NCBI RefSeq assembly: GCF_008639165.1
Contig: NZ_CP029197.1
Span: 5,398,001-5,462,000 of the forward strand
Direction of reading: 5' to 3'
Source: Streptomyces venezuelae ATCC 10712
GTDB taxonomy: Bacteria > Actinomycetota > Actinomycetes > Streptomycetales > Streptomycetaceae
DNA: 64,000 bases
Shown here: positions 1 through 64,000 of the stretch, in pieces
Position numbering within the stretch: position 1 is the first letter of the stretch
Layout of the letters: every line of letters starts with the position of its first letter
Program-made: the position numbers and the translations under genes
The notes under the pieces: model-generated
Seen by the model: only the letters and a program-made list of their open reading frames with translations
What the model was told of the DNA's origin: nothing
Databases searched by the model: none

Positions 1-521
1 ACGTCGTCGAACCCCTCATCGTCGACCTCTGCACCGGCTCCGGAGCCATCGCGCTCGCCATGGCCCAGGAGGTGCCGCGCTCACGCGTGCACGCCGTCGA
101 ACTCTCCGACGACGCGCTCGTGTGGACCCGGAAGAACGCCGAGGGCTCCCGCGTCACCGTCCACCAGGGCGACGCGCTCAGCGCGCTCCCCGAACTGGAC
201 GGCCAGGTCGACCTGGTCATCTCCAACCCCCCGTACATCCCGCTCACCGAGTGGGAGTACGTGGCACCCGAGGCCCGCGACCACGACCCGGAGATGGCCC
301 TCTTCTCCGGCGAGGACGGCCTCGACACCATCCGCGGCATCGAGCGCACCGCCCACCGGCTGCTGCGCCCCGGTGGCCTCGTCGTCATCGAGCACGCGGA
401 CACCCAGGGCGGGCAGGTGCCCTGGATCTTCAACGAGGAGGCCGGCTGGGCCGACGCCGCCGACCACCCCGACCTGAACAACCGGCCGCGCTTCGCGACC
501 GCCCGCAAGGCGATGCCATGA
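1..521 (+). CDS. prmC: Peptide chain release factor N5-glutamine methyltransferase (3' part)
   Basis: Methylates the GGQ glutamine of release factors RF1/RF2 with S-adenosylmethionine in the cytoplasm. The gene enters from the left edge, so the N-terminal domain and start are missing; about 172 residues are visible. The SAM-binding motif DLCTGSGAIALA is at the edge, and the catalytic NPPY motif, which binds the substrate glutamine, is encoded at 225-236. The stop overlaps an ATG (ATGA at 518-521). The next full gene is tsaC, the usual actinobacterial order prfA-prmC-tsaC. Family assignment is secure. Confidence 0.95.
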   Translation, partial: VVEPLIVDLCTGSGAIALAMAQEVPRSRVHAVELSDDALVWTRKNAEGSRVTVHQGDALSALPELDGQVDLVISNPPYIPLTEWEYVAPEARDHDPEMALFSGEDGLDTIRGIERTAHRLLRPGGLVVIEHADTQGGQVPWIFNEEAGWADAADHPDLNNRPRFATARKAMP

Positions 522-579
522 CCGGCATGACCGCCACCAACGCCATGACGAACCACGTGTACGAGGAGGCCGGGAACTG

Positions 580-1227
580 ATGGCACGGCGATACGACTGC
601 AACGAGGCGACCGACCGTGTGACCGGTCTGCGCGAGGCCGCGTCCGCCGTCCGCCGGGGCGAGCTGGTCGTGCTGCCCACCGACACCGTGTACGGGATCG
701 GGGCGGACGCCTTCAGCAGCGAGGCCGTCGCGGACCTGCTCGCCGCCAAGGGCCGGGGCCGCAACATGCCCACACCCGTGCTCATCGGCTCCCCGAACAC
801 CCTCCACGGCCTGGTCACGGACTTCTCCGAGCAGGCCTGGGAGCTCGTCGACGCCTTCTGGCCCGGCGCGCTCACCCTCGTCGCCAAGCACCAGCCGTCC
901 CTGCAGTGGGACCTCGGCGACACCCGGGGCACCGTCGCCATCCGCATGCCGCTGCACCCCGTGGCGATCGAGCTGCTCACCGAGGTCGGCCCGATGGCCG
1001 TCTCCTCGGCCAACCTCACCGGCCACCCCTCGCCGGAGGACTGCGACGCGGCCCAGCAGATGCTCGGCGACTCCGTCTCCGTCTACCTCGACGGCGGCCC
1101 GACGCCCGGCATCGTCCCCTCGTCCATCGTCGACGTCACGGGCAAGGTGCCGGTGCTGCTGCGCCAGGGCGCGCTGTCCCCGGAGGAGCTCCGGAAGGTC
1201 GTACCCGACCTCGAGGTGGCGAATTGA
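580..1227 (+). CDS. tsaC: Threonylcarbamoyl-AMP synthase (Sua5/YrdC/YwlC family)
   Basis: Makes threonylcarbamoyl-adenylate from threonine, bicarbonate and ATP, the first step of t6A formation at position 37 of ANN-decoding tRNAs. The 215 residues form a single YrdC domain: PTDTVYGIGADA near the N-terminus, a basic KGRGRN stretch and SSANLTG near residue 145 are the typical nucleotide and substrate loops. It lacks the extra C-terminal Sua5 domain. ATG at 580 follows a GAGGAGG-type ribosome site. The start overlaps the stop of a 20-codon ORF (TGATG), implying coupling with prmC. The cytoplasmic role is well established for the family. Confidence 0.93.
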   Translation: MARRYDCNEATDRVTGLREAASAVRRGELVVLPTDTVYGIGADAFSSEAVADLLAAKGRGRNMPTPVLIGSPNTLHGLVTDFSEQAWELVDAFWPGALTLVAKHQPSLQWDLGDTRGTVAIRMPLHPVAIELLTEVGPMAVSSANLTGHPSPEDCDAAQQMLGDSVSVYLDGGPTPGIVPSSIVDVTGKVPVLLRQGALSPEELRKVVPDLEVAN

Positions 1228-1871
1228 CCGCCCCTGAGGGGCGTGGCATAGCGGGGTTCGAAGACAGCAACACCTTCCGCATCCTCCACGTCAGCACCGG
1301 CAACGTCTGCCGCTCGCCGATCACCGAGCGGCTGACCCGCCATGCCCTGGTCGACCGGCTCGGCGACCCGCTGGGCGGCGGCCTGATCGTGGAGAGCGCG
1401 GGCACCTGGGGCCACGAGGGCGCCCCGATGGAGGCCAACGCGGAACTGGTCCTCGCCGACTTCGGCGCGGACTACAGCGGCTTCGTGGGACGCGAGCTCC
1501 TCGACGAACACGTCATCCGCGCGGACCTGGTCCTGACCGCGACCCGCGACCACCGCGCCCAGGTCATCTCGATGGGCCACTCGGCGGGGCTGCGCACCTT
1601 CACCCTGAAGGAGTTCACCCGCCTGGTCCGCGCGATCGACCCGGCGACCCTCCCCGACCCCCGCGACGAGGGCATGGTGGAACGCGCCCGCGCCCTGGTC
1701 CGCGCGGCGGCGGCACTCCGCGGCTGGCTCCTGGCCCCCTCGGTGGACGCGGACGAGGTCAACGACCCATATGGCGCCCCGATCACCTTCTTCCGCTCGA
1801 TCGGCGACGAGATCAACCAGGCGCTGGACCCTGTGGTGACGGCGTTGACGGGCGTGTCGGCGCGCGGTTGA
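1224..1871 (+). CDS. Low-molecular-weight phosphatase-like protein lacking the catalytic cysteine
   Basis: Resembles low-molecular-weight protein-tyrosine phosphatases. The P-loop reads HVSTGNVCRSP (residues 22-32), where active enzymes have V-C-x-G-N-x-C-R-S-P. The nucleophilic cysteine is Ser24 (codon AGC at 1293-1295); the loop arginine Arg30 and the second cysteine Cys29 are kept. A normal CX5R phosphatase mechanism therefore looks impossible, and a binding or regulatory role is an inference. I chose TTG at 1224 because it overlaps the tsaC stop and follows GAGG at 1213-1216; the frame is open far upstream but inside tsaC. Length 215 aa, longer than the usual 150-160. Confidence 0.8.
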   Translation: MTAPEGRGIAGFEDSNTFRILHVSTGNVCRSPITERLTRHALVDRLGDPLGGGLIVESAGTWGHEGAPMEANAELVLADFGADYSGFVGRELLDEHVIRADLVLTATRDHRAQVISMGHSAGLRTFTLKEFTRLVRAIDPATLPDPRDEGMVERARALVRAAAALRGWLLAPSVDADEVNDPYGAPITFFRSIGDEINQALDPVVTALTGVSARG

Positions 1872-1917
1872 CGGCTGTCGGGGGGCGCGTGGGGGAGGGC
1901 GTGTCTACATTGGTGGC

Positions 1918-3165
1918 ATGTCGGTCAGTGCTCCACCCGATGAGGATCTCGACGTCCTGCGCCGGCAGGATCCGGAGATCGCCGATGTGCTGCTCGGTGA
2001 GGCGCGGCGGCAGGCCGACAGTCTGCAGTTGATCGCCGCCGAGAACTTCACCTCGCCCGCCGTCCTCGCCGCGCTCGGCTCCCCGCTCGCCAACAAGTAC
2101 GCCGAGGGGTATCCCGGCGCCCGGCACCACGGTGGCTGCGAGTACGCCGACGCCGCCGAGCGGATCGCCGTGGAACGGGCCACCGCGCTGTTCGGGGCCG
2201 ACCACGCGAACGTCCAGGCGCACTCGGGCTCCTCGGCCGTCCTGGCGGCGTACGCGGCTCTTCTGAGGCCCGGTGACACGGTCCTGGCCATGGGGCTCGA
2301 ACACGGCGGGCACCTCACCCACGGTTCGCCCGCCAACTTCTCCGGCCGCTGGTTCGACTTCGTCCCGTACGGCGTCGACGCCGAGACCGGGCTCGTCGAC
2401 TACGAGCAGGTCGCCGCGCTCGCCCGCCACCACCGGCCCAAGGCGATCGTCTGCGGGTCGATCTCCTACCCCCGCCACCTCGACTACGCGCTCTTCCGGG
2501 AGATCGCCGACGAGGTCGGGGCGTATCTGATCGCCGACGCCGCCCACCCCATCGGTCTCGTCGCCGGCGGCGCGGCCCCCAACCCCGTCCCGTACGCCGA
2601 CGTGGTCTGCGCGACCACGCACAAGGTGCTGCGCGGCCCGCGCGGCGGGATGGTCCTGTGCGGCGAGGAGCTCGCGGACCGGGTCGACCGCGCGGTGTTC
2701 CCGTTCACCCAGGGCGGCGCCCAGATGCACACGATCGCCGCGAAGGCGGTGGCCTTCGGCGAGGCGTCCACCCCGGCGTTCTCCGGGTACGCCCATCAGG
2801 TGGTCGAGCACGCGCGCGTCCTCGCGGCCGCGCTCGCCGCCGAGGGCTTCGCGTTGACGACCGGCGGCACCGACACCCATCTCATCACCGCCGACCCCGC
2901 CCCGCTCGGCGTCGACGGCCGCACCGCCCGTACCCGGCTGGCCGCCGCCGGCGTGGTCCTCGACACCTGCGCCCTGCCGTACGGGGAGGGGCGCGGCATC
3001 CGGCTCGGTACCGCCGCGGTCACCACCCAGGGGATGGGTGCGCCGGAGATGGCGCGGATCGCCGCGCTGTTCACCGCCGCGCTGCGTGACGACCCCGCGG
3101 AGACGGCCAGGGTACGGACCGAGGTCCGGGCGCTGACCGGGCGATTTCCCCCGTATGGGCGGTGA
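1918..3165 (+). CDS. glyA: Serine hydroxymethyltransferase family protein (divergent GlyA)
   Basis: PLP-dependent fold-type I enzyme; the family interconverts serine and glycine with tetrahydrofolate. Seen: LIAAENFTSPAV, NKYAEGYPG and the PLP lysine in TTHKVLRGPRGG (Lys236). Length 415 aa is normal. Odd: the usual K-R-Y-Y-G-G after AEGYPG is A-R-H-H-G-G here (His70, His71), so two active-site tyrosines are histidine. It may be a paralogue with altered activity, and a housekeeping glyA may lie elsewhere. The gene starts 46 bases after the phosphatase-like gene with ATG at 1918. Confidence 0.85.
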   Translation: MSVSAPPDEDLDVLRRQDPEIADVLLGEARRQADSLQLIAAENFTSPAVLAALGSPLANKYAEGYPGARHHGGCEYADAAERIAVERATALFGADHANVQAHSGSSAVLAAYAALLRPGDTVLAMGLEHGGHLTHGSPANFSGRWFDFVPYGVDAETGLVDYEQVAALARHHRPKAIVCGSISYPRHLDYALFREIADEVGAYLIADAAHPIGLVAGGAAPNPVPYADVVCATTHKVLRGPRGGMVLCGEELADRVDRAVFPFTQGGAQMHTIAAKAVAFGEASTPAFSGYAHQVVEHARVLAAALAAEGFALTTGGTDTHLITADPAPLGVDGRTARTRLAAAGVVLDTCALPYGEGRGIRLGTAAVTTQGMGAPEMARIAALFTAALRDDPAETARVRTEVRALTGRFPPYGR

Positions 3166-3283
3166 GGGAAGGTCACGGAAAGTCGCTGTGCAACCGTTCG
3201 GGGCCCCCACGTGTCTCCCAGCACATGGACGGCACGGCTAGGGTGTGGGGCTGAGATGGCCAGCGATTCCTGTGGGGCAGCCC

Positions 3284-4597
3284 GTGCGTGATTACCTGCT
3301 GACGCTCTGTGTCACGGCCGCGGTGACCTATCTGCTCACCGGTCCGGTGCGGAAGTTCGCCATCGCGACCGGGGCGATGCCGGAGATCCGCGCCCGCGAC
3401 GTACACCGAGAACCGACTCCGCGGCTCGGTGGCATCGCCATGTTCTTCGGGCTGTGCGCGGGTCTGCTCGTCGCCGACCACCTGCAGAACCTGAACAGCG
3501 TCTTCGAGCTGTCCAACGAGCCGCGCGCGCTGCTCTCCGGCGCCGCCCTGATCTGGCTGATCGGCGTCCTGGACGACAAGTTCGAGCTGGACGCCCTGAT
3601 CAAGCTGGGCGCGCAGATGATCTCGGCGGGTGTCATGGTCGCGCAGGGTCTGACGATCCTGTGGCTGCCGATCCCCGGTGTGGGCGTCGTCTCGCTGACC
3701 CCGTGGCAGGGCACGCTGCTGACCGTCGCCCTGGTCGTCCTCACCATCAACGCGGTCAACTTCGTCGACGGTCTCGACGGTCTCGCCGCCGGCATGGTCT
3801 GCATCGCCGCCGCCGCCTTCTTCCTGTACGCGTACCGCCTCTGGTACGGCTACACGATCGAGGCCGCCGCCCCCGCGACGCTCTTCACCGTCATCCTCAT
3901 GGGCATGTGCCTGGGCTTCCTGCCGCACAACATGCACCCGGCGCGGATCTTCATGGGCGACTCGGGCTCGATGCTGATCGGTCTGATCCTGGCGGCCTCC
4001 GCCATCTCGATCACGGGCCAGGTCGACCCGGACGCGCTGAAGATCTTCGAGGGCTCGACCCGTCAGGCCACCCACGCCGCGCTGCCGGTCTTCATCCCGC
4101 TGGTGCTGCCGCTGACGATCATCGCGATCCCGATGGCGGACCTGATCCTCGCGATCGTCCGCCGTACGTGGAAGGGCCAGTCGCCATTCGCGGCGGACCG
4201 CGGGCACCTGCACCACCGGCTCCTGGAGATCGGGCACTCGCACAGCCGCGCGGTCCTGATCATGTACTTCTGGTCGGCGCTCATCGCCTTCGGGACGCTG
4301 GCGTACTCGGTCCACTCGGCGTCGATGTGGATCGTGCTCTGCGTCGTCGCGCTGAGCGCGATCGGTCTGGTGCTGCTCCTGCTGCCGCGCTTCACGCCGC
4401 GCGCTCCGCGCTGGGCCCAGTCGGTCGTGCCGCCGCGTTACCGCCGCCGCAGGCCGGCGCCCGTCGTGGCGGTCGCCGCGGAGCCGGCCGTGGTCGAGGA
4501 GGAGCGGATTCCGGTGCCCGCGGGGCTCCACGGCTCCACCGCCATCGGCAACCGGGCGCGGTTCACCGACAGGCGGAAGGCCGGAACGCCAAGTTGA
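3284..4597 (+). CDS. Undecaprenyl-phosphate sugar-1-phosphate transferase (WecA/TagO/MraY family)
   Basis: Polytopic membrane enzyme that moves a sugar-1-phosphate (probably GlcNAc-1-P) from a UDP-sugar to a polyprenyl phosphate, starting a wall glycopolymer. Visible: about ten hydrophobic segments, DDKFELD near residue 95, NAVNFVDGLDGLAAG with the Mg-binding aspartates, HPARIFMGDSGS, and a late HLHHRLLEIGHSH loop. The cytoplasmic tail is basic and Pro/Val-rich. GTG at 3284 is preferred over the in-frame GTG at 3245, which would overlap a possible -10 (TAGGGT, 3239-3244). About 437 aa. It sits just before the atp operon, as in other streptomycetes. Exact sugar specificity is unknown. Confidence 0.85.
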   Translation: MRDYLLTLCVTAAVTYLLTGPVRKFAIATGAMPEIRARDVHREPTPRLGGIAMFFGLCAGLLVADHLQNLNSVFELSNEPRALLSGAALIWLIGVLDDKFELDALIKLGAQMISAGVMVAQGLTILWLPIPGVGVVSLTPWQGTLLTVALVVLTINAVNFVDGLDGLAAGMVCIAAAAFFLYAYRLWYGYTIEAAAPATLFTVILMGMCLGFLPHNMHPARIFMGDSGSMLIGLILAASAISITGQVDPDALKIFEGSTRQATHAALPVFIPLVLPLTIIAIPMADLILAIVRRTWKGQSPFAADRGHLHHRLLEIGHSHSRAVLIMYFWSALIAFGTLAYSVHSASMWIVLCVVALSAIGLVLLLLPRFTPRAPRWAQSVVPPRYRRRRPAPVVAVAAEPAVVEEERIPVPAGLHGSTAIGNRARFTDRRKAGTPS

Positions 4598-4859
4598 CGA
4601 AAGCCGCATCAGCGGCCATTAGCAGACAAGGCGCCGTCCTGTCGCGCACACACGCGCGCAGTAACTCTCATGTGTGACTGTTGGCACACCTTATGGGTAA
4701 AGACCTATTCAAATAGTTTGTGATACGGTTCACGAGACCCGGCGACAGTGCCGAAAGACCGTAGTGCGACGGTCCGTTGGCCCCGAGACCCACCTCGGAC
4801 CGGGCTTACGCTCGTCCATGACGACACCATCGCCCCCTCCATCAAGCGGAGACACCGCC
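4598..4859 (+). promoter_or_regulatory. AT-rich upstream region of the atp operon, probable promoter area
   Basis: A 262-base gap before atpI. Bases 4665-4735 are clearly poorer in GC than the surroundings and include TTGGCA (4681-4686) and TATTCA (4706-4711), but the spacing of 19 is long; TGATAC (4720-4725) is another possible -10. The atp promoter probably lies here, but I cannot fix the exact elements by eye. No terminator hairpin was obvious after the preceding gene. Confidence 0.35.
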
Positions 4860-5273
4860 ATGCCGTCCAACGACGCACGCACCCTGCTGCACACCGCCGT
4901 CCCCACCGCTGCCGTCGGCGCGATCGCCACGGTCATCGCTGGCGTGATCGGCGGCGGCAAGGGTGCGATCGGCGCGGTCGCCGGCACCCTGGTCGTGCTC
5001 CTCTTCATGGGCATCGGGCTCGTGGTGCTCCAGCGGACGGCGAGGTCGCTGCCGCAGCTCTTCCAGGCCATGGGGCTCATGCTCTACGTGGCCCAACTGC
5101 TGCTGCTCTTCATCTTCCTGGCCGTGTTCAAGAACACCACGCTGTTCGACTTCAAGGCGTTCGCCTTCACGCTGCTCGCGACGACCGTGGTGTGGGTCGC
5201 CGCGCAGGCCCGTGCCTACATGAAGGCAAAGATCATGTACGTCGACCCCGAGAAGACGGGGTCGAAGTCGTGA
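4860..5273 (+). CDS. atpI: ATP synthase protein I (AtpI)
   Basis: Small membrane protein encoded first in many F1Fo operons and thought to help c-ring assembly. It has 137 aa and four hydrophobic segments (about residues 11-30, 34-52, 66-92 and 98-118), with the Gly-rich GGGKGAIGA turn between the first two. ATG at 4860 has GGAG at 4848-4851, 8 bases upstream. In-frame starts at 4764 and 4818 are less likely; the family usually begins MPSND. A gap of 222 bases separates it from atpB. Confidence 0.85.
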   Translation: MPSNDARTLLHTAVPTAAVGAIATVIAGVIGGGKGAIGAVAGTLVVLLFMGIGLVVLQRTARSLPQLFQAMGLMLYVAQLLLLFIFLAVFKNTTLFDFKAFAFTLLATTVVWVAAQARAYMKAKIMYVDPEKTGSKS

Positions 5274-5495
5274 AGGGTAGGGCCGGGATAAAGCCGCGTT
5301 CGGCTTCCTGCTATCGTCCGGTGCCAACTGCGGCACTGCGGGCGCGGGCATCCGAGACGCCTGTCCCAGCGCGAGGCTCGATGCCGAACCGCCGCCCCCT
5401 TATCCGTAAGACCAGTCCAGTGCCGACCCGCGGCTGCGTGCCGCGCCGACACAACGAGGTTGCCGTACCTATGCGCCACGCTGAAGGAGCCCGCG

Positions 5496-6631
<1,136 letters not shown>

Positions 6632-6672
6632 GCCGGACCCCAAGCCCAGATCTTTTTACGGAAGGCACTGAT

Positions 6673-7218
6673 GTGAACGCTCTGCTTCTTGCGGCAGCGG
6701 AGGAGCCCCAGCCTCCTCTGATTCCGCACGCCGACGAGCTCGTCATCGGCCTGATCGCCTTCGTCATCGTCTTCGGCTTCCTCGCCAAGAAGCTCCTCCC
6801 GAACATCAACAAGGTTCTGGAGCAGCGCCGCGAGGCCATCGAGGGTGGCATCGAGAAGGCCGAGTCGGCCCAGATCGAGGCTCAGAGTGTGCTGGAGCAG
6901 TACAAGGCCCAGCTCGCCGAGGCCCGCCACGAGGCCGCGCGTCTTCGCCAGGAGGCGACGGAGCAGGGCACCGCGATCATCCAGGAGATGAAGGCGGAAG
7001 GCCAGCGCCAGCGCGAGGAGATCATCGCGGCCGGTCACACGCAGATCGAGGCCGACCGCAAGGCCGCTTCTGCTTCGCTGCGTCAGGACGTGGGCAAGCT
7101 CGCCACCGACCTGGCCGGCAAGCTGGTCGGCGAGTCCCTCGAGGACGTCGCCCGCCAGAGCCGGACGATCGACCGCTTCCTCGACGAGCTCGAGGAGAAG
7201 GCGGAGGCCGTCCGATGA
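6673..7218 (+). CDS. atpF: ATP synthase Fo subunit b
   Basis: Peripheral stalk subunit, 181 aa. It has one N-terminal membrane helix (about residues 22-42, LVIGLIAFVIVFGFLAKKLL), then a long charged coiled coil that reaches F1 and binds subunit delta. The start is GTG at 6673: the overlapping ATG at 6671 reads straight into TGA. GGAAGG just upstream is the ribosome site. The stop overlaps the atpH start as ATGA. Confidence 0.95.
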   Translation: MNALLLAAAEEPQPPLIPHADELVIGLIAFVIVFGFLAKKLLPNINKVLEQRREAIEGGIEKAESAQIEAQSVLEQYKAQLAEARHEAARLRQEATEQGTAIIQEMKAEGQRQREEIIAAGHTQIEADRKAASASLRQDVGKLATDLAGKLVGESLEDVARQSRTIDRFLDELEEKAEAVR

Positions 7219-8030
7219 ACGGAGCGAGCCGCGAGGCACTGGCCGCCGCACGCGAGTCCCTCGACGCGCTGACCGACAACACGTCGGCCGACGCGACGAC
7301 GCTCGCGGACGAGCTGGCCGCAGTCACCACGCTGCTCGACCGCGAGGTGTCGCTGCGCCGGGTCCTGACCGACCCCGCGCAGTCGGGTGAGGCCAAGGCC
7401 GAGCTCGCGCAGCGACTCCTGAGCGGTCAGGTGGGCGGCGCGACCGTCGACCTGGTGTCCGGCATGGTGCGTTCCCGCTGGTCGCGCTCGCGTGACCTGG
7501 TCGACGCGACCGAGGAACTGGCGAACACCGCCGACCTCACCGCGGCGCAGAAGGCGGGCGCCCTCGACGGCGTCGAGGACGAGCTGTTCCGCTTCGGCCG
7601 GATCGTGTCCTCCAGCCCCGAGCTGCGCTCGGCGCTGACGGACAAGGCCGCCACGGCCACCGCCAAGGGCGAGCTGCTCCGCAGCCTGCTCGGCGGCAAG
7701 GCCAACGCCGCCACCGAGCGTCTGGTCGTCCGTCTGGTGACCCAGCCCCGGGGACGTAGCCTGGAAGCGGGACTCGAGTCCCTGTCCAAGCTCGCCGCGG
7801 CGCGCCGGAACCGGATGGTCGCCGTCGTCACCTCGGCGGTGCCGCTGTCGGACCAGCAGAAGCAGCGCCTCGGAGCCGTACTCGCGAAGCTGTACGGCCG
7901 CGAGATGCACCTGAACCTGGACGTGGACCCCTCGGTCCTCGGCGGGATCACGGTGCAGGTCGGCGACGAGGTCATCAACGGCTCGATCGCGGAGCGCCTC
8001 GGCGAGGCGACCCGTCGACTGGCCGGCTGA
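7215..8030 (+). CDS. atpH: ATP synthase F1 subunit delta
   Basis: Connects the b-stalk to the top of the alpha3beta3 hexamer. It has 271 aa, longer than the 180 aa of E. coli but usual for actinobacteria. The C-terminal part shows the family motif [20 protein letters not shown]. The ATG overlaps the atpF stop, indicating translational coupling. About 150 bases follow before atpA. Confidence 0.94.
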
Positions 8031-8115
8031 CGGTCGTCACCAGCAGCACAAGGCATCACAGCTACACAGCATCACCAGCGGCCCGGTTGGGCCGTGCAGA
8101 GATTGCAGAAGATTC

Positions 8116-8133
8116 CTGGGGGTCGGCCCCCAG
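8116..8133. other. Hairpin in the atpH-atpA intergenic region
   Basis: CTGGGGG (8116-8122), loop TCGG, CCCCCAG (8127-8133): a perfect 7-bp GC-rich stem inside the 149-base gap before atpA. The C-rich flank CAGACCCC looks like a short dispersed intergenic element common in Streptomyces (recollection, not checked). It could act as an RNA stability or processing element; there is no T-tract. Confidence 0.6.
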
Positions 8134-8179
8134 ACCCCTTAAGAAACTTCGGGCCCAACAAGGAGAGCAGGGAACCCAG

Positions 8180-9778
8180 ATGGCGGAGCTCACGATCCGG
8201 CCGGAGGAGATCCGGGACGCACTGGAGAACTTCGTCCAGTCGTACCAGCCGGACGCGGCCTCGCGCGAGGAGGTCGGCACGGTCAGCCTGGCCGGTGACG
8301 GTATCGCGAAGGTCGAGGGTCTTCCCTCGGCCATGGCGAACGAGCTGCTGAAGTTCGAGGACGGGACCCTCGGTCTCGCGCTGAACCTCGAAGAGCGCGA
8401 GATCGGTGCGATCGTCCTCGGCGAGTTCAGCGGCATCGAGGAGGGTCAGTCGGTGCAGCGCACCGGCGAGGTCCTCTCCGTCGGCGTCGGTGAGGGATAC
8501 CTGGGTCGCGTCGTCGACCCGCTCGGCAACCCGATCGACGGTCTCGGCGAGATCGCGACCGAGGGCCGCCGCGCCCTCGAGCTGCAGGCCCCGGGCGTTA
8601 TGGCCCGTAAGTCGGTGCACGAGCCGATGGAGACCGGCTACAAGGCCGTCGACGCCATGACGCCGGTCGGCCGTGGTCAGCGTCAGCTGATCATCGGTGA
8701 CCGTCAGACCGGCAAGACCGCTCTGTGCGTCGACACGATCATCAACCAGCGCGACAACTGGCGCTCGGGCGACGTGAACAAGCAGGTCCGCTGCATCTAC
8801 GTCGCCGTCGGCCAGAAGGGCTCGACCATCGCGTCCGTGCGCGGCGCCCTGGAAGAGGCCGGTGCGCTCGAGTACACGACGATCGTCGCCGCCCCGGCGT
8901 CCGACCCGGCCGGCTTCAAGTACCTGGCGCCGTACACCGGCTCCGCCATCGGTCAGCACTGGATGTACCAGGGCAAGCACGTCCTGATCGTCTTCGACGA
9001 CCTGTCGAAGCAGGCCGACGCCTACCGCGCCGTGTCGCTGCTGCTGCGCCGCCCGCCGGGCCGTGAGGCCTACCCGGGTGACGTCTTCTACCTGCACTCG
9101 CGTCTGCTCGAGCGCTGCGCGAAGCTCTCGGACGAGCTGGGTGCCGGTTCGATGACCGGTCTTCCGATCGTCGAGACCAAGGCGAACGACGTGTCGGCGT
9201 TCATCCCGACCAACGTCATCTCCATCACCGACGGCCAGTGCTTCCTGGAGTCCGACCTGTTCAACGCCGGCCAGCGTCCGGCCCTGAACGTCGGTATCTC
9301 GGTCTCGCGTGTCGGTGGCTCCGCCCAGCACAAGGCGATGAAGCAGATCTCCGGTCGCCTCCGCGTGGACCTGGCCCAGTTCCGTGAGCTGGAGGCGTTC
9401 GCCGCCTTCGGTTCCGACCTGGACGCCGCCTCCAAGGCGCAGCTGGAGCGTGGACAGCGCATGGTCGAGCTGCTCAAGCAGGCTCAGTACCAGCCGATGC
9501 CCACCGAGAACCAGGTCGTCTCCGTCTGGGCCGGCACCACCGGCAAGATGGACGACGTCCCGGTCGTCGACATCCGTCGCTTCGAGGCCGAGCTCCTGGC
9601 GTACCTCCGCCAGAACCACTCGGGTCTCATGACCTCCATCCGTGAGGGCGGCAAGATGTCCGACGACACCCTGACGGCCGTGGGCGACGCCATCGCGGAG
9701 TTCAAGAAGCAGTTCGAGACCTCTGACGGCAAGCTGCTGGGCGAGGACGCTCCTGCCGCCGTCAACGTCTCGAAGTGA
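8180..9778 (+). CDS. atpA: ATP synthase F1 subunit alpha
   Basis: Non-catalytic nucleotide-binding subunit of the F1 hexamer, 532 aa. The beta-barrel N-domain is followed by the P-loop GDRQTGKT near residue 175, the [11 protein letters not shown] segment, and a helical C-domain ending in [13 protein letters not shown] at 8180 ([11 protein letters not shown]) is preferred over an in-frame start at 8087, whose extra residues do not look like the family. A GGAGAGCAGGGA stretch lies just upstream. It is central in the operon, followed 20 bases later by atpG. Confidence 0.96.
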
Positions 9779-9798
9779 CGACGGAAGGGACCTGACTC

Positions 9799-12158
<2,360 letters not shown>

Positions 12159-12173
12159 GCCCCGTGCTCTCCC

Positions 12174-12204
12174 GAGGGGGGCGGGATCCGGTCCCGCCCC
12201 CCTC
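12174..12204 (+). terminator. Strong hairpin between atpD and atpC
   Basis: Perfect 13-bp stem: GAGGGGGGCGGGA (12174-12186), loop TCCGG, and its complement (12192-12204). There is no T-run after it. Being inside the operon, it may attenuate readthrough or protect the upstream mRNA end, lowering epsilon output relative to the hexamer subunits (inference). Confidence 0.7.
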
Positions 12205-12271
12205 ACCACGCCCACTAGAATTGACCCCAACACCCGGCACGACCGCCGGGTGGTGACCCGAGGAGCCACCC

Positions 12272-12646
12272 TTGGCTGCTGAGCTGCACGTCGAGCTGGT
12301 CGCCGCGGACCGGAGTGTCTGGTCCGGCGAGGCCACCCTGGTCATCGCGCGTACCACCTCCGGCGACATCGGCGTCATGCCCGGCCACCAGCCGCTGCTC
12401 GGTGTGCTGGAGTCGGGCCCGGTGACCATCCGTACGAGCGAGGGCGCGACCGTCGTCGCCGCCGTCCACGGCGGATTCATCTCGTTCGCCGACGACAAGC
12501 TGTCTCTGCTCGCGGAGATCTGCGAGCTGGCGGACGAGATCGACGCCCAGCGCGCCGAGCGCGCGCTGGAGCGTGCGAAGGCGGACGACGACGCGGCCGC
12601 CGAGCGGCGCGCCGACGTCCGGCTGCGCGCGGTAGCGGTCCGCTGA
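12272..12646 (+). CDS. atpC: ATP synthase F1 subunit epsilon
   Basis: Foot of the central shaft; in bacteria it can inhibit ATP hydrolysis. It has 124 aa: N-terminal beta-sandwich (ELHVELVAADRSVWSGEA, GDIGVMPGHQPLL) and a short two-helix C-terminal part rich in Arg/Ala. The start is TTG at 12272 with GAGGAG about 7 bases upstream; no ATG or GTG in frame fits. Weak initiation plus the preceding hairpin would fit its low stoichiometry. It ends the atp operon. Confidence 0.93.
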   Translation: MAAELHVELVAADRSVWSGEATLVIARTTSGDIGVMPGHQPLLGVLESGPVTIRTSEGATVVAAVHGGFISFADDKLSLLAEICELADEIDAQRAERALERAKADDDAAAERRADVRLRAVAVR

Positions 12647-12666
12647 CGGTCCGCGCAGAGTAGTGC

Positions 12667-12715
12667 CCTCAGCCGCGGCACGGCTGGAATTTTCCAGACC
12701 GTGCCGCGGCTGAGG
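12667..12715. terminator. Terminator after the atp operon
   Basis: Outer arms of 17 bp (12667-12683 with 12699-12715) and an inner CTGGAA/TTCCAG stem, broken only by one unpaired A at 12698. About 23 bp of stem, with T-rich top. It is very stable and in the right place to end atpC transcripts. Confidence 0.85.
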
Positions 12716-12788
12716 CGATGCAGATGCAGGTTGTATTCGGTTCTGCCGGCGGTGCCGGCTACGGGACGCAGCGAGGAGGTCGGTGAAG

Positions 12789-13235
12789 ATGTTCCTCGCT
12801 CTGCTCGTGTGCGGCCTGGTCGTCGCACTGGTGGTGATCGGGCTCTTCGTCTTCGGACTGCGCCGCAGGCTGATCCAGCGGGCCGGCGGCACCTTCGACT
12901 GCTCGCTGCACTGGAACGTCCCGGACGAGCCGGATCCCAGCGGCAAGGGCTGGGTGTACGGCGTCGCCCGCTACAGCGGTGACGAGATCGCCTGGTTCCG
13001 TGTCTTCTCGTACGCGCCCCGCCCGCGCCGGGTCCTTGAGCGTTCGTCCATCGTGGCCCTGGAGCGCCGGATGCCGGAGGGCGAGGAGGAGCTCGCGCTC
13101 CTCTCCGACATGGTGATCCAGCCTTGTATGTACGAGGGTGTGCGGCTGGAGCTCGCGATGAGCGAGGACGCCCGGACGGGTTTCATGGCCTGGCTGGAGG
13201 CGGCGCCGCCCGGGCAGCGGGTGAATGTCGCCTAG
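12789..13235 (+). CDS. DUF2550 family membrane-anchored protein
   Basis: 148 aa. One N-terminal membrane helix (about residues 3-24, LALLVCGLVVALVVIGLFVFGL) followed by Arg residues and a soluble domain with CSLHWNVPDEPD, GVARYSGDEIAWFRVFS and RPRRVLERSSI. These are typical of actinobacterial DUF2550, whose function is unknown; the domain has a PH-like look (inference). It is encoded next to atpC in many actinobacteria. ATG at 12789 is 9 bases after GAGGAGG (12773-12779); GTG at 12783 is too close. Confidence 0.85.
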   Translation: MFLALLVCGLVVALVVIGLFVFGLRRRLIQRAGGTFDCSLHWNVPDEPDPSGKGWVYGVARYSGDEIAWFRVFSYAPRPRRVLERSSIVALERRMPEGEEELALLSDMVIQPCMYEGVRLELAMSEDARTGFMAWLEAAPPGQRVNVA

Positions 13236-13241
13236 GTGTGA

Positions 13242-13280
13242 AGAAGCGGGGGTCGGCGTGCTGCGCCGGCCCCCGCTTCT
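13242..13280. terminator. Bidirectional terminator between DUF2550 gene and chiC
   Basis: A 17-bp stem with a single G-T wobble: AGAAGCGGGGGTCGGCG (13242-13258), loop TGCTG, complementary arm 13264-13280. It lies between two convergent genes and can serve both. Confidence 0.85.
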
Positions 13281-13292
13281 CGTTCACCGGCG

Positions 13293-15140
13293 CTAGTTCA
13301 GGCCGGTGTGGATGGCGCCGACCAGTTCGCCGTTGCCGGTGTCACCGCTGAACTCCCAGAAGAACGCGCCGCCCAGGCCCTGGTTCTTCGCCCAGCTCAT
13401 CTTGGACGTGACCGTGGCCGGGGTGTCGTAGCTCCACCAGTTGCTGCCGCACTTGGCGTAGGCGGTGCCGGCGACGGTGCCGGTGGCCGGGCAGGTGTTC
13501 TTGAGGACCTTGTAGTCCTCGATGCCCTGCTCGTACGTGCCCGGGGCCGGGCCGGTGGCGGTGCCGCCGGGGGTGGCCTGGGTGACGCCGGTCCAGCCGC
13601 GTCCGTAGAAGCCGATGCCGAGCAGCAGCTTGTTGGCGGGGACGCCCTTGGCCTTGAACTTGGCGATCGCCTCGGCGGAGTTGAAGCCCGCCTGCGGGAT
13701 GCCGGCGTACGAGGTGAGCGGGGAGTGCGGGGCCGTCGGGCCCTGCGCCGCCCAGGCGCCGAAGAAGTCGTACGTCATGACGTTGAACCAGTTCATGTAC
13801 GGCGCGGCGCCCGCGTAGTCGGCGGCGTCGATCTTGCCGCCGGCGGAGGCGTCGGCCGTGACGGCCGCGGTGATGAGGTAGTTGGCGCCGAACTTGGCGC
13901 GCATGGCCTGCATCATGTTCTTGAAGGACGCGGCGCCGCTGGTGTCACAGGAGAGACCGCAGGCGTTGGGGTACTCCCAGTCCAGGTCGATGCCGTCGAA
14001 GACGTCGGCCCAGCGCGGGTCCTCCACCAGGTCGTAGCAGGACTGCGCGAAGGCGGCCGGGTTCTGCACGGCCTGGCCGAAGCCGCCGGACCAGGTCCAG
14101 CCGCCGAAGGACCAGAGGATCTTGATGTTCGGGTAGGCCTTCTTCAGCTTGCGCAGCTGGTTGAAGTTGCCGCGCAGCGGCTGGTCCCAGGTGTCGGCGA
14201 CGCCGTCGACGGACTGGTCGGCGGTGTAGGCCTTGTCGTAGTCGGCGTAGGCGTCACCGATGGTGCACTTGCCGCCCGTGACGTTGCCGAAGGCGTAGTT
14301 GATGTGGGTGATCTTGGACGCGGAGCCCGAGGTCACGATGTTCTTCACGTGGTAGTTGCGGCCGTAGACGCCCCAGTTGGTGAAGTAGCCCATCTTCACG
14401 GCGTTGGGGAGCGGCTGGCCGCCTCCGCCGCCGGTGGTGCGGACGGCGACCGGGCCGGCGGCGGGGCCGGTCTGGTCGATGGTGTCGCGGGCGACGACCG
14501 CGTAGCTGTAGTCGGTGCCGGCGGTCAGGCCCTGGTCGGTGTGGGTGAGGCCGGTGACGGTGGCGATCTTGGTGCCGTCGCGCAGGACGTCGTAGTTCTT
14601 GATGCCCTTGTCGTCGGTGGCCGCGGTCCAGGTGAGCTTCACCGAGGTGTCGGTGATGTTCGAGGCGACGGGGGTGCCGGGGGCGGAGGGGGCGTTGTCG
14701 CCGGGCTGGCTGGTGCCGTCACAGGCGGCGCCGTTGATCTTGCAGCCGCTGGGGGCGCCGGCTCCGCTGCCGTTGAAGCCGAAGGAGATGCTGGCGCCGG
14801 GGGCGAGGGTGCCGTTCCAGCCGACGTTCTTGCCGGTCCAGTGGTTGCCGGAGCTGGTGACGGTGGCGTCCCAGGCGGAGGTGACGGCGGTGCCGGCGGG
14901 GTAGTCCCATTCGACGGCCCAGGAGGTGATGGTGGTGGTGCCGGTGTTCTTCACCGTCCACTTGCCCTCGAAGCCGGTGCCCCAGTCGGAGACCTTGGTG
15001 TACGTGGCGGTGGCCGAGGTGGCGGCTTCGGCGGGGGTGGCGAGGCCGACCATGGCGGCCAGGGGCAGGATCAGGGCGGTCAGACCGGCGGCGGCCCGGC
15101 GTCTGAACCCTTCTCTGCGCGTCGGTGCTTGAGTGCTCAA
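13293..15140 (-). CDS. chiC: Secreted chitinase, CBM2-FnIII-GH18 (ChiC type)
   Basis: Extracellular endochitinase, 615 aa. Order: basic Sec signal peptide ending ATPAEA (cleavage near residue 39), carbohydrate-binding module family 2 (about 40-145), fibronectin type III domain (about 150-240), Gly/Pro linker, GH18 barrel (about 247-615). The catalytic motif is DGIDLDWEYP, whose last Glu is the acid/base; SFGGWTWSGGF is the second GH18 motif. The start is TTG with GAGGAG 6 bases upstream. It is preceded by chiR-chiS and by the chitinase-type direct repeats, so induction by chitin is expected. Confidence 0.93.
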   Translation of the reverse strand: MSTQAPTRREGFRRRAAAGLTALILPLAAMVGLATPAEAATSATATYTKVSDWGTGFEGKWTVKNTGTTTITSWAVEWDYPAGTAVTSAWDATVTSSGNHWTGKNVGWNGTLAPGASISFGFNGSGAGAPSGCKINGAACDGTSQPGDNAPSAPGTPVASNITDTSVKLTWTAATDDKGIKNYDVLRDGTKIATVTGLTHTDQGLTAGTDYSYAVVARDTIDQTGPAAGPVAVRTTGGGGGQPLPNAVKMGYFTNWGVYGRNYHVKNIVTSGSASKITHINYAFGNVTGGKCTIGDAYADYDKAYTADQSVDGVADTWDQPLRGNFNQLRKLKKAYPNIKILWSFGGWTWSGGFGQAVQNPAAFAQSCYDLVEDPRWADVFDGIDLDWEYPNACGLSCDTSGAASFKNMMQAMRAKFGANYLITAAVTADASAGGKIDAADYAGAAPYMNWFNVMTYDFFGAWAAQGPTAPHSPLTSYAGIPQAGFNSAEAIAKFKAKGVPANKLLLGIGFYGRGWTGVTQATPGGTATGPAPGTYEQGIEDYKVLKNTCPATGTVAGTAYAKCGSNWWSYDTPATVTSKMSWAKNQGLGGAFFWEFSGDTGNGELVGAIHTGLN

Positions 15141-15213
15141 CGGTGCTCCTCAAGTTGCGGACGGACATGGGTGGGGGTGGTCCGGTGGTCCGTGAAGATG
15201 CGCGCGCCCCGCG

Positions 15214-15242
15214 AGCGTAGAAAGGTCTGGACCAACCGTCAA
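15214..15242 (-). promoter_or_regulatory. chiC promoter
   Basis: On the minus strand: -35 TTGACG (15237-15242), 17-base spacer, -10 TACGCT (15214-15219). The start would fall near 15206, giving a leader of about 65 bases to the TTG start. The spacer contains one copy of the chitinase direct repeat. Confidence 0.75.
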
Positions 15243-15255
15243 GAGGTCCAGACCA
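15223..15255 (-). promoter_or_regulatory. Chitinase direct repeats (operator)
   Basis: Two 12-base copies, read on the minus strand as TGGTCTGGACCT (15244-15255, read on + as AGGTCCAGACCA) and TGGTCCAGACCT (15223-15234, read on + as AGGTCTGGACCA), or the reverse, depending on phase. Each is a near-palindrome. Direct repeats of this type control Streptomyces chitinase genes, and their half-sites resemble DasR sites (family knowledge). They cover the -35 and the spacer. Confidence 0.8.
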
Positions 15256-15272
15256 ACGTCGCCGTTGTCCCC

Positions 15273-15926
15273 CTAGACGCCCAACTCCTGTGCCAGGACC
15301 GCCGCTTGGACCCTGCTCCGCAGCTCCAGCTTCCCCAGCACCTTGCTGACATGGGTCTTCACCGTCGCCTCCGCCATGTCGAGCCGTACCGCGATCTCCG
15401 CGTTCGACAGCCCCTCGCCCAGCTTCGACAGCACCTGCCGCTCCCGGGGCGTCAGCGCGTCCAGCACCCCCGGATCCGTCCCCCCGGCGGGCCGCGCCGG
15501 ACGGCTCGGCGCGGCGAACTCCGCGATCAGCCGCCGGGTCACCGCGGGGGCGATCAGACCCTCGCCGCGCGCCACCGTCCGTACCGCCTCGATCAGCTCA
15601 CGGGCGTCCGCGTTCTTCAGCAGGAAGCCCGACGCCCCCGCCCGCAGCGCGCCGAACACGTACTCGTCGAGATCGAAGGTCGTCAGGACCAGCACGTCGG
15701 CGAGCCCCTCCGACGTCACGATCCCGGTCGCCGTCACCCCGTCCATCCGGGGCATCTGCACATCCATCAGCACCAGATCCGGGCGCAGTTCGCGCGCCAG
15801 CGCCACCGCCCGCTCCCCGTCCGCCGCCTCGCCCACCACCTCGATGTCCGGCGCGCTGCCCAGGATCAGCACCAGCCCCGCCCGTACCGCCGACTGGTCC
15901 TCGGCGACCACCACCCGCACCGTCAC
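15273..15926 (-). CDS. chiR: NarL/LuxR-type response regulator
   Basis: 217 aa. Receiver domain (about 1-120) with the phosphoacceptor Asp in LVLMDVQMPRMDGV and the switch threonine in VLVLTTFDLDEYV; C-terminal LuxR helix-turn-helix LTPRERQVLSKLGEGLSNAEI. It overlaps the kinase gene by 4 bases and is immediately upstream of chiC on the same strand, so it is the likely chitinase activator, like chiR of S. coelicolor (recollection). The 132 bases to chiC contain a separate chiC promoter. Confidence 0.85.
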   Translation of the reverse strand: MTVRVVVAEDQSAVRAGLVLILGSAPDIEVVGEAADGERAVALARELRPDLVLMDVQMPRMDGVTATGIVTSEGLADVLVLTTFDLDEYVFGALRAGASGFLLKNADARELIEAVRTVARGEGLIAPAVTRRLIAEFAAPSRPARPAGGTDPGVLDALTPRERQVLSKLGEGLSNAEIAVRLDMAEATVKTHVSKVLGKLELRSRVQAAVLAQELGV

Positions 15927-17134
15927 GCCCGCTCCTCGTCACTCGCGTCCACGGGCAGTTCCGCCCGGACGCGCCATCGCTTCCGTCCCTCGTCGTCCGC
16001 CACCGGACCCGCCTCGAACACACCGCCGAGCAGGTCCACCCGCTCCCGCATCCCCACCAGGCCCGCGCCCGAACCGGGCGCGGTCGGGCCGGGGCGTTCG
16101 CCGGCCGGACTCGTCACCTCGACCGTAAGGGCTCCCCGCCGCCGGGCGAGCACCACCCGGACCTCTCCCGGCGCCGCGTGCTTGAGCGCGTTCGTCAGGG
16201 ACTCCTGCACGATCCGGTACGCGGCCAGCTCCACCGGCGCCGGCAGGCCCGCCGCCGAATCCCGGGTGTCGTCGAGCACCAGGTGGAGTCCGCTGGGCCG
16301 GGCGTTCGCCCGCGCCTGGTCGATGAGGGCGTCCAGACCGGCGAGGGTGGGTGCGGCGGCCGGCTCCGCGTCCCCGCTGCTGGCCCGGAGCAGCCCGATG
16401 AGCCGCCGCATCTCCGAGAGGCCCGCCACGCTGTTCTCCCGGATGACGCTCAGCGCCTGCCGGGTGGTGGCCGGTTCGTCGATGGAGAGTGCCGCGGTGG
16501 AGTGGATCGCGATCGCCGAGAGGTGGTTCGCGACCATGTCGTGGAGCTCGCGCGCCATCCGGGCCCGCTCGGCCACGACGGCCTGGCTGCGGTCCATCTC
16601 GGCGAGCAGCGCCGTCTGTTCGGCGCGCAGCCGGGCCGCCTCCGCGGCCTCCCGGTGGTTGCGGACGACCGCGCCGGTCATGGCGGGCATGAAGGAGATC
16701 ATTCCGCTGAGCACGCCCACGAGCAGGGCGATCGCGTTCTGCCACCAGACGAGGAAGCCGACGGTGATCGCGACGGTGATCAGCCCGGTGGTGTACGGGA
16801 TGCGCCGGGCGGAGGCGGGTGAGCCGTACACGACGGCGGCGTAGACCACGTCCGTGTACATCAGGACCGTGGCCAGGTTCCCGTTGGTGAACTGGTCCCC
16901 GACGAGCGCGAGCGTGCCGACGACCATCGCCGTCCGCGGCATCGTCCGGCGCAGCGTCTCCGCCGAGGCCATCGCGGCGAGCGGGACCAGCGCAGCCCAC
17001 CGCTGGTCGAAGACGCGGTCGCCGGTCGTGTAGAGGCCGAAGGACCACAGGAGCAGGCCGGTGGCGAAGCCCGCGAGGGCGATGATCAGGTCGAGGCGGT
17101 GGGGGCGGGGGAGTCTCACCCGTTCATCCAACAC
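15923..17134 (-). CDS. chiS: Sensor histidine kinase (HisKA_3 type)
   Basis: 403 aa. N-terminal half with five or six membrane helices, then a coiled region and the dimerisation helix with phospho-His in ARMARELHDMVANHLSAIAI, then an HATPase_c domain with N-box LTNALKHA and G-box SGAGLVGMRERVDLLGG. This pairs with the NarL-type regulator that follows with 4-base overlap. The sensed signal is unknown; the context suggests chitin breakdown products. GTG at 17134 is used; a GTG five codons later is possible. Confidence 0.83.
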   Translation of the reverse strand: MLDERVRLPRPHRLDLIIALAGFATGLLLWSFGLYTTGDRVFDQRWAALVPLAAMASAETLRRTMPRTAMVVGTLALVGDQFTNGNLATVLMYTDVVYAAVVYGSPASARRIPYTTGLITVAITVGFLVWWQNAIALLVGVLSGMISFMPAMTGAVVRNHREAAEAARLRAEQTALLAEMDRSQAVVAERARMARELHDMVANHLSAIAIHSTAALSIDEPATTRQALSVIRENSVAGLSEMRRLIGLLRASSGDAEPAAAPTLAGLDALIDQARANARPSGLHLVLDDTRDSAAGLPAPVELAAYRIVQESLTNALKHAAPGEVRVVLARRRGALTVEVTSPAGERPGPTAPGSGAGLVGMRERVDLLGGVFEAGPVADDEGRKRWRVRAELPVDASDEERA

Positions 17135-17271
17135 GCCCGCACCCGCGCCGACCTCCTCGTCCGGGCCGATCCGTCCCTCCGTCGAACGATGTAGGGGCAG
17201 CTCGTCACCGCCGACGACGTATCGGGCCGGACCGCACGGGAGGCTGAAGGGGAACCGAAAGGGGAACCGTC

Positions 17272-17898
17272 GTGATCGTCACGCTGATCGTCGTCTGCGA
17301 GGTCGGCTTCTGGGTCCTGCTGGCCGCCGGCCTCGCCACCCGATACCTCCTGAAGATGCCCCGGACGGGTCTCGCGCTGCTGCTCTGCGAGCCGCTCCTG
17401 GAGGTCCTGCTCCTGGTCGTCACCGCGATCGATCTGAAGAACGGCGCCGACCCCAGCTGGAAGCACGGCCTCGCCGCGCTCTACATCGGCTACACGGTCG
17501 GTCACGGCCACCGCACGGTGAAGTGGCTCGACGGCCACGCGGCGCACCGTCTCGGCGGCGCGCCCCCGCCGCCGAAGCCGCCGCGGTACGGGATGGCCCG
17601 CGCCCGTCACGAGGGCAAGGTCTGGCTTGGCTCGGTGACGGCGGCGGCGGTGGCCTCGGGCCTGCTGCTCCTGGCGGCCCTGTACGTCGGCGACGACGGG
17701 AACACCGACAGCCTGTACGGCTGGATCTTCGTCGCCTGGCGGGCGGCGGGCATCCACGGCCTGATCGCGCTCAGTTACGCGATCTGGCCGAAGAAGGCCC
17801 CGGCGGGCGAGCGGTCCTCAGCGGTCCCCGCCCGGGACCCAGAGCACGTCCCCGACCTCCCGGTTGGCGGTCCGCGCAAGAATGAAGAGCAGGTCTGA
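17272..17898 (+). CDS. Conserved membrane protein of unknown function
   Basis: 208 aa with about four to five hydrophobic segments (residues 2-27, 35-52, 66-78 and 123-142 plus one near 153-173) and a central polar loop rich in Pro and Arg. I do not recognise a named domain. GTG at 17272 follows AAAGGGG. The last 81 bases overlap the 3' end of the convergent adenosyltransferase gene, which is real coding sequence, so the C-terminal 25 residues here may be less constrained. Confidence 0.7.
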   Translation: MIVTLIVVCEVGFWVLLAAGLATRYLLKMPRTGLALLLCEPLLEVLLLVVTAIDLKNGADPSWKHGLAALYIGYTVGHGHRTVKWLDGHAAHRLGGAPPPPKPPRYGMARARHEGKVWLGSVTAAAVASGLLLLAALYVGDDGNTDSLYGWIFVAWRAAGIHGLIALSYAIWPKKAPAGERSSAVPARDPEHVPDLPVGGPRKNEEQV

Positions 17899-18390
17899 CA
17901 GGCGGTTGAGGTACGTCGCCGTCAGCGGGTTCATCGTCTCGCCGTGCACCTCCAGGGCCGCCCAGGTGGAGCGCTCCGCCCGCCGGACCACCGTGCACGC
18001 CTGGTGCAGCAGGGCCGCACCGGGCGTGCCGCCCGGCAGGATGAAGGAGCGGAGCTTGTCGAGCGGCTCCAGGAAGAGGTCGCAGTCGGCCTCCAGCTTG
18101 TCGACGTACGACTGCTCGACCCGCAGCGGCGGGTACTGGGGGTCTTCCACGACCGGCGTGCAGAGGTCCGCGCCCACGTCGAAGAGGTCGTTCTGGATCC
18201 GGACGAGGACCTTCACGACCTCCTCGTCGAGCTGCCCGAGGGCGATCGCCGTGCCGATGGCGGCGTTGGCCTCGTTGGCGTCGGCGTAGGCCGAGATCCG
18301 CAGATCCGTCTTGGCGGTCCGGCTCATGTCGCCGAGCGCCGTGGTGCCCTGGTCGCCGGTACGGGTGTAGATGCGCGTCAGATTGACCAT
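17818..18390 (-). CDS. Cob(I)alamin adenosyltransferase (PduO type)
   Basis: 190 aa cytoplasmic enzyme that transfers the adenosyl group of ATP to cob(I)alamin, making coenzyme B12. Motifs: N-terminal TRTGDQGTTALG (ATP loop), the ISAYADANEANAAIG segment, and C-terminal RLSDLLFILAR. Its product is needed by the acyl-CoA mutase icmA (54.97 kb), whose chaperone meaB is at 39.9 kb, so the window encodes several parts of B12-dependent acyl-CoA metabolism. ATG at 18390. Confidence 0.93.
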   Translation of the reverse strand: MVNLTRIYTRTGDQGTTALGDMSRTAKTDLRISAYADANEANAAIGTAIALGQLDEEVVKVLVRIQNDLFDVGADLCTPVVEDPQYPPLRVEQSYVDKLEADCDLFLEPLDKLRSFILPGGTPGAALLHQACTVVRRAERSTWAALEVHGETMNPLTATYLNRLSDLLFILARTANREVGDVLWVPGGDR

Positions 18391-18404
18391 GGCACCCAGC
18401 CTAG

Positions 18405-19154
18405 TTAGGCGACGGTCCTGCGGAACGTCCGTGTGCCCACCGTCACGGCGAGCGCGGCGACCGCGAGGGCGACGAGCACCCCGTACAGCAGGGTCGGTGT
18501 CGTGTAGTGGCCGATGTACGCCTCGCGGACCGCGTCCACCAGATAGCGGAACGGCATCAGGTGCGAGAGGACGTCCAGCCAGCCGGGTGCGAGGGCCATC
18601 GGCAGCATCAGGCCCGACAGCAGCATCGCGGGCATCGCGAGCGTGTTGATCGCGGGACCGAACTCCTGCGGGGTGCGCAGCTTCAGGGCGAGGGCGTACG
18701 AGAGCGAGGCCAGCGCCACCGAGAGCAGTGCCACGAAGCCGAAGCCGATCAGGATGCCGGCGAGCGGGGCCCGCAGGCCCATCGGCAGGGCGACGAGGAC
18801 GAGCAGGACCGCCTGGAAGACGAAGAGGGCGGCGTCCCGCAGGACCCGGCCGAGCAGCAGCGCGAGCCGGCTCACCGGGGTGACGCGCATCCGGTCGAAC
18901 ACGCCCCAGTTCTTCTCCATGATGATCGAGAACCCGGCGAACGAGGCGCCGAAGAGCCCGAGTTGGAGCAGCAGTCCGGGGACGAGGATCTGCCAGGAGT
19001 CGCCCTCGCGGCCCAGCGGGAGTCCGGTGAGCAGCGGGCCGAAGAAGAGCAGGTAGAGCAGCGGCATGAGGGTGCCGAAGAAGATCTGGAACGGGGAGCG
19101 CAGGGTCTGGCGGGTGTAGCGCCCGAAGAGGAGCGCGGTGTCGTGGATCAGCAT
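18405..19154 (-). CDS. ABC-2 type transporter permease
   Basis: 249 aa with six membrane segments; an amphipathic N-terminus (HDTALLFGRYTRQTLRSPFQ) precedes helix 1. The family motif region VFDRMRVTPVSRLALLLGR lies between helices 2 and 3. It is encoded with the ATPase (7-base overlap), forming a DrrA/DrrB-like exporter. Substrate unknown. ATG at 19154 has GGAG just upstream; the longer open frame upstream lies inside the ATPase gene. Confidence 0.87.
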   Translation of the reverse strand: MLIHDTALLFGRYTRQTLRSPFQIFFGTLMPLLYLLFFGPLLTGLPLGREGDSWQILVPGLLLQLGLFGASFAGFSIIMEKNWGVFDRMRVTPVSRLALLLGRVLRDAALFVFQAVLLVLVALPMGLRAPLAGILIGFGFVALLSVALASLSYALALKLRTPQEFGPAINTLAMPAMLLSGLMLPMALAPGWLDVLSHLMPFRYLVDAVREAYIGHYTTPTLLYGVLVALAVAALAVTVGTRTFRRTVA

Positions 19155-19936
19155 CGGAGCTCCGGTACGGCGAGGGGGGCCGGGTCGACGGGGGCCGGGG
19201 CGCGGCCGGTGACGGCGAGGAAGGCGTCCTGGAGGGTGGCGGCGTCGTGGGCGGTCTTGAGGGCGGCCGGGGTGCCTTCGGCGACGACCGTGCCCCGGTC
19301 GACGATCACCAGCCGGTCGGCGAGGGTGTCGGCCTCGTCGAGGTAGTGGGTGGTGAGGACGACGGTGGTGCCGTGCTCGTCGCGGAGCCGGCGCACCAGG
19401 GCCCACAGGTCGGCGCGGCTGCCGGGGTCGAGGCCGGTCGTCGGTTCGTCGAGGAAGAGGATCTCCGGCCGGTGGGTGAGTCCCATGGCGAGGTCGACGC
19501 GGCGGCGCTGGCCGCCGGAGAGGGCCGGGGTGCGGCGGTCGAGGAGCTCGGTGAGGCCGAGTTCGGCGGCGAGCTCCTCGGCGCGGGCCGTGGCGCGGGC
19601 CCGGTTCATGCCGTAGAGGCGGGCCTGGGTGACGAGCTCGGAGCGGACGGTCTCCTGGGGGTCGAGGCCGCCGGACTGGGCGACGTACCCGATCCGGCGG
19701 CGTACGGCGGCGGGGTCCCGTACGAGGTCGTGGCCGGCGACGGTGGCGGCGCCGGCGGTGGGCGGCAGGAGCGTGGTGAGCATCCGGAGCGTGGTGGTCT
19801 TGCCCGCTCCGTTGGGGCCGAGGAGTCCGAGGATCTCGCCGGGCCGGACGGTGAGGTCGATCCCGCGGACGGCCTCGACGGGGCCGCCCGCGGTGGTGAA
19901 GGTCCGGGCGAGCCCGGCCGTGCTGATGATGGGCAT
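19148..19936 (-). CDS. ABC transporter ATP-binding protein (DrrA-like)
   Basis: 262 aa single nucleotide-binding domain: Walker A GPNGAGKTT near residue 43, signature LSGGQRRRVDLAMGL, Walker B ILFLDEPTTGLDP, H-loop TTHYLDEADTLADR. It ends with a DrrA-type C-terminal extension. It partners the permease that follows and is divergent from a TetR gene. This arrangement predicts an efflux pump induced when the TetR protein binds a ligand (inference). The start at 19936 is the best fit, but no strong ribosome site is seen. Confidence 0.9.
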   Translation of the reverse strand: MPIISTAGLARTFTTAGGPVEAVRGIDLTVRPGEILGLLGPNGAGKTTTLRMLTTLLPPTAGAATVAGHDLVRDPAAVRRRIGYVAQSGGLDPQETVRSELVTQARLYGMNRARATARAEELAAELGLTELLDRRTPALSGGQRRRVDLAMGLTHRPEILFLDEPTTGLDPGSRADLWALVRRLRDEHGTTVVLTTHYLDEADTLADRLVIVDRGTVVAEGTPAALKTAHDAATLQDAFLAVTGRAPAPVDPAPLAVPELRC

Positions 19937-19959
19937 GGCGACCACGAAAACAGAGTCAC

Positions 19960-19988
19960 TGAAATTTTGCAACGCCTCCAAAATTTCA
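19960..19988. promoter_or_regulatory. Inverted repeat, probable TetR operator
   Basis: TGAAATTTTG (19960-19969) and CAAAATTTCA (19979-19988) form a perfect 10-base inverted repeat with 9-base spacer. Related AT-rich half-sites follow at 19996-20003 (CAAATTTG) and 20014-20022. They lie between the divergent ABC operon and TetR gene, in an unusually AT-rich 105-base region. Likely operator and promoters for both. Confidence 0.65.
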
Positions 19989-20041
19989 TGGGGCTCAAAT
20001 TTGCCATGACACCGAAGTTTCAGGGAGCCTAGGATGAGCCC

Positions 20042-20680
20042 ATGGCCGAGGGACTCAGGGAACGCAAGAAGCGCGAGACGAAACAGCGGATCTCGGACAT
20101 CGCGACCGGACTCTTCCTGGAGCGCGGCTTCGTCCACGTGACCGTCGCCGACGTCGCCGAGGCGGCGGACGTCTCCGTCAACACCGTCTACAACTACTTC
20201 CCGGCCAAGGAGGACCTCTTCCTCGACCGGATGGACGGGGTCACCCAGCGCCTCGCCCGGATGATCCGCGGCCGCGACCGCGGCGAGTCCGCCGCCGCCG
20301 CCGTCCTGCGCGAGCTCCGCCAGGACATCGGCGCCGTCTCGCCCGCGTACGGACTCATGGACGGCTTCGACGCCTTCATGAACGTCATCGAGCACGCCCC
20401 CACCCTGAAGGCCCGGCTCTTCCACCTCCAGGAGCAGGTCAACGAGGCCGTCGTCGCCACCCTCCGGGAGGAGACCGGCGCACCCGACGACGACCCGCTG
20501 CCGCTGCTCGTCGGCGGACAGCTCGCCTGGATCGAGACCACCGTCGTCGGCTACATCACCCGCGCGATGACCGCCGGGGGCAAGGCGACCACCGTCTCCC
20601 GCGAGGCCCTCGTGCTCCTCGACGAGATCGAGGAGCTGCTGGGCGAACGGGTGCTGACGTACGCCGTACGGGAGGGCTGA
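20042..20680 (+). CDS. TetR/AcrR family transcriptional regulator
   Basis: 212 aa. N-terminal helix-turn-helix (about residues 9-55: RETKQRISDIATGLFLERGF, then VADVAEAADVSVNTVYNYFPAKEDLF) and an all-helical ligand domain. It is divergent from the ABC exporter genes and shares with them the inverted repeat at 19960-19988, so it probably represses the exporter and itself. ATG at 20042. Ligand unknown. Confidence 0.9.
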   Translation: MAEGLRERKKRETKQRISDIATGLFLERGFVHVTVADVAEAADVSVNTVYNYFPAKEDLFLDRMDGVTQRLARMIRGRDRGESAAAAVLRELRQDIGAVSPAYGLMDGFDAFMNVIEHAPTLKARLFHLQEQVNEAVVATLREETGAPDDDPLPLLVGGQLAWIETTVVGYITRAMTAGGKATTVSREALVLLDEIEELLGERVLTYAVREG

Positions 20681-20819
20681 CCGCCCGAACGGGGTGTCGT
20701 GAGTGTGACGTCCGTCAAAGAGGGCGTGACGCGCATTACTTCACGGTCACATGGCGCCTCCCGACCGCTAATCTCCGCCGAAGAGTCAGAAGTGAACAGG
20801 CGTTGAGGGGTGGAACATC

Positions 20820-21668
20820 GTGGCCAGGAAGCTCGCCGTCATCGGGGCCGGACTCATGGGGTCCGGCATCGCGCAGGTCTCGGCACAGGCGGGCTGGGAC
20901 GTCGTCCTGCGTGACGTCACCGACGCCGCGCTCACCCGCGGCACCGACGGCATCAAGGCCTCGTACGAGCGCTTCGTCGCCAAGGGCAAGCTGGACGCCG
21001 CCGACGCCGAGGCCGCCCTCGGCCGGATCACCGCCACCACCGAACTCGAAGCCGTCGCCGACGCGGACGTCGTCGTCGAGGCCGTCTTCGAGAACCTCGA
21101 CGTCAAGCACGAGATCTTCCGCTCGCTCGACAAGATCGCCAAGGACGGCGCCGTTCTCGCCTCCAACACCTCCGCGATCCCGATCACCAAGATCGCCGCG
21201 GTGACCGAGCGTCCCGAGGCCGTCGTTGGCGTCCACTTCTTCTCGCCGGTCCCGATGATGCAGCTCGTCGAGCTCGTCCGCGGCTACAAGACCAGCGACG
21301 AGACCCTCGCCACCGCCCGCGAGTTCGCCGAGTCCGTCGGCAAGACCTGCATCGTCGTCAACCGCGACGTCGCCGGCTTCGTCACCACCCGCCTCATCTC
21401 GGCCCTCGTCGTCGAGGCGGCCAAGCTCCACGAGTCCGGCGTCGCCACCGCCGAGGACATCGACATCGCCTGCAAGCTCGGCTTCGGCCACGCCATGGGC
21501 CCGCTCGCCACCGCCGACCTCACCGGCATCGACATCCTGGTGAACGCCGCCAACAACATCTACACCGAGTCCCAGGACGAGAAGTTCGCACCGCCGGAGC
21601 TGATGCGCCGGATGGTGGACGCGGGTGACATCGGCCGCAAGAGCGGGCAGGGCTTCTACAAGTACTGA
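20820..21668 (+). CDS. 3-hydroxybutyryl-CoA dehydrogenase
   Basis: Cytoplasmic NAD(P)-dependent enzyme converting 3-hydroxybutyryl-CoA and acetoacetyl-CoA. 282 aa. Rossmann motif GAGLMGSGIAQVSA at the N-terminus, NTSAIPITK and catalytic histidine in VGVHFFSPVPMMQLVE, and C-terminal GRKSGQGFYKY, all typical of the short hbd/paaH type. GTG at 20820 after GAGGGGTGG. Together with the thiolase at 38.6 kb it serves C4 acyl-CoA formation, which can feed butyryl/isobutyryl-CoA mutase (inference). Confidence 0.93.
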   Translation: MARKLAVIGAGLMGSGIAQVSAQAGWDVVLRDVTDAALTRGTDGIKASYERFVAKGKLDAADAEAALGRITATTELEAVADADVVVEAVFENLDVKHEIFRSLDKIAKDGAVLASNTSAIPITKIAAVTERPEAVVGVHFFSPVPMMQLVELVRGYKTSDETLATAREFAESVGKTCIVVNRDVAGFVTTRLISALVVEAAKLHESGVATAEDIDIACKLGFGHAMGPLATADLTGIDILVNAANNIYTESQDEKFAPPELMRRMVDAGDIGRKSGQGFYKY

Positions 21669-21794
21669 GCCGTACCCGCCACTCCGCCTCACCCCGTGGG
21701 GTGAATTTCGGTACCGGTTCGCTGACAGGGCGCAACGCTTCTGCCGGTGCGGCAGTCAGTTGTTGCGAAGACGGAGCACTCTCGGGGAGCGCAT

Positions 21795-22118
21795 ATGCAC
21801 ATCAGGGGCGACCACGTCGAGCTGGTCGTCGGGGGCCGCCTCGACGTCCGCAGCGCGGCGGACGCCCGTACGGTCCTGCACTCGGCCGTCGACGACGGAG
21901 TCGGCGACCTGGTGCTCGACCTGACCGGCCTCGACTCCTGGGACGCGACCGGGCTCGGCGTCATCATGGGCGCCCACCGACGGGCCGGCCGCTGCGGCCG
22001 ACGGCTCGTCCTGCGCGGCGTACCGCCCCAGATGCAGCGGCTGCTCGTCGCCACGAAGCTGCACCGCATCCTCGCCATCGAGGGCGGCCTCGCCCTGGAG
22101 TCCCTGCCCCGGGTGTGA
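21795..22118 (+). CDS. STAS-domain protein (anti-sigma factor antagonist type)
   Basis: 107 aa single STAS domain. VELVVGGRLDVRSAADAR, LVLDLTGLDSWDATGLGVIMGAHRR and the hydrophobic ends match the SpoIIAA fold. At the usual phosphorylation site the sequence is D-A-T-G, so Thr stands in for Ser. No kinase or sigma gene is next to it. ATG at 21795 has GGGGAG 5 bases upstream; a GTG at 21747 would add 16 residues. A GGGTG/CACCC hairpin overlaps its stop. Confidence 0.8.
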   Translation: MHIRGDHVELVVGGRLDVRSAADARTVLHSAVDDGVGDLVLDLTGLDSWDATGLGVIMGAHRRAGRCGRRLVLRGVPPQMQRLLVATKLHRILAIEGGLALESLPRV

Positions 22119-22234
22119 CCGCACCCCGGGCCGGGACGGACGGCGGTGACGCATGTGAAGCAGCCGTACGAACCAGGCGTCACGCTCAATCCTCACAAGA
22201 CCGTGACGACTGGGTCTCGCGGGCACCCCACCTG

Positions 22235-22263
22235 TTCCCGAGCGTCTGACCACGGTCTAGGGT
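22235..22263 (+). promoter_or_regulatory. Candidate promoter for the STAND-like gene
   Basis: TTCCCG (22235-22240), 17-base spacer, TAGGGT (22258-22263), about 69 bases before the ATG at 22332. The -10 is a good Streptomyces match, the -35 is weak. The 213-base gap holds no other gene. Confidence 0.35.
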
Positions 22264-22331
22264 TCGGTCGCCTGCACATTGACGGACCCACCCGGCGGGC
22301 ACCGGACACCGCTTCCTGAGGGGCTTGAACC

Positions 22332-24974
22332 ATGGACCCGATCAACCGGGGGCCGGAGGAGTACGGACACGACGCCGAGGGCGAGGACGCCCGCCAGGGA
22401 CGCGGCACCCCCGCGCCCGCACCCGCGCGTGCCCGCGTCGTCCGGCTCGTCTCAGGCGACCTGCTCGTCACCGTCAACCCCGTCGACGGCAGCGAGATCG
22501 AACCCTGCCCGCCCGGACAGGAACCCGCCGCCCCGCGCCCCCGCACCACCGAGGAACGCGCCGAGGCCGTCCGCGCCGCCGCCCCGCCCGTACCGCCGGG
22601 CCCGCCCGCGCCCGCACTGCCCCTCCTCGAACGCCAGGAGGAGCGCGAGCGCCTCACCGCCATCCTCGGCCGCGGCCGCTCCGCCCGCCTGACCGGCCCC
22701 GCCGGGTCCGGCCGCAGCACCCTCCTCGACGCGGTCGCCGCCGACTGCGCCGGACTCGCACCCGACGGCGTCGTCCGCCTCTCCGGCCTCCACCGCACCC
22801 CCGCCGAACTCCTCCACGAACTCTTCGTCGCCGTCCGGTACGCCCCCGACCACCGGCCCGGCCGGGCCGAGCTCCTCGACCGGCTCCGCGAGATCGGCGC
22901 CGTCGTGGTCGTCGACGACCTGGAGTTCGGCGGCGCCGCCCTCGACGAACTCCTCGCCGCCGCCCCGGAGTGCGCCTTCCTCCTCGCCGCCACACCCGAC
23001 GTACCCGCCCCCTCGGCCGACGGGGCCGTCGAAGAGGTTCAGCTCGGCGGCCTCGGCCGCGGCGCCGCCCTCACGCTCCTGGAGAGCGCCGCCGGCCGGA
23101 CCCTCACCGACGACGAGGCCAACTGGGCCGGCGACCTGTGGTTCGAGTCCGAAGGACTCCCGCTCCGCTTCGTCCAGGCCGGCGCCCTGCTCCGGCAGCG
23201 CGACCGGCTGCGCGTCACCCCCGCAGAGTTCGACGCCTTCGGCGCCCTCGAAGAGGCCTTCGGCCCGACCGACGCCGACACGGCCGCGGCGGCCTTCGAC
23301 GGACTCGACGACCCCGACGTCGAACTGCGCGAGATACCCCTGCCCAGCCTCGGCGAGGGCGCCGCCCCCGCCGCCCTCCTCGCCTCCCGGCTCAGCCGCT
23401 CCGCCCAGGCCGCCCTGCGGTTCGCCGTCGCCCTCGGCGGCGAGGTCCCGCACCAGGCCCACCTCCCGGCCCTCGTCGGCGACACCCACGCCGACGCCGC
23501 CCTCGGCGAACTCATGGCCTGCGGACTGCTCTCCCCGGCCGGCCCCCGCTACCGGCTCGCCGCCGGAGTGCTCACCCAGCTCCTCGCCCACGGGTACGCC
23601 ACCGAGGCCGCCGACCGCGCCCACACCGTCGCCCAGCACTACGCCTGGTGGGCCGCCCACCCCTCCGTCACCCCCGAGCGAGCCGCCGCCGAGTCCGACG
23701 CCCTGCTCGCCGCCCTCACCGCCCTCGTCGCCGGGAGCACCGCACCCGAGGCCGCCGCCGAGCACCGCGCCACCGCCGTCCGGCTCGCCCGCGCCGCCGC
23801 CCCCGCCTTCGCCGCCGGACTGCACTGGGGCGCCTGGGAGCGGGCCCTGCGGGCCGGGCAGGAGGCCGCCCGGCGCGCCGGCGAGGTCGCCGAGGAGGCC
23901 TACTTCCACCACGAGCTCGGCATCCTCGCCCTGTGCGCGGGCCACCTGGAGCGGGCCCGCGCCGAGCTGGAGGCCTCGATCGGCATGCGCGGGGCGCTCG
24001 CCGACAAGCGCGGCACCGTCGCCGGCCGCCGGGCGCTCGCCCTCGTCGCCGACCTCTCCGGGGAGCACGCCGCCCTGGAGCCCGTCTCCCCGCCGCGCGG
24101 CACCCCGGCCCTGCGCGGCCCCGCCGCCCGCCGCACGGCCCCCGAGCCCCCCACCGCGCCGCTGCCGGGCGGAGCCCTCCGCAAGGCCCCGGCCGCGCCC
24201 GCCGGCATCCCCGGGCGGGGCCCGGGGCAGCCACCGGCCCCGGCGTTCCCCGACTTCGCCGACGAGGGCCCGACGCTCATCAGCGGCCCGGCCCCCGCCC
24301 GGGGCGGCGCCCTGGGCGCCCTGGGCGGCCTCAAGGGGGGCATCCTCAACGGCGCGCGCCGCAACCTCGCCGCCGTCGGCGCGGGCGCGCTGCTCGTCGC
24401 CGTCCTCGGCACCGTCGTGACCCTCGGTGCCACCTCCGGCAACGGCGAGGACCCGGCCACCAACCACGTCACGTCCGACAGCACCGCCACCGACGGCTCC
24501 ACCGGCGACGGGTCCGACACGGGGGAGGAGCCCGCCGAGGGCGAGGAGGGCAAGCCGGGCGAGACCGGCGACCCCACCCACTCCGGCGCCCCGAACCCCT
24601 CGGCCTCCGGGAACACCTCCCCGTCGGGCACGGCGAGCACGGGCGGCACCGCCACCACCTCCGGCACCCCGTCGTCCTCGCAGAGCCCGACGACGACCAC
24701 GGCCCCCACGGGGACGACGGCCCCGCCGACGGGCTCGACGACCCGGCCGCCGAAGCCGACGACCACGACCCCGCCGAAGCCGACGACGACGCCGAAGCCG
24801 ACGACCACGACGACGACGCCGCCTGCGACGACGACCGCGCCGCCGGCGACCACGACCCCGCCGACGACCACTCCGCCCGGCGAGAGCACGGACGGCCCCA
24901 GCAACTCCGCCTCCTCGTCCCTCGGCGCCCCGCCCGCCCCCGGCGACTCCACCGCCTCGGAGACGCCGGCCTGA
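22332..24974 (+). CDS. Membrane-anchored STAND-like NTPase with Pro/Thr-rich extracellular tail
   Basis: 880 aa. Order: disordered N-terminus (1-95), P-loop domain with GPAGSGRST (122-130) and Walker B VVVVDDLEFGG (191-201), a winged/helical region, TPR-like helices (about 480-600), Pro-rich linker, one membrane helix (about 676-698, AAVGAGALLVAVLGTVVTLGA), then a Ser/Thr/Pro-rich tail (about 700-880). The Walker A lysine is Arg128. The layout suggests an intracellular sensor tied to an exposed stalk. Matches in position the ATP/GTP-binding protein SCO5387 (recollection). Function unknown. Confidence 0.8.
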   Translation: MDPINRGPEEYGHDAEGEDARQGRGTPAPAPARARVVRLVSGDLLVTVNPVDGSEIEPCPPGQEPAAPRPRTTEERAEAVRAAAPPVPPGPPAPALPLLERQEERERLTAILGRGRSARLTGPAGSGRSTLLDAVAADCAGLAPDGVVRLSGLHRTPAELLHELFVAVRYAPDHRPGRAELLDRLREIGAVVVVDDLEFGGAALDELLAAAPECAFLLAATPDVPAPSADGAVEEVQLGGLGRGAALTLLESAAGRTLTDDEANWAGDLWFESEGLPLRFVQAGALLRQRDRLRVTPAEFDAFGALEEAFGPTDADTAAAAFDGLDDPDVELREIPLPSLGEGAAPAALLASRLSRSAQAALRFAVALGGEVPHQAHLPALVGDTHADAALGELMACGLLSPAGPRYRLAAGVLTQLLAHGYATEAADRAHTVAQHYAWWAAHPSVTPERAAAESDALLAALTALVAGSTAPEAAAEHRATAVRLARAAAPAFAAGLHWGAWERALRAGQEAARRAGEVAEEAYFHHELGILALCAGHLERARAELEASIGMRGALADKRGTVAGRRALALVADLSGEHAALEPVSPPRGTPALRGPAARRTAPEPPTAPLPGGALRKAPAAPAGIPGRGPGQPPAPAFPDFADEGPTLISGPAPARGGALGALGGLKGGILNGARRNLAAVGAGALLVAVLGTVVTLGATSGNGEDPATNHVTSDSTATDGSTGDGSDTGEEPAEGEEGKPGETGDPTHSGAPNPSASGNTSPSGTASTGGTATTSGTPSSSQSPTTTTAPTGTTAPPTGSTTRPPKPTTTTPPKPTTTPKPTTTTTTPPATTTAPPATTTPPTTTPPGESTDGPSNSASSSLGAPPAPGDSTASETPA

Positions 24975-25010
24975 CGGACGTACCGCGGTACGGGGACGAC
25001 GAGCGCGACG

Positions 25011-25110
25011 AGCACGGCGAAGGACGACGAAGCACGGCGAAGGACGGCGAAGCACGGCGAAGGACGGCGAAGCACGGCGAAGGACGGCGAAGCACGACGA
25101 AGGACGGCCC
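25011..25110. repeat. 20-base tandem repeat, five copies
   Basis: Unit AGCACGGCGAAGGACGGCGA. Copies begin at 25011, 25031, 25051, 25071 and 25091; the middle three are identical, the first and last differ by one or more bases. Each unit is itself two similar 10-base halves. It lies right after the stop of the STAND-like gene and before a terminator hairpin. The number of copies is likely variable between strains. Confidence 0.9.
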
Positions 25111-25140
25111 CGGGCGCGTTCACCGCACCCGGGGCCGTCC
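25102..25140. terminator. Bidirectional terminator after the STAND-like gene and nucS
   Basis: Perfect 13-bp stem GGACGGCCCCGGG (25102-25114) with 25128-25140 and a 13-base loop. Its left arm overlaps the last tandem repeat copy. It sits between convergent genes. Confidence 0.8.
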
Positions 25141-25166
25141 CCGTACCGCCGTCCGTCGAGCCGTCG

Positions 25167-25847
25167 TCAGAACAGCCGCAGCTTGTCGTCCTCGATGCCC
25201 CGCAGGGCGTCGTAGTCCAGCACCACGCAGCCGATCCCGCGGTCCGTCGCGAGCACCCGCGCCTGCGGCTTGATCTCCTGCGCCGCGAACACGCCGCGCA
25301 CCGGAGCCAGGTGCGGGTCGCGGTTGAGCAGTTCCAGGTAGCGGGTCAGCTGCTCGACGCCGTCGATCTCGCCGCGTCGCTTGATCTCCACTGCGACCGT
25401 CGCGCCGTCGGAGTCACGGCACAGGATGTCCACCGGGCCGATCGCCGTCGGGTACTCGCGGCGGATCAGGGTGTAGCCGTCGCCGAGGGTCTCGATGCGG
25501 TCGGCGAGCAGCTCCTGCAGGTGCGCCTCGACGCCGTCCTTGATGAGACCCGGGTCCACACCCAGTTCGTGCGAGGAGTCGTGGAGGATCTCCTCCATCG
25601 TGATGATCAGTTTCTCGCCCGCTTTGTTGATCACGGTCCAGACGCCCGCCTCGCCGGCGTCACCGTCGTAGTTCTCCTTGAGGGTGCACGGCGGGGACAT
25701 CCAGTTGAGCGGTTTGTACGCCCGGTCGTCCGCGTGGACGGAGACGCTGCCGTCTGCCTTGACCAGGATGAGACGGGGCGCGGAGGGCAGGTGGGCCGTG
25801 AGCCGGCCCGCGTAGTCCACGGAGCAACGGGCAATGACGAGACGCAT
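25167..25847 (-). CDS. nucS: Mismatch-specific endonuclease NucS (EndoMS)
   Basis: Actinobacteria and archaea that lack MutS/MutL use NucS to cut both strands at G-T, G-G and T-T mismatches. 226 aa. N-terminal DNA-binding and dimer domain, C-terminal RecB-like nuclease domain with [23 protein letters not shown], holding the catalytic Asp and E-x-K. The very C-terminus DDKLRLF looks like the known sliding-clamp binding peptide. ATG at 25847 ([14 protein letters not shown]) matches the family start; an upstream in-frame start is not supported. Confidence 0.95.
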
Positions 25848-26064
25848 GGTCGGCAACGCTACAAGACGGGCGCTCTTCCGCGCGATTCGGGCATCACCCG
25901 GAGGCCTTCCGGGCATGATCCTGAGCCGAACACCCGTCGGTTATCAGCCGGTTGTGTTCCCCATCTCCTGGTGCGGTCAGGATTGCACGCTTACCGTGGA
26001 AGCTGGAGGTCGTCGTCCGTGCACGCTGCGTGTCGGGCGGCCCGGCCTTCGTCCCTGCCCGCAA

Positions 26065-26083
26065 GACCCCGCCCCGCGGGGTC
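26065..26083 (+). other. Hairpin next to the ribosome site of the SCO5389-type gene
   Basis: GACCCCGC (26065-26072), loop CCC, GCGGGGTC (26076-26083), ending about 5 bases before the AGGAG ribosome site. It is a stable 8-bp stem in the leader and could limit or stabilise translation. The effect is inferred. Confidence 0.5.
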
Positions 26084-26098
26084 GCGAGAGGAGAACCC

Positions 26099-26491
26099 AT
26101 GTCGCTCGACGTCTCACCGGCACTGTTGGAACAGGCCGAGCGAGGCGAGGTCGACGAAGCCGACTTCGTCGACTGCGTCCGGACCTCCCTGCCCTACGCA
26201 TGGGAGATGATCAGTTCTCTGGTGGCCCAGCTGAAGGTCGACGGCGGAGAGTTCGCCGACAACCAGACGCCGCCGCCGAATGAGCAGGCACGTGGTCAGC
26301 TGCTGCGCGCGCTCGCGAGCGATGCCATTCGTGGTGCGCTGCAGCGGCATTTCGGGGTGCGTCTCGCCTTCCAGAACTGCCACCGCGTGGCGGTGTTCCC
26401 GCTGGACCCGTCGGTGGACGAGCGGCTCGCCCGCTTCACTTCCGTACGGGGGCAGCTGCTGAACCAGTCGCCGGAACTGCGCGACTGCTGA
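26099..26491 (+). CDS. SCO5389 family protein, function unknown
   Basis: 130 aa, soluble, acidic N-terminal half (LEQAERGEVDEADFVDCVRTSLPYAWEMISSLV) and a C-terminal half with RGALQRHFGVRLAFQNCHRVAVFPL. No signal or membrane segment. The family is conserved among streptomycetes and sits beside nucS, divergently transcribed. ATG at 26099 has AGGAG 6 bases upstream. I know no function; predominantly helical fold is likely. Confidence 0.8.
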   Translation: MSLDVSPALLEQAERGEVDEADFVDCVRTSLPYAWEMISSLVAQLKVDGGEFADNQTPPPNEQARGQLLRALASDAIRGALQRHFGVRLAFQNCHRVAVFPLDPSVDERLARFTSVRGQLLNQSPELRDC

Positions 26492-26497
26492 GCCGTG

Positions 26498-26579
26498 GTG
26501 CTGCCGCTCCGCGTCGTGGGAGACGCGATCGATGCGTGTCGACGCGCATCGCCGCCAAGGGATGCCGGAGCGGCAGCAC
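26498..26579. terminator. Nested inverted repeats between convergent genes
   Basis: Outer 14-base arms GTGCTGCCGCTCCG (26498-26511) and 26566-26579 are perfectly complementary. Inside, CGATGCG (26530-26536) pairs with CGCATCG (26545-26551). The folded RNA would be a long branched hairpin of about 82 bases. It lies between convergent genes ending at 26491 and 26624, so a terminator is the simplest role; the size is unusual. Confidence 0.6.
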
Positions 26580-26623
26580 AGCACCGTGCCCGGCCGTACG
26601 GGCCGCCCGGCCGTACGGACCGG

Positions 26624-27658
26624 TCAGACGAGCAGCGGCAGGACCTCCGCGCCCAGCCGCCGCACGTTCTCCTCGGTCGCCGCGAGGTCGCCGGTGCCCT
26701 CGGCGAGCAGCGCGAACCGGGTGATGCCCGTACGCTCCGCCGTCGCCGCGAGCCGGTCCGCCGCGCGCCGGGGCGTGCCCACCGGGTGCAGTCCGCACAG
26801 CAGCTCCGTGTACGCGACGGGGTCCCGCATCGCCCGGTGCCGGCCGTCCACCGTCACGTGCGCGTCGAGCCCCTGCTTCAGCCAGCCCGGCATGGCCTTC
26901 ACCAGCGCCTCGGCCGCGTCCGCCGCCCGGTCCGCGAGCTGGGCGACGCCCGCCGAGACGTGCCGGCCGCCGATCCGCGCGATCTCGTCCGGGTCCCGCC
27001 CGGCCTCCCGCGCGCAGCGCGCCCAGGCCGCGACCATCTCGGCCTTGTCCTCGTCGCCGCAGTGCATGCCGAGCAGCATCGGAAGGCCGCGCTCGGCGGC
27101 GAGCCGCACGCTCTTCGGCGAGGTGCAGGCCACCACCACCTCGGGGGCGGGGTCCCCGCCGATCAGCTCGTCGGGGCGCGGGACGACCGGCACCTCACGG
27201 AAGGCGAATCGTTCTCCCTGGGCGCCCACCCGGGGCTCGCTCAGCCAGCGCAGCAGCAGGTCGAGCGATTCGGGGAAGCCCTTCTCGTACGCGCCGAGGC
27301 CCGCGCCGAAGACCTCCAGGTCCACCCAGGGGCCGCCCCGGCCCACCCCGAGGGTGAACCTTCCGCCCGAGGTGAGGTGGAGCAGCGCCGCCTGCTCGCC
27401 GAGCGCGACCGGATGAACCGTCGGCAGCACGCTCACCGCCGTGCCCACCCGCAGCCTCCGCGTCCTGCCGAGCAGCAGTGCCGCCAGGGTCACGGCCGAC
27501 GGGCAGACCCCGTACGGCACGAAGTGGTGCTCGGCCAGCCAGACCGAGTCGAGCCCCGCCTCCTCGGCGACCTCGGCGGTCCGCACCGCCCGGTGGAGGG
27601 CCTCACCCTGTCCCTGACCCGGGAACTGTGCGGCCAGAACGAACGTACCCACGCGCAT
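26624..27658 (-). CDS. LLM-class (luciferase-like, flavin or F420-dependent) monooxygenase
   Basis: 344 aa TIM-barrel of the bacterial luciferase superfamily: FVLAAQFPGQ at the N-terminus, AEEAGLDSVWLAEHHF, GRTRRLRVGTAVSVLP, RFTLGVGRGGPW. C-terminal GTPRRAADRLAATAERTGITRFAL is the usual end. Uses reduced FMN or F420 as cosubstrate; the substrate cannot be told. ATG at 27658 after AAGGAGG; the frame is open upstream to 28012 but those residues look non-coding. Confidence 0.88.
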   Translation of the reverse strand: MRVGTFVLAAQFPGQGQGEALHRAVRTAEVAEEAGLDSVWLAEHHFVPYGVCPSAVTLAALLLGRTRRLRVGTAVSVLPTVHPVALGEQAALLHLTSGGRFTLGVGRGGPWVDLEVFGAGLGAYEKGFPESLDLLLRWLSEPRVGAQGERFAFREVPVVPRPDELIGGDPAPEVVVACTSPKSVRLAAERGLPMLLGMHCGDEDKAEMVAAWARCAREAGRDPDEIARIGGRHVSAGVAQLADRAADAAEALVKAMPGWLKQGLDAHVTVDGRHRAMRDPVAYTELLCGLHPVGTPRRAADRLAATAERTGITRFALLAEGTGDLAATEENVRRLGAEVLPLLV

Positions 27659-27857
27659 CGCCTTCTGCCTCCTTCGCGGCCGACGCGTAACTCCCCTCGC
27701 ACTGGCACCAACGTCTGACACGTGCCAAAGGCAACGGCTCTTCATGAAGTTCTTGCGATTTTCGGCTAAGCCGTCCCGGACCGGGCCCGGGGCACCGTGT
27801 CGCGGCCCGTAGGCTGGACGGAACGGTCCGTGTTCCCAGACCCCGTGAGGTGTGCCC

Positions 27858-28187
27858 GTGTCCCCGCGCCACAACCGCTCCCGAGGCGGCGAGAAGCCCG
27901 CGCAGCAGCCGGGCGACACCGGCGACCGGTACGGCGGCGCGCAGCGCAGCGAGACCTGGCAGGGCGAGGAGTGGTACGTGCGCCTCGTCGCCGGCGCGAG
28001 CGCACCCGGCAAGCGCTACCGCTGCCCCGGCTGCGACCAGGAGATCCCGCCCGGCGCCCCGCACGTGGTCGCCTGGCCGGAGTACGGCGGGGTGGACGAC
28101 CGGCGGCACTGGCACAAGGCCTGCTGGAACGCCAAGGACCGCCGCACCAGCAGGGTGCAGCGGTCCCGTAACGCGCCGAGGTACTGA
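27858..28187 (+). CDS. Small protein with a probable zinc site
   Basis: 109 aa. Basic, Gly/Gln-rich N-terminus, then YRCPGCDQEIPPGAPHVVAWPE and RRHWHKACWNAKDRR. The spacing C-x2-C ... H ... H-x-H-x3-C suggests one zinc ion bound by Cys and His. Basic C-terminus. GTG at 27858 is 7 bases after GAGG; GTG at 27852 is too close. Conserved in Streptomyces; role unknown, nucleic-acid binding is possible from charge (inference). Confidence 0.75.
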   Translation: MSPRHNRSRGGEKPAQQPGDTGDRYGGAQRSETWQGEEWYVRLVAGASAPGKRYRCPGCDQEIPPGAPHVVAWPEYGGVDDRRHWHKACWNAKDRRTSRVQRSRNAPRY

Positions 28188-28189
28188 GC

Positions 28190-28245
28190 CGGGGCCCGGG
28201 CGGTTCAGGCCCCCCGCAGCGGGGGGCCACCCGCGCCCGGGCCGG
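28190..28245. terminator. Bidirectional terminator between convergent genes
   Basis: Core GGCCCCCCGC (28208-28217) and GCGGGGGGCC (28219-28228) form a perfect stem; partly matching CCGGGCCCGGGC-type arms on each side extend it. It separates the zinc-site gene from the ABC permease gene. Confidence 0.75.
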
Positions 28246-29082
28246 TCACACGTCCCGGGAGTTCAGCACGGCGTACGCGCCGGCGAGCGCGACCCCCGCG
28301 ACCCCCGCCATGATCAGCAGCGGCTCCCAGCCCGAAGGACCCTTGTCCCCGAACGGCGGCTGCGCCGCGTACAGCGAGATCATCTGCGAGGGGATCGCGT
28401 ACGTGAAGAGTGCCTCCTGCACCGACTTCAGCGCCTCGGAGAACATGAACAGCGCCGCCACCAGCGGCAGCAGGAGCAGACCGATCATCACCGTGATCGC
28501 ACCCGCCGAGTGCCGGATCAGCGTGCCGAGCGCCAGCGACAGCAGCCCGAGCGTCGCCAGATAGGCGCCCGCGCCGACCGTCGCCCGCAGCCACTCGCCC
28601 GCCGTCGGCGTGGCCGCCGCCTCCACAAGACCGACCTGCACCGCGCCCACCAGCGCCGCCACCACGGTGGTCACCGTGAAGACGAGCAGGAAGAACACGA
28701 TCGCCTTGGCCGTCAGCACCCGGGCCCGGCTCGGGCAGGCCGTCAGGGTCGTACGGATCATGCCGGTGCCGTACTCGGAGGCGATCGTCAGCACGCCGAG
28801 CGTGATCACACAGATCGAGGCCGGCAGCATCCCGAAGAAGCCGAAGCTGAGCGCCGTCTCGTCGCCCATCCCCTGCTCCCCGGCGTTGGCGGCGATCGCC
28901 GCCACCCCCAGGCCGATGACCACCATCAGCAGGACCATGACCCCGAGCGTCCACAGCGTCGAACGCACCGAGCGGATCTTCGTCCACTCGGAGGCCAGGG
29001 CGTCACCGAGGTGCGCCCTGCGGACCGGGATGGGGGAGACGTAGGAGTGCGCCGGAACGTGGTGCGGTGCGGGGGCGGTCAT
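28246..29082 (-). CDS. ABC-2 type transporter permease
   Basis: 278 aa. N-terminal segment with the family motif ASEWTKIRSVRSTLWTL before helix 1, six membrane helices, and ASEYGTGMIRTTLTACPSR between helices 2 and 3, typical of Streptomyces ABC-2 permeases of the two-component kind. It overlaps the upstream ATPase by 4 bases (ATGA). Paralogue of the permease at 30433-31212. Substrate unknown. Confidence 0.9.
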   Translation of the reverse strand: MTAPAPHHVPAHSYVSPIPVRRAHLGDALASEWTKIRSVRSTLWTLGVMVLLMVVIGLGVAAIAANAGEQGMGDETALSFGFFGMLPASICVITLGVLTIASEYGTGMIRTTLTACPSRARVLTAKAIVFFLLVFTVTTVVAALVGAVQVGLVEAAATPTAGEWLRATVGAGAYLATLGLLSLALGTLIRHSAGAITVMIGLLLLPLVAALFMFSEALKSVQEALFTYAIPSQMISLYAAQPPFGDKGPSGWEPLLIMAGVAGVALAGAYAVLNSRDV

Positions 29083-30230
29083 CGGGCGTCCTTGGTGGTG
29101 TCGCTCGGCTGGGGGGCGGCCGGCTGCTGAGCCGGAGGGGCGTACGGACCCGGCGCGGGCTGCTGGCCGGGAGCCCCCGCGTACGGGTTCTGTCCGGGCG
29201 GCGGCGGGGCGTACCAGCCCTGCTGCGGCACCTCCTGGACCACCGGCTGCGGCGGCATCCCGTACCCCGGCTGCCCGGGCTGCAACGGCGGCTGGAGGTG
29301 CGCGAGCCGGTCGTCGGTCGAGCGGTAGTCCACGGCGCCCTGCGTCAGCCGCATGTACGCCTCCTCCAGCGAGGCCTGGTGCGGGGACAGCTCCCACAGC
29401 CGTACGTCCGCGTCGTGCGCCAGGTCGCTGATCCTCGGCAGCGGCAGGCCCGTCACGCGCAGCGCGCCGTCCGGTTCCGACAGCACCTGCCCGCCGGCCT
29501 CCATGATCGCCGCCGTCAGCTTCTCCCGCTGACCGGGATCGGTCCCCGGGGTCCGCACCCGCGCGAAGTCCGCGGAGTTCGCCGAGATGAAGTCCGTGAC
29601 GCTCATGTCCGCGAGCAGCTGCCCGCGGCCGATCACGATCAGGTGGTCGGCGGTGAGGGCCATCTCGCTCATGAGGTGGCTGGAGACGAAGACCGTCCGC
29701 CCCTCGGCGGCCAGCTTCTTCATCAGGTTGCGGACCCAGAGGATGCCCTCCGGGTCCAGGCCGTTGACCGGCTCGTCGAAGAGCAGCACCTGCGGGTCGC
29801 CGAGCAGCGCCGCCGCGATGCCGAGCCGCTGGCCCATGCCGAGCGAGAAGCCCTTGGAGCGCCGCTTCGCCACGTCCTGGAGACCGACCACCCCGAGGAC
29901 CTCGTCGACCCGCTGGGCCGGGATGCCGGCGAGCTGCGCGAGCGACAGCAGATGGCTGCGCGCGCTCCGCCCGCCGTGCACGGCCTTGGCGTCGAGGAGC
30001 GCACCGACCTGCCGGGGCGCGTTCGGCAGCTGCCGGAACGGGTGCCCGCCGATCGTCACATGACCCGCGGAGGGCATGTCCAGGCCCAGGATCATGCGCA
30101 TCGTGGTCGACTTGCCGGACCCGTTGGGCCCCAGGAACCCGGTGACGACACCGGGCCTCACCTGGAAGGAAAGGTTGTACACGGCCGTCTTGGCGCCGTA
30201 GCGCTTCGTCAGGCCGACTGCCTCGATCAT
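29079..30230 (-). CDS. ABC transporter ATP-binding protein with Pro/Gln-rich tail
   Basis: 383 aa. Walker A GPNGSGKSTT, signature FSLGMGQRLGIA, Walker B VLLFDEPVNGLDP, H-loop VSSHLMSEM. After residue about 300 comes a tail of some 80 residues rich in Pro, Gln, Gly and Tyr (QPGQPGYGMPPQP), absent from its paralogue at 31216. ATG at 30230; GGAG is only one base from the ATG, so initiation is not ideal. It starts an operon with the permease. Confidence 0.88.
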   Translation of the reverse strand: MIEAVGLTKRYGAKTAVYNLSFQVRPGVVTGFLGPNGSGKSTTMRMILGLDMPSAGHVTIGGHPFRQLPNAPRQVGALLDAKAVHGGRSARSHLLSLAQLAGIPAQRVDEVLGVVGLQDVAKRRSKGFSLGMGQRLGIAAALLGDPQVLLFDEPVNGLDPEGILWVRNLMKKLAAEGRTVFVSSHLMSEMALTADHLIVIGRGQLLADMSVTDFISANSADFARVRTPGTDPGQREKLTAAIMEAGGQVLSEPDGALRVTGLPLPRISDLAHDADVRLWELSPHQASLEEAYMRLTQGAVDYRSTDDRLAHLQPPLQPGQPGYGMPPQPVVQEVPQQGWYAPPPPGQNPYAGAPGQQPAPGPYAPPAQQPAAPQPSDTTKDAR

Positions 30231-30347
30231 TCTCCAGCCCCATCGACAGGTGGTTCGCATCCATGTCGGGGCGTGGCGGCCGCAGGCCGGAGCCCCCCGT
30301 ATGAGCTAGGAGCTTATCCAGCCGTTGACGGTTCCGGCGAAGCGGAG

Positions 30348-30381
30348 ACGACCTCCGGGGAAGTGTTCCCCCGGAGGCCGT
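30348..30381 (-). terminator. Terminator after the second ABC pair
   Basis: Stem 30348-30360 with 30369-30381 (13 positions, one mismatch), loop of 8. It follows the permease gene ending at 30433 on the minus strand and precedes the next ABC operon start at 30230. Confidence 0.75.
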
Positions 30382-30432
30382 CCCGTGGTCGCGCCCGGGT
30401 CGGGCGCCGCCTCCCGGCGGCTCGCGCCCGGG

Positions 30433-31212
30433 TCAGGCGTCGCGCTTCTTCAGCACCAGATAGCCGCCGAGCAGCGCGGCCACCACCCAGACCACCATGA
30501 TCCCGAGCCCGCCCCACGGGCCGTACGGAGCCTCCTCCGTGTTCATGGCGTCCGGGACGACCTGCATGATCTTCGAGCCGGCCTGGTCCGGGAAGTAGCG
30601 GGCCACCTCCTTGACCTTCGGCACGGCCGCCAGGATCTGCGAGACCAGGAAGAAGAACGGCATCAGGATGCCCAGCGAGAGCATCGACGAGCGCAGCATC
30701 GCCGCCACGCCCATGGAGAACAGCGCGATCAGGCCCATGTAGAGCCCCGCGCCGATCACCGCCCGCAGCACGTTGTCGTCACCGATCGAGGCCCGGTGCT
30801 CGCCGAGCAGCGCCTGCCCGAGGAAGAAGGAGATGAAGCTCGTCACCAGACCCACGGCGAACGCGAGCCCGCCGGCCACCGCGACCTTCGAGAAGAGGAA
30901 GGTCGCGCGCTGCGGCACCGCCGCGAGCGACGTGCGGATCATGCCCGAGGAGTACTCGGTCCCCACCACCAGGACACCGAAGACCACCATCGCCAGCTGC
31001 CCCAGGGTCATCCCGAAGAAGCTGACCAGGGTCGGGTCGAACGTGGCCTGCTCGACCTCGCTGAGGTCGTCGAAGGTGGACTTGAACACCGCGGACAGGG
31101 CCGCGCCGATCGCCACCGTGACGAGCAGTGCGCTCGCCAGCGTCCAGACGGTCGACGACACCGTCCGGATCTTGGTCCACTCGGACTTCAGGACCGCGGA
31201 TGCCGCTGCCAT
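30433..31212 (-). CDS. ABC-2 type transporter permease
   Basis: 259 aa, six membrane helices. Same motifs as its neighbour: LKSEWTKIRTVSSTVWTLASA at the N-terminus and GTEYSSGMIRTSLAAVPQR. Starts 3 bases after the ATPase stop, so co-translated. Ends before a hairpin. Substrate unknown. Confidence 0.9.
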   Translation of the reverse strand: MAAASAVLKSEWTKIRTVSSTVWTLASALLVTVAIGAALSAVFKSTFDDLSEVEQATFDPTLVSFFGMTLGQLAMVVFGVLVVGTEYSSGMIRTSLAAVPQRATFLFSKVAVAGGLAFAVGLVTSFISFFLGQALLGEHRASIGDDNVLRAVIGAGLYMGLIALFSMGVAAMLRSSMLSLGILMPFFFLVSQILAAVPKVKEVARYFPDQAGSKIMQVVPDAMNTEEAPYGPWGGLGIMVVWVVAALLGGYLVLKKRDA

Positions 31213-31215
31213 CGT

Positions 31216-32184
31216 TCAGGCTCCCTGGGAGGTCGTGCCCCACTGGGGGCCGGGCGCCGGGGCGCCACCGTGTACATCGGTGCCGTGCGCGTGGTACTCC
31301 ACCGCACCGGCCGTCATCTGCATGAAGGCCTCTTCGAGCGAGGCGCGCTGGGAACTCAGCTCGTGCAGCACGAGCCCGTGCTCGGCGGCGAGTTCGCCCA
31401 GCTTCTCGGTCGTCGCCCCGTCCACCTCCAGGACGCCGCTGCCCGCCTCGACCACGATGAAGCCGTTGGCGTGCAGCACGTCCCGGAGCCGCTCCTGCTG
31501 CGGCGAACGCAGCCGTACATAACTCCGGGAATTCTGCTGGATGAAATCCGCCATCGACGTGTCGGCCAGCAGTTTTCCCTGCCCGATCACGATGAGGTGA
31601 TCGGCCGTCAGAGCCATTTCGCTCATCAGATGGCTGGAAACGAAGATCGTCCGGCCCTCGGCCGCCAACGCCTTCATCAGATTGCGGATCCAGTGAATTC
31701 CCTCGGGGTCCAGACCATTGACGGGTTCGTCGAACATCAGGATCTCGGGATCACCGAGGAGCGCGGACGCGATGCCGAGCCGCTGCCCCATGCCGAGGGA
31801 GAAACCCTTCGACTTCTTCTTCGCGACCGGCGTCAGACCCACCAGGTCCAGCACCTCGCTCACCCGGCGCTCCGGAATGCGGTTCGACTGCGCCAGACAC
31901 AGCAGGTTGTTGTACGCCGAGCGGCCGCCGTTCATCGCCTTGGCGTCCAGCAGCGCCCCGATGTACTTCAGCGGCTCCTGAAGCTCCCGGTAGTGCTTGC
32001 CGTCGATCCGGACCGTCCCGCTCGTCGGGTTGTCCAGATCCAGCATCATCCGCATCGTCGTCGACTTGCCCGCCCCGTTGGGCCCGAGGAAGCCGGTCAC
32101 CACCCCAGGACGCACCTGGAAGGAGAGGTGGTCCACCGCGGTCTTCGCCCCGTAGCGCTTGGTCAGGCCCTCAAGCTCGATCAT
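31216..32184 (-). CDS. ABC transporter ATP-binding protein
   Basis: 322 aa. Opens MIELEGLTKRYGAKTAVDHL; Walker A GPNGAGKSTT, signature FSLGMGQRLGIASALLG, Walker B ILMFDEPVNGLDP, VSSHLMSEMALTADH. Very similar along its length to the ATPase at 29079, pointing to tandem duplication of the operon. The C-terminal domain ends HGGAPAPGPQWGTTSQG without the long Pro/Gln tail. Downstream of filP but separated by a terminator. Confidence 0.92.
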   Translation of the reverse strand: MIELEGLTKRYGAKTAVDHLSFQVRPGVVTGFLGPNGAGKSTTMRMMLDLDNPTSGTVRIDGKHYRELQEPLKYIGALLDAKAMNGGRSAYNNLLCLAQSNRIPERRVSEVLDLVGLTPVAKKKSKGFSLGMGQRLGIASALLGDPEILMFDEPVNGLDPEGIHWIRNLMKALAAEGRTIFVSSHLMSEMALTADHLIVIGQGKLLADTSMADFIQQNSRSYVRLRSPQQERLRDVLHANGFIVVEAGSGVLEVDGATTEKLGELAAEHGLVLHELSSQRASLEEAFMQMTAGAVEYHAHGTDVHGGAPAPGPQWGTTSQGA

Positions 32185-32207
32185 GCGTACCAACCTACGG
32201 GCGCGCA

Positions 32208-32239
32208 AAACCCCCCGCCACCGGAATGACAGGGGGTTT
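32208..32239 (-). terminator. filP terminator
   Basis: Read on the minus strand: AAACCCCC, a 16-base loop and GGGGGTTT followed by another T. 8-bp stem with terminal T-run, just downstream of the filP stop. Confidence 0.7.
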
Positions 32240-32295
32240 CGGGGAACGCTACGCACTCGTTACCGGGCGGGCGCCGCGGCGACGAACGCCCGGCG

Positions 32296-33231
32296 TCAGC
32301 GGGTCTGCTGGGCCGGGACGCCCGCCGGACGCTCGTCGTCGATCGGCGAGCCGGCCGCCGCCACCGCGGCACCGGTCAGCGTGGCCAGCATCTCGCGGAC
32401 GTTGGTCAGCTGCGCGTTGATCGAGTCGCGGCGGTTCGTCAGCGCCGCCAGCTCGCGCTCCGATTCGCTGCGGATCCGGTCGGCCTTGGCGTTCGCGTCG
32501 GCCACGATGTCCTCGGCCTGGCGCTGCGCGGTCTCCACCGTCTGACGGGCCCGGCGCTCCGCGTCCGTGCGCAGCTTCTCGGCCTCCAGACGGAGCTGCT
32601 CTGCGCGGTGCTCGATCTCCGCGAGGCGCTTCTCGGCCTTGGCCTGACGCGAGGCCAGGTCCCGCTCCGACTGCTCGCGGCGCTTGGCCAGGTTCGTCTC
32701 GAAGTCCGCGGCGGCCTGGGCGGCCTTGGCGCGGGTCTCCTCGAAGAGGGCGTCCGCCTCCTCGCGCTTCGACTGGGCGTCCTTCTGGGCCTCGGCACGC
32801 AGCGAGTTCGCCTCGCCCTGCGCCTTCTCGACGATCCGGACGCCCTCGTCCTCGGCCTTCGACTTGCGCTCGGCCGCGAAGGACTCCGCGTCGTTGCGCA
32901 CCTGCTGGGCGGCCGACTCGGCCAGCTCACGGTGCTGCTCGGCGGCGCGACGGGCCTCCTCACGCAGGTCCTTCGCCTCCTCCTCGGCCAGCCGGAGGAT
33001 CTTCTCGACCCGGGCGCCGAGTCCCGCGTACGACGGCTCGGCGTCGGTGACCTGCGCCTGGGCGTTCTGCGTCTCGAGGTGGAGTTCCTCGATGCGCTTC
33101 TCCAGAGAGGTGATGCGGGACAGGGCACTGTCACGGTCGGACACGAGCTTGGTAATGCGGTCGTCCACCTGACCGCGGTCGTAACCGCGCCGCACGAGCT
33201 CGAAGCCGAAGGGGGAGGATGTGTCGCTCAT
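32296..33231 (-). CDS. filP: Filament-forming coiled-coil protein FilP
   Basis: Intermediate-filament-like cytoskeletal protein that forms a network behind the hyphal tip and works with Scy and DivIVA in polar growth (family knowledge). 311 aa, nearly all charged coiled coil in 51-residue-like hendecad repeats from residue 25 to about 280. The N-terminus FGFELVRRGYDRGQVDDRI is DivIVA-like. The C-terminus is a short Ala/Pro-rich tail. TAGGAT on the minus strand (33272-33277) may be the -10. It lies next to scy, the standard arrangement. Confidence 0.93.
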   Translation of the reverse strand: MSDTSSPFGFELVRRGYDRGQVDDRITKLVSDRDSALSRITSLEKRIEELHLETQNAQAQVTDAEPSYAGLGARVEKILRLAEEEAKDLREEARRAAEQHRELAESAAQQVRNDAESFAAERKSKAEDEGVRIVEKAQGEANSLRAEAQKDAQSKREEADALFEETRAKAAQAAADFETNLAKRREQSERDLASRQAKAEKRLAEIEHRAEQLRLEAEKLRTDAERRARQTVETAQRQAEDIVADANAKADRIRSESERELAALTNRRDSINAQLTNVREMLATLTGAAVAAAGSPIDDERPAGVPAQQTR

Positions 33232-33345
33232 GGGTTTCCTGTCGAATGAGACCGGTGAGGTGTTAGAGGGAATCCTAGGGGCCGAAGCGGCGTGTCATCG
33301 AGCGTATGCCCGTTTGATCTGGAGAATGTCCAGCCTTTTGAGTGG

Positions 33346-36300
33346 CTACCCGTCCTGGGACTTGCCACCCGAACGAGTGGACCCCGCTGACGCGCCCGCC
33401 TTGGCGCCCACCGCACCGGCGGACTTGGCACCCGAAGCCGGGGTCTCGAAAGACTCCAACGCCTCCAGCACGTCCTGGACACGGGAGATCTCCGCATTGA
33501 TGTCCTTGCGGCGGCGCACCAGCACCTCCAGTTCGCGCTGACCCTCCTCGACCGTCTGCTCGGCCTCGGCCCGCGCCTCCGCCAGAATCCGCTCCGCCTC
33601 GGCCTTGATGCCCTCGGCCTCCGCGACGAGCGAGGCCTTCTTCTGCTCGGCCTCCTTGAGCAGCCCCTCGGCCTTGCGGACCGCGGCGATGCGCACCTTG
33701 CTCGCCTCCGAACTCGCCTCGGACAGCAGCTCCTTGGACTTCGCCTCGGCCTCGGCGCGCTGCTCCGTCGCGGCCTTCACGAGGTTGTCGACCCGCTCGC
33801 CCGCCGTCTTCATCTGCTCGGCGCTCTCGCGGCGCGCCCGCTCGTGCAGCTCCTCGATCTCGCCCTCGATCCGGGCCCGCAGCTCCTCGGCCCGCTCCCT
33901 TATGGCCGTCGCGTCGCCGCGGGCCCCGACCAGGAGCTCGTCCGCGTCCGTACGCGCCTTCTCCACCAGCGAGTTGCCCTCGACGGTCGCCTCGGCGACG
34001 ATCCGCTCGGCCTCCTTGCGGGCCGCGCCGACCATCGTGTCCGCCTGCGTCTCGGCCTCGGTGGTGGCGCGCAGCGCCTCCTCCTGGGCCTTGGCGACGA
34101 GCTGGTCCGCCTGCTCGGCCGCGTCCGAACGCTTCCGGGCACCGGCCTCCCGCGCCTCGTCGAGCGTCCGGTCCGCCTCCTCGCGGGCCTCCGAGCGCAT
34201 CTGCTCGGCCGCCGCCTCGGCGTCCGCCTTGAGCCGCTCCGACTCGGTACGGATCCGCTCGGCGTCCTGCTGGGCGGAGCCCACCGTCGCCTCGGCGGCG
34301 GCGCGCGCCTCCGCCGTGACGGAGTCGGCGAGTTCGCCGGCCTCCCGGGTGAGCCGCTCGGCCTCCGCGTTCGCCTCCCGGGTGACGCGCTCGGCCTCGG
34401 CGTTCGCCTCCCGGGTGAGCCGCTCGGCCTCGCTCGTCGCCTCGGCGAGGAGTGCGTCGGCCTGCTCGGCGGCGTCGCTGCGGCGCTTGTCGGCGGCCTT
34501 GCGGGCCTCGTCGAGGACCTGCTCGCCGTCGGCCAGGGCCGCGTTCCGCAGGGCCTGCGCGTGCGCCTCCCCGTCGATCTTGACCTGCTCGGCCTCGGCG
34601 CGGAGCCGCTGGGCGTCCTGCTCGGCGGTCTCCATGAGCTCGACCGCCTCGGCGGTGAGCCGCTCGGCCTCGGCGGCCGTCTCGCGGGTGAGCCGCTCGG
34701 CCTCGCTCGTCGCCTCGGCGAGGAGTGCGTCGGCCTGCTCGGCGGCGTCGCTGCGGCGCTTGTCGGCGGCCTTGCGGGCCTCGTCGAGGACCTGCTCGCC
34801 GTCGGCGACCGCGGCCGCCCGCAGCGCCTCCGCGTGCGCCTCCCCGTCGGCCTTGACCTGCTCGGCCTCGGCGCGGAGCCGCCGGGCGTCCTGCTCGGCG
34901 GTCTCCATGAGCTCGACCGCCTCGGCGGTGAGCCGCTCGGCCTCGCTCGTCGCCTCGGCGAGCAGCGCGTCGGCCTGCTCGGCGGCGTCGCTGCGGCGCT
35001 TGTCCGCGGCCTTGCGGGCCTCGTCCAGGACCTGCTCCGCCTCGGCGGCGATCCGCTCCGCCTCCGTACGGGCCTCGGCGACCACCGACTCGGCGCGCTC
35101 GGCCGCCTCCGAACGGATCCGGTTCGCGTCCTCCCGGGCGTCGGCCCGGGTGCGGGCCGCGTCCTGCTCGGCCGAGGCCAGCGAGTCCGTCACCTCGGTC
35201 CGAACCCGCTGCGCGTACTCCGCGGTGTCCGCCCGCAGCTTCTCCGACTCGGCGATCGCGTCGGCGACCGTCCGCTCGGCCAGCGCCTTCGCGGCCTCCG
35301 TCTCCTCCTGCGAGCGCGCCCGGGTGCGGGTGGCGTCCTCGGAGGCACGCTCCCGCTCCTCGTACGCGTCGGCGCGGACCCGGTCCGCCTCCTCCTGCGC
35401 CTCGGTGCGGGTCCGCTCGGCCGCGTGCTCGGCGGCGCTGCGCAGCCCGGTGATCTCCTCCTCGGCCTGCTCGCGCAGACCCGCCACCGAGTCCCGTACC
35501 TCCTGGGCGGCCCGCGAGGCCGTCGCGACCATCTCGGTCGCCCGCGCGTCCGCCTCCTCGACCAGGCGCTGCGCCTCGGTCTGGGCGTCCTCGACCCGCT
35601 TGCGGGCCGCGGCGAGGAGCTCCTCGGACTGCTCGCGCGCCAGCTCGCGCTCCCGGCCCGCCTCGGAACGGGCAGACTCCAGCGTCTCCTCGGCCTCCCG
35701 GCGGCGCCGGACGGCCTCCTCCTGGGCGGCGGCCAGCGCCTCGGCGGCCTCGGTGGCGACCCGCTCGGCCGCGGCGGCGGCCTCGGCCCGCACCCGGTCG
35801 GCGGTCTCCTGGGCCTCCGAGCGCAGCCGCTCGGCCTCCTCGGTGGCCTCGGTGCGCAGCCGGAGCGCCGCGGTCTCCGCCTCCGTACGCGTGGTCGAGG
35901 CGTCGGCGGCGGCCTCGGCGCGCAGCCGCTCGGCCTCCTGCCCGGCCTGCTCCTGGAGGGTGCGGGCCCGCTCGGCGGCCTCGGTCCGCAGCCGCTCGGT
36001 CTCCTCGGCGGCCTCGCGCCGGATCAGCTCGCTCTCGGCGCGCGCGTCGGTCAGCTCCTCGCCGGCCGCCGCCACCTTCGCCTCGGCCTCGGCGTGCAGC
36101 CGGGTCAGCTCGTCGGCGGCCTCGGCGCGGCGGGCCTCGGCGGCCCGCTCGGCGTCCGCGCGCAGCCCGGCGGCGGCCTCCTCGGCCCGGGCCTTGACCG
36201 CCTCGGCCTGCTCCTCGGCCTCGGCGCGCAGCCGCTCGGCCTCGGCGCGGGTCCGCTCCAGGGTCTCCTCGGCCTGCGTCCGCAGCGTCTGGGCGCGCTC

Positions 36301-37836
36301 GACGGCCTCGGACTTGACCCGCTCGCTCTCGGCGCCGGCCTTGGTGCGCAGCTCCTCGGCGTCCGTACGGGCCTTGGTCAGCAGCTCCTCGGCGGTGCTG
36401 GCCGCCTCCTCGATCTGCTGCACGGCCTCGCGGCGGGCCTCGCCGCGGATCCGCTCGCCCTCGGCGATGGCCTCGGCGCGCAGCTGCTCGGCCTCGCCGC
36501 GCAGCCGGCGGGCCTCCTCCTGGAGCTCGACCGTCTTGGCGCGGTACTCCTTGGTGTCGTCCTTCGCCGAACCGAGCAGCTCGTCGGCCTGCTCCTCGGC
36601 CTCGGCCCGCAGCCGGGCGATCTCGGCCTCGGCCTCGCGGCGGATCCGCTCGGCCTCCTCGGAGGCCTTGCGGGTGGTCTCGCGGGCGTCGTCGGACGCC
36701 TTGGTGAGGATCTCCTCGGCGCTGCGCGCGGCCTTGGCCAGGGCGGCGGCGGAGTCCTCCGCTGCGGCGGTACGGGCCTTGTCCGAGGCCTCCGCGACGA
36801 GCTTCTCCGCCTCGGCGGTCGCCTCGCGCAGCTTCTCCTCGGCCTCGGCCTTGAGGGCCTCGGCGTCCTTGGTGGCCTCGCCGACGAGCCGGGCGATCTC
36901 GGTCTTGGCGGTACGGGTCCGCTGCTCGTTGACCGACTCGGCGCCGGCGAGCTGCTTGGCGGCGGTCTCCTTCGCCTCGGCGAGGGTCTTCTCGGCCTCC
37001 GCGCGGGCGGCCCGGAGCTTCTCCTCGGCCTCCTGGAGGCGCTGTTCGGCGGCGCGGGAGAGTTCGGTGGCCTGGCGGCGGGCCTGGTCGGTCTCGGCGG
37101 TGGTGGTCGAGCGGAGCTGCTCGGCGTGGCTGGTGGCCTCCTGCGCCTGGCTGGACGCGGCGTTGAGGAGCCGCTCGGCGTCCTTGCGGGCGCGCAGCAG
37201 AATCGCTTCGGCCTCGGCACGCGCGGCCTCGGCGTCGGCGCCGACGCGCCGGCTGGTCTCCTCGGCGAGCCGGGTGGCCTCGGCGCGGGCGGCGGCCAGC
37301 GACTGCTCGGCCTCGGCGCGGGACTCCTCGAGGAGCCGGCGGGCCTGGGACTCCGTGCGGGCCCGCAGCTGCTCGGCCCAGGCGACGTTCTCGTTGACGT
37401 GCGCCTCGACGGTCTGGCGGCGCTCGTTGAGTTCCTGGTCCAGCTGCTGGCGGCGCTGGACGGCCTCGTTGTGCAGTTCGGCCTGGAGCCGGGCCTGGTG
37501 CTCGGCGTGCTCCTGGAGGATGCGCTGGGTCTGGGCGCGGGCCTCGCGCAGCTCGCGCTCGGCGTCCTGCCGGAGCTGTTCCGCCTGTGCCTGGGCGTTC
37601 CGCAGCATCTGCTCGGCCTGGTAGCCGATGTCCGCGCTGTCGTAGGCGGGCCGGGACGCGATGGTGCGGCGCGCCTCGTGGAGCTTGGCGCGCAACACCT
37701 CGACCTGGTACCCGAGGTCCTCGGCGTGCTGGACGGCCTTCTCGCGCTCGGTCTTCAGCCGGTCCATCTCGGCTTCGAACCTGGCGAGATGGTCGTCTTC
37801 AGCTCGGTGGCTCTCCTGGCGTTCGTAGCCCCGCAC
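33346..37836 (-). CDS. scy: Polarisome coiled-coil scaffold Scy
   Basis: Very long coiled-coil protein at growing tips that assembles DivIVA and FilP and marks new branch sites (family knowledge). About 1,496 aa, clearly longer than the 1,326 aa I recall for S. coelicolor. N-terminal segment with RFEAEMDRLKTEREKAVQH, then over 1,300 residues of Glu/Ala/Arg-rich hendecad-type repeats, ending in a short non-helical tail. Three near-identical blocks (containing DEARKAADKRRSDAAEQADA) lie within. GTG at 37836 fits the AAGGA site better; ATG at 37848 directly abuts it. Confidence 0.92.
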   Translation of the reverse strand: MRGYERQESHRAEDDHLARFEAEMDRLKTEREKAVQHAEDLGYQVEVLRAKLHEARRTIASRPAYDSADIGYQAEQMLRNAQAQAEQLRQDAERELREARAQTQRILQEHAEHQARLQAELHNEAVQRRQQLDQELNERRQTVEAHVNENVAWAEQLRARTESQARRLLEESRAEAEQSLAAARAEATRLAEETSRRVGADAEAARAEAEAILLRARKDAERLLNAASSQAQEATSHAEQLRSTTTAETDQARRQATELSRAAEQRLQEAEEKLRAARAEAEKTLAEAKETAAKQLAGAESVNEQRTRTAKTEIARLVGEATKDAEALKAEAEEKLREATAEAEKLVAEASDKARTAAAEDSAAALAKAARSAEEILTKASDDARETTRKASEEAERIRREAEAEIARLRAEAEEQADELLGSAKDDTKEYRAKTVELQEEARRLRGEAEQLRAEAIAEGERIRGEARREAVQQIEEAASTAEELLTKARTDAEELRTKAGAESERVKSEAVERAQTLRTQAEETLERTRAEAERLRAEAEEQAEAVKARAEEAAAGLRADAERAAEARRAEAADELTRLHAEAEAKVAAAGEELTDARAESELIRREAAEETERLRTEAAERARTLQEQAGQEAERLRAEAAADASTTRTEAETAALRLRTEATEEAERLRSEAQETADRVRAEAAAAAERVATEAAEALAAAQEEAVRRRREAEETLESARSEAGRERELAREQSEELLAAARKRVEDAQTEAQRLVEEADARATEMVATASRAAQEVRDSVAGLREQAEEEITGLRSAAEHAAERTRTEAQEEADRVRADAYEERERASEDATRTRARSQEETEAAKALAERTVADAIAESEKLRADTAEYAQRVRTEVTDSLASAEQDAARTRADAREDANRIRSEAAERAESVVAEARTEAERIAAEAEQVLDEARKAADKRRSDAAEQADALLAEATSEAERLTAEAVELMETAEQDARRLRAEAEQVKADGEAHAEALRAAAVADGEQVLDEARKAADKRRSDAAEQADALLAEATSEAERLTRETAAEAERLTAEAVELMETAEQDAQRLRAEAEQVKIDGEAHAQALRNAALADGEQVLDEARKAADKRRSDAAEQADALLAEATSEAERLTREANAEAERVTREANAEAERLTREAGELADSVTAEARAAAEATVGSAQQDAERIRTESERLKADAEAAAEQMRSEAREEADRTLDEAREAGARKRSDAAEQADQLVAKAQEEALRATTEAETQADTMVGAARKEAERIVAEATVEGNSLVEKARTDADELLVGARGDATAIRERAEELRARIEGEIEELHERARRESAEQMKTAGERVDNLVKAATEQRAEAEAKSKELLSEASSEASKVRIAAVRKAEGLLKEAEQKKASLVAEAEGIKAEAERILAEARAEAEQTVEEGQRELEVLVRRRKDINAEISRVQDVLEALESFETPASGAKSAGAVGAKAGASAGSTRSGGKSQDG
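34412..34531. repeat. scy internal repeat, copy A
   Basis: About 120 bases nearly identical to 34685-34804 (offset 273 bases, 91 codons), and to a third more diverged copy near 34930-35040 (offset 240, 80 codons). All offsets are multiples of 3, keeping the coiled-coil frame. Confidence 0.85.
34685..34804. repeat. scy internal repeat, copy B
   Basis: Second near-identical copy of the block at 34412-34531. It encodes the same EARKAADKRRSDAAEQADAL peptide. Such long identity inside one gene allows deletion or expansion by recombination. Confidence 0.85.
34930..35040. repeat. scy internal repeat, copy C
   Basis: Third copy, same peptide block but with several silent changes (for example GTCCGCGGCC in place of GTCGGCGGCC), so it is older than the A/B duplication. 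Confidence 0.75.
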
Positions 37837-37858
37837 TGCGCGGTCCATCCTTCCCCGA

Positions 37859-37881
37859 GCTCTTCGAGCAGGGGATACCCC
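37859..37881 (-). other. Two small hairpins in the scy leader
   Basis: GCTC-TTC-GAGC (37859-37869) and GGGG-ATA-CCCC (37871-37881) lie directly upstream of the scy ribosome site. The combined motif looks like a dispersed Streptomyces element (recollection). Possible effect on translation or mRNA stability. Confidence 0.5.
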
Positions 37882-38050
37882 AACCCTGGTCGCAACTCCA
37901 ACGAGCCCGCCCCCTCACGGCTGAGGACGGGCCCCCGGGGAATCGTGGCAGATCGGACGACCCCGACATCCCGACTTCGGTGCCGCACGGAGCGGCCCCG
38001 ACCGGCCCCGGCCCGGAGTCGCCCACTCTACCGGGCCAGGAATCCGGAGG
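37882..38050. other. scy upstream region
   Basis: About 170 bases between scy and the epimerase gene. Probably contains the scy promoter, but I see no convincing -10/-35 pair and no ORF. Confidence 0.4.
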
Positions 38051-38503
38051 TCAGTGCTCCGCTGAGGAGTGGTCAGCCGACGGCTCCGCCGAGGTGACCA
38101 GTTCCGTCAGTACGCCGTGGCAGTCCTTGGGGTGCAGGAACGTGATCCGGGAGCCCATGGAGCCGATCCGCGGCTCGTCGTAGAGGACCCGGACGCCCTT
38201 GGAGCGGATGGCCTCGGCGTCGCCGTCGACGTCGGCCGTACCGAAGGCGATGTGGTGCACGCCCTCGCCGTTCTTGGCGAGCCACTTGCCCACCGCCGAG
38301 TCCTCCCGGGTCGGCTCGAGGAGCTGGAGGTAGGAGGCCCCGCCGTCGGAGGTCTCGTTGATCTTGAGCATGGCCTCGCGGACGCCCTGCTCCTCGTTGA
38401 CCTCGGTGTGGAAGACCTCGAAACCGTAGGTGGCACGGTAGAACTCGACAGTCTTGTCCAGGTCGAAACAGGCGATCCCGATGTGGTCGATTCGCGTCAG
38501 CAT
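38051..38503 (-). CDS. mce: Methylmalonyl-CoA epimerase
   Basis: Interconverts (2R)- and (2S)-methylmalonyl-CoA, linking the B12 mutase to propionyl-CoA carboxylase. 150 aa, two VOC betaalpha-beta-beta-beta modules. Metal-site residues visible: His in RIDHIGIA (residue 7) and in GVHHIAF; glutamates in LQLLEPTRED and GVLTELV. Divergent from the thiolase gene, with which it shares the 137-base intergenic region. Start ATG 38503. Confidence 0.93.
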   Translation of the reverse strand: MLTRIDHIGIACFDLDKTVEFYRATYGFEVFHTEVNEEQGVREAMLKINETSDGGASYLQLLEPTREDSAVGKWLAKNGEGVHHIAFGTADVDGDAEAIRSKGVRVLYDEPRIGSMGSRITFLHPKDCHGVLTELVTSAEPSADHSSAEH

Positions 38504-38640
38504 GCCTCCAGTGCAACGCCGTGGAGATGGTTACGCAACGTGCGCGCCGTCACACCGATTCGCCGGTGACCGGGCGCGGCGCCGCTCAGTACATTGGCGG
38601 TAAACCCTCGTTCACTTCTCATCCCTAGGGGCCGTGCCTC

Positions 38641-39849
38641 ATGTCTGGAACGACCGGTACCACCTCAGTGATCGTCGCGGGCGCCCGCACGCCCATGGGT
38701 CGCCTGCTCGGCTCGCTCAAGTCCTTCTCGGGCGCGGACCTCGGCGGCTTCGCGATCAAGGCCGCGCTCGACCGGGCCGGCATCGGCGGCGACCAGGTGC
38801 AGTACGTGATCATGGGCCAGGTGCTCCAGGCGGGCGCCGGCCAGATCCCCGCCCGCCAGGCCGCCGTCAAGGCCGGCATCCCGATGAACGTCCCCGCGCT
38901 CACCATCAACAAGGTGTGCCTCTCGGGTCTCGACGCCATCGCGCTCGCCGACCAGCTGATCCGCGCCGGCGAGTTCGACGTCGTCGTCGCCGGCGGCCAG
39001 GAGTCGATGACCAACGCCCCGCACCTGCTGCCGAAGTCCCGCGAGGGCTACAAGTACGGCGCCATCGAGATGCTCGACGCCATGGCGTACGACGGCCTGA
39101 CCGACGCCTTCGAGAACATCGCCATGGGCGAGTCCACCGAGAAGCACAACACCCGCCTGGGCATCAAGCGCGACGTCCAGGACGAGATCGCCGCCCTCTC
39201 GCACCAGCGCGCCGCCGCCGCCCAGAAGAACGGCATCTTCGAGGCCGAGATCACCCCGGTCGAGATCCCGCAGCGCAAGGGCGACCCGGTGATCTTCGCC
39301 AAGGACGAGGGCATCCGCGCGGAGACCACCGCCGAGTCCCTCGGCAAGCTCCGCCCCGCCTTCGCCAAGGACGGCACCATCACCGCCGGCACCTCCTCGC
39401 AGATCTCCGACGGCGCCGCCGCCGTCGTCGTGATGAGCAAGGCCAAGGCCGAGGAGCTGGGCCTTGAGTGGATCGCCGAGATCGGCGCCCACGGCAACGT
39501 CGCGGGCCCGGACAACTCGCTGCAGTCGCAGCCGTCCAACGCCATCCGGCACGCCCTGAAGAAGGACGGCCTGACCGTCGACGACCTCGACCTGATCGAG
39601 ATCAACGAGGCCTTCGCCGCGGTCGCCCACCAGTCAATGAAGGACCTCGGCGTTACCCCCGAGAAGGTGAACGTCAACGGCGGCGCCATCGCGCTCGGTC
39701 ACCCGATCGGCATGTCCGGCGCCCGGGTGGTGCTGCACCTGGCCCTGGAGCTCAAGCGGCGCGGCGGCGGCATCGGCGCGGCGGCCCTGTGCGGCGGCGG
39801 CGGTCAGGGTGACGCGCTGATCGTCCGTGTCCCCGGAAACGGCAAGTAG
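38641..39849 (+). CDS. Acetyl-CoA C-acetyltransferase (thiolase)
   Basis: Condenses two acetyl-CoA to acetoacetyl-CoA or cleaves it. 402 aa. Nucleophilic cysteine in [15 protein letters not shown] near residue 92, catalytic His in [16 protein letters not shown], and final motif [12 protein letters not shown] with the second cysteine. Upstream of meaB by 24 bases, so probably the same transcript. With 3-hydroxybutyryl-CoA dehydrogenase at 20.8 kb it could feed the C4 acyl-CoA branch that leads to isobutyryl-CoA mutase. Confidence 0.94.
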
Positions 39850-39873
39850 TTCCGTACTGAAGGAGCAGCGCAG

Positions 39874-40830
39874 ATGGTGGACGTCCCCGAACTCGTCGCC
39901 CAGGCACGGGAGGGCCGGCCGCGGGCCGTGGCCCGGCTGATCTCGCTCGTCGAGGGGGCGTCCCCCCAGCTGCGCGAGGTGATGGCGGCGCTCGCGCCGC
40001 TGACCGGCGGCGCGTACGTGGTGGGCCTGACGGGTTCCCCGGGCGTGGGCAAGTCCACGTCCACGTCCGCGCTGGTCTCCGCGTACCGCAGGGCGGGCAA
40101 GCGGGTCGGCGTCCTGGCCGTCGACCCGTCCTCGCCGTTCAGCGGCGGGGCGCTCCTCGGCGACCGGGTCCGGATGTCGGAGCACGCCTCCGACCCCGGG
40201 GTCTACATCCGGTCCATGGCGACCCGCGGCCATCTGGGCGGTCTCGCCTGGTCCGCCCCGCAGGCCATCCGCGTCCTGGACGCGGCCGGCTGCGAGGTGA
40301 TCCTGGTGGAGACGGTCGGCGTCGGGCAGTCGGAGGTCGAGATCGCCTCGCAGGCCGACACCTCGGTCGTGCTGCTCGCGCCGGGCATGGGCGACGGCAT
40401 CCAGGCCGCGAAGGCGGGCATCCTGGAGATCGGCGACGTGTACGTGGTGAACAAGGCCGACCGGGACGGCGCGGACGCCACCGCCCGCGAGCTCAACCAC
40501 ATGCTGGGCCTGGGCGAGTCGCGTGGGCCCGGCGACTGGCGGCCGCCGATCGTCAAGACGGTCGCGGCCCGCGGCGAGGGCATCGACGAGGTCGTGGAGG
40601 CCCTGGAGAAGCACCGGGCCTGGATGGAGGAGCACGGGGTGCTGGCGGAGCGCCGCCGGGCCCGTGCGGCGCGCGAGGTGGAGACGATCGCGGTCACGGC
40701 CCTGCGGGAGCGGATCGGCGACCTGCACGGCGACCGGCGCCTCGACGCGCTCGCGGAGCGGATCGTGGCGGGCTCGCTCGACCCGTACGCGGCCTCGGAC
40801 GAGCTGGTCGCGAGCCTGACGGGCAACTGA
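39874..40830 (+). CDS. meaB: Methylmalonyl-CoA mutase-associated GTPase MeaB
   Basis: G-protein chaperone that loads and protects B12-dependent acyl-CoA mutases. 318 aa. Walker A GSPGVGKSTSTSALVSA near residue 52, switch region VDPSSPFSGGALLGDRVRM, Walker B-like ILVETVGVGQSEVE, guanine-specificity NKAD. C-terminal dimerisation helices. ATG at 39874 with AAGGAG 7 bases upstream. Likely clients: icmA in this window and methylmalonyl-CoA mutase elsewhere. Confidence 0.95.
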   Translation: MVDVPELVAQAREGRPRAVARLISLVEGASPQLREVMAALAPLTGGAYVVGLTGSPGVGKSTSTSALVSAYRRAGKRVGVLAVDPSSPFSGGALLGDRVRMSEHASDPGVYIRSMATRGHLGGLAWSAPQAIRVLDAAGCEVILVETVGVGQSEVEIASQADTSVVLLAPGMGDGIQAAKAGILEIGDVYVVNKADRDGADATARELNHMLGLGESRGPGDWRPPIVKTVAARGEGIDEVVEALEKHRAWMEEHGVLAERRRARAAREVETIAVTALRERIGDLHGDRRLDALAERIVAGSLDPYAASDELVASLTGN

Positions 40831-40855
40831 GCGCCGTACCGTCGCGGAGAGACGG

Positions 40856-40896
40856 AGAAAAGGGCCTCCCCGGACTGACCGGGGAGGCCCTTTTCT
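40856..40896. terminator. Bidirectional terminator between meaB and MarR gene
   Basis: Perfect 18-bp stem AGAAAAGGGCCTCCCCGG (40856-40873) with 40879-40896, loop ACTGA. T-run and A-run on both sides make it a good intrinsic terminator in either direction. Confidence 0.92.
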
Positions 40897-40913
40897 GTCA
40901 GGTCGGGCTCCGC

Positions 40914-41390
40914 CTACGGCTTGCCGCGCCGTCCGCGCAGCTGCTCGGCGACCGGCGTCAGGGACGCCCGGAGCTCGCCGAGCGCCTCCGTGCCGATCTG
41001 GTCGATGAAGTGCTTGCGCACCGATTCGACGTGGTGCGGGGCGACCTTGCGCATGGTGGCCATGCCCTCGTCGGTGAGGACGGCGTAGAGCCCGCGCCGG
41101 TCGGACTCGCAGTTCTCGCGCCGGACGAGTCCGGCGTTCTCCATGCGGGTGATCTGGTGCGAGAGCCGGCTCTTCGACTGGAGCGTGGCGGCGGCCAGGT
41201 CGCTCATGCGCAGCCGCCGCTCCGCCGACTCGGAGAGGTTCACGAGGATCTCGTAGTCGTTCATCGTCAGGCCGAAGGGCTGGAGGTCCCGCTCCAGCTG
41301 GTACGTCAGCATTCTGTTGACGTCCAGGAATGTGCGCCACGCACACTGCTCGGCGTCGGTGAGCCACGGAGTGGCGGTCTCGGTCTCCAT
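40914..41390 (-). CDS. MarR family transcriptional regulator
   Basis: 158 aa winged helix protein. Recognition region LRMSDLAAATLQSKSRLSHQITRMENAGLV, wing RRENCESDRRGLYAVLTDEG. Length usual. Conserved next to meaB in streptomycetes. The upstream stretch 41398-41425 is AT-rich with AAGTTGAATACTT, a possible operator or promoter. Targets unknown; itself and nearby genes are candidates. Confidence 0.88.
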   Translation of the reverse strand: METETATPWLTDAEQCAWRTFLDVNRMLTYQLERDLQPFGLTMNDYEILVNLSESAERRLRMSDLAAATLQSKSRLSHQITRMENAGLVRRENCESDRRGLYAVLTDEGMATMRKVAPHHVESVRKHFIDQIGTEALGELRASLTPVAEQLRGRRGKP

Positions 41391-41473
41391 ATATGGATTC
41401 TACCTAAGAAGTTGAATACTTGACGAAGTCTGGGAGCGCACGTTCGAGGACGTCACACTCCGCAGACTACCGC

Positions 41474-42259
41474 TCACAGCCCGAAGCGCCGCTGGAGGTC
41501 GCCGAGCTGGCCGGGAAGGCGCGGTACCGAGCCCGGCATGGACTGGCCGGAACCGTGCGGCGCCTGACCGCCCGGAACGCCCGCCTGCGCCGGCGGCCCG
41601 CCGATCGCGCGGTCCGCCATCAGGAGCTCCGTCGACTGCAGCAGGACCGTGCCCGCGCCCACGAACTCGAACTGGTGCTCCTCGCCCGAGGTGCCGCCGA
41701 TGCCCGTCAGCGCGCGCACCCCGCCCATCACGCCCGTCAGGTAGCCGTGGTCGTAGTGGTGGCAGGGGGACGGGCAGTCCGCCCAGCCGACCAGGGCCTG
41801 CGGGTCCACCCGCATCGGCGGCTCCATGAAGACCACCGGACCGTTCGACGCGGCCACGAACTTGCCCGTGCCGATCAGGGTCACGAAGCCCGGCACGATC
41901 GACTGCTTCAGCGCCAGCGTCGGCTGGTAGGCCAGCAGGTTCCCCGAGCGGATCGTCAGGTTGCCCTCGTCCAGGTCGTACGAGTTCACGTCGAACGCCC
42001 GGTCCGCCAGCAGCATCTTCCCGCTGCCCTCGGCCACCACCCAGTCGCTCGCGTGCAGCGGCGAGTGGAAGGACGTCCTGACCAGCCTGTCGAGCCGGCC
42101 GTGCCCGATGCCGTTGAACTCGATCCGCCCGTAGTAGGCGATCATCTTGCCCTTCTGCAGGAACCACTGGGAGCCCTTGAGCTCCACGCAGAAGGTGTAC
42201 GGGTTGACGTTGTCGTCCGACGGCAGGGTCGTCGGGTCGTGGATCACGGGACCGGTCAC
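41474..42259 (-). CDS. AIM24 family protein (third of three)
   Basis: 261 aa. AIM24 beta-rich repeat fold: FCVELKGSQWFLQKGKMIAYYG, GSGKMLLADRAFDVNSYDL, LIGTGKFVAASNGPVVFMEP, then a VDPQALVGWADCP segment and a Gly/Pro-rich end. No signal or membrane helix. GTG start overlaps the previous stop (GTGA). Related to a mitochondrial protein of uncertain function; bacterial role unknown. Confidence 0.85.
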   Translation of the reverse strand: MTGPVIHDPTTLPSDDNVNPYTFCVELKGSQWFLQKGKMIAYYGRIEFNGIGHGRLDRLVRTSFHSPLHASDWVVAEGSGKMLLADRAFDVNSYDLDEGNLTIRSGNLLAYQPTLALKQSIVPGFVTLIGTGKFVAASNGPVVFMEPPMRVDPQALVGWADCPSPCHHYDHGYLTGVMGGVRALTGIGGTSGEEHQFEFVGAGTVLLQSTELLMADRAIGGPPAQAGVPGGQAPHGSGQSMPGSVPRLPGQLGDLQRRFGL

Positions 42260-42906
42260 AGCTTTTCCTCCGAGGCCTGCACGTACACCGCACCGCTGCC
42301 GCTCAGCTCCAGCTGGAACGCCTCGCCCGAGCCGCGCCCCACCATGTCGCGCCAGCCGAGCGCGGTGGAGAGCTTGTTCCGCACGTCGCCGTGGTGGGCC
42401 ACGTACGCCTGCGGGTCGACGTGGACCGGACGGCCCGGCGTGATCGGCAGCTCGATGACCCCGCCGTGCGCCATGACCGCCACCGCGCCGTGACCCTTCA
42501 GGGTCGTGGTGAAGAGGCCCTGGCCTGTCACCTGGCCGCGGACCATGCCCATGACCCCGCCCTGCGAGCCCATGAACATGGTGCCCTGCTCCAGGGTGCC
42601 GTCGAAGGCGAGCAGCCGGTCGGCCTCCACGTACAGCGTGTCGCCGGTCAGCCCGATCACCTGGATGTGGTGGCCGCCGTGCCCGAACATCACCGTGCCG
42701 CTGCCCTCGACGGTCATCAGCGGCGTCGCCTCGCCGGCCACCCGGCGGCCGATCATCGACATCAGGCCGCCCTGACCGCCCGCCATGTTCGGCGTGAAAG
42801 TGACGTCGCCGCGGTACGCGAGCATCGCGCCGCGCTGGCTGAACATCCGCTGCCCGGGGACGACGGTCGCCTCGACCATCTTCGAGTTGATCTCGCGGAA
42901 CGGCAT
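42256..42906 (-). CDS. AIM24 family protein (second of three)
   Basis: 216 aa. Motifs: MFSQRGAMLAYRGDVTFTPN, GSGTVMFGHGGHHIQVIGLTGDTLYVEADRLLAFD, GHGAVAVMAHGGVIELPITPGRPVHVDPQAYVAHHG. ATG at 42906 overlaps the upstream stop (TGATG), so translation is coupled along the trio. Glycine- and beta-rich like its neighbours, and probably able to associate with them (inference). Confidence 0.88.
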   Translation of the reverse strand: MPFREINSKMVEATVVPGQRMFSQRGAMLAYRGDVTFTPNMAGGQGGLMSMIGRRVAGEATPLMTVEGSGTVMFGHGGHHIQVIGLTGDTLYVEADRLLAFDGTLEQGTMFMGSQGGVMGMVRGQVTGQGLFTTTLKGHGAVAVMAHGGVIELPITPGRPVHVDPQAYVAHHGDVRNKLSTALGWRDMVGRGSGEAFQLELSGSGAVYVQASEEKL

Positions 42907-43544
42907 CAGACGTCCCCTCCGATCGTGTTGCGCTCGCTCGGCTGGACGTACACGAGGCCGTCCCCCTCGAAGCGGATCTGGAAGGCCTCGCCGCCGCCCT
43001 CGCCCATCAGGGTGCGGAAGGTCACACCCGACTGGAAGTGCTGCTGGAGGTTGCCCTGGTGGGCGATGTACGCGCCCGGGTCGACCTGGAGCGGGTACTG
43101 CGGGGTCACCCGCAGCACCACCGCCGGACCGTCGGACATGATCGCGGCCTGGCCGGTGCCCTCGACGGTCGTGGTGAAGAGGCCGTTGCCGGTGGCCCCG
43201 CCGCGCAGACCCGTGAAGGTGGTGCCGGTGCGCAGCCCCGCGTCGGTGCAGAGCAGGTTGCTCGCCTCGACCCAGAGCTTGTCGCCGTGCAGGCTGACGA
43301 GGTTGATCTCGGAGGCCCGGTCGGCGAACCAGCAGGTCCCCTGGCCGCGTACCTCCATCACCTCCATCTGCTCGCCGGTCAGCCGGCGGGTGACCATGCC
43401 CCGCAGGCCCTCACCGCCGCCGCTCATCTTCTTGAACGCCATCTGGCCGTCGTAGGCGACCATCGAGCCGTTCTTCGCCTTGACGGCGTCGCCGGTCATG
43501 GAGACCGCGAGCACCTTGCTGCCTTGGAGTCGGAACGTTGCCAC
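42906..43544 (-). CDS. AIM24 family protein (first of three)
   Basis: 212 aa with the same fold: VKAKNGSMVAYDGQMAFKKMSG, GQGTCWFADRASEINLVSLHG, VDPGAYIAHQGNLQQHF. GTG at 43544 (VATFRLQGSK) is preferred over an upstream in-frame start. First gene of the three-gene operon reading leftwards, divergent from the DUF3817 gene with about 107 bases between them. Confidence 0.86.
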   Translation of the reverse strand: MATFRLQGSKVLAVSMTGDAVKAKNGSMVAYDGQMAFKKMSGGGEGLRGMVTRRLTGEQMEVMEVRGQGTCWFADRASEINLVSLHGDKLWVEASNLLCTDAGLRTGTTFTGLRGGATGNGLFTTTVEGTGQAAIMSDGPAVVLRVTPQYPLQVDPGAYIAHQGNLQQHFQSGVTFRTLMGEGGGEAFQIRFEGDGLVYVQPSERNTIGGDV

Positions 43545-43651
43545 CCGCTGAAGGTACTGGGGACCCGGATAAAGAGACAGCAAAGTCGGCGTGCACAATG
43601 GACGGGCCCTTGTGCATCCGTTCACAAGATCGAACGAAGGTGACCCCCTCC

Positions 43652-44005
43652 GTGGACCTCAAGACCGCTTCCTCCCTCCACCGGCTCCGGCTCGTCTCCG
43701 CGCCGGAGGCCGTCTCGTTCCTGCTCCTGCTGGTCTGCTCGGTGCTCAAGCGGACGACGGACTTCAACGCGGTGCCGGTCATGGGCGCGATCCACGGCGT
43801 GCTGTTCATCCTCTACGTCCTGTTCTGGCTGGATGCCTGGAACCGCACCAAGTGGAGCTTCGGCTCCGCCGCCCTGTACTTCCTCCTCTCCGTCGTGCCC
43901 CTGGGCGGCTTCTACGCCGAGCGGAAGCTCAAGCGCGAGGCCGAGAACGCGGTCATCGCGTCCCGCGCCCGCGCCGCCGCCGCCGAGGGCGCGGTGAAGG
44001 CGTGA
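43652..44005 (+). CDS. DUF3817 membrane protein (copy 1)
   Basis: 117 aa. Three membrane helices; [48 protein letters not shown], then [25 protein letters not shown]3817 proteins are small integral membrane proteins of unknown role. GTG at 43652 follows GAAGG by about 11 bases; GTG at 43640 is an alternative. Overlaps the next gene by 4 bases. A second copy is at 54567. Confidence 0.85.
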
Positions 44006-44295
44006 TCGTCGCGTTCTCGGTGACCCCGCTGGGCGTGGGGGAGGAGGTCGGCGAGTACGTGGCCGACGCCGTCCGGGTCGTCCGCGAGTCCGGGCTGCCG
44101 CACCGCACCGACGCCATGTTCACCTCGGTCGAGGGTGAGTGGGACGAGGTGATGGACGTCGTGAAGCGCGCCGTCGCCGCCGTGGAGGCGCGCGCCCCGC
44201 GCGTCTCGGTGGTCATGAAGGCCGACATCCGCCCGGGCGTCACGGACGGCCTCGTCAGCAAGGTCGCCACCGTCGAGCGGTATCTGGAGGGCTGA
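44002..44295 (+). CDS. MTH1187 family thiamine-binding protein
   Basis: 97 aa ferredoxin-like protein of the DUF77/MTH1187 group, members of which bind thiamine (family knowledge). [25 protein letters not shown] at the N-terminus, [22 protein letters not shown] in the middle, [13 protein letters not shown] near the end. GTG start overlaps the DUF3817 stop. A terminator follows at 44339-44377. Confidence 0.88.
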
Positions 44296-44338
44296 GCCCC
44301 CTGTTCGCGCGGGGGCCGAGCCCCTGTTCGCGCGTGTC

Positions 44339-44377
44339 CCGAAGCCCCCGGTCCTGGTTCAGGGCCGGGGGCTTCGG
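44339..44377 (+). terminator. Terminator after the DUF3817/MTH1187 pair
   Basis: Perfect 13-bp stem CCGAAGCCCCCGG (44339-44351) with 44365-44377, plus a partly paired tip. Stands before the promoter of the next operon. Confidence 0.85.
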
Positions 44378-44397
44378 CGTACCCGGGAAATCACCTC

Positions 44398-44413
44398 TTG
44401 AGCGAGTGCTCAA
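44398..44413. promoter_or_regulatory. Palindromic operator 1 (TetR)
   Basis: TTGAGC-GAGT-GCTCAA, perfect 6-base arms with 4-base centre, overlapping the -35 element. Same arms as operator 2. Confidence 0.8.
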
Positions 44414-44426
44414 AATCGGCTACCTT
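44398..44426 (+). promoter_or_regulatory. Promoter of the SRPBCC-DUF4166-TetR operon
   Basis: -35 TTGAGC (44398-44403), 17-base spacer, -10 TACCTT (44421-44426). The -35 lies inside operator 1. Predicted start near 44434, with operator 2 starting at 44441 in the leader and the ATG at 44485. Confidence 0.7.
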
Positions 44427-44440
44427 CAGCCGCGGGCAGA

Positions 44441-44458
44441 TTTGAGCAGTCGCTCAAA
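44441..44458. promoter_or_regulatory. Palindromic operator 2 (TetR)
   Basis: TTTGAGC-AGTC-GCTCAAA, perfect 7-base arms with 4-base centre, 43 bases downstream of operator 1, just after the expected transcription start. The paired sites are about four helix turns apart, which suits two dimers on the same face. Confidence 0.8.
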
Positions 44459-44484
44459 ATGCCGTACGAGCTGGGAGAACACCC

Positions 44485-45207
44485 ATGGGTCTCTACATCG
44501 AGACACAGGTCCGCGCCGACCTGGAGACACTCTGGGAGCGCACCCAGGAACCCGACCGCCACCAGCGGTGGGACCTGCGCTTCACCGAGATCGCCTACCT
44601 TCCGCGCACCGAGGGCGAACCCCAGCACTTCCGGTACGCGACCCGCGTCCTGCCCTTCCTGGTCGTCGCCGGCACCGGTGTCTCCGCGGGGGAGCGCCAC
44701 CGGGCCGGCGGCGACCGGGTCTCCGCCCTCCGCTTCTCCTCGCCGCACCCGCTCTCGCTGCTCGCCGAAGGCAGCGGCTACTGGCGGTACGTGCCCACCC
44801 CGGACGGCGTCCGCTTCCTCACCGGCTACGACTACCGGCCCCGCTGGGGCCGCTTCGGCCGGCTCTCCGACCGGCTCGTCTTCCGGCCCCTGATGGGCTG
44901 GGCCACCGCCTGGTCCTTCGACCGGCTCCGGCTCTGGTGCGAGCGGGGCGTCACGCCCGAGCGCGCCCTCGGCCACTGGCTCCTCGAACTCGCCGCCCGG
45001 GTGCTCCTCGTGGCCGTGCCCGGGATCGCCGGCTCGCTGCCGGCGGGGCCGCCCCCGCTCGCCGCCGTACCGCTCACCCTCCTCGGGCTCGCCCTCGCGG
45101 TGCTCGTACCCCCGTCGCCGGCCACCCCCGCGGCCCGGCGCTGTCTGCGCACCGCGCCCGCCCGCACCCGGGAGCCCCGGCTCCTCGCGACCCTGGAGAC
45201 CCCGTGA
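44485..45207 (+). CDS. SRPBCC-like protein with membrane segment
   Basis: 240 aa. N-terminal half resembles the START/SRPBCC lipid-binding fold: LYIETQVRADLETLWERTQEPDRHQRWDLRFTEI is the usual beta-helix opening, and YWRYVPTPDGVRFLTGYDYRP a later strand pair. The C-terminal part has two hydrophobic stretches (about residues 170-190 and 196-212) and a basic tail. First gene of a three-gene operon. Function unknown; binding of a hydrophobic compound is an inference from fold. Confidence 0.7.
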   Translation: MGLYIETQVRADLETLWERTQEPDRHQRWDLRFTEIAYLPRTEGEPQHFRYATRVLPFLVVAGTGVSAGERHRAGGDRVSALRFSSPHPLSLLAEGSGYWRYVPTPDGVRFLTGYDYRPRWGRFGRLSDRLVFRPLMGWATAWSFDRLRLWCERGVTPERALGHWLLELAARVLLVAVPGIAGSLPAGPPPLAAVPLTLLGLALAVLVPPSPATPAARRCLRTAPARTREPRLLATLETP

Positions 45208-45887
45208 CCTCGATCTTCCGCACCGCCATGGGGGACGCCGCCTTCGAGCGGCTGCACCCGGAGCTCCAGCGGCGCTTCTCCGTGGGGCTCGCGAGCGGGG
45301 AGCTGTGCGTCGGGCGGGGCGTCATGGACCGGATCTGGCACGGTCGGGCCCTCGTGAAGCCCTTCCTCGCCGTCGGCGGGCTGCGGAACATCCTGCTGCC
45401 CCGCACCGGCCGCCACGTCCCCTTCACCATCGAGAACGTGCCCTACGCCGACTCGTACGGCCGGGAGACCGTCACCTTCGTCCGGACCTTCGTCCTGCCC
45501 GGCGGACCCAGGCGCTTCGACGCCACCATGATCCACAGCCCCGAGCGGGACTGCCTTCTCGACTACCTCGGCACCCACCAGCACCTCGCGAGCGATCTGC
45601 ACCTGTCCGCCGAGCCGGACGGCTCGCTGCTCATCCGCTCCGGCGAACACCGCTTCCGCGAGGGCCCGTTGGACGTCCGGGTGCCGGAACTGGTCGGCGG
45701 CCGTGCCGAGGTGCGCGAGTCCTTCGACGAGCGCACCGGCCGCTTCCGCATCAACGTCCGGGTGGAGAACCGGTACGTCGGCCCGCTCTTCGGGTACGAG
45801 GGGTCGTTCACCGCCGAGTACGCGGACGTACGCTCACGGGGGGTGCGGGCAGGGCTGCGCCCGGTGCGCGAGGAGGTACGGGTGTGA
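45204..45887 (+). CDS. DUF4166 domain protein
   Basis: 227 aa, all one DUF4166 domain. FRTAMGDAAFERLHPELQRRFSVGL, GVMDRIWHGRALVKPFLAVGG, NVPYADSYGRETVTFVRTF and SGEHRFREGPLDVRVPEL are typical. The same domain is found fused to saccharopine-dehydrogenase-like enzymes (family knowledge), but its role is not known. GTG at 45204 overlaps the previous stop (GTGA). Co-transcribed with the SRPBCC and TetR genes. Confidence 0.85.
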   Translation: MTSIFRTAMGDAAFERLHPELQRRFSVGLASGELCVGRGVMDRIWHGRALVKPFLAVGGLRNILLPRTGRHVPFTIENVPYADSYGRETVTFVRTFVLPGGPRRFDATMIHSPERDCLLDYLGTHQHLASDLHLSAEPDGSLLIRSGEHRFREGPLDVRVPELVGGRAEVRESFDERTGRFRINVRVENRYVGPLFGYEGSFTAEYADVRSRGVRAGLRPVREEVRV

Positions 45888-46576
45888 GCGGGGACGTGAA
45901 GGACCGGAAGGCCGGGGAGCCCAAGGGGCAGGACGCCCGCAGCCTGGAGACCCGGGAGAAGCTGCTCGAAGGGGCCCTGCGGACCCTGGTCGAGCAGGGC
46001 ATCGCCAAGGCCTCCGCCCGCGCCATCGCGACCACCGCCGGGGTCAACCAGGCCCTCGTCTTCTACCACTTCGGCTCCGTCGACGAGCTGCTCGCCGCCG
46101 CCTGCCGGCACGGCGCCGAGCAGCGGGTCGCCCGCCACCGCGAGCGGCTTCGCTCCGTCGGCAGCCTCACCGAGCTGCTCGCCTTCGGGCGCGAGCTGCA
46201 CGAGGAGGAGCGGGCCGCCGGGCACGTCGCCTTCCTCGGGCAGCTGCTCGCCGGGGCGCAGGCGCACCCCCGGCTCGTCCCGGCCACGGCCGCCGGGCTC
46301 GACCTGTGGATCGCCGAGATCGAACAGGTGCTCGTCCGGGTGCTCGCGGGGACGCCGCTGGCCGAGTTCACCGACCCCGCCGGGCTCGCCCGCGCGGTCG
46401 GCGCCTCCTTCGTCGGCCTCGAACTGTACGAGGGGGTCGACCCCGCCGGGGCGGAGGCGGCCTTCGCGGCCCTGGAGCAGCTCGGCGCCCTGATGGCCGC
46501 CGTCGAGGAGCTGAACCCGGTCGCCCGAAAGGCCGTCACGTACACCCTCAGGAGGCAGAGCAGCCGCAGGAACTGA
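45884..46576 (+). CDS. TetR family regulator, probably autoregulatory
   Basis: 230 aa. Helix-turn-helix at about residues 20-70: ETREKLLEGALRTLVEQGIAKASARAIATTAGVNQALVFYHFGSVDELL. C-terminal ligand domain of TetR_C type. Last gene of the operon, overlapping DUF4166 by 4 bases. The two perfect palindromes at the operon promoter are very likely its sites, giving negative autoregulation. The N-terminal 20 residues are polar and disordered. GTG 45884. Confidence 0.88.
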   Translation: MSGDVKDRKAGEPKGQDARSLETREKLLEGALRTLVEQGIAKASARAIATTAGVNQALVFYHFGSVDELLAAACRHGAEQRVARHRERLRSVGSLTELLAFGRELHEEERAAGHVAFLGQLLAGAQAHPRLVPATAAGLDLWIAEIEQVLVRVLAGTPLAEFTDPAGLARAVGASFVGLELYEGVDPAGAEAAFAALEQLGALMAAVEELNPVARKAVTYTLRRQSSRRN

Positions 46577-46667
46577 GACATACCCACTCGGACTACTCCA
46601 GTCGACACGCCGAGGGTTTGCCCCTTTTGTAGGGATATCGACCCGTTCGACGACAGCTGGAGGCACC

Positions 46668-48482
46668 GTGCGGCCGGGAGGCTACGACTACGACACCTAC
46701 AGCCGACTCGCCGGTCCCCTCACGGAACCGGATCCGGCGGCCTACAAGGTGCAGTACCGAAGTCTGCTCTCGAAGGAGCCGCACCGAATACGCGCCGTCC
46801 TCCTGATGAGCCTCGCGCCCGTCCTCTCGGCGCTGCTCCTCGCCTACCTCGTCTGGCCCAGCCACTGGACCGTCCGGGAGGGCGGCGACCGCTGGCTCGT
46901 CCACCTCGACACGGTGATGCTCGTGTCGATCGGCCTCATCTGCTTCTTCATGCTGGTGAACGTCACGTCGATCGCCCACGCCACCATGGTCGCCCGCGAC
47001 CCGATACCCGTGTACGCCGAGAAGGGCACCCGCGTCGCCTTCCTCACCACGTACGTCCCGGGCAAGGAACCGTTCACCATGGTCCGCGGCACCCTCGAAG
47101 GCGCCACCCGGCTGCGGCACGACGGACACCTCGACGTCTGGCTCCTCGACGAGGGCGACTCCGCCGAGGCCAAGGCGCTCTGCGCCGAGCTCGGCGTGCG
47201 CCACTTCACCCGCGCCGGCGTCCCGGAGTGGAACCGCAAGAAGGGCGTCCACAAGGCGAGGACCAAGCACGGCAACTACAACGCCTGGCTCGCCATGCAC
47301 GGCGACGACTACGACTACTTCGCCTCCGTCGACACCGACCACGTCCCGCTCCCCAACTTCCTTGAGCGGATGCTCGGCTACTTCCGCGACCCCGACATCG
47401 CCTTCGTCGTCGGACCGCAGGTGTACGGCAACTACACCAACCTCGTCACCAAGGCCGCCGAGTCCCAGCAGTTCCTCTTCCACGCCCTCATCCAGCGCGC
47501 CGGGAACCGCTACCACGCCCCCATGTTCGTCGGCACGAACAACGTCGTCCGGATCTCCGCCCTCAAGCAGATCGGCGGCCTGTACGACTCGATCACCGAG
47601 GACATGGCCACCGGCTTCGAACTGCACCGCAGGAAGAACCCGCGCACCGGCCACTACTGGCGCTCCGTCTACACCCCCGACGTCCTCGCCGTCGGCGAGG
47701 GCCCGGCCTCCTGGACGGACTTCTTCACCCAGCAGCTCCGCTGGTCCCGGGGCACGTACGAGACGATCGTCAAGCAGTACTGGAAGGCGCCCTTCCGCAC
47801 CCCGCCGGGCCGCTTCCTCAACTACACCCTGATGCTCGTCTACTACCCGATGACGGCCGTCAACTGGCTGCTCGGCATCCTCAGCGGCGTCCTCTACCTG
47901 TGGCTCGGCGCCTCCGGCACCCAGGTCTCCACCTCGGTCTGGCTGATGATCTACAGCGACGCCGTCGCCCTCCAGATCGGCCTCTACCTCTGGAACCGGC
48001 GCCACAACGTCTCGCCCCACGAACCCGAGGGTTCCGGCGGTCTCGCCGGCATGGCGATGTCCGCGCTCTCCGCGCCCATCTACCTCAAGTCCCTGGGCTC
48101 GGCGATCCTCCGCACCCGCGGCCGCTTCGTCGTCACGCCCAAGGGCGGCGCGGCCAGCCCCGACCGCGTCCTGACCTTCCGCATCCACCTGTACTGGGCG
48201 GCGGTCCTCATCGCCTCGCTCGCCGCCTCCGTCCACTTCGGGCACACCCACGCCGCCATGCGCACCTGGGCCGCGCTCGCCCTGGTCATCGCCCTCACCC
48301 CGATCACCCTCTGGACCTTCACGACGGTACGGGACCGGCGCCTGCGGCAGGTTCGGGACCGGGCCAGGGCCCGCGCCCGCCGCCGCGGCCTCGCGGACGC
48401 CCGCGAAGGCGTGCCCGTCCGGCCGGCCGCCGTACCGCCCGCCGCCCCCGCACCCGCCCCCACGACCACCGGAGGGAACTGA
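46668..48482 (+). CDS. cslA: Cellulose-synthase-like glycosyltransferase (CslA type)
   Basis: 604 aa processive family-2 glycosyltransferase for a beta-glucan at the membrane. Two N-terminal helices, catalytic domain with D-x-D in VDTDHVPLPNF, TED in ITEDMATGFEL and QQLRW near residue 360, then five or so membrane helices and an Arg/Pro-rich cytoplasmic tail. In S. coelicolor CslA acts at hyphal tips and needs GlxA (family knowledge). GTG 46668 after CTGGAGG. Starts the cslA-glxA pair. Confidence 0.9.
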   Translation: MRPGGYDYDTYSRLAGPLTEPDPAAYKVQYRSLLSKEPHRIRAVLLMSLAPVLSALLLAYLVWPSHWTVREGGDRWLVHLDTVMLVSIGLICFFMLVNVTSIAHATMVARDPIPVYAEKGTRVAFLTTYVPGKEPFTMVRGTLEGATRLRHDGHLDVWLLDEGDSAEAKALCAELGVRHFTRAGVPEWNRKKGVHKARTKHGNYNAWLAMHGDDYDYFASVDTDHVPLPNFLERMLGYFRDPDIAFVVGPQVYGNYTNLVTKAAESQQFLFHALIQRAGNRYHAPMFVGTNNVVRISALKQIGGLYDSITEDMATGFELHRRKNPRTGHYWRSVYTPDVLAVGEGPASWTDFFTQQLRWSRGTYETIVKQYWKAPFRTPPGRFLNYTLMLVYYPMTAVNWLLGILSGVLYLWLGASGTQVSTSVWLMIYSDAVALQIGLYLWNRRHNVSPHEPEGSGGLAGMAMSALSAPIYLKSLGSAILRTRGRFVVTPKGGAASPDRVLTFRIHLYWAAVLIASLAASVHFGHTHAAMRTWAALALVIALTPITLWTFTTVRDRRLRQVRDRARARARRRGLADAREGVPVRPAAVPPAAPAPAPTTTGGN

Positions 48483-48485
48483 GCC

Positions 48486-50450
48486 ATGGCCTACCGGCCC
48501 TCCAAGAAGTTCAAGAAGACCCTGTTCGGCAGCGGAGCGGTGCTGGTCCTCGCGGCGCTCAACGCCCCCGCCGCCGTCTCCTTCGCCGAGGAGAAGTACC
48601 ACGCGTACAAGATCGCCCAGCCGGGCTACCAGCGGGTCTACGGTTCCTGGGCGCCCGTGCACGTCCCCGACAAGCTCGGTGTCAACGCCATCCACGCGGC
48701 CCTGCTGCACACCGGGAAGGTGCTGCTCATCGCCGGCTCGGGCAACAGCCAGAAGAACTTCGACGCCGGGACCTTCGAGACCGTCCTCTGGGACCCGGTG
48801 AAGAACACCTTCAAGAAGATCCCCACCCCCGAGGACTTCTTCTGCGCCGGCCACACCCAGCTGCCCGACGGCCGGCTGCTCGTCGCCGGCGGCACCGCCC
48901 GGTACGAGATCCTCAACGGCGAGGTCAAGAAGGCCGGCGGCGGCATGCGGGTCAAGAACGAGAGCCCCGACAAGGCGGTCACCCTCAAGAAGGGCACCGT
49001 CTTCCGCTCCCCGTCCGGGGTCGAGTACGTCTCCAAGTTCGACGTCACCGTCCCCAAGGCCAAGCGCGAGTTCGAGATCTCGTACTTCAAGAGCGGCCAG
49101 ATGAAACCGTGGAAGACCAAGGTCACCGCCGCCGAGGCCCGGGTCTTCGTCGAGGCCCGCAAGGAGGGCCCGCAGGCCCTCACCACCGAGGCCGCCCAGT
49201 ACGAGGTCGTCGGCCTCAAGGGCGACGCCGCCGACAACGTCTACGGACTCGCCCAGAAGCTCACCACCGAGAAGCAGGACTTCCAGGGCATCAAGAGCGC
49301 CTACGAGTTCGACCCGAAGGCCGAGAAGTACATCCCGGTCGCCCCCATGAAGGACGCCCGCTGGTACCCCACCCTGGTCGGCCTCCAGGACGGCAGGGTC
49401 CTCGCCGTCTCCGGCCTCAACGACGTCGGCGACGTCGTCCCCGGCGACAACGAGATCTACGACCCCGAGACCAAGAAGTGGTCCAAGGGCCCCTTCCGCT
49501 ACTTCCCCACCTACCCCTCCCTCTTCCTCACCAAGGGCGGCAAGCTCCTCTACACCGGATCCAACGCCGGCTACGGCCCCGCCGAGAAGGGCCGCGAACC
49601 GGGCCTGTGGGACCTGGAGAAGAACACCTTCACCAAGCTCCGCGGCCTCAGCGACCCCGACCAGCTGGAGACCTCCGCCTCCCTGATCCTGCCCCCCGCC
49701 CAGCACCAGAAGGTCATGGTCCTCGGCGGCGGCGGCGTCGGGGAGTCGTCCAAGTCGACCGCCCGCACCTCCATCATCGACGTGTCCAAGGACAGCCCCG
49801 TCTTCACCGACGGACCCGCGCTCCCGCAGGGCACCCGCTACCTCAGCAGCGTCCTGCTGCCCGACGACACCGTCTTCACCACCGGCGGCTCCGAGGACTA
49901 CCGGGGCCGCAGCGGCAGCGACATCCTCAAGGCCCAGTTCTACGACCCCAGGACCAACGCCTTCGCCGAGGCCGCCGCGCCCACCGTCGGCCGCAACTAC
50001 CACTCCGAGGCGCTGCTGCTGCCCGACGGCCGGGTCGCCACCTTCGGCTCCGACCCGCTCTTCGACGACAAGGACAACACCAAACTCGGCACCTTCGAGC
50101 AGCGCATCGAGGTCTTCACCCCGCCCTACCTCCACAAGGCCGGCAACGACCGGCCCGTCCTCGGAGAGGGCTCACAGGAACTCGACCAGAACGGCCGCGC
50201 CACCTTCAAGACCAAGGACGCCCGCCGGATCGCCAAGGCCCGGCTCATGCGGCCCAGCGCCGTCACCCACACCACCGACGTCGAACAGCGCTCCATCGAG
50301 CTCGGCCTGACCCGGGGCCAGGACGGGATGACCGTCACCGTCGACGTACCGCAGGACCGGACCCTGGTCCCGCCCGGCTGGTACATGCTCTTCGTCACCG
50401 ACGCCGAGGGCATCCCGTCCGAGGCGAAGTGGATCCAGGTCGGCGACTGA
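48486..50450 (+). CDS. glxA: GlxA-type mononuclear copper-radical oxidase
   Basis: 654 aa. One N-terminal membrane anchor (about residues 13-32), then a kelch beta-propeller with an inserted second domain (about 150-290) and a C-terminal beta-sandwich. Copper-radical residues recognisable: Cys in FFCAGHTQLPDGRLLV, Tyr-His in RNYHSEALLLPDGR, His in SAVTHTTDVEQR. Faces outwards and is needed for tip glycan deposition in S. coelicolor/S. lividans (family knowledge). Starts 4 bases after cslA. Confidence 0.9.
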   Translation: MAYRPSKKFKKTLFGSGAVLVLAALNAPAAVSFAEEKYHAYKIAQPGYQRVYGSWAPVHVPDKLGVNAIHAALLHTGKVLLIAGSGNSQKNFDAGTFETVLWDPVKNTFKKIPTPEDFFCAGHTQLPDGRLLVAGGTARYEILNGEVKKAGGGMRVKNESPDKAVTLKKGTVFRSPSGVEYVSKFDVTVPKAKREFEISYFKSGQMKPWKTKVTAAEARVFVEARKEGPQALTTEAAQYEVVGLKGDAADNVYGLAQKLTTEKQDFQGIKSAYEFDPKAEKYIPVAPMKDARWYPTLVGLQDGRVLAVSGLNDVGDVVPGDNEIYDPETKKWSKGPFRYFPTYPSLFLTKGGKLLYTGSNAGYGPAEKGREPGLWDLEKNTFTKLRGLSDPDQLETSASLILPPAQHQKVMVLGGGGVGESSKSTARTSIIDVSKDSPVFTDGPALPQGTRYLSSVLLPDDTVFTTGGSEDYRGRSGSDILKAQFYDPRTNAFAEAAAPTVGRNYHSEALLLPDGRVATFGSDPLFDDKDNTKLGTFEQRIEVFTPPYLHKAGNDRPVLGEGSQELDQNGRATFKTKDARRIAKARLMRPSAVTHTTDVEQRSIELGLTRGQDGMTVTVDVPQDRTLVPPGWYMLFVTDAEGIPSEAKWIQVGD

Positions 50451-50458
50451 TCAGGGCC

Positions 50459-51475
50459 TCAGGACTTCGCCCTGCGCGCCAGGCCCAGGGCGTAGTCCGG
50501 CCACCACGTCCCGGCGGCCGGGCCGCCCCGGCACTGGCCGTCCGAGTCGCCGGGACGCTTGATCCACAGATACGCGTCGACCAGCTCGTCCCCGGTCCGG
50601 TCCGTCGGCGGTACGCCGAGGGCCCGGCCCGGCGGATTGCACCAGGCCTCCGCCCGGTCACCCGGGAGGGGGCCGTCGCCGTTGCGGCTGGTGTCCACCG
50701 TGAAGTGGGCGCCCCCGAGCAGCCCGGAGAGCGCGGCGCCGAAGCCCCGCACCGCCTCGTTCGTCTGGAAGTTGGAGACGTTCAGCGAGAAGCCGTCCGC
50801 GCGGGCCACGCCCGCCCGGCGCAGCGGCTCCACGAGCTTGCCCGGATCGTCGATCCACGCCGGGTTCCCCGCGTCCAGGTAGACCCGGGTGCGGGGCTGC
50901 CGCTTGAGCCGCTCGATCGCCCCGGCCAGCAGCTGGAACCGCTCGTCGTGGTACTGCGCCGGGGTGCAGCCGTCCACGATGTGCGGCACCGCGTCCGGCT
51001 CCAGGACGACGATCGCGGACGCGTCCCCGAGCGCCGTGGCGAAGGCGTCGATCCAGTTCCGGTACGCCTGCGCGTCGTGCGAGCCGCCCGCCGAGTACAT
51101 GCCGCAGTCGCGGTGCGGGATGTTGTACGCCACGAACACGGCCGTACGGTTCTCCGCCGCCGCGCCACGGACCGCGCGCGTGATCTCCGGAACGGGATCG
51201 TCGCCCGCCGGCCACTCCGCGACCGGCCGGTCCGCGATCCGCTTCAGGATCTTCGCGTCCTCGGTCCTGCCCTGCGCCTCGTACTGGCGCACCTGCTTCG
51301 CGGCGTCGCTCTCCGGGTCGACCCAGAACGGCGAGCCGCTGGCCGGGGCCGCGGGCTCGCCCCGCGTGGAGGGCGGGCCGACGGGCCCCTTCGGCGGCTC
51401 GTCCTCGCCGCAGCCGGTCAGGAGCAGCGCGGAGACGAGCGTCAGGGCGACGGCGGTGACGGTACGGCGGGACAT
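50459..51475 (-). CDS. GH6 endoglucanase-like lipoprotein
   Basis: 338 aa. Signal with lipobox LLLTGC (lipid-attached Cys at about residue 22), Pro-rich linker, GH6 domain: YNIPHRDCGMYSAGG, LEPDAVPHI (acid Asp), YLDAGNPAWI, SLNVSNFQTNEA and AYLWIKRPGDSDGQC. Cell-surface anchored glucanase, convergent with glxA (8 bases between stops). It corresponds to the CslZ-type enzyme beside cslA/glxA in S. coelicolor (recollection). ATG 51475 chosen because it starts the signal peptide. Confidence 0.88.
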   Translation of the reverse strand: MSRRTVTAVALTLVSALLLTGCGEDEPPKGPVGPPSTRGEPAAPASGSPFWVDPESDAAKQVRQYEAQGRTEDAKILKRIADRPVAEWPAGDDPVPEITRAVRGAAAENRTAVFVAYNIPHRDCGMYSAGGSHDAQAYRNWIDAFATALGDASAIVVLEPDAVPHIVDGCTPAQYHDERFQLLAGAIERLKRQPRTRVYLDAGNPAWIDDPGKLVEPLRRAGVARADGFSLNVSNFQTNEAVRGFGAALSGLLGGAHFTVDTSRNGDGPLPGDRAEAWCNPPGRALGVPPTDRTGDELVDAYLWIKRPGDSDGQCRGGPAAGTWWPDYALGLARRAKS

Positions 51476-51545
51476 CCGGCCCCCAGGGTCGGGTACGGCG
51501 CTGCGCACGACAGGCGGGACAATCCGGGCCATCGTGACATGACGG

Positions 51546-52538
51546 TCAGTCGGTTCCGGGCTGCGACACCGCCATCCCCAGCGGCGTCCGCTCGTAGAGC
51601 ACCTGGTGGCCGTACCGCCGGGAGGTCAGCAGCCCCGCGTCCCGCAGCACCGACAGGTGCGCGGAGACGGTGGACGCGGACCGGCCCAGGAGATGGGCCA
51701 GCGCCGTCGTCCCCATCGGCTCGGCCAGCGCGCACAGGACATCCGCCCGCACCGGGCCGAGCAGCCGCCCGAGAGCCTCCGGCGTACGGTCCCGGGGCTC
51801 CGCCCACAGCCCGCCGATCCCGCGCGCCGGATACGCCACCGTCGGCTGCCACGGCGGATCGAAACCGCTCACCACGTCCGGCCAGATGAACACCGAAGGC
51901 AGCAGGACGAGCCCCTGCCCGTCCAGCGGACGGTCGTGCTCCCCCGAGTACTCCACCCGGAGCGTCGCCGACTCCGCCGCCCAGTCGAACGCCGGGTGCA
52001 GCTCACCGAGCAGCCTCTCCAGGCCCCCCTCCGCGAGCCGCCGCGAGTGGTACGCCACGTCCGCCTCCAGGAGCGCCCGCAGCCGCGGCCAGTCTGGCGC
52101 GACCAGCGCCTCCCAGGCCGCCTCCAGCAGATCCGCGAGCCGCGTCACGGCCCCGGCGGGATCGGCGAGCAGCCGCCGCCCCTCCACGGTGCCGGCCGCC
52201 CCGGGCGTCTCGGCGAGCGCCCGCTCGAACTCGTCGAGGGCGACGGCCGGATCGGTCTCCCGTACCGCGGCGATCTCGTCCTCGAAGGTCGCGGCGGGGC
52301 CGATCGGCGGCGGATAGAGGAAGTCCGGGTTGTGCCCCCGCGCCGGCATCAGCAGTTGCAGCGGCGCGAGGTCGAGCCCGCGCGCGGCGGCCGCGATCCG
52401 CCGCACCCACGGCAGGTGGTAGCCCTGCTTCGCGGGCCGCGCGAGGACCCGCACGGCGGAGTGCGTCTCCCAGAGCGGCGAGATCGCGAACCGGATCCTC
52501 AACGGGTCGGCCTCGCCGAAGCGCAGGTGGTACGGCAC
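51546..52538 (-). CDS. ArsR-like winged helix regulator with DUF5937-type N-terminal domain
   Basis: 330 aa. N-terminal two thirds is a helical domain starting PYHLRFGEADPLRIRFAISP with a VLARPAKQGYHLPWVRR motif; the C-terminal 75 residues are an ArsR helix-turn-helix (VRADVLCALAEPMGTTALAHLLGRSASTVSAHLSVL). GTG 52538 has GGAGGG about 5 bases upstream. Divergent from the MFS gene across 77 bases, so it likely controls that transporter. Ligand unknown. Confidence 0.85.
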   Translation of the reverse strand: MPYHLRFGEADPLRIRFAISPLWETHSAVRVLARPAKQGYHLPWVRRIAAAARGLDLAPLQLLMPARGHNPDFLYPPPIGPAATFEDEIAAVRETDPAVALDEFERALAETPGAAGTVEGRRLLADPAGAVTRLADLLEAAWEALVAPDWPRLRALLEADVAYHSRRLAEGGLERLLGELHPAFDWAAESATLRVEYSGEHDRPLDGQGLVLLPSVFIWPDVVSGFDPPWQPTVAYPARGIGGLWAEPRDRTPEALGRLLGPVRADVLCALAEPMGTTALAHLLGRSASTVSAHLSVLRDAGLLTSRRYGHQVLYERTPLGMAVSQPGTD

Positions 52539-52615
52539 GGGGCCCTCCGGGCACGGAATATTCGTCTGGAGCCGAAAGTCTAGGGCGCGCCCCGCCCGCG
52601 CGGCAGGCTGCGCCC

Positions 52616-54004
52616 ATGCCCGAGAACCACACCCGGACGCCACCCCCGGCGCCCGCCCCCACCCCTGCCCCCGCCCGGGACGGCGCCCTGCCCGACACCG
52701 CACTGCCCGACACCGCAGAGACCGCGCCGGGGGCCGGGGCCGGCGCCGCGCGGGAGGCCGCGCCTCCCGCCCCCGCCCCCGAGGCACCCGCACCGCCCGG
52801 CGGATACCGGGCCGTGTTCGCCGTACGGGAGTTCCGGTTCGTGTTCGCGGCGCACCTGTTCTCACTGCTCGGAGTCGTCGTCAGCGAACTCGCCCTCACC
52901 GTGCTCGTCTACGACATGACCCGGTCCCCACTGCTCTCCTCCCTCACCTTCGCGCTCGGGTTCCTCCCCTACCTCCTCGGCGGCACCCTGCTCGCCGGCC
53001 TCACCGACCGGCTCCCGCCCCGGCGCATCCTCGTCGTCTGCGACCTCGTCTGCGCCGGCTGCGTCGCGGTCATGGCCGCGCCCGCCACCCCCGTCGCCCT
53101 CCTGCTCGTCCTGCGCTGCGCCATCGCCGTCGTCTCACCGGTCTTCAACGGCACCCGCATGGCGACCCTCGCCGACATCCTCGGCGAGGGCGACCTCTTC
53201 GTCCTCGGACGCTCACTGCTGCGGATCGTCTCGCAGAGCGCCCTGCTCACCGGCTACGCCGCCGCCGGCGTCCTCCTCACCGTCGTCCCGCCCCGGGGCG
53301 CCCTCGTCGTCACCGCCGCCACCTTCCTCGCCTCCGCGCTGCTCCTCCGGCTCGGCACGGCCCGCCGCCCCGCCCGCGCGGGCGGCGCGGCGGGCGGGCT
53401 GCCGGGAACCTTCGCCGTGCTGCGGAACCGGCGCGTGCGGGCCCTGATGCTGATGTTCTGGGTGCCGCCGCTCTTCGCCGTCGTCCCGGAGGCCCTCGCC
53501 GCCCCGTACGCCGACCGGACCGGCGCCTCCACCGCCGCCCTCGGCCTCCTCATGTGCGCCCTGCCCGTGGGCACCATCGCGGGCGAGCTGTTCGCCGGAT
53601 CGTTCCTGTCCGCCGCGACCCGCTCCCGGATCGTGCTGCCGCTCGCCGTGACCGGCGTCCTGCCCTACCTCCTGTACGCCCCCGAGCCCGGCGTCCCCCT
53701 CGCGGCCGCCGCGCTCCTCCTGGCCGGCGCCACCGGCGCGTACACCCTCGGGCTCGACGCCTGGTTCGTCGCCGCCGTCCCGGAGGAACAGCGGGGGAGG
53801 GCCATGACCCTGATGACGGCGGGCATGATGACCGTCCAGGGCGTCGGCATGGCCGGGGCCGGCATCGCCGCCGAGTTCGCCCCCGTGCACGTCGTCGTCG
53901 CGGGCACCGGCGTCCTCGGCACGCTCTGCCTGCTGGCCGCCGCCGTCGAGCTGCGGGCGACCGAAAGACGAGACGGGGCTGACCGGCATATGACCAGTCG
54001 GTAA
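52616..54004 (+). CDS. MFS transporter
   Basis: 462 aa. The first 60 residues are Pro/Ala-rich and disordered; then 12 membrane helices of the major facilitator superfamily, opening FAVREFRFVFAAHLFSLLGV, with a typical GGTLLAGLTDRLPPRRILVVCDL loop 2-3 motif. Substrate unknown. Divergent from an ArsR-like regulator. Ends 9 bases before a MarR gene, which may be read together with it. Confidence 0.87.
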   Translation: MPENHTRTPPPAPAPTPAPARDGALPDTALPDTAETAPGAGAGAAREAAPPAPAPEAPAPPGGYRAVFAVREFRFVFAAHLFSLLGVVVSELALTVLVYDMTRSPLLSSLTFALGFLPYLLGGTLLAGLTDRLPPRRILVVCDLVCAGCVAVMAAPATPVALLLVLRCAIAVVSPVFNGTRMATLADILGEGDLFVLGRSLLRIVSQSALLTGYAAAGVLLTVVPPRGALVVTAATFLASALLLRLGTARRPARAGGAAGGLPGTFAVLRNRRVRALMLMFWVPPLFAVVPEALAAPYADRTGASTAALGLLMCALPVGTIAGELFAGSFLSAATRSRIVLPLAVTGVLPYLLYAPEPGVPLAAAALLLAGATGAYTLGLDAWFVAAVPEEQRGRAMTLMTAGMMTVQGVGMAGAGIAAEFAPVHVVVAGTGVLGTLCLLAAAVELRATERRDGADRHMTSR

Positions 54005-54013
54005 GGTCGACGC

Positions 54014-54523
54014 GTGCCGAAGCCGCTCAGTCTCCCCTTCGACCCCATCGCCCGCGCCGACGAACTCTGGCAGAAGCGCTGGGGCCCGGTCCCCTCGATG
54101 GCCGCGATCACCTCGATCATGCGCGCCCACCAGATCCTCCTCGCCGAGGTCGACGCCGTCGTCAAGCCGTACGGGCTGACCTTCGCGCGGTACGAGGCCC
54201 TGGTGCTGCTCACCTTCTCGAAGGCGGGCGAGCTGCCGATGTCCAAGATCGGCGAGCGGCTGATGGTGCACCCCACCTCGGTGACGAACACGGTGGACCG
54301 GCTGGTGCGGTCCGGCCTCGTCGACAAGCGGCCCAACCCCAACGACGGTCGCGGGACGCTCGCCTCCATCACGGAGAAGGGCCGCGAGGTGGTCGAGGCG
54401 GCGACCCGCGACCTGATGGCGATGGACTTCGGCCTCGGCGCGTACGACGCCGAGGAGTGCGCGGAGATCTTCGCGATGCTCCGCCCGCTGCGGGTGAGCG
54501 CGCACGATTTCGACGAGGGCTGA
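54014..54523 (+). CDS. MarR family transcriptional regulator
   Basis: 169 aa. Winged helix with LPMSKIGERLMVHPTSVTNTVDRLVRSGLVDKRPNPNDGRGTLASITEKG. Long N-terminal helix with WQKRWGPVPSMAAITSIMRAHQILLAEVDAVV. Upstream of DUF3817 and icmA, a conserved order. GTG at 54014 follows GGTAAGG. Target unknown. Confidence 0.88.
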   Translation: MPKPLSLPFDPIARADELWQKRWGPVPSMAAITSIMRAHQILLAEVDAVVKPYGLTFARYEALVLLTFSKAGELPMSKIGERLMVHPTSVTNTVDRLVRSGLVDKRPNPNDGRGTLASITEKGREVVEAATRDLMAMDFGLGAYDAEECAEIFAMLRPLRVSAHDFDEG

Positions 54524-54566
54524 CCCGGGCGAAGATCGCCCGGAACGTGCCGTTACGCTCGACGGC

Positions 54567-54899
54567 ATGAAATCCAGCGTGCTGACCCGTTACCGCGTCA
54601 TGGCGTACATCACCGCCGTCATGCTGCTCGTGCTGTGCACCTGCATGGTCTTCAAGTACGGGTTCGACATGGGCGAGGACGTGACCTTCGCGGTCTCCCA
54701 GGCCCACGGTGTCCTCTACATCATCTACCTGGTCTTCGCCTTCGACCTGGGCTCCAAGGCGAAGTGGCCGTTCGGCAAGCTCCTGTGGGTGCTGCTGTCC
54801 GGGACCATCCCGTTCGCCGCCTTCTTCGTCGAGCGCAAGGTCGTCCGCGAGACGCTTCCGCTGGTCAGCGGCGTGCGGCCGGAGCCGGTCAAGGCCTGA
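54567..54899 (+). CDS. DUF3817 membrane protein (copy 2)
   Basis: 110 aa, three membrane helices. VMAYITAVMLLVLCTCMVFKYGFD, VTFAVSQAHGVLYIIYLVFAFDLGSKAKWPFGK, LLWVLLSGTIPFAAFFVERKVVR. It pairs with copy 1 at 43652, with conserved H-G-V-L and F-x-E-R-K. Ends with a terminator before icmA. ATG 54567; upstream ribosome site is poor. Confidence 0.87.
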   Translation: MKSSVLTRYRVMAYITAVMLLVLCTCMVFKYGFDMGEDVTFAVSQAHGVLYIIYLVFAFDLGSKAKWPFGKLLWVLLSGTIPFAAFFVERKVVRETLPLVSGVRPEPVKA

Positions 54900-54905
54900 C
54901 ACCGA

Positions 54906-54930
54906 CCCCCGCACTGATGTGCGGGGGTTT
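54906..54930 (+). terminator. Terminator after DUF3817 copy 2
   Basis: CCCCCGCAC (54906-54914), loop TGAT, GTGCGGGGG (54919-54927), then TTT. Ends 4 bases before the icmA promoter. Confidence 0.8.
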
Positions 54931-54934
54931 GCCA

Positions 54935-54963
54935 TCGACATTTACTAGGACGTCCTAGTAAAT
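54935..54963 (+). promoter_or_regulatory. icmA promoter with 24-base palindromic operator
   Basis: A perfect 24-base palindrome at 54940-54963 (half-site ATTTACTAGGAC). TCGACA (54935-54940) and GTAAAT (54958-54963), 17 bases apart, may be -35 and -10, placing the transcription start at or next to the ATG 54971 (a leaderless message, as the ribosome site is poor). The palindrome would fill the whole spacer, so a bound repressor should block transcription. Confidence 0.6.
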
Positions 54964-54970
54964 TCGAAGC

Positions 54971-56671
54971 ATGGACGCTGACGCCATCGAGGAAGGCCGC
55001 CGTCGCTGGCAGGCCCGTTACGACAAGGCCCGCAAGCGGGACGCCGACTTCACCACGCTCTCCGGCGACGCCGTCGAGCCGGTCTACGGGCCCCGGCCCG
55101 GCGACACCTACGAGGGGTTCGAGCGCATCGGCTGGCCGGGCGAGTACCCCTACACCCGGGGACTCCACCCGACCGGCTACCGCGGCCGCACCTGGACCAT
55201 CCGCCAGTTCGCCGGCTTCGGCAACGCCGAGCAGACCAACGAGCGCTACAAGATGATCCTGGCGGCCGGCGGCGGCGGCCTCTCCGTCGCCTTCGACATG
55301 CCGACCCTCATGGGCCGCGACTCCGACGACCCCCGCTCCCTCGGCGAGGTCGGCCACTGCGGTGTCGCCATCGACTCCGCCGCCGACATGGAGGTCCTCT
55401 TCAAGGACATCCCGCTCGGCGACGTCACCACGTCCATGACCATCTCCGGGCCCGCCGTGCCCGTCTTCTGCATGTACCTGGTCGCCGCCGAGCGCCAGGG
55501 CGTCGACCCCGCCGTGCTCAACGGCACGCTCCAGACCGACATCTTCAAGGAGTACATCGCGCAGAAGGAGTGGCTCTTCGAGCCCGAGCCCCATCTGCGC
55601 CTCATCGGCGACCTGATGGAGCACTGCGCGCAGGGCATCCCCGCGTACAAGCCGCTCTCCGTCTCCGGCTACCACATCCGCGAGGCCGGAGCGACGGCCG
55701 CGCAGGAACTCGCGTACACCCTCGCCGACGGCTTCGGCTACGTCGAACTCGGCCTCAGCCGCGGCCTCGACGTCGACGTCTTCGCCCCCGGCCTCTCCTT
55801 CTTCTTCGACGCCCACCTCGACTTCTTCGAGGAGATCGCCAAGTTCCGCGCCGCCCGCCGGATCTGGGCCCGCTGGATGAAGGAGGTGTACGGCGCCAAG
55901 ACCGACAAGGCCCAGTGGCTGCGCTTCCACACCCAGACCGCCGGTGTCTCCCTCACCGCCCAGCAGCCGTACAACAACGTCGTCCGCACCGCCGTCGAAG
56001 CCCTCTCCGCCGTCCTCGGCGGCACCAACTCCCTCCACACCAACGCCCTCGACGAGACCCTCGCGCTCCCCAGCGAGCAGGCCGCCGAGATCGCGCTCCG
56101 CACCCAGCAGGTGCTGATGGAGGAGACCGGCGTCGCCAACGTCGCCGACCCGCTCGGCGGCTCCTGGTACGTCGAGCAGCTCACCGACCGCATCGAGGCC
56201 GACGCCGAGAAGATCTTCGACCAGATCAAGGAGCGCGGCCGCCGCGCCCACCCGGACGGGCAGCACCCGATCGGCCCGATGACCTCCGGCATTCTGCGCG
56301 GCATCGAGGACGGCTGGTTCACCGGCGAGATCGCCGAGTCCGCCTTCCAGTACCAGCGGTCCCTGGAGAAGGGCGACAAGCGGGTCGTCGGCGTCAACGT
56401 CCACCACGGCTCCGTCACCGGCGACCTGGAGATCCTGCGGGTCAGCCACGAGGTCGAGTGGGAGCAGGTCCGGGTGCTCGGCGAGCGCAAGGAACGCCGT
56501 GACGACGCCAAGGTCCGCGCCTCGCTCGACGCGATGCTCGCCGCCGCCCGGGACGGCTCGAACATGATCGCCCCGATGCTGGAGGCCGTACGGGCCGAAG
56601 CCACCCTCGGCGAGATCTGCGACGCGCTGCGCGACGAGTGGGGCGTCTACACGGAGCCCCCGGGCTTCTGA
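54971..56671 (+). CDS. icmA: Isobutyryl-CoA mutase large subunit
   Basis: 566 aa coenzyme-B12 enzyme subunit that rearranges isobutyryl-CoA and n-butyryl-CoA, with a separate small subunit IcmB elsewhere. Substrate-choice residues match IcmA: Phe80 (RQFAGFG) and Gln198 (EYIAQKEW), where methylmalonyl-CoA mutase has Tyr and Arg. No B12-binding domain is present. GGGGGLSVAFDMPTLMG is the typical TIM-barrel loop. Needs coenzyme B12 made by the adenosyltransferase at 17.8 kb and MeaB. Followed by a terminator. Confidence 0.95.
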   Translation: MDADAIEEGRRRWQARYDKARKRDADFTTLSGDAVEPVYGPRPGDTYEGFERIGWPGEYPYTRGLHPTGYRGRTWTIRQFAGFGNAEQTNERYKMILAAGGGGLSVAFDMPTLMGRDSDDPRSLGEVGHCGVAIDSAADMEVLFKDIPLGDVTTSMTISGPAVPVFCMYLVAAERQGVDPAVLNGTLQTDIFKEYIAQKEWLFEPEPHLRLIGDLMEHCAQGIPAYKPLSVSGYHIREAGATAAQELAYTLADGFGYVELGLSRGLDVDVFAPGLSFFFDAHLDFFEEIAKFRAARRIWARWMKEVYGAKTDKAQWLRFHTQTAGVSLTAQQPYNNVVRTAVEALSAVLGGTNSLHTNALDETLALPSEQAAEIALRTQQVLMEETGVANVADPLGGSWYVEQLTDRIEADAEKIFDQIKERGRRAHPDGQHPIGPMTSGILRGIEDGWFTGEIAESAFQYQRSLEKGDKRVVGVNVHHGSVTGDLEILRVSHEVEWEQVRVLGERKERRDDAKVRASLDAMLAAARDGSNMIAPMLEAVRAEATLGEICDALRDEWGVYTEPPGF

Positions 56672-56689
56672 CCCCTCCCGCACGGACGA

Positions 56690-56723
56690 GTGGGGCGGTA
56701 CGGGAACTCCCGTACCGCCCCAC
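56690..56723 (+). terminator. icmA terminator
   Basis: Perfect 15-bp stem GTGGGGCGGTACGGG (56690-56704), loop AACT, arm 56709-56723. It lies between icmA and the convergent TetR gene and can serve both directions. Confidence 0.88.
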
Positions 56724-56731
56724 CGTCATGA

Positions 56732-56806
56732 GGTCCTCAGACGCCGGCCGCCGCCGCGCCCAGGCCGGGGTCCTCAGACGCCGGCCGCCGCCGCCGCGCC
56801 CAGGCC
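56732..56806. repeat. Tandem duplication at the 3' end of a TetR gene
   Basis: A 35-base segment (56732-56766) is repeated with one extra CCG at 56769-56806. The second copy includes the last codons and the stop (56774-56776) of the TetR gene, so the first copy is a non-coding remnant after the stop. Confidence 0.85.
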
Positions 56807-57409
56807 GCCCACCAGGAGCGCCGACAGGCGCGCCACCCACGGCTCGTCGACCGGCTCCGCGCTGACCAGCGCGCGGTGCACGACCGCGCCCGCGATCACG
56901 TCGAAGATCAGGTCGTCGGTGGCGTCCACCGCGACCGGGTCCCGGTCCGCCGGGAGCTCGCCGCGCCGCTGCGCCCGCATCCGGCCCTCCAGCACGAGCC
57001 GCTTCTGCCGGTCGACGATCGAGGCCCGTATCCGCTTGCGCAGCGGCTCGTCACGGGTCGACTCGGCCACCACCGCCATCAGGGCCGTCTTGGTCTCGGG
57101 GCGTTCGAGCAGGGCCGCGAACTGGAGCACGACGTGCTCGATGTCGGCCTGGAGGGAACCCAGGTCGGGCAGTTCGAGTTCATCGAAGAGAACGGCGACG
57201 GCGTCCACCACGAGCTCGCTCTTGTTGGCCCACCGGCGGTACAGGGTCGTCTTGGCGACCCCGGCCCGGCCGGCCACGTCCCCCATCGTCAGCTTGGACC
57301 AGCCCAGCTCGACCAGGGCCGCGCGGGTCGCCTCCAGGATGGCCGTGTCGGCCTCGGTGGAACGGGGGCGCCCGGTGCGGTGGGTGCGGGGGTTGGTGAA
57401 GCTGCACAT
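56774..57409 (-). CDS. TetR family transcriptional regulator
   Basis: 211 aa. HTH at about residues 20-65: EADTAILEATRAALVELGWSKLTMGDVAGRAGVAKTTLYRRWANKSELV. C-terminal domain of TetR_C_16 or similar. The C-terminus is GLGAAAAAGV, encoded within the duplicated tract. A small palindrome TACC-CGTC-GGTA (57422-57433) just upstream may be its operator. Targets unknown. Confidence 0.88.
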   Translation of the reverse strand: MCSFTNPRTHRTGRPRSTEADTAILEATRAALVELGWSKLTMGDVAGRAGVAKTTLYRRWANKSELVVDAVAVLFDELELPDLGSLQADIEHVVLQFAALLERPETKTALMAVVAESTRDEPLRKRIRASIVDRQKRLVLEGRMRAQRRGELPADRDPVAVDATDDLIFDVIAGAVVHRALVSAEPVDEPWVARLSALLVGGLGAAAAAGV

Positions 57410-57707
57410 GGACGTCGACCATACCCGTCGGTAGGTACGGCGCCAGAGGCCCGTCGTGTGAGCCAGTTCACCGTACGGATCGGCTCCGCGCCCTCCCGCC
57501 GGGTCTCCCCGGAGAGTTACGCTACGACCTGTAGCGAAAGGCAATGAGCGGCCTGAGCGACAACCAAGGCGCCGGGTGGGGACCCGGCGCGAACCGAAGA
57601 CGACGAACCGTGTCGGCCCACGTCTCGCACACCGGCGGGAGGCGTGCGGACGGCACGGTTCAGCCATGGCTTACCGGTTACGCGCGCGGAAGGGGGAGGA
57701 TGTACCC

Positions 57708-58685
57708 ATGCAGCCCCGAAACATGTCCATGAGCGGCGTCGTCGACCTCGCCGCGGTGAAGGCGGCCGGAGAGGCCAAGGCGAAGGCGGAGCAGGCGCGC
57801 GCCGAAGCCGCCCGGCAGGGCGGCCCCGCCGCCGTGCCCCCGTCCGCCCTGGTGATCGACGTCGACGAGGCGGGCTTCGAGCGCGATGTGCTCCAGCGCT
57901 CCGCCGAGGTCCCGGTCGTCCTCGACTTCTGGGCCGAGTGGTGCGAGCCCTGCAAGCAGCTCGGCCCCCTTCTGGAGCGTCTCGCGGTCGAGTACAACGG
58001 CCGCTTCCTGCTCGCGAAGATCGACGTCGACGCCAACCAGATGCTGATGCAGCAGTTCGGCATCCAGGGAATTCCGGCCGTTTTCGCGGTGGTCGCCGGT
58101 CAGGCGCTGCCGCTCTTCCAGGGCGCGGTGCCCGAGGCCCAGATCCGCGAGACCCTCGACCAGCTGATCCAGATCGGCGAGGAGCGCTTCGGTCTGACCG
58201 GCATCGCCGTCGACGCGGGCGCCGAGGGTGCCGAGGGCGGCCCGGAGCGGGCCGCGCGGCCCGTCGGCCCGTACGACGCGCTCCTCGAAGCGGCCATGTC
58301 CGCGCTCGACGCGGGTGACCTGGCCGGCGCGATCCAGGCGTACAAGAACGTGCTCGCCGACGACCCGGCGCACCCGGAGGCCAAGCTCGGCCTCGCCCAG
58401 GCCGAACTCCTCGCCCGGGTGCAGGACCTGGACCCGTCCGCCGTCCGCAAGGCCGCCGCGGACGCCCCGGCCGACGTCACCGCGCAGATCGCCGCCGCCG
58501 ACCTGGATCTGGTGGGCGGTCATGTGTCCGACGCCTTCGGCCGCCTCGTGGAGACCGTGCGCCGCACGGCCGGCGAGGACCGGGACGCGGCGCGGCTCCG
58601 GCTGCTGGAACTGTTCGAGGTGATCGGCGCCGACGACCCGCGGGTCACGGCGGCCCGGCAGGCCCTGGCCCGGGTGCTGTTCTAG
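57708..58685 (+). CDS. Thioredoxin-TPR protein (YbbN/CnoX-like)
   Basis: 325 aa. Polar N-terminus, thioredoxin domain (about 50-165) with WCEPCKQ and cis-Pro segment GIQGIPAVFAVVAGQ, then TPR repeats (about 195-325, ALDAGDLAGAIQAYKNVLADDPAHPEAKLGLAQAEL). The domain order matches YbbN/CnoX holdases that protect proteins under oxidative stress (family knowledge). ATG 57708 is 8 bases after GGAGG; upstream in-frame extension is unlikely. CxxC is intact, so it could be redox active. Confidence 0.88.
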   Translation: MQPRNMSMSGVVDLAAVKAAGEAKAKAEQARAEAARQGGPAAVPPSALVIDVDEAGFERDVLQRSAEVPVVLDFWAEWCEPCKQLGPLLERLAVEYNGRFLLAKIDVDANQMLMQQFGIQGIPAVFAVVAGQALPLFQGAVPEAQIRETLDQLIQIGEERFGLTGIAVDAGAEGAEGGPERAARPVGPYDALLEAAMSALDAGDLAGAIQAYKNVLADDPAHPEAKLGLAQAELLARVQDLDPSAVRKAAADAPADVTAQIAAADLDLVGGHVSDAFGRLVETVRRTAGEDRDAARLRLLELFEVIGADDPRVTAARQALARVLF

Positions 58686-58747
58686 CCCCCGGCCCGGCTT
58701 CCCGGCGCGCCGGATCGTCCGACGATTTGGCAGCAGGGTGACAAAAG

Positions 58748-58785
58748 GCGGCCGCGCTTTACCAAAACTTGGTAATCGCGGCCGC
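58748..58785 (+). terminator. Terminator after the thioredoxin-TPR gene
   Basis: GCGGCCGCG (58748-58756), a short bulge, TTACCAA (58759-58765), loop AAC, and the complementary arm up to 58785. 16 bp in total. Confidence 0.75.
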
Positions 58786-58787
58786 TG

Positions 58788-58800
58788 TTACTTGCAGTAA
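58788..58800. promoter_or_regulatory. Palindrome, possible operator
   Basis: TTACT-TGC-AGTAA, 5-base arms and 3-base centre; shares half-sites with 58916-58931. Confidence 0.4.
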
Positions 58801-58915
58801 ATCGAACCTGTGGTTCTGTCCGACTTCTTCCGGCAATCTGCTGATATCAGGCGCCACTCGAACGCACCCTGAGTGCCCGTACGGCCCCGCCCCGCCATGA
58901 CGCGGTTATCCACCC

Positions 58916-58931
58916 GTTACTAGCCAGTAAC
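58916..58931. promoter_or_regulatory. Palindrome, possible operator
   Basis: GTTACT-AGCC-AGTAAC, perfect 6-base arms with 4-base centre. Resembles TetR-type operators seen near lipid genes in actinobacteria (general recollection). GTTATCC just upstream (58905-58911) could be a -10. Confidence 0.5.
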
Positions 58932-59286
58932 GAACCCCCTTGTGCGAGCGCCCGGAATGGACCACGATCGGCGACGCTCGGTCCGAACCGCACCACCCCG
59001 GCAACCAACCGGGACGCGGCGAAGGTCCCCACCGGGCGGACCGGTGTTCCGGCACCGGTCGTGGACAGGGGGGTTCCCGCTCTCACCGAACGGGGCCTGT
59101 CCGAAAACAGGCCGCGTGACAAGGCGCGGCCGTGGTTGTCGCTCGGGGGTGATCGCCGGTGATTCGGACGCGCATCGCGCCGCCTGATGCCTCGGCGCTC
59201 TCCTTCCCGAGGACGTAGCTCTTCTCCCATCCCAGGACGGGCCCCGCGCCCTTCCGGAGATGTACGTCCGAGAAGGAGGAATTCTC

Positions 59287-59967
59287 ATGAAGTCCCAGGT
59301 TCGTGGCGGGACCAGATGGAAGCGGTTCGCCGTCGTCATGGTCCCGAGTGTGGCCGCGACGGCCGCGATCGGTGTCGGCCTGGCCCAGGGCGTGCTCGCC
59401 GCGTCCTTCAGCATCTCCGGCCAGGAGTTCAAGGTTAAGGCGAAGGAGCTCGAGGGCTACGACTTCGTCCAGTACGGCAGCTATGTCAAGGGCAAGGACC
59501 TGAAGGGCGGAGACCTCTCCGAGCCCGTCGCGGTCTCCGGCTTCTCCGAGGCCTACATCACGGACATGTGCCAGTCCGTCGTGACGCCCAACGTGCCGTT
59601 CATCGGCACGGTCTCGCTCCAGCTGTCGGCCGGTTCGAAGGGCAAGACCGCCACCGAGGACCGTCGCGTCTACGCCAAGGGCATCTACCTGGACGTCTCC
59701 TCGCTGGAGGCGAACGCCGAGTTCAAGAACATCGACATCGGCGTGGCCGCCGGTGCGCTCGGCAAGGACAACGACGGCAAGCCGAACGGCAAGCCCGGCA
59801 TCCAGCCCGGCACCGAGTCCAAGGCGCACCCGTACGGCTTCTCGCAGCGTGCCGACGAGGCCGTGCTGAAGGACGTGAAGCAGAAGGCGTGGGCGACGAC
59901 CGCCGCCACCTTCAAGCTCCCCGACCTGAAGCTGTCGCTGCACCGCGGCGCCGTGGAGTGCTTCTAG
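59287..59967 (+). CDS. DUF6230 family exported protein
   Basis: 226 aa. Basic N-terminus and one hydrophobic helix (about 20-40, VVMVPSVAATAAIGVGLAQGVLA) that may be a signal or anchor, then a beta-rich domain with SFSISGQEFKVKAKELEGYDFVQYG and ATFKLPDLKLSLHRGAVECF. Two cysteines (in DMCQS and at the end) may form a disulfide. Strong ribosome site AAGGAGGAATT before ATG 59287. First of a conserved three-gene set. Older annotation calls such proteins cholesterol esterase, which I cannot support. Confidence 0.82.
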   Translation: MKSQVRGGTRWKRFAVVMVPSVAATAAIGVGLAQGVLAASFSISGQEFKVKAKELEGYDFVQYGSYVKGKDLKGGDLSEPVAVSGFSEAYITDMCQSVVTPNVPFIGTVSLQLSAGSKGKTATEDRRVYAKGIYLDVSSLEANAEFKNIDIGVAAGALGKDNDGKPNGKPGIQPGTESKAHPYGFSQRADEAVLKDVKQKAWATTAATFKLPDLKLSLHRGAVECF

Positions 59968-60145
59968 GGCTTCGGCCCCTAGGGCTCCGTCTCCGCCGGC
60001 GGGCGAGGGCCGTCCCGTACGGTCCCGCCCGCACGGCCGGACACCTCGTGGCCGCGTAGCCGCGGTGACAGGGGGCACGGCGTGCGCCGGCCCCACCTTC
60101 TCCGTACCACCTTTCAGCACAACCGCTTCCAGGGAGCTGTTTTCC

Positions 60146-60718
60146 ATGAGCGCCGAGTCCACTGCTTCCCGCGGAGTCCCGATCATGCAGCGTTTCCGCG
60201 CCTGGCGGGGCAGTCGCCCCTTCTGGGCCGGACTGTTGACCATCCTGGGCGGCGTACCGATCGCGTACCTCCCCTACGGCGACATGCGACTCGGGAACAT
60301 GACCCTCGCCCTGGCGACCACCGCCGGAGCGGGCGCCCTGATCATCGGGGTCCTGCTCATCACCCTCGGTCTGACGATGTGGTTCCAGCCCATCGTCCGG
60401 GTGTTCGCGGGCGTCGCGGCGATCGTCCTGGCGCTCGTCTCCATCCCGGTGTCGAACTTCGGTGGCCTCTTCATCGGGTTCCTGCTCTCCATGACCGGTG
60501 GCGGCCTGTCCGTCTCGTGGGCGCCGGGGAAGCCGGTCGAAGAGACCGACGACGCTCAGCACGAAGCCTCGCCGGAGGCCTCCGAGGAGGCCCACCCCGC
60601 GTACGACACCGAGACCCAGGCCGTGGTGGCGGCCGGAGTCCCGGAGCAGCGCGACGGTGAACAGCAGGTGACCGACACGACGATCGACGCCAACGGCGGG
60701 AGGAACAGTGCGGGGTGA
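60146..60718 (+). CDS. DUF6114 membrane protein
   Basis: 190 aa. Four membrane helices in residues 24-120 (SRPFWAGLLTILGGVPIAYLPY opens the family), then an acidic, disordered cytoplasmic or extracellular tail (EETDDAQHEASPEASEEAHP). ATG 60146 after GGGAG. 178 bases after the DUF6230 gene and overlapping the next by 11 bases. Unknown role; likely a partner of the neighbouring exported proteins. Confidence 0.83.
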   Translation: MSAESTASRGVPIMQRFRAWRGSRPFWAGLLTILGGVPIAYLPYGDMRLGNMTLALATTAGAGALIIGVLLITLGLTMWFQPIVRVFAGVAAIVLALVSIPVSNFGGLFIGFLLSMTGGGLSVSWAPGKPVEETDDAQHEASPEASEEAHPAYDTETQAVVAAGVPEQRDGEQQVTDTTIDANGGRNSAG

Positions 60719-62033
60719 CGAGACTCAGTCGGCGCTCGCGAAGCAGGGGCCGCGGCACGCGGCTCCCCGCAAGTCGCTGCTGAACAGGATCCAGGGCCCC
60801 GCGGGCAAGGCGATGGCGCTGGCCGCCATGCCGACCGCGGTGTTCGTGGGCATGGGCCTCACGCCCAAGCTCGCCCTGGCCGACGAAGGAGACATACCCT
60901 TCGCGCCCGGCCCCTGCGTGACGCGCTCGGACGAGCCGGCGCCGGAGGAGAGCACCAAGCCCGCCGAGACGGCGAAGCCGAAGCCGACCGCGACGCCCTC
61001 GGCCACCGCGACGGCCACCCCGACCGCGACGGCCACGCCGACGGGGAACCCGACCCCGACCGGGACCCAGCAGGCGACGGCCCAGCCGACGCAGCAGGCC
61101 CAGTCCCAGACCCAGCCCCAGTCCCAGACTCAGGAGCGGGCGAAGGCCACCGCCGCGCCGACCGCGACGCCGACGGCCACGCCCACCCCCACGAAGTCGA
61201 AGAACCCGCTCGACCCGCTGGGCCTCGGCGACGCGCTCAAGGACCTGTTCGACGGCCCGGACCCCAAGCCGACGGCGACGCCCACCCCGGCGCCCCCGAC
61301 GACGCAGGCCCCGGCCCCCGCCGCCAAGCCCGCGACGTCCGACGACAAGGCCCCGGCCGCCACGAGCACGCCGAAGGCCGACCCGACGCCGACGAAGCCG
61401 GCCACCGACCCGGCGGCCGAGAAGACGAAGGCCGAGATCGAGAAGGCCGCGGCGAAGGCGGGCGCGAAGGTCGAGGAGCTCCCCGAGAGCGCCAAGGGCC
61501 TGGACGCCAAGAAGGACGAGGACATACCGGAGGGCGCCAAGCCGCGCTTCCCGTGCCCCGTGCCCGACCCCGAGGCGCTGGCCGCGGCCGAACTGGAGCC
61601 CGGCATCCCGCTGCTCCCGGACGACCCGTGGCGACTGGACAGCACGAAGCTCACCCTGCTGGGCCTCAAGTACCACGGCATCGTCGAGGTCAAGACGGCC
61701 GGCGGCAAGATCAAGAAGGTCCTGAAGTTCACGGCGACCAACGTCAAGATCAAGGACCTGCACCAGACGACGGTCCACTCCCCGGGCTACTCGGGCCACG
61801 TCCGGTCGACCCCGGGCAAGGAGTCGACCATCGACAACGGCAAGGTGACGATGTACACGGAGTCCCTGAAGGGCAACCTCTTCGGCATCTTCCCGGTCAC
61901 CTTCAGCCCGGCGACCCCGCCCCCACTGGACGTCCCGCTCGCCATCTTCACCGACGTGGTGGTGATGCAGGCCGGCCAGTTCGGCGGCACCCTGACCGTC
62001 CCGGGCCTCCGCAACACGATCGAACCCAGCTGA
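60708..62033 (+). CDS. Secreted protein with long Pro/Thr/Gln-rich stalk
   Basis: 441 aa. Basic start, signal-like helix (about 33-58) ending KLALADEGD, then a low-complexity region of about 200 residues made of PTATPTAT-type repeats, SQTQPQSQTQ and Lys/Ala stretches, then a C-terminal domain (about 285-441) with PCPVPDPEALAAAE, TKLTLLGLKYHGIVEVKTA and the end TVPGLRNTIEPS. Looks like a surface domain on a wall-spanning stalk. GTG 60708 after GGGAGGAACA. Function unknown. Confidence 0.8.
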   Translation: MRGDETQSALAKQGPRHAAPRKSLLNRIQGPAGKAMALAAMPTAVFVGMGLTPKLALADEGDIPFAPGPCVTRSDEPAPEESTKPAETAKPKPTATPSATATATPTATATPTGNPTPTGTQQATAQPTQQAQSQTQPQSQTQERAKATAAPTATPTATPTPTKSKNPLDPLGLGDALKDLFDGPDPKPTATPTPAPPTTQAPAPAAKPATSDDKAPAATSTPKADPTPTKPATDPAAEKTKAEIEKAAAKAGAKVEELPESAKGLDAKKDEDIPEGAKPRFPCPVPDPEALAAAELEPGIPLLPDDPWRLDSTKLTLLGLKYHGIVEVKTAGGKIKKVLKFTATNVKIKDLHQTTVHSPGYSGHVRSTPGKESTIDNGKVTMYTESLKGNLFGIFPVTFSPATPPPLDVPLAIFTDVVVMQAGQFGGTLTVPGLRNTIEPS

Positions 62034-62086
62034 CGGCCGCGGCCCCGGCGAGAGCCGGAAGTCCCGCGCACCTGCCGTGAGTACGG

Positions 62087-62119
62087 CGAAGCCCCCGTCC
62101 GGATCGGACGGGGGCTTCG
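62087..62119. terminator. Bidirectional terminator between stalk-protein gene and pyk
   Basis: Perfect 15-bp stem CGAAGCCCCCGTCCG (62087-62101), loop GAT, arm 62105-62119, between convergent genes. Confidence 0.9.
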
Positions 62120-62134
62120 TCACGCGTCGAGGGG

Positions 62135-63565
62135 TCAGGCCCGTTCGCCGCCGCCCAGGTGGTGGACGCGGACCATGTTCGTCGTGCCCGGGACGCCGGG
62201 CGGGGAGCCGGCCGTGATGACCATCGTGTCGCCGGCGCTGTAGCGCTGGAGCTTCAGGAGCTCGGCGTCCACCAGGTCGACCATCGCGTCCGTGTTGTCC
62301 ACGTGCGGGACGACGAAGGACTCGACGCCCCAGCTCAGGGTGAGCTGGTTGCGGGTGTTCTCGTCCGTCGTGAAGGCGAGGATCGGCTGCTGGACGCGGT
62401 AGCGGGAGAGGCGGCGGGCCGTGTCGCCGGACTGGGTGAAGGCGACCAGCGCCTTGCCGCCGAGGAAGTCGGCGATCTCGCAGGCCGCGCGGGCGACCGA
62501 ACCGCCCTGCGTGCGCGGCTTCTTGCCCGGGACCAGGGGCTGCAGGCCCTTGGAGAGCAGCTCCTCCTCGGCCGCGGCGACGATCTTCGACATCGTCTTC
62601 ACGGTCTCGATCGGGTATGCGCCGACGGAGGACTCGGCCGACAGCATGACCGCGTCCGCGCCGTCCAGGATCGCGTTGGCGACGTCGCTCGCCTCGGCGC
62701 GGGTCGGCCGGGAGTTGGTGATCATCGACTCCATCATCTGGGTCGCGACGATGACCGGCTTGGCGTTGCGGCGGCACATCTCCACGAGGCGCTTCTGCAC
62801 CATCGGGACCTTCTCCAGCGGGTACTCCACCGCGAGGTCGCCGCGGGCCACCATGACCGCGTCGAAGGCGGCGACGACGGCCTCCATGTTCTCGACGGCC
62901 TGCGGCTTCTCCACCTTGGCGATGACGGGGACGCGGCGGCCCTCCTCGTCCATCACCTTGTGGACGTCCTTGACGTCGTTGGCGTCGCGGACGAAGGAGA
63001 GGGCGACCATGTCGCAGCCCATGCGGAGCGCGAAGCGGAGGTCGTCGACGTCCTTCTCGGAGAGGGCGGGGACGTTGACGGCCGCGCCGGGCAGGTTGAT
63101 GCCCTTGTGGTCGGAGATGACGCCGCCCTCGACGACGATCGTCTTGACGCGGGGGCCGTCGACCTCGACGACCCGCAGTTCGACGTTGCCGTCGTTGATC
63201 AGGACCTGGTCGCCCTTGGAGACGTCGCCGGGCAGGCCCTTGTAGGTGGTGCCGCAGATGGACTTGTCGCCGGGGACGTCCTCGGTGGTGATGGTGAACT
63301 CGTCACCGCGCACCAGCTCGACCGGGCCTTCGGCGAAGGTCTCGAGGCGGATCTTGGGGCCCTGGAGGTCGGCGAGCACGCCGACGGCGCGGCCGGTGTC
63401 CGCGGAGACCTGCCGGACGCGGTCGTACCGCTCCTGGTGTTCTGCCTGGGACCCGTGGCTGAAGTTGAATCGGGCCACGTTCATACCGGCCTCGATGAGA
63501 GCCTTCAGCTGCTCATACGAGTCGACGGCGGGGCCCAGCGTGCAGACGATTTTGGAACGGCGCAT
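62135..63565 (-). CDS. pyk: Pyruvate kinase
   Basis: Glycolytic enzyme making pyruvate and ATP from phosphoenolpyruvate and ADP. 476 aa. Opens MRRSKIVCTLGPA; NVARFNFSHGS, the catalytic Lys region (AKVEKPQAVENMEAVV), VMVARGDLAVEYP and signature region KPVIVATQMMESMI, then the C-terminal allosteric domain. ATG 63565 has AGGA 8 bases upstream; GTG 63592 is less good. Adjacent ackA suggests a link between pyruvate and acetate metabolism. Confidence 0.95.
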   Translation of the reverse strand: MRRSKIVCTLGPAVDSYEQLKALIEAGMNVARFNFSHGSQAEHQERYDRVRQVSADTGRAVGVLADLQGPKIRLETFAEGPVELVRGDEFTITTEDVPGDKSICGTTYKGLPGDVSKGDQVLINDGNVELRVVEVDGPRVKTIVVEGGVISDHKGINLPGAAVNVPALSEKDVDDLRFALRMGCDMVALSFVRDANDVKDVHKVMDEEGRRVPVIAKVEKPQAVENMEAVVAAFDAVMVARGDLAVEYPLEKVPMVQKRLVEMCRRNAKPVIVATQMMESMITNSRPTRAEASDVANAILDGADAVMLSAESSVGAYPIETVKTMSKIVAAAEEELLSKGLQPLVPGKKPRTQGGSVARAACEIADFLGGKALVAFTQSGDTARRLSRYRVQQPILAFTTDENTRNQLTLSWGVESFVVPHVDNTDAMVDLVDAELLKLQRYSAGDTMVITAGSPPGVPGTTNMVRVHHLGGGERA

Positions 63566-63639
63566 GAGGCGGATCCTATCGGTTTGTTTCACTGCGGAAT
63601 ATTCCGACTGGCGGAAAGTACAAATGGGCGCGGGGGCGC

Positions 63640-64000
63640 TCAGGCGTTCACTCCTCCGAGCGTTTCTCCGCCCACCAGAGCGAAGGTCTGGCGGGCGATC
63701 TCCAGCTCCTCGTCCGTCGGCACCACGGCGACCGCCACCCGCGCGTAGTCCGGCGAGATCAGCCGCGCCTCGTCCGTACGCACGGAGTTCAGCTCCGCGT
63801 CCACCGCGAGCCCCAGCTCCTCCAGGCCCGCGATCGCAGCCTCCCGCACCGGCGCCGCGTTCTCCCCGACCCCCGCCGTGAACGCCACCGCGTCCACCCG
63901 GCCGAGCACCGCGTAGTACGCGCCGATGTACTTCTTCAGCCGGTGGACGTAGATCTCGAAGGCGAGCGCCGCACGCTCGTCGCCCTCGTCGATCCGGCGC
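63640..64000 (-). CDS. ackA: Acetate kinase (3' end only)
   Basis: C-terminal 119 residues run off the right edge. Phosphorylates acetate to acetyl phosphate. Visible: RLKKYIGAYYAVLGRVDAVAFTAGVGENA, the actin-like fold motif with GGVGEN-type loop, and the conserved end VVPTDEELEIARQTFALV. Same strand as pyk and upstream of it by about 75 bases. The start is outside the window. Confidence 0.93.
   Translation of the reverse strand, partial: RRIDEGDERAALAFEIYVHRLKKYIGAYYAVLGRVDAVAFTAGVGENAAPVREAAIAGLEELGLAVDAELNSVRTDEARLISPDYARVAVAVVPTDEELEIARQTFALVGGETLGGVNA

Follow-up and report, generated by a model that had tools for sequence, protein, structure and literature searches.

The window, a 64,000-nt stretch (5398001-5462000) of the 8.22-Mb genome of Streptomyces venezuelae ATCC 10712, harbours three consecutive genes, hereafter called A, B and C, which raise the question of whether they form a functional module and of what such a module would do. 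The sequence-only reading of this DNA had singled them out as a cassette whose products are exported, membrane-embedded and stalked at the surface, respectively, and an ORF check of the window located the three genes exactly where that reading had placed them (Table 1).

Table 1. Features of the A-B-C cassette, its upstream region and its downstream border. Positions are those of the window.
Feature	Position	Strand	Basis
Conserved palindrome TTACCAAAACTTGGTAA, possible operator, upstream of A	58759..58775	+	Palindrome counts, leader alignment
Conserved palindrome CGTTACTAGCCAGTAACG, possible operator, upstream of A	58915..58932	+	CGTTAC-n6-GTAACG in 54/61 loci
che1 RNA (Rfam RF02935), leader element of A	59062..59158	+	79.8 bits, gathering 54.1
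Invariant che1 3' part GTTGTCGCTCGGGGGTGA	59135..59152	+	Columns (nearly) invariant, 53 leaders
Predicted anti-SD arm of sequestering hairpin	59198..59218	+	RNAalifold, local folding
SD arm, ribosome-binding site of A, predicted to be paired in hairpin	59263..59279	+	53/53 leaders
Gene A, exported DUF6230 protein ('cholesterol esterase' annotation in Streptomyces)	59287..59967	+	PF19741, E=2.8e-51
Gene B, DUF6114 four-helix membrane protein, hydrophilic tail	60146..60718	+	PF19609, E=1.1e-32
Gene C, tethered outer protein, start 11 nt inside B	60708..62033	+	ORF
C hydrophobic N-terminal segment, signal or anchor	60810..60866	+	Hydropathy
C stalk, 212 aa of low complexity, between Cys70 and Cys283	60918..61553	+	Cys pattern
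C outer domain, conserved, remote A-domain homologue	61554..62030	+	hhalign; AF2
Inverted repeat between C and pyk	62087..62119	.	Read directly from sequence

To characterize the genetic environment of the cassette, we fetched 62 Streptomyces loci and called their genes with a simple script. The gene order is TetR-trx-A-B-C-pyk, with pyk on the opposite strand downstream of the cassette. A, B and C were called directly as consecutive genes on one strand in 60 of the 62 loci; of the two others, one lies at a contig end, and in the second the ORF caller overlooked B, although the gene is there. The thioredoxin-TPR gene (trx) adjoins A in 61 of the fetched loci, and the TetR gene adjoins the thioredoxin-TPR gene in 60 of them. 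The conserved order that had been suggested for Streptomyces was thus borne out, far above chance. The frames of B and C share 11 nt, a junction seen at 39 Streptomyces loci and more frequent than any other between the two genes. A and B are separated by 178 nt (59968-60145), for a median of 117 nt in the relatives, and this gap could tune the expression of A against that of B-C. The inverted repeat that follows C is likely to represent a bidirectional terminator, as judged from its sequence; a T-tract scan did not flag it.

Beyond the genus, A and B (the latter above its cut-off) are each found in 61 of 296 genomes of the class. Of 106 A places, 100 are followed directly by B, and of 102 B places, 100 are directly preceded by A. 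The C domain was located in 53 of these genomes, at 56 places that are without exception just downstream of B (56/56), and at 25 of these places it is coded in one open frame with B. In this co-occurrence survey, A, B and C therefore did not behave as independently occurring genes. Outside Streptomyces, the A-B pair is the core. A-B pairs devoid of C were also found among the fetched loci, indicating that C is an addition to this core. The A-B pair as such is spread over many genera, some of them in families that do not belong to the order, and is carried by Rhodococcus plasmids (L011, 8079-9822; L012, 7962-8950), showing that the core can be mobile. A search of plasmids yielded eight distant A relatives, and none was found in the phage records searched.

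Additional arrangements were observed. A second cluster in the S. venezuelae genome (1058000-1074000, locus 5377-9259) has the composition A-B-A-B-C-A on one strand, with a C devoid of stalk; it is accompanied by a divergent TetR gene and followed by a gene for an alpha/beta hydrolase. Two genomes of one family outside the class Actinomycetes encode SLT + M23 peptidoglycan hydrolases that begin with a DUF6230-like domain (L076, 3221-5647; L077, 3006-5540) and whose genes are divergent from an A-B pair.

The proteins of the cassette vary considerably in sequence. Median amino acid identities among Streptomyces are 0.63 for A, 0.55 for B, 0.59 for the outer domain of C and 0.36 for its stalk, versus 0.79, 0.87 and 0.79 for the flanking trx, pyk and ack genes, respectively. 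Similarly, the dN/dS ratios are 0.29 (A), 0.36 (B), 0.29 (C outer domain) and 0.47 (stalk), and 0.14-0.19 for the flanks. The cassette is faster-evolving than its flanks, as expected for exposed proteins. These values do not prove positive selection, as dN/dS never exceeded 1 in the close pairs tested; they fit relaxed or diversifying selection. In S. pratensis, the trio Sfla_1909-1911 (annotated hypothetical, hypothetical and cholesterol esterase) belongs to a set of 59 highly divergent core genes (PMC4239341), and its gene order makes it likely to be this locus. After subtraction of a species proxy, evolutionary distances are correlated between A and B (0.51), A and C (0.51) and B and C (0.33), with 0/2000 permutations in each case, although the linkage of adjacent genes can contribute part of this signal; the corresponding value for A and TetR is -0.04. 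That A, B and C constitute one module is well supported by the conserved gene order, the co-evolution and the B-C fusions.

B is a protein of 190 residues that matches PF19609 (DUF6114) with 113.3 bits (cut-off 27.9). Its previous description as a four-helix membrane protein agrees with its hydrophobic segments, four of which are discernible by eye and three of which pass a strict hydropathy threshold. According to domain calls in the fetched loci, the fused B-C proteins are composed of four helices, a linker, a fifth hydrophobic segment and the C domain, and the hydrophobic segment of C is equivalent to TM5 of these fusions. The idea of a membrane platform that would present an outer domain is strongly supported by the presence of B and C in single frames in 25 genomes of the class.

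C starts with a GTG codon, is 441 residues long and belongs to no Pfam or NCBIfam family. The long stalk and the conserved outer domain noticed previously are both there; the stalk, however, is not of the Pro/Thr/Gln type but rich in Ala, Thr, Pro and Lys (42, 38, 38 and 21 residues, respectively, with only 12 Gln). In 58 of 60 orthologues, C has exactly two Cys residues, which lie on either side of the stalk at a spacing of 183-293 residues, the first following the hydrophobic segment and the second preceding the outer domain. In the simplest reading of this pattern, a disulfide between them may close the stalk into a loop, and it is possible that they pair with another protein instead. An A-x-A signal-peptidase-like site precedes the first Cys in 49 of 60 orthologues, and C may therefore be released rather than anchored. 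C harbours no LPxTG motif and its C-terminus is a beta domain, so it does not qualify as a sortase-anchored protein. A role of C as a wall-spanning presenter is therefore doubtful, considering that the stalk is possibly looped between its flanking Cys residues and that the A-x-A site allows release.

A, which starts with an ATG codon and comprises 226 residues, is a clear member of the DUF6230 family, matching the entire PF19741 profile (1-145/145) with 174.1 bits (cut-off 27.5). Its N-terminus is signal-like, with a GxLA↓A site in 57 of 60 orthologues. It contains exactly two Cys residues (positions 95 and 225), conserved in 32 of 37 members of the wider family, and its AF2 model is all-beta, without long helices (pLDDT 90.7). 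These features match the exported, beta-rich protein with two cysteines that had been anticipated.

Comparisons of diverse A and C families with hhalign revealed a relationship between the two proteins, with P values of 2.6e-5 and 1.4e-6 and scores of 39.5 and 47.1 over approximately 141 collinear columns; the controls scored 11.9 (reversed C alignment) and at most 16.0 (60 column shuffles). The outer domain of C was thereby identified computationally, by profile-profile comparison alone, as a remote homologue of A. Diverse families were needed for this, as the comparison restricted to Streptomyces orthologues was not significant, and neither C nor any of 62 relatives matched DUF6230 (PF19741) at the Pfam cut-off. 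The AF2 model of the C outer domain is also all-beta (pLDDT 93.9), and the independent A and C models share the strand pattern of their C-terminal parts. Foldseek searches with both models returned no match in the PDB at E <= 0.001, and sequence searches of the PDB with A and C returned nothing. The best VIA Z scores against the PDB were 2.5 for A and 3.3 for C, and such a missing match does not prove a new fold.

An actinomycete family of 'novel cholesterol esterase' was reportedly described by Xiang in 2007. In S. coelicolor, SCO5419 is trxA4 (PMC9952706) and SCO5423 is pyk2 (PMC7494193), and hence A, B and C should occupy the three locus numbers that separate these two genes. From synteny and annotation, A should be the orthologue of SCO5420, a 'cholesterol esterase' gene that is induced almost 37-fold on Tween40 relative to glucose according to a single RNA-seq comparison, in which the authors took the product to be an esterase (PMC7494193). 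The statement that none of the three proteins has a known function thus needs correcting for A, whose orthologue carries this annotation and responds to Tween. Catabolite or growth-rate control could also account for the induction. In the supernatant of S. scabiei, proteins annotated as cholesterol esterases rank first in abundance within the lipid class (PMC5158115); that they correspond to A is assumed through the shared annotation. In Streptomyces sp. SirexAA-E, one protein so annotated is also listed among those that increase on xylose and xylobiose (PMC12772271).

We examined whether this annotation holds. If A were genuinely a secreted esterase for cholesterol or lipid esters, from a non-classical family, and B and C helped its export, folding or retention at the surface, this would agree with the Tween induction of SCO5420 and with the supernatant proteins of the same annotation, but several features of A make this reading unlikely. 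A GxSxG motif was sought in A and is absent. No His residue is invariant among 62 close orthologues, the commonest His column reaching 55/62, and no His column is held by half of 37 members of the wider family. The lack of an invariant His implies the lack of a Ser-His-Asp triad. Furthermore, the model of A is all-beta, not of the alpha/beta-hydrolase type, and its domain is also employed elsewhere, in C as a tethered partner and in wall hydrolases as an appendage. On these grounds, we rejected A as an alpha/beta-hydrolase-type cholesterol esterase or lipase. Taking the Tween induction together with the lack of the GxSxG motif, of an invariant His and of the alpha/beta fold, we tentatively favour for A the binding or carrying of a hydrophobic, ester-type substrate, with the domain copy in C as the partner at the membrane.

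Alternatively, the domain of A, and that of C, might recognize peptidoglycan or a wall polymer, the trio assisting wall integrity or remodelling. The fusion to SLT + M23 hydrolases beside an A-B pair also fits wall binding, and the Pro/Thr-rich stalk and the near-universal presence of the trio in Streptomyces point the same way. Nevertheless, the fusion is limited to two genomes of a single lineage, the proteins are without known wall-binding motif and the Tween induction is left unexplained, making a wall module a distinctly improbable reading. Finally, the surface assembly of spores or aerial hyphae imagined in the sequence-only reading is unsupported and very unlikely, since the export of the proteins, their conservation in all Streptomyces tested, their evolution faster than that of the flanks and the divergence of Sfla_1909-1911 in S. 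pratensis (PMC4239341) are outweighed by the occurrence of A-B pairs in many genera, in families outside the order and on Rhodococcus plasmids, and by the sole expression data, which point to carbon source and not to development.

The region upstream of A provides hints on the control of the cassette. The 600-bp trx-A interval is strikingly conserved and contains the che1 RNA, whose covariance-model match covers the full model (1-91/91) and is the sole copy in the genome. The sequence-only reading had mentioned neither this conserved leader nor the B/C overlap, the relationship between A and C and the B-C fusions. We found che1 in 57 of 61 Streptomyces, in one copy per genome, and in no other genus in our small sample of the order; at eight paralogous or distant loci it is below the gathering score. 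Additional strongly conserved leader blocks, including ACCACGATCGGC and GGTCCCCACCG, lie upstream of che1 (58954-59062). Further upstream, in the interval between the TetR and thioredoxin-TPR genes (window 57410-57707), a CGCTAC-n5-GTAGCG palindrome is present in 58 of 60 loci and is probably the TetR operator. We did not assign TetR as the regulator of A, because its own palindrome differs from the CGTTAC-n6-GTAACG and TTACCA-n5-TGGTAA palindromes upstream of A. A scan for sigma-70-type promoters returned nothing, but such a scan is uninformative for Streptomyces.

Folding of the leaders suggests that the ribosome site of A may be masked. From 53 leaders, RNAalifold independently draws a hairpin over this site (about 59200-59217 with 59263-59278), and the SD is paired to the anti-SD arm in the local folds of all of them (53/53). 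The 12 pairs of this hairpin (12/12) are kept in all 53 leaders, as are, in every leader sequence, all 31 pairs tested when the che1 helices are included. Covariation is seen in che1 helices 2 and 3; the SD helices are near-invariant and hence carry little covariation information. The predicted pairing of the che1 3' part with the anti-SD arm has an energy of -17.8 kcal/mol, with -18.7 for the best overlapping 18-mer (59138). No other leader 18-mers pair better with the anti-SD arm than those of the stretch around 59135-59152, although 48 of 2000 shuffles were as good, so that the composition control speaks only modestly for this competing pairing. Translational riboswitches function by exchange between anti-SD and anti-anti-SD pairings, and for the A leader, too, two near-invariant pairings that would exclude each other are predicted at the ribosome site. 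It is plausible that this leader is a candidate translational switch, in which a competing pairing would free the SD; it could equally be a protein- or temperature-responsive element. As for the known element, the A leader is che1, but the Rfam model spans 91 positions, with the SD hairpin downstream of it and the competing pairing partly outside. In S. lividans, che1 was listed as a cis element of SLIV_11405, under 'cholesterol metabolism' and with RNA-seq validation (PMC8079986), and its function was elsewhere called unknown (PMC11678152).

Bringing these elements together, we propose an envelope module for the binding or transfer of hydrophobic esters, with che1-gated translation. A would be a secreted beta-protein that captures a hydrophobic, ester-containing substrate, and B a four-helix membrane scaffold. 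C would hold a diverged A domain on an anchor beside B, and at the cell surface this domain would receive either A itself or what A carries; the stalk of C, probably closed into a loop by the flanking Cys residues, would keep the outer domain near the membrane. The hairpin would hide the ribosome site of A, and pairing of the che1 3' part with the anti-SD arm would release it. We infer lipid binding, cargo transfer, the disulfide, the switch behaviour and its trigger, and the explanation as a whole is tentative, somewhat short of an even chance. The handling of lipid esters by the module, also inferred, is possible rather than probable when taken separately. A bolder version, which we regard as speculative and improbable, is that a secreted protein and its tethered homologue have in common a beta fold that the PDB does not contain and hand on a hydrophobic substrate via their four-helix partner, while a che1 riboswitch senses a related metabolite.

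The proposed envelope module has some likeness to described systems. In systems made of a secreted substrate-binding protein and a membrane receptor, the soluble and membrane partners are encoded together. The cassette similarly encodes a soluble and a membrane partner. Unlike those systems, it includes neither a transporter ATPase nor a permease, and its soluble and tethered parts are mutual homologues. With respect to SCO5420, A is its orthologue by synteny but is without classical esterase hallmarks, and B, C, the B-C fusion and the A-like domain of C are not described in the SCO5420 literature. B is a clear DUF6114 member, which the gene order analysed here ties to A and the fusions tie to C.

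We conclude with high confidence that the module is real, with the architecture described here, that it is more tightly bound than the sequence-only reading could tell and that it is partly misannotated. The trio belongs to the core genes of the genus from which most antibiotics come, but what is said of it rests on one 'cholesterol esterase' annotation, which neither the sequence nor the model of A supports. Our findings frame three questions: does DUF6230 act as an enzyme or as a carrier, does C serve as its partner at the membrane, and does che1 work as a translational switch?
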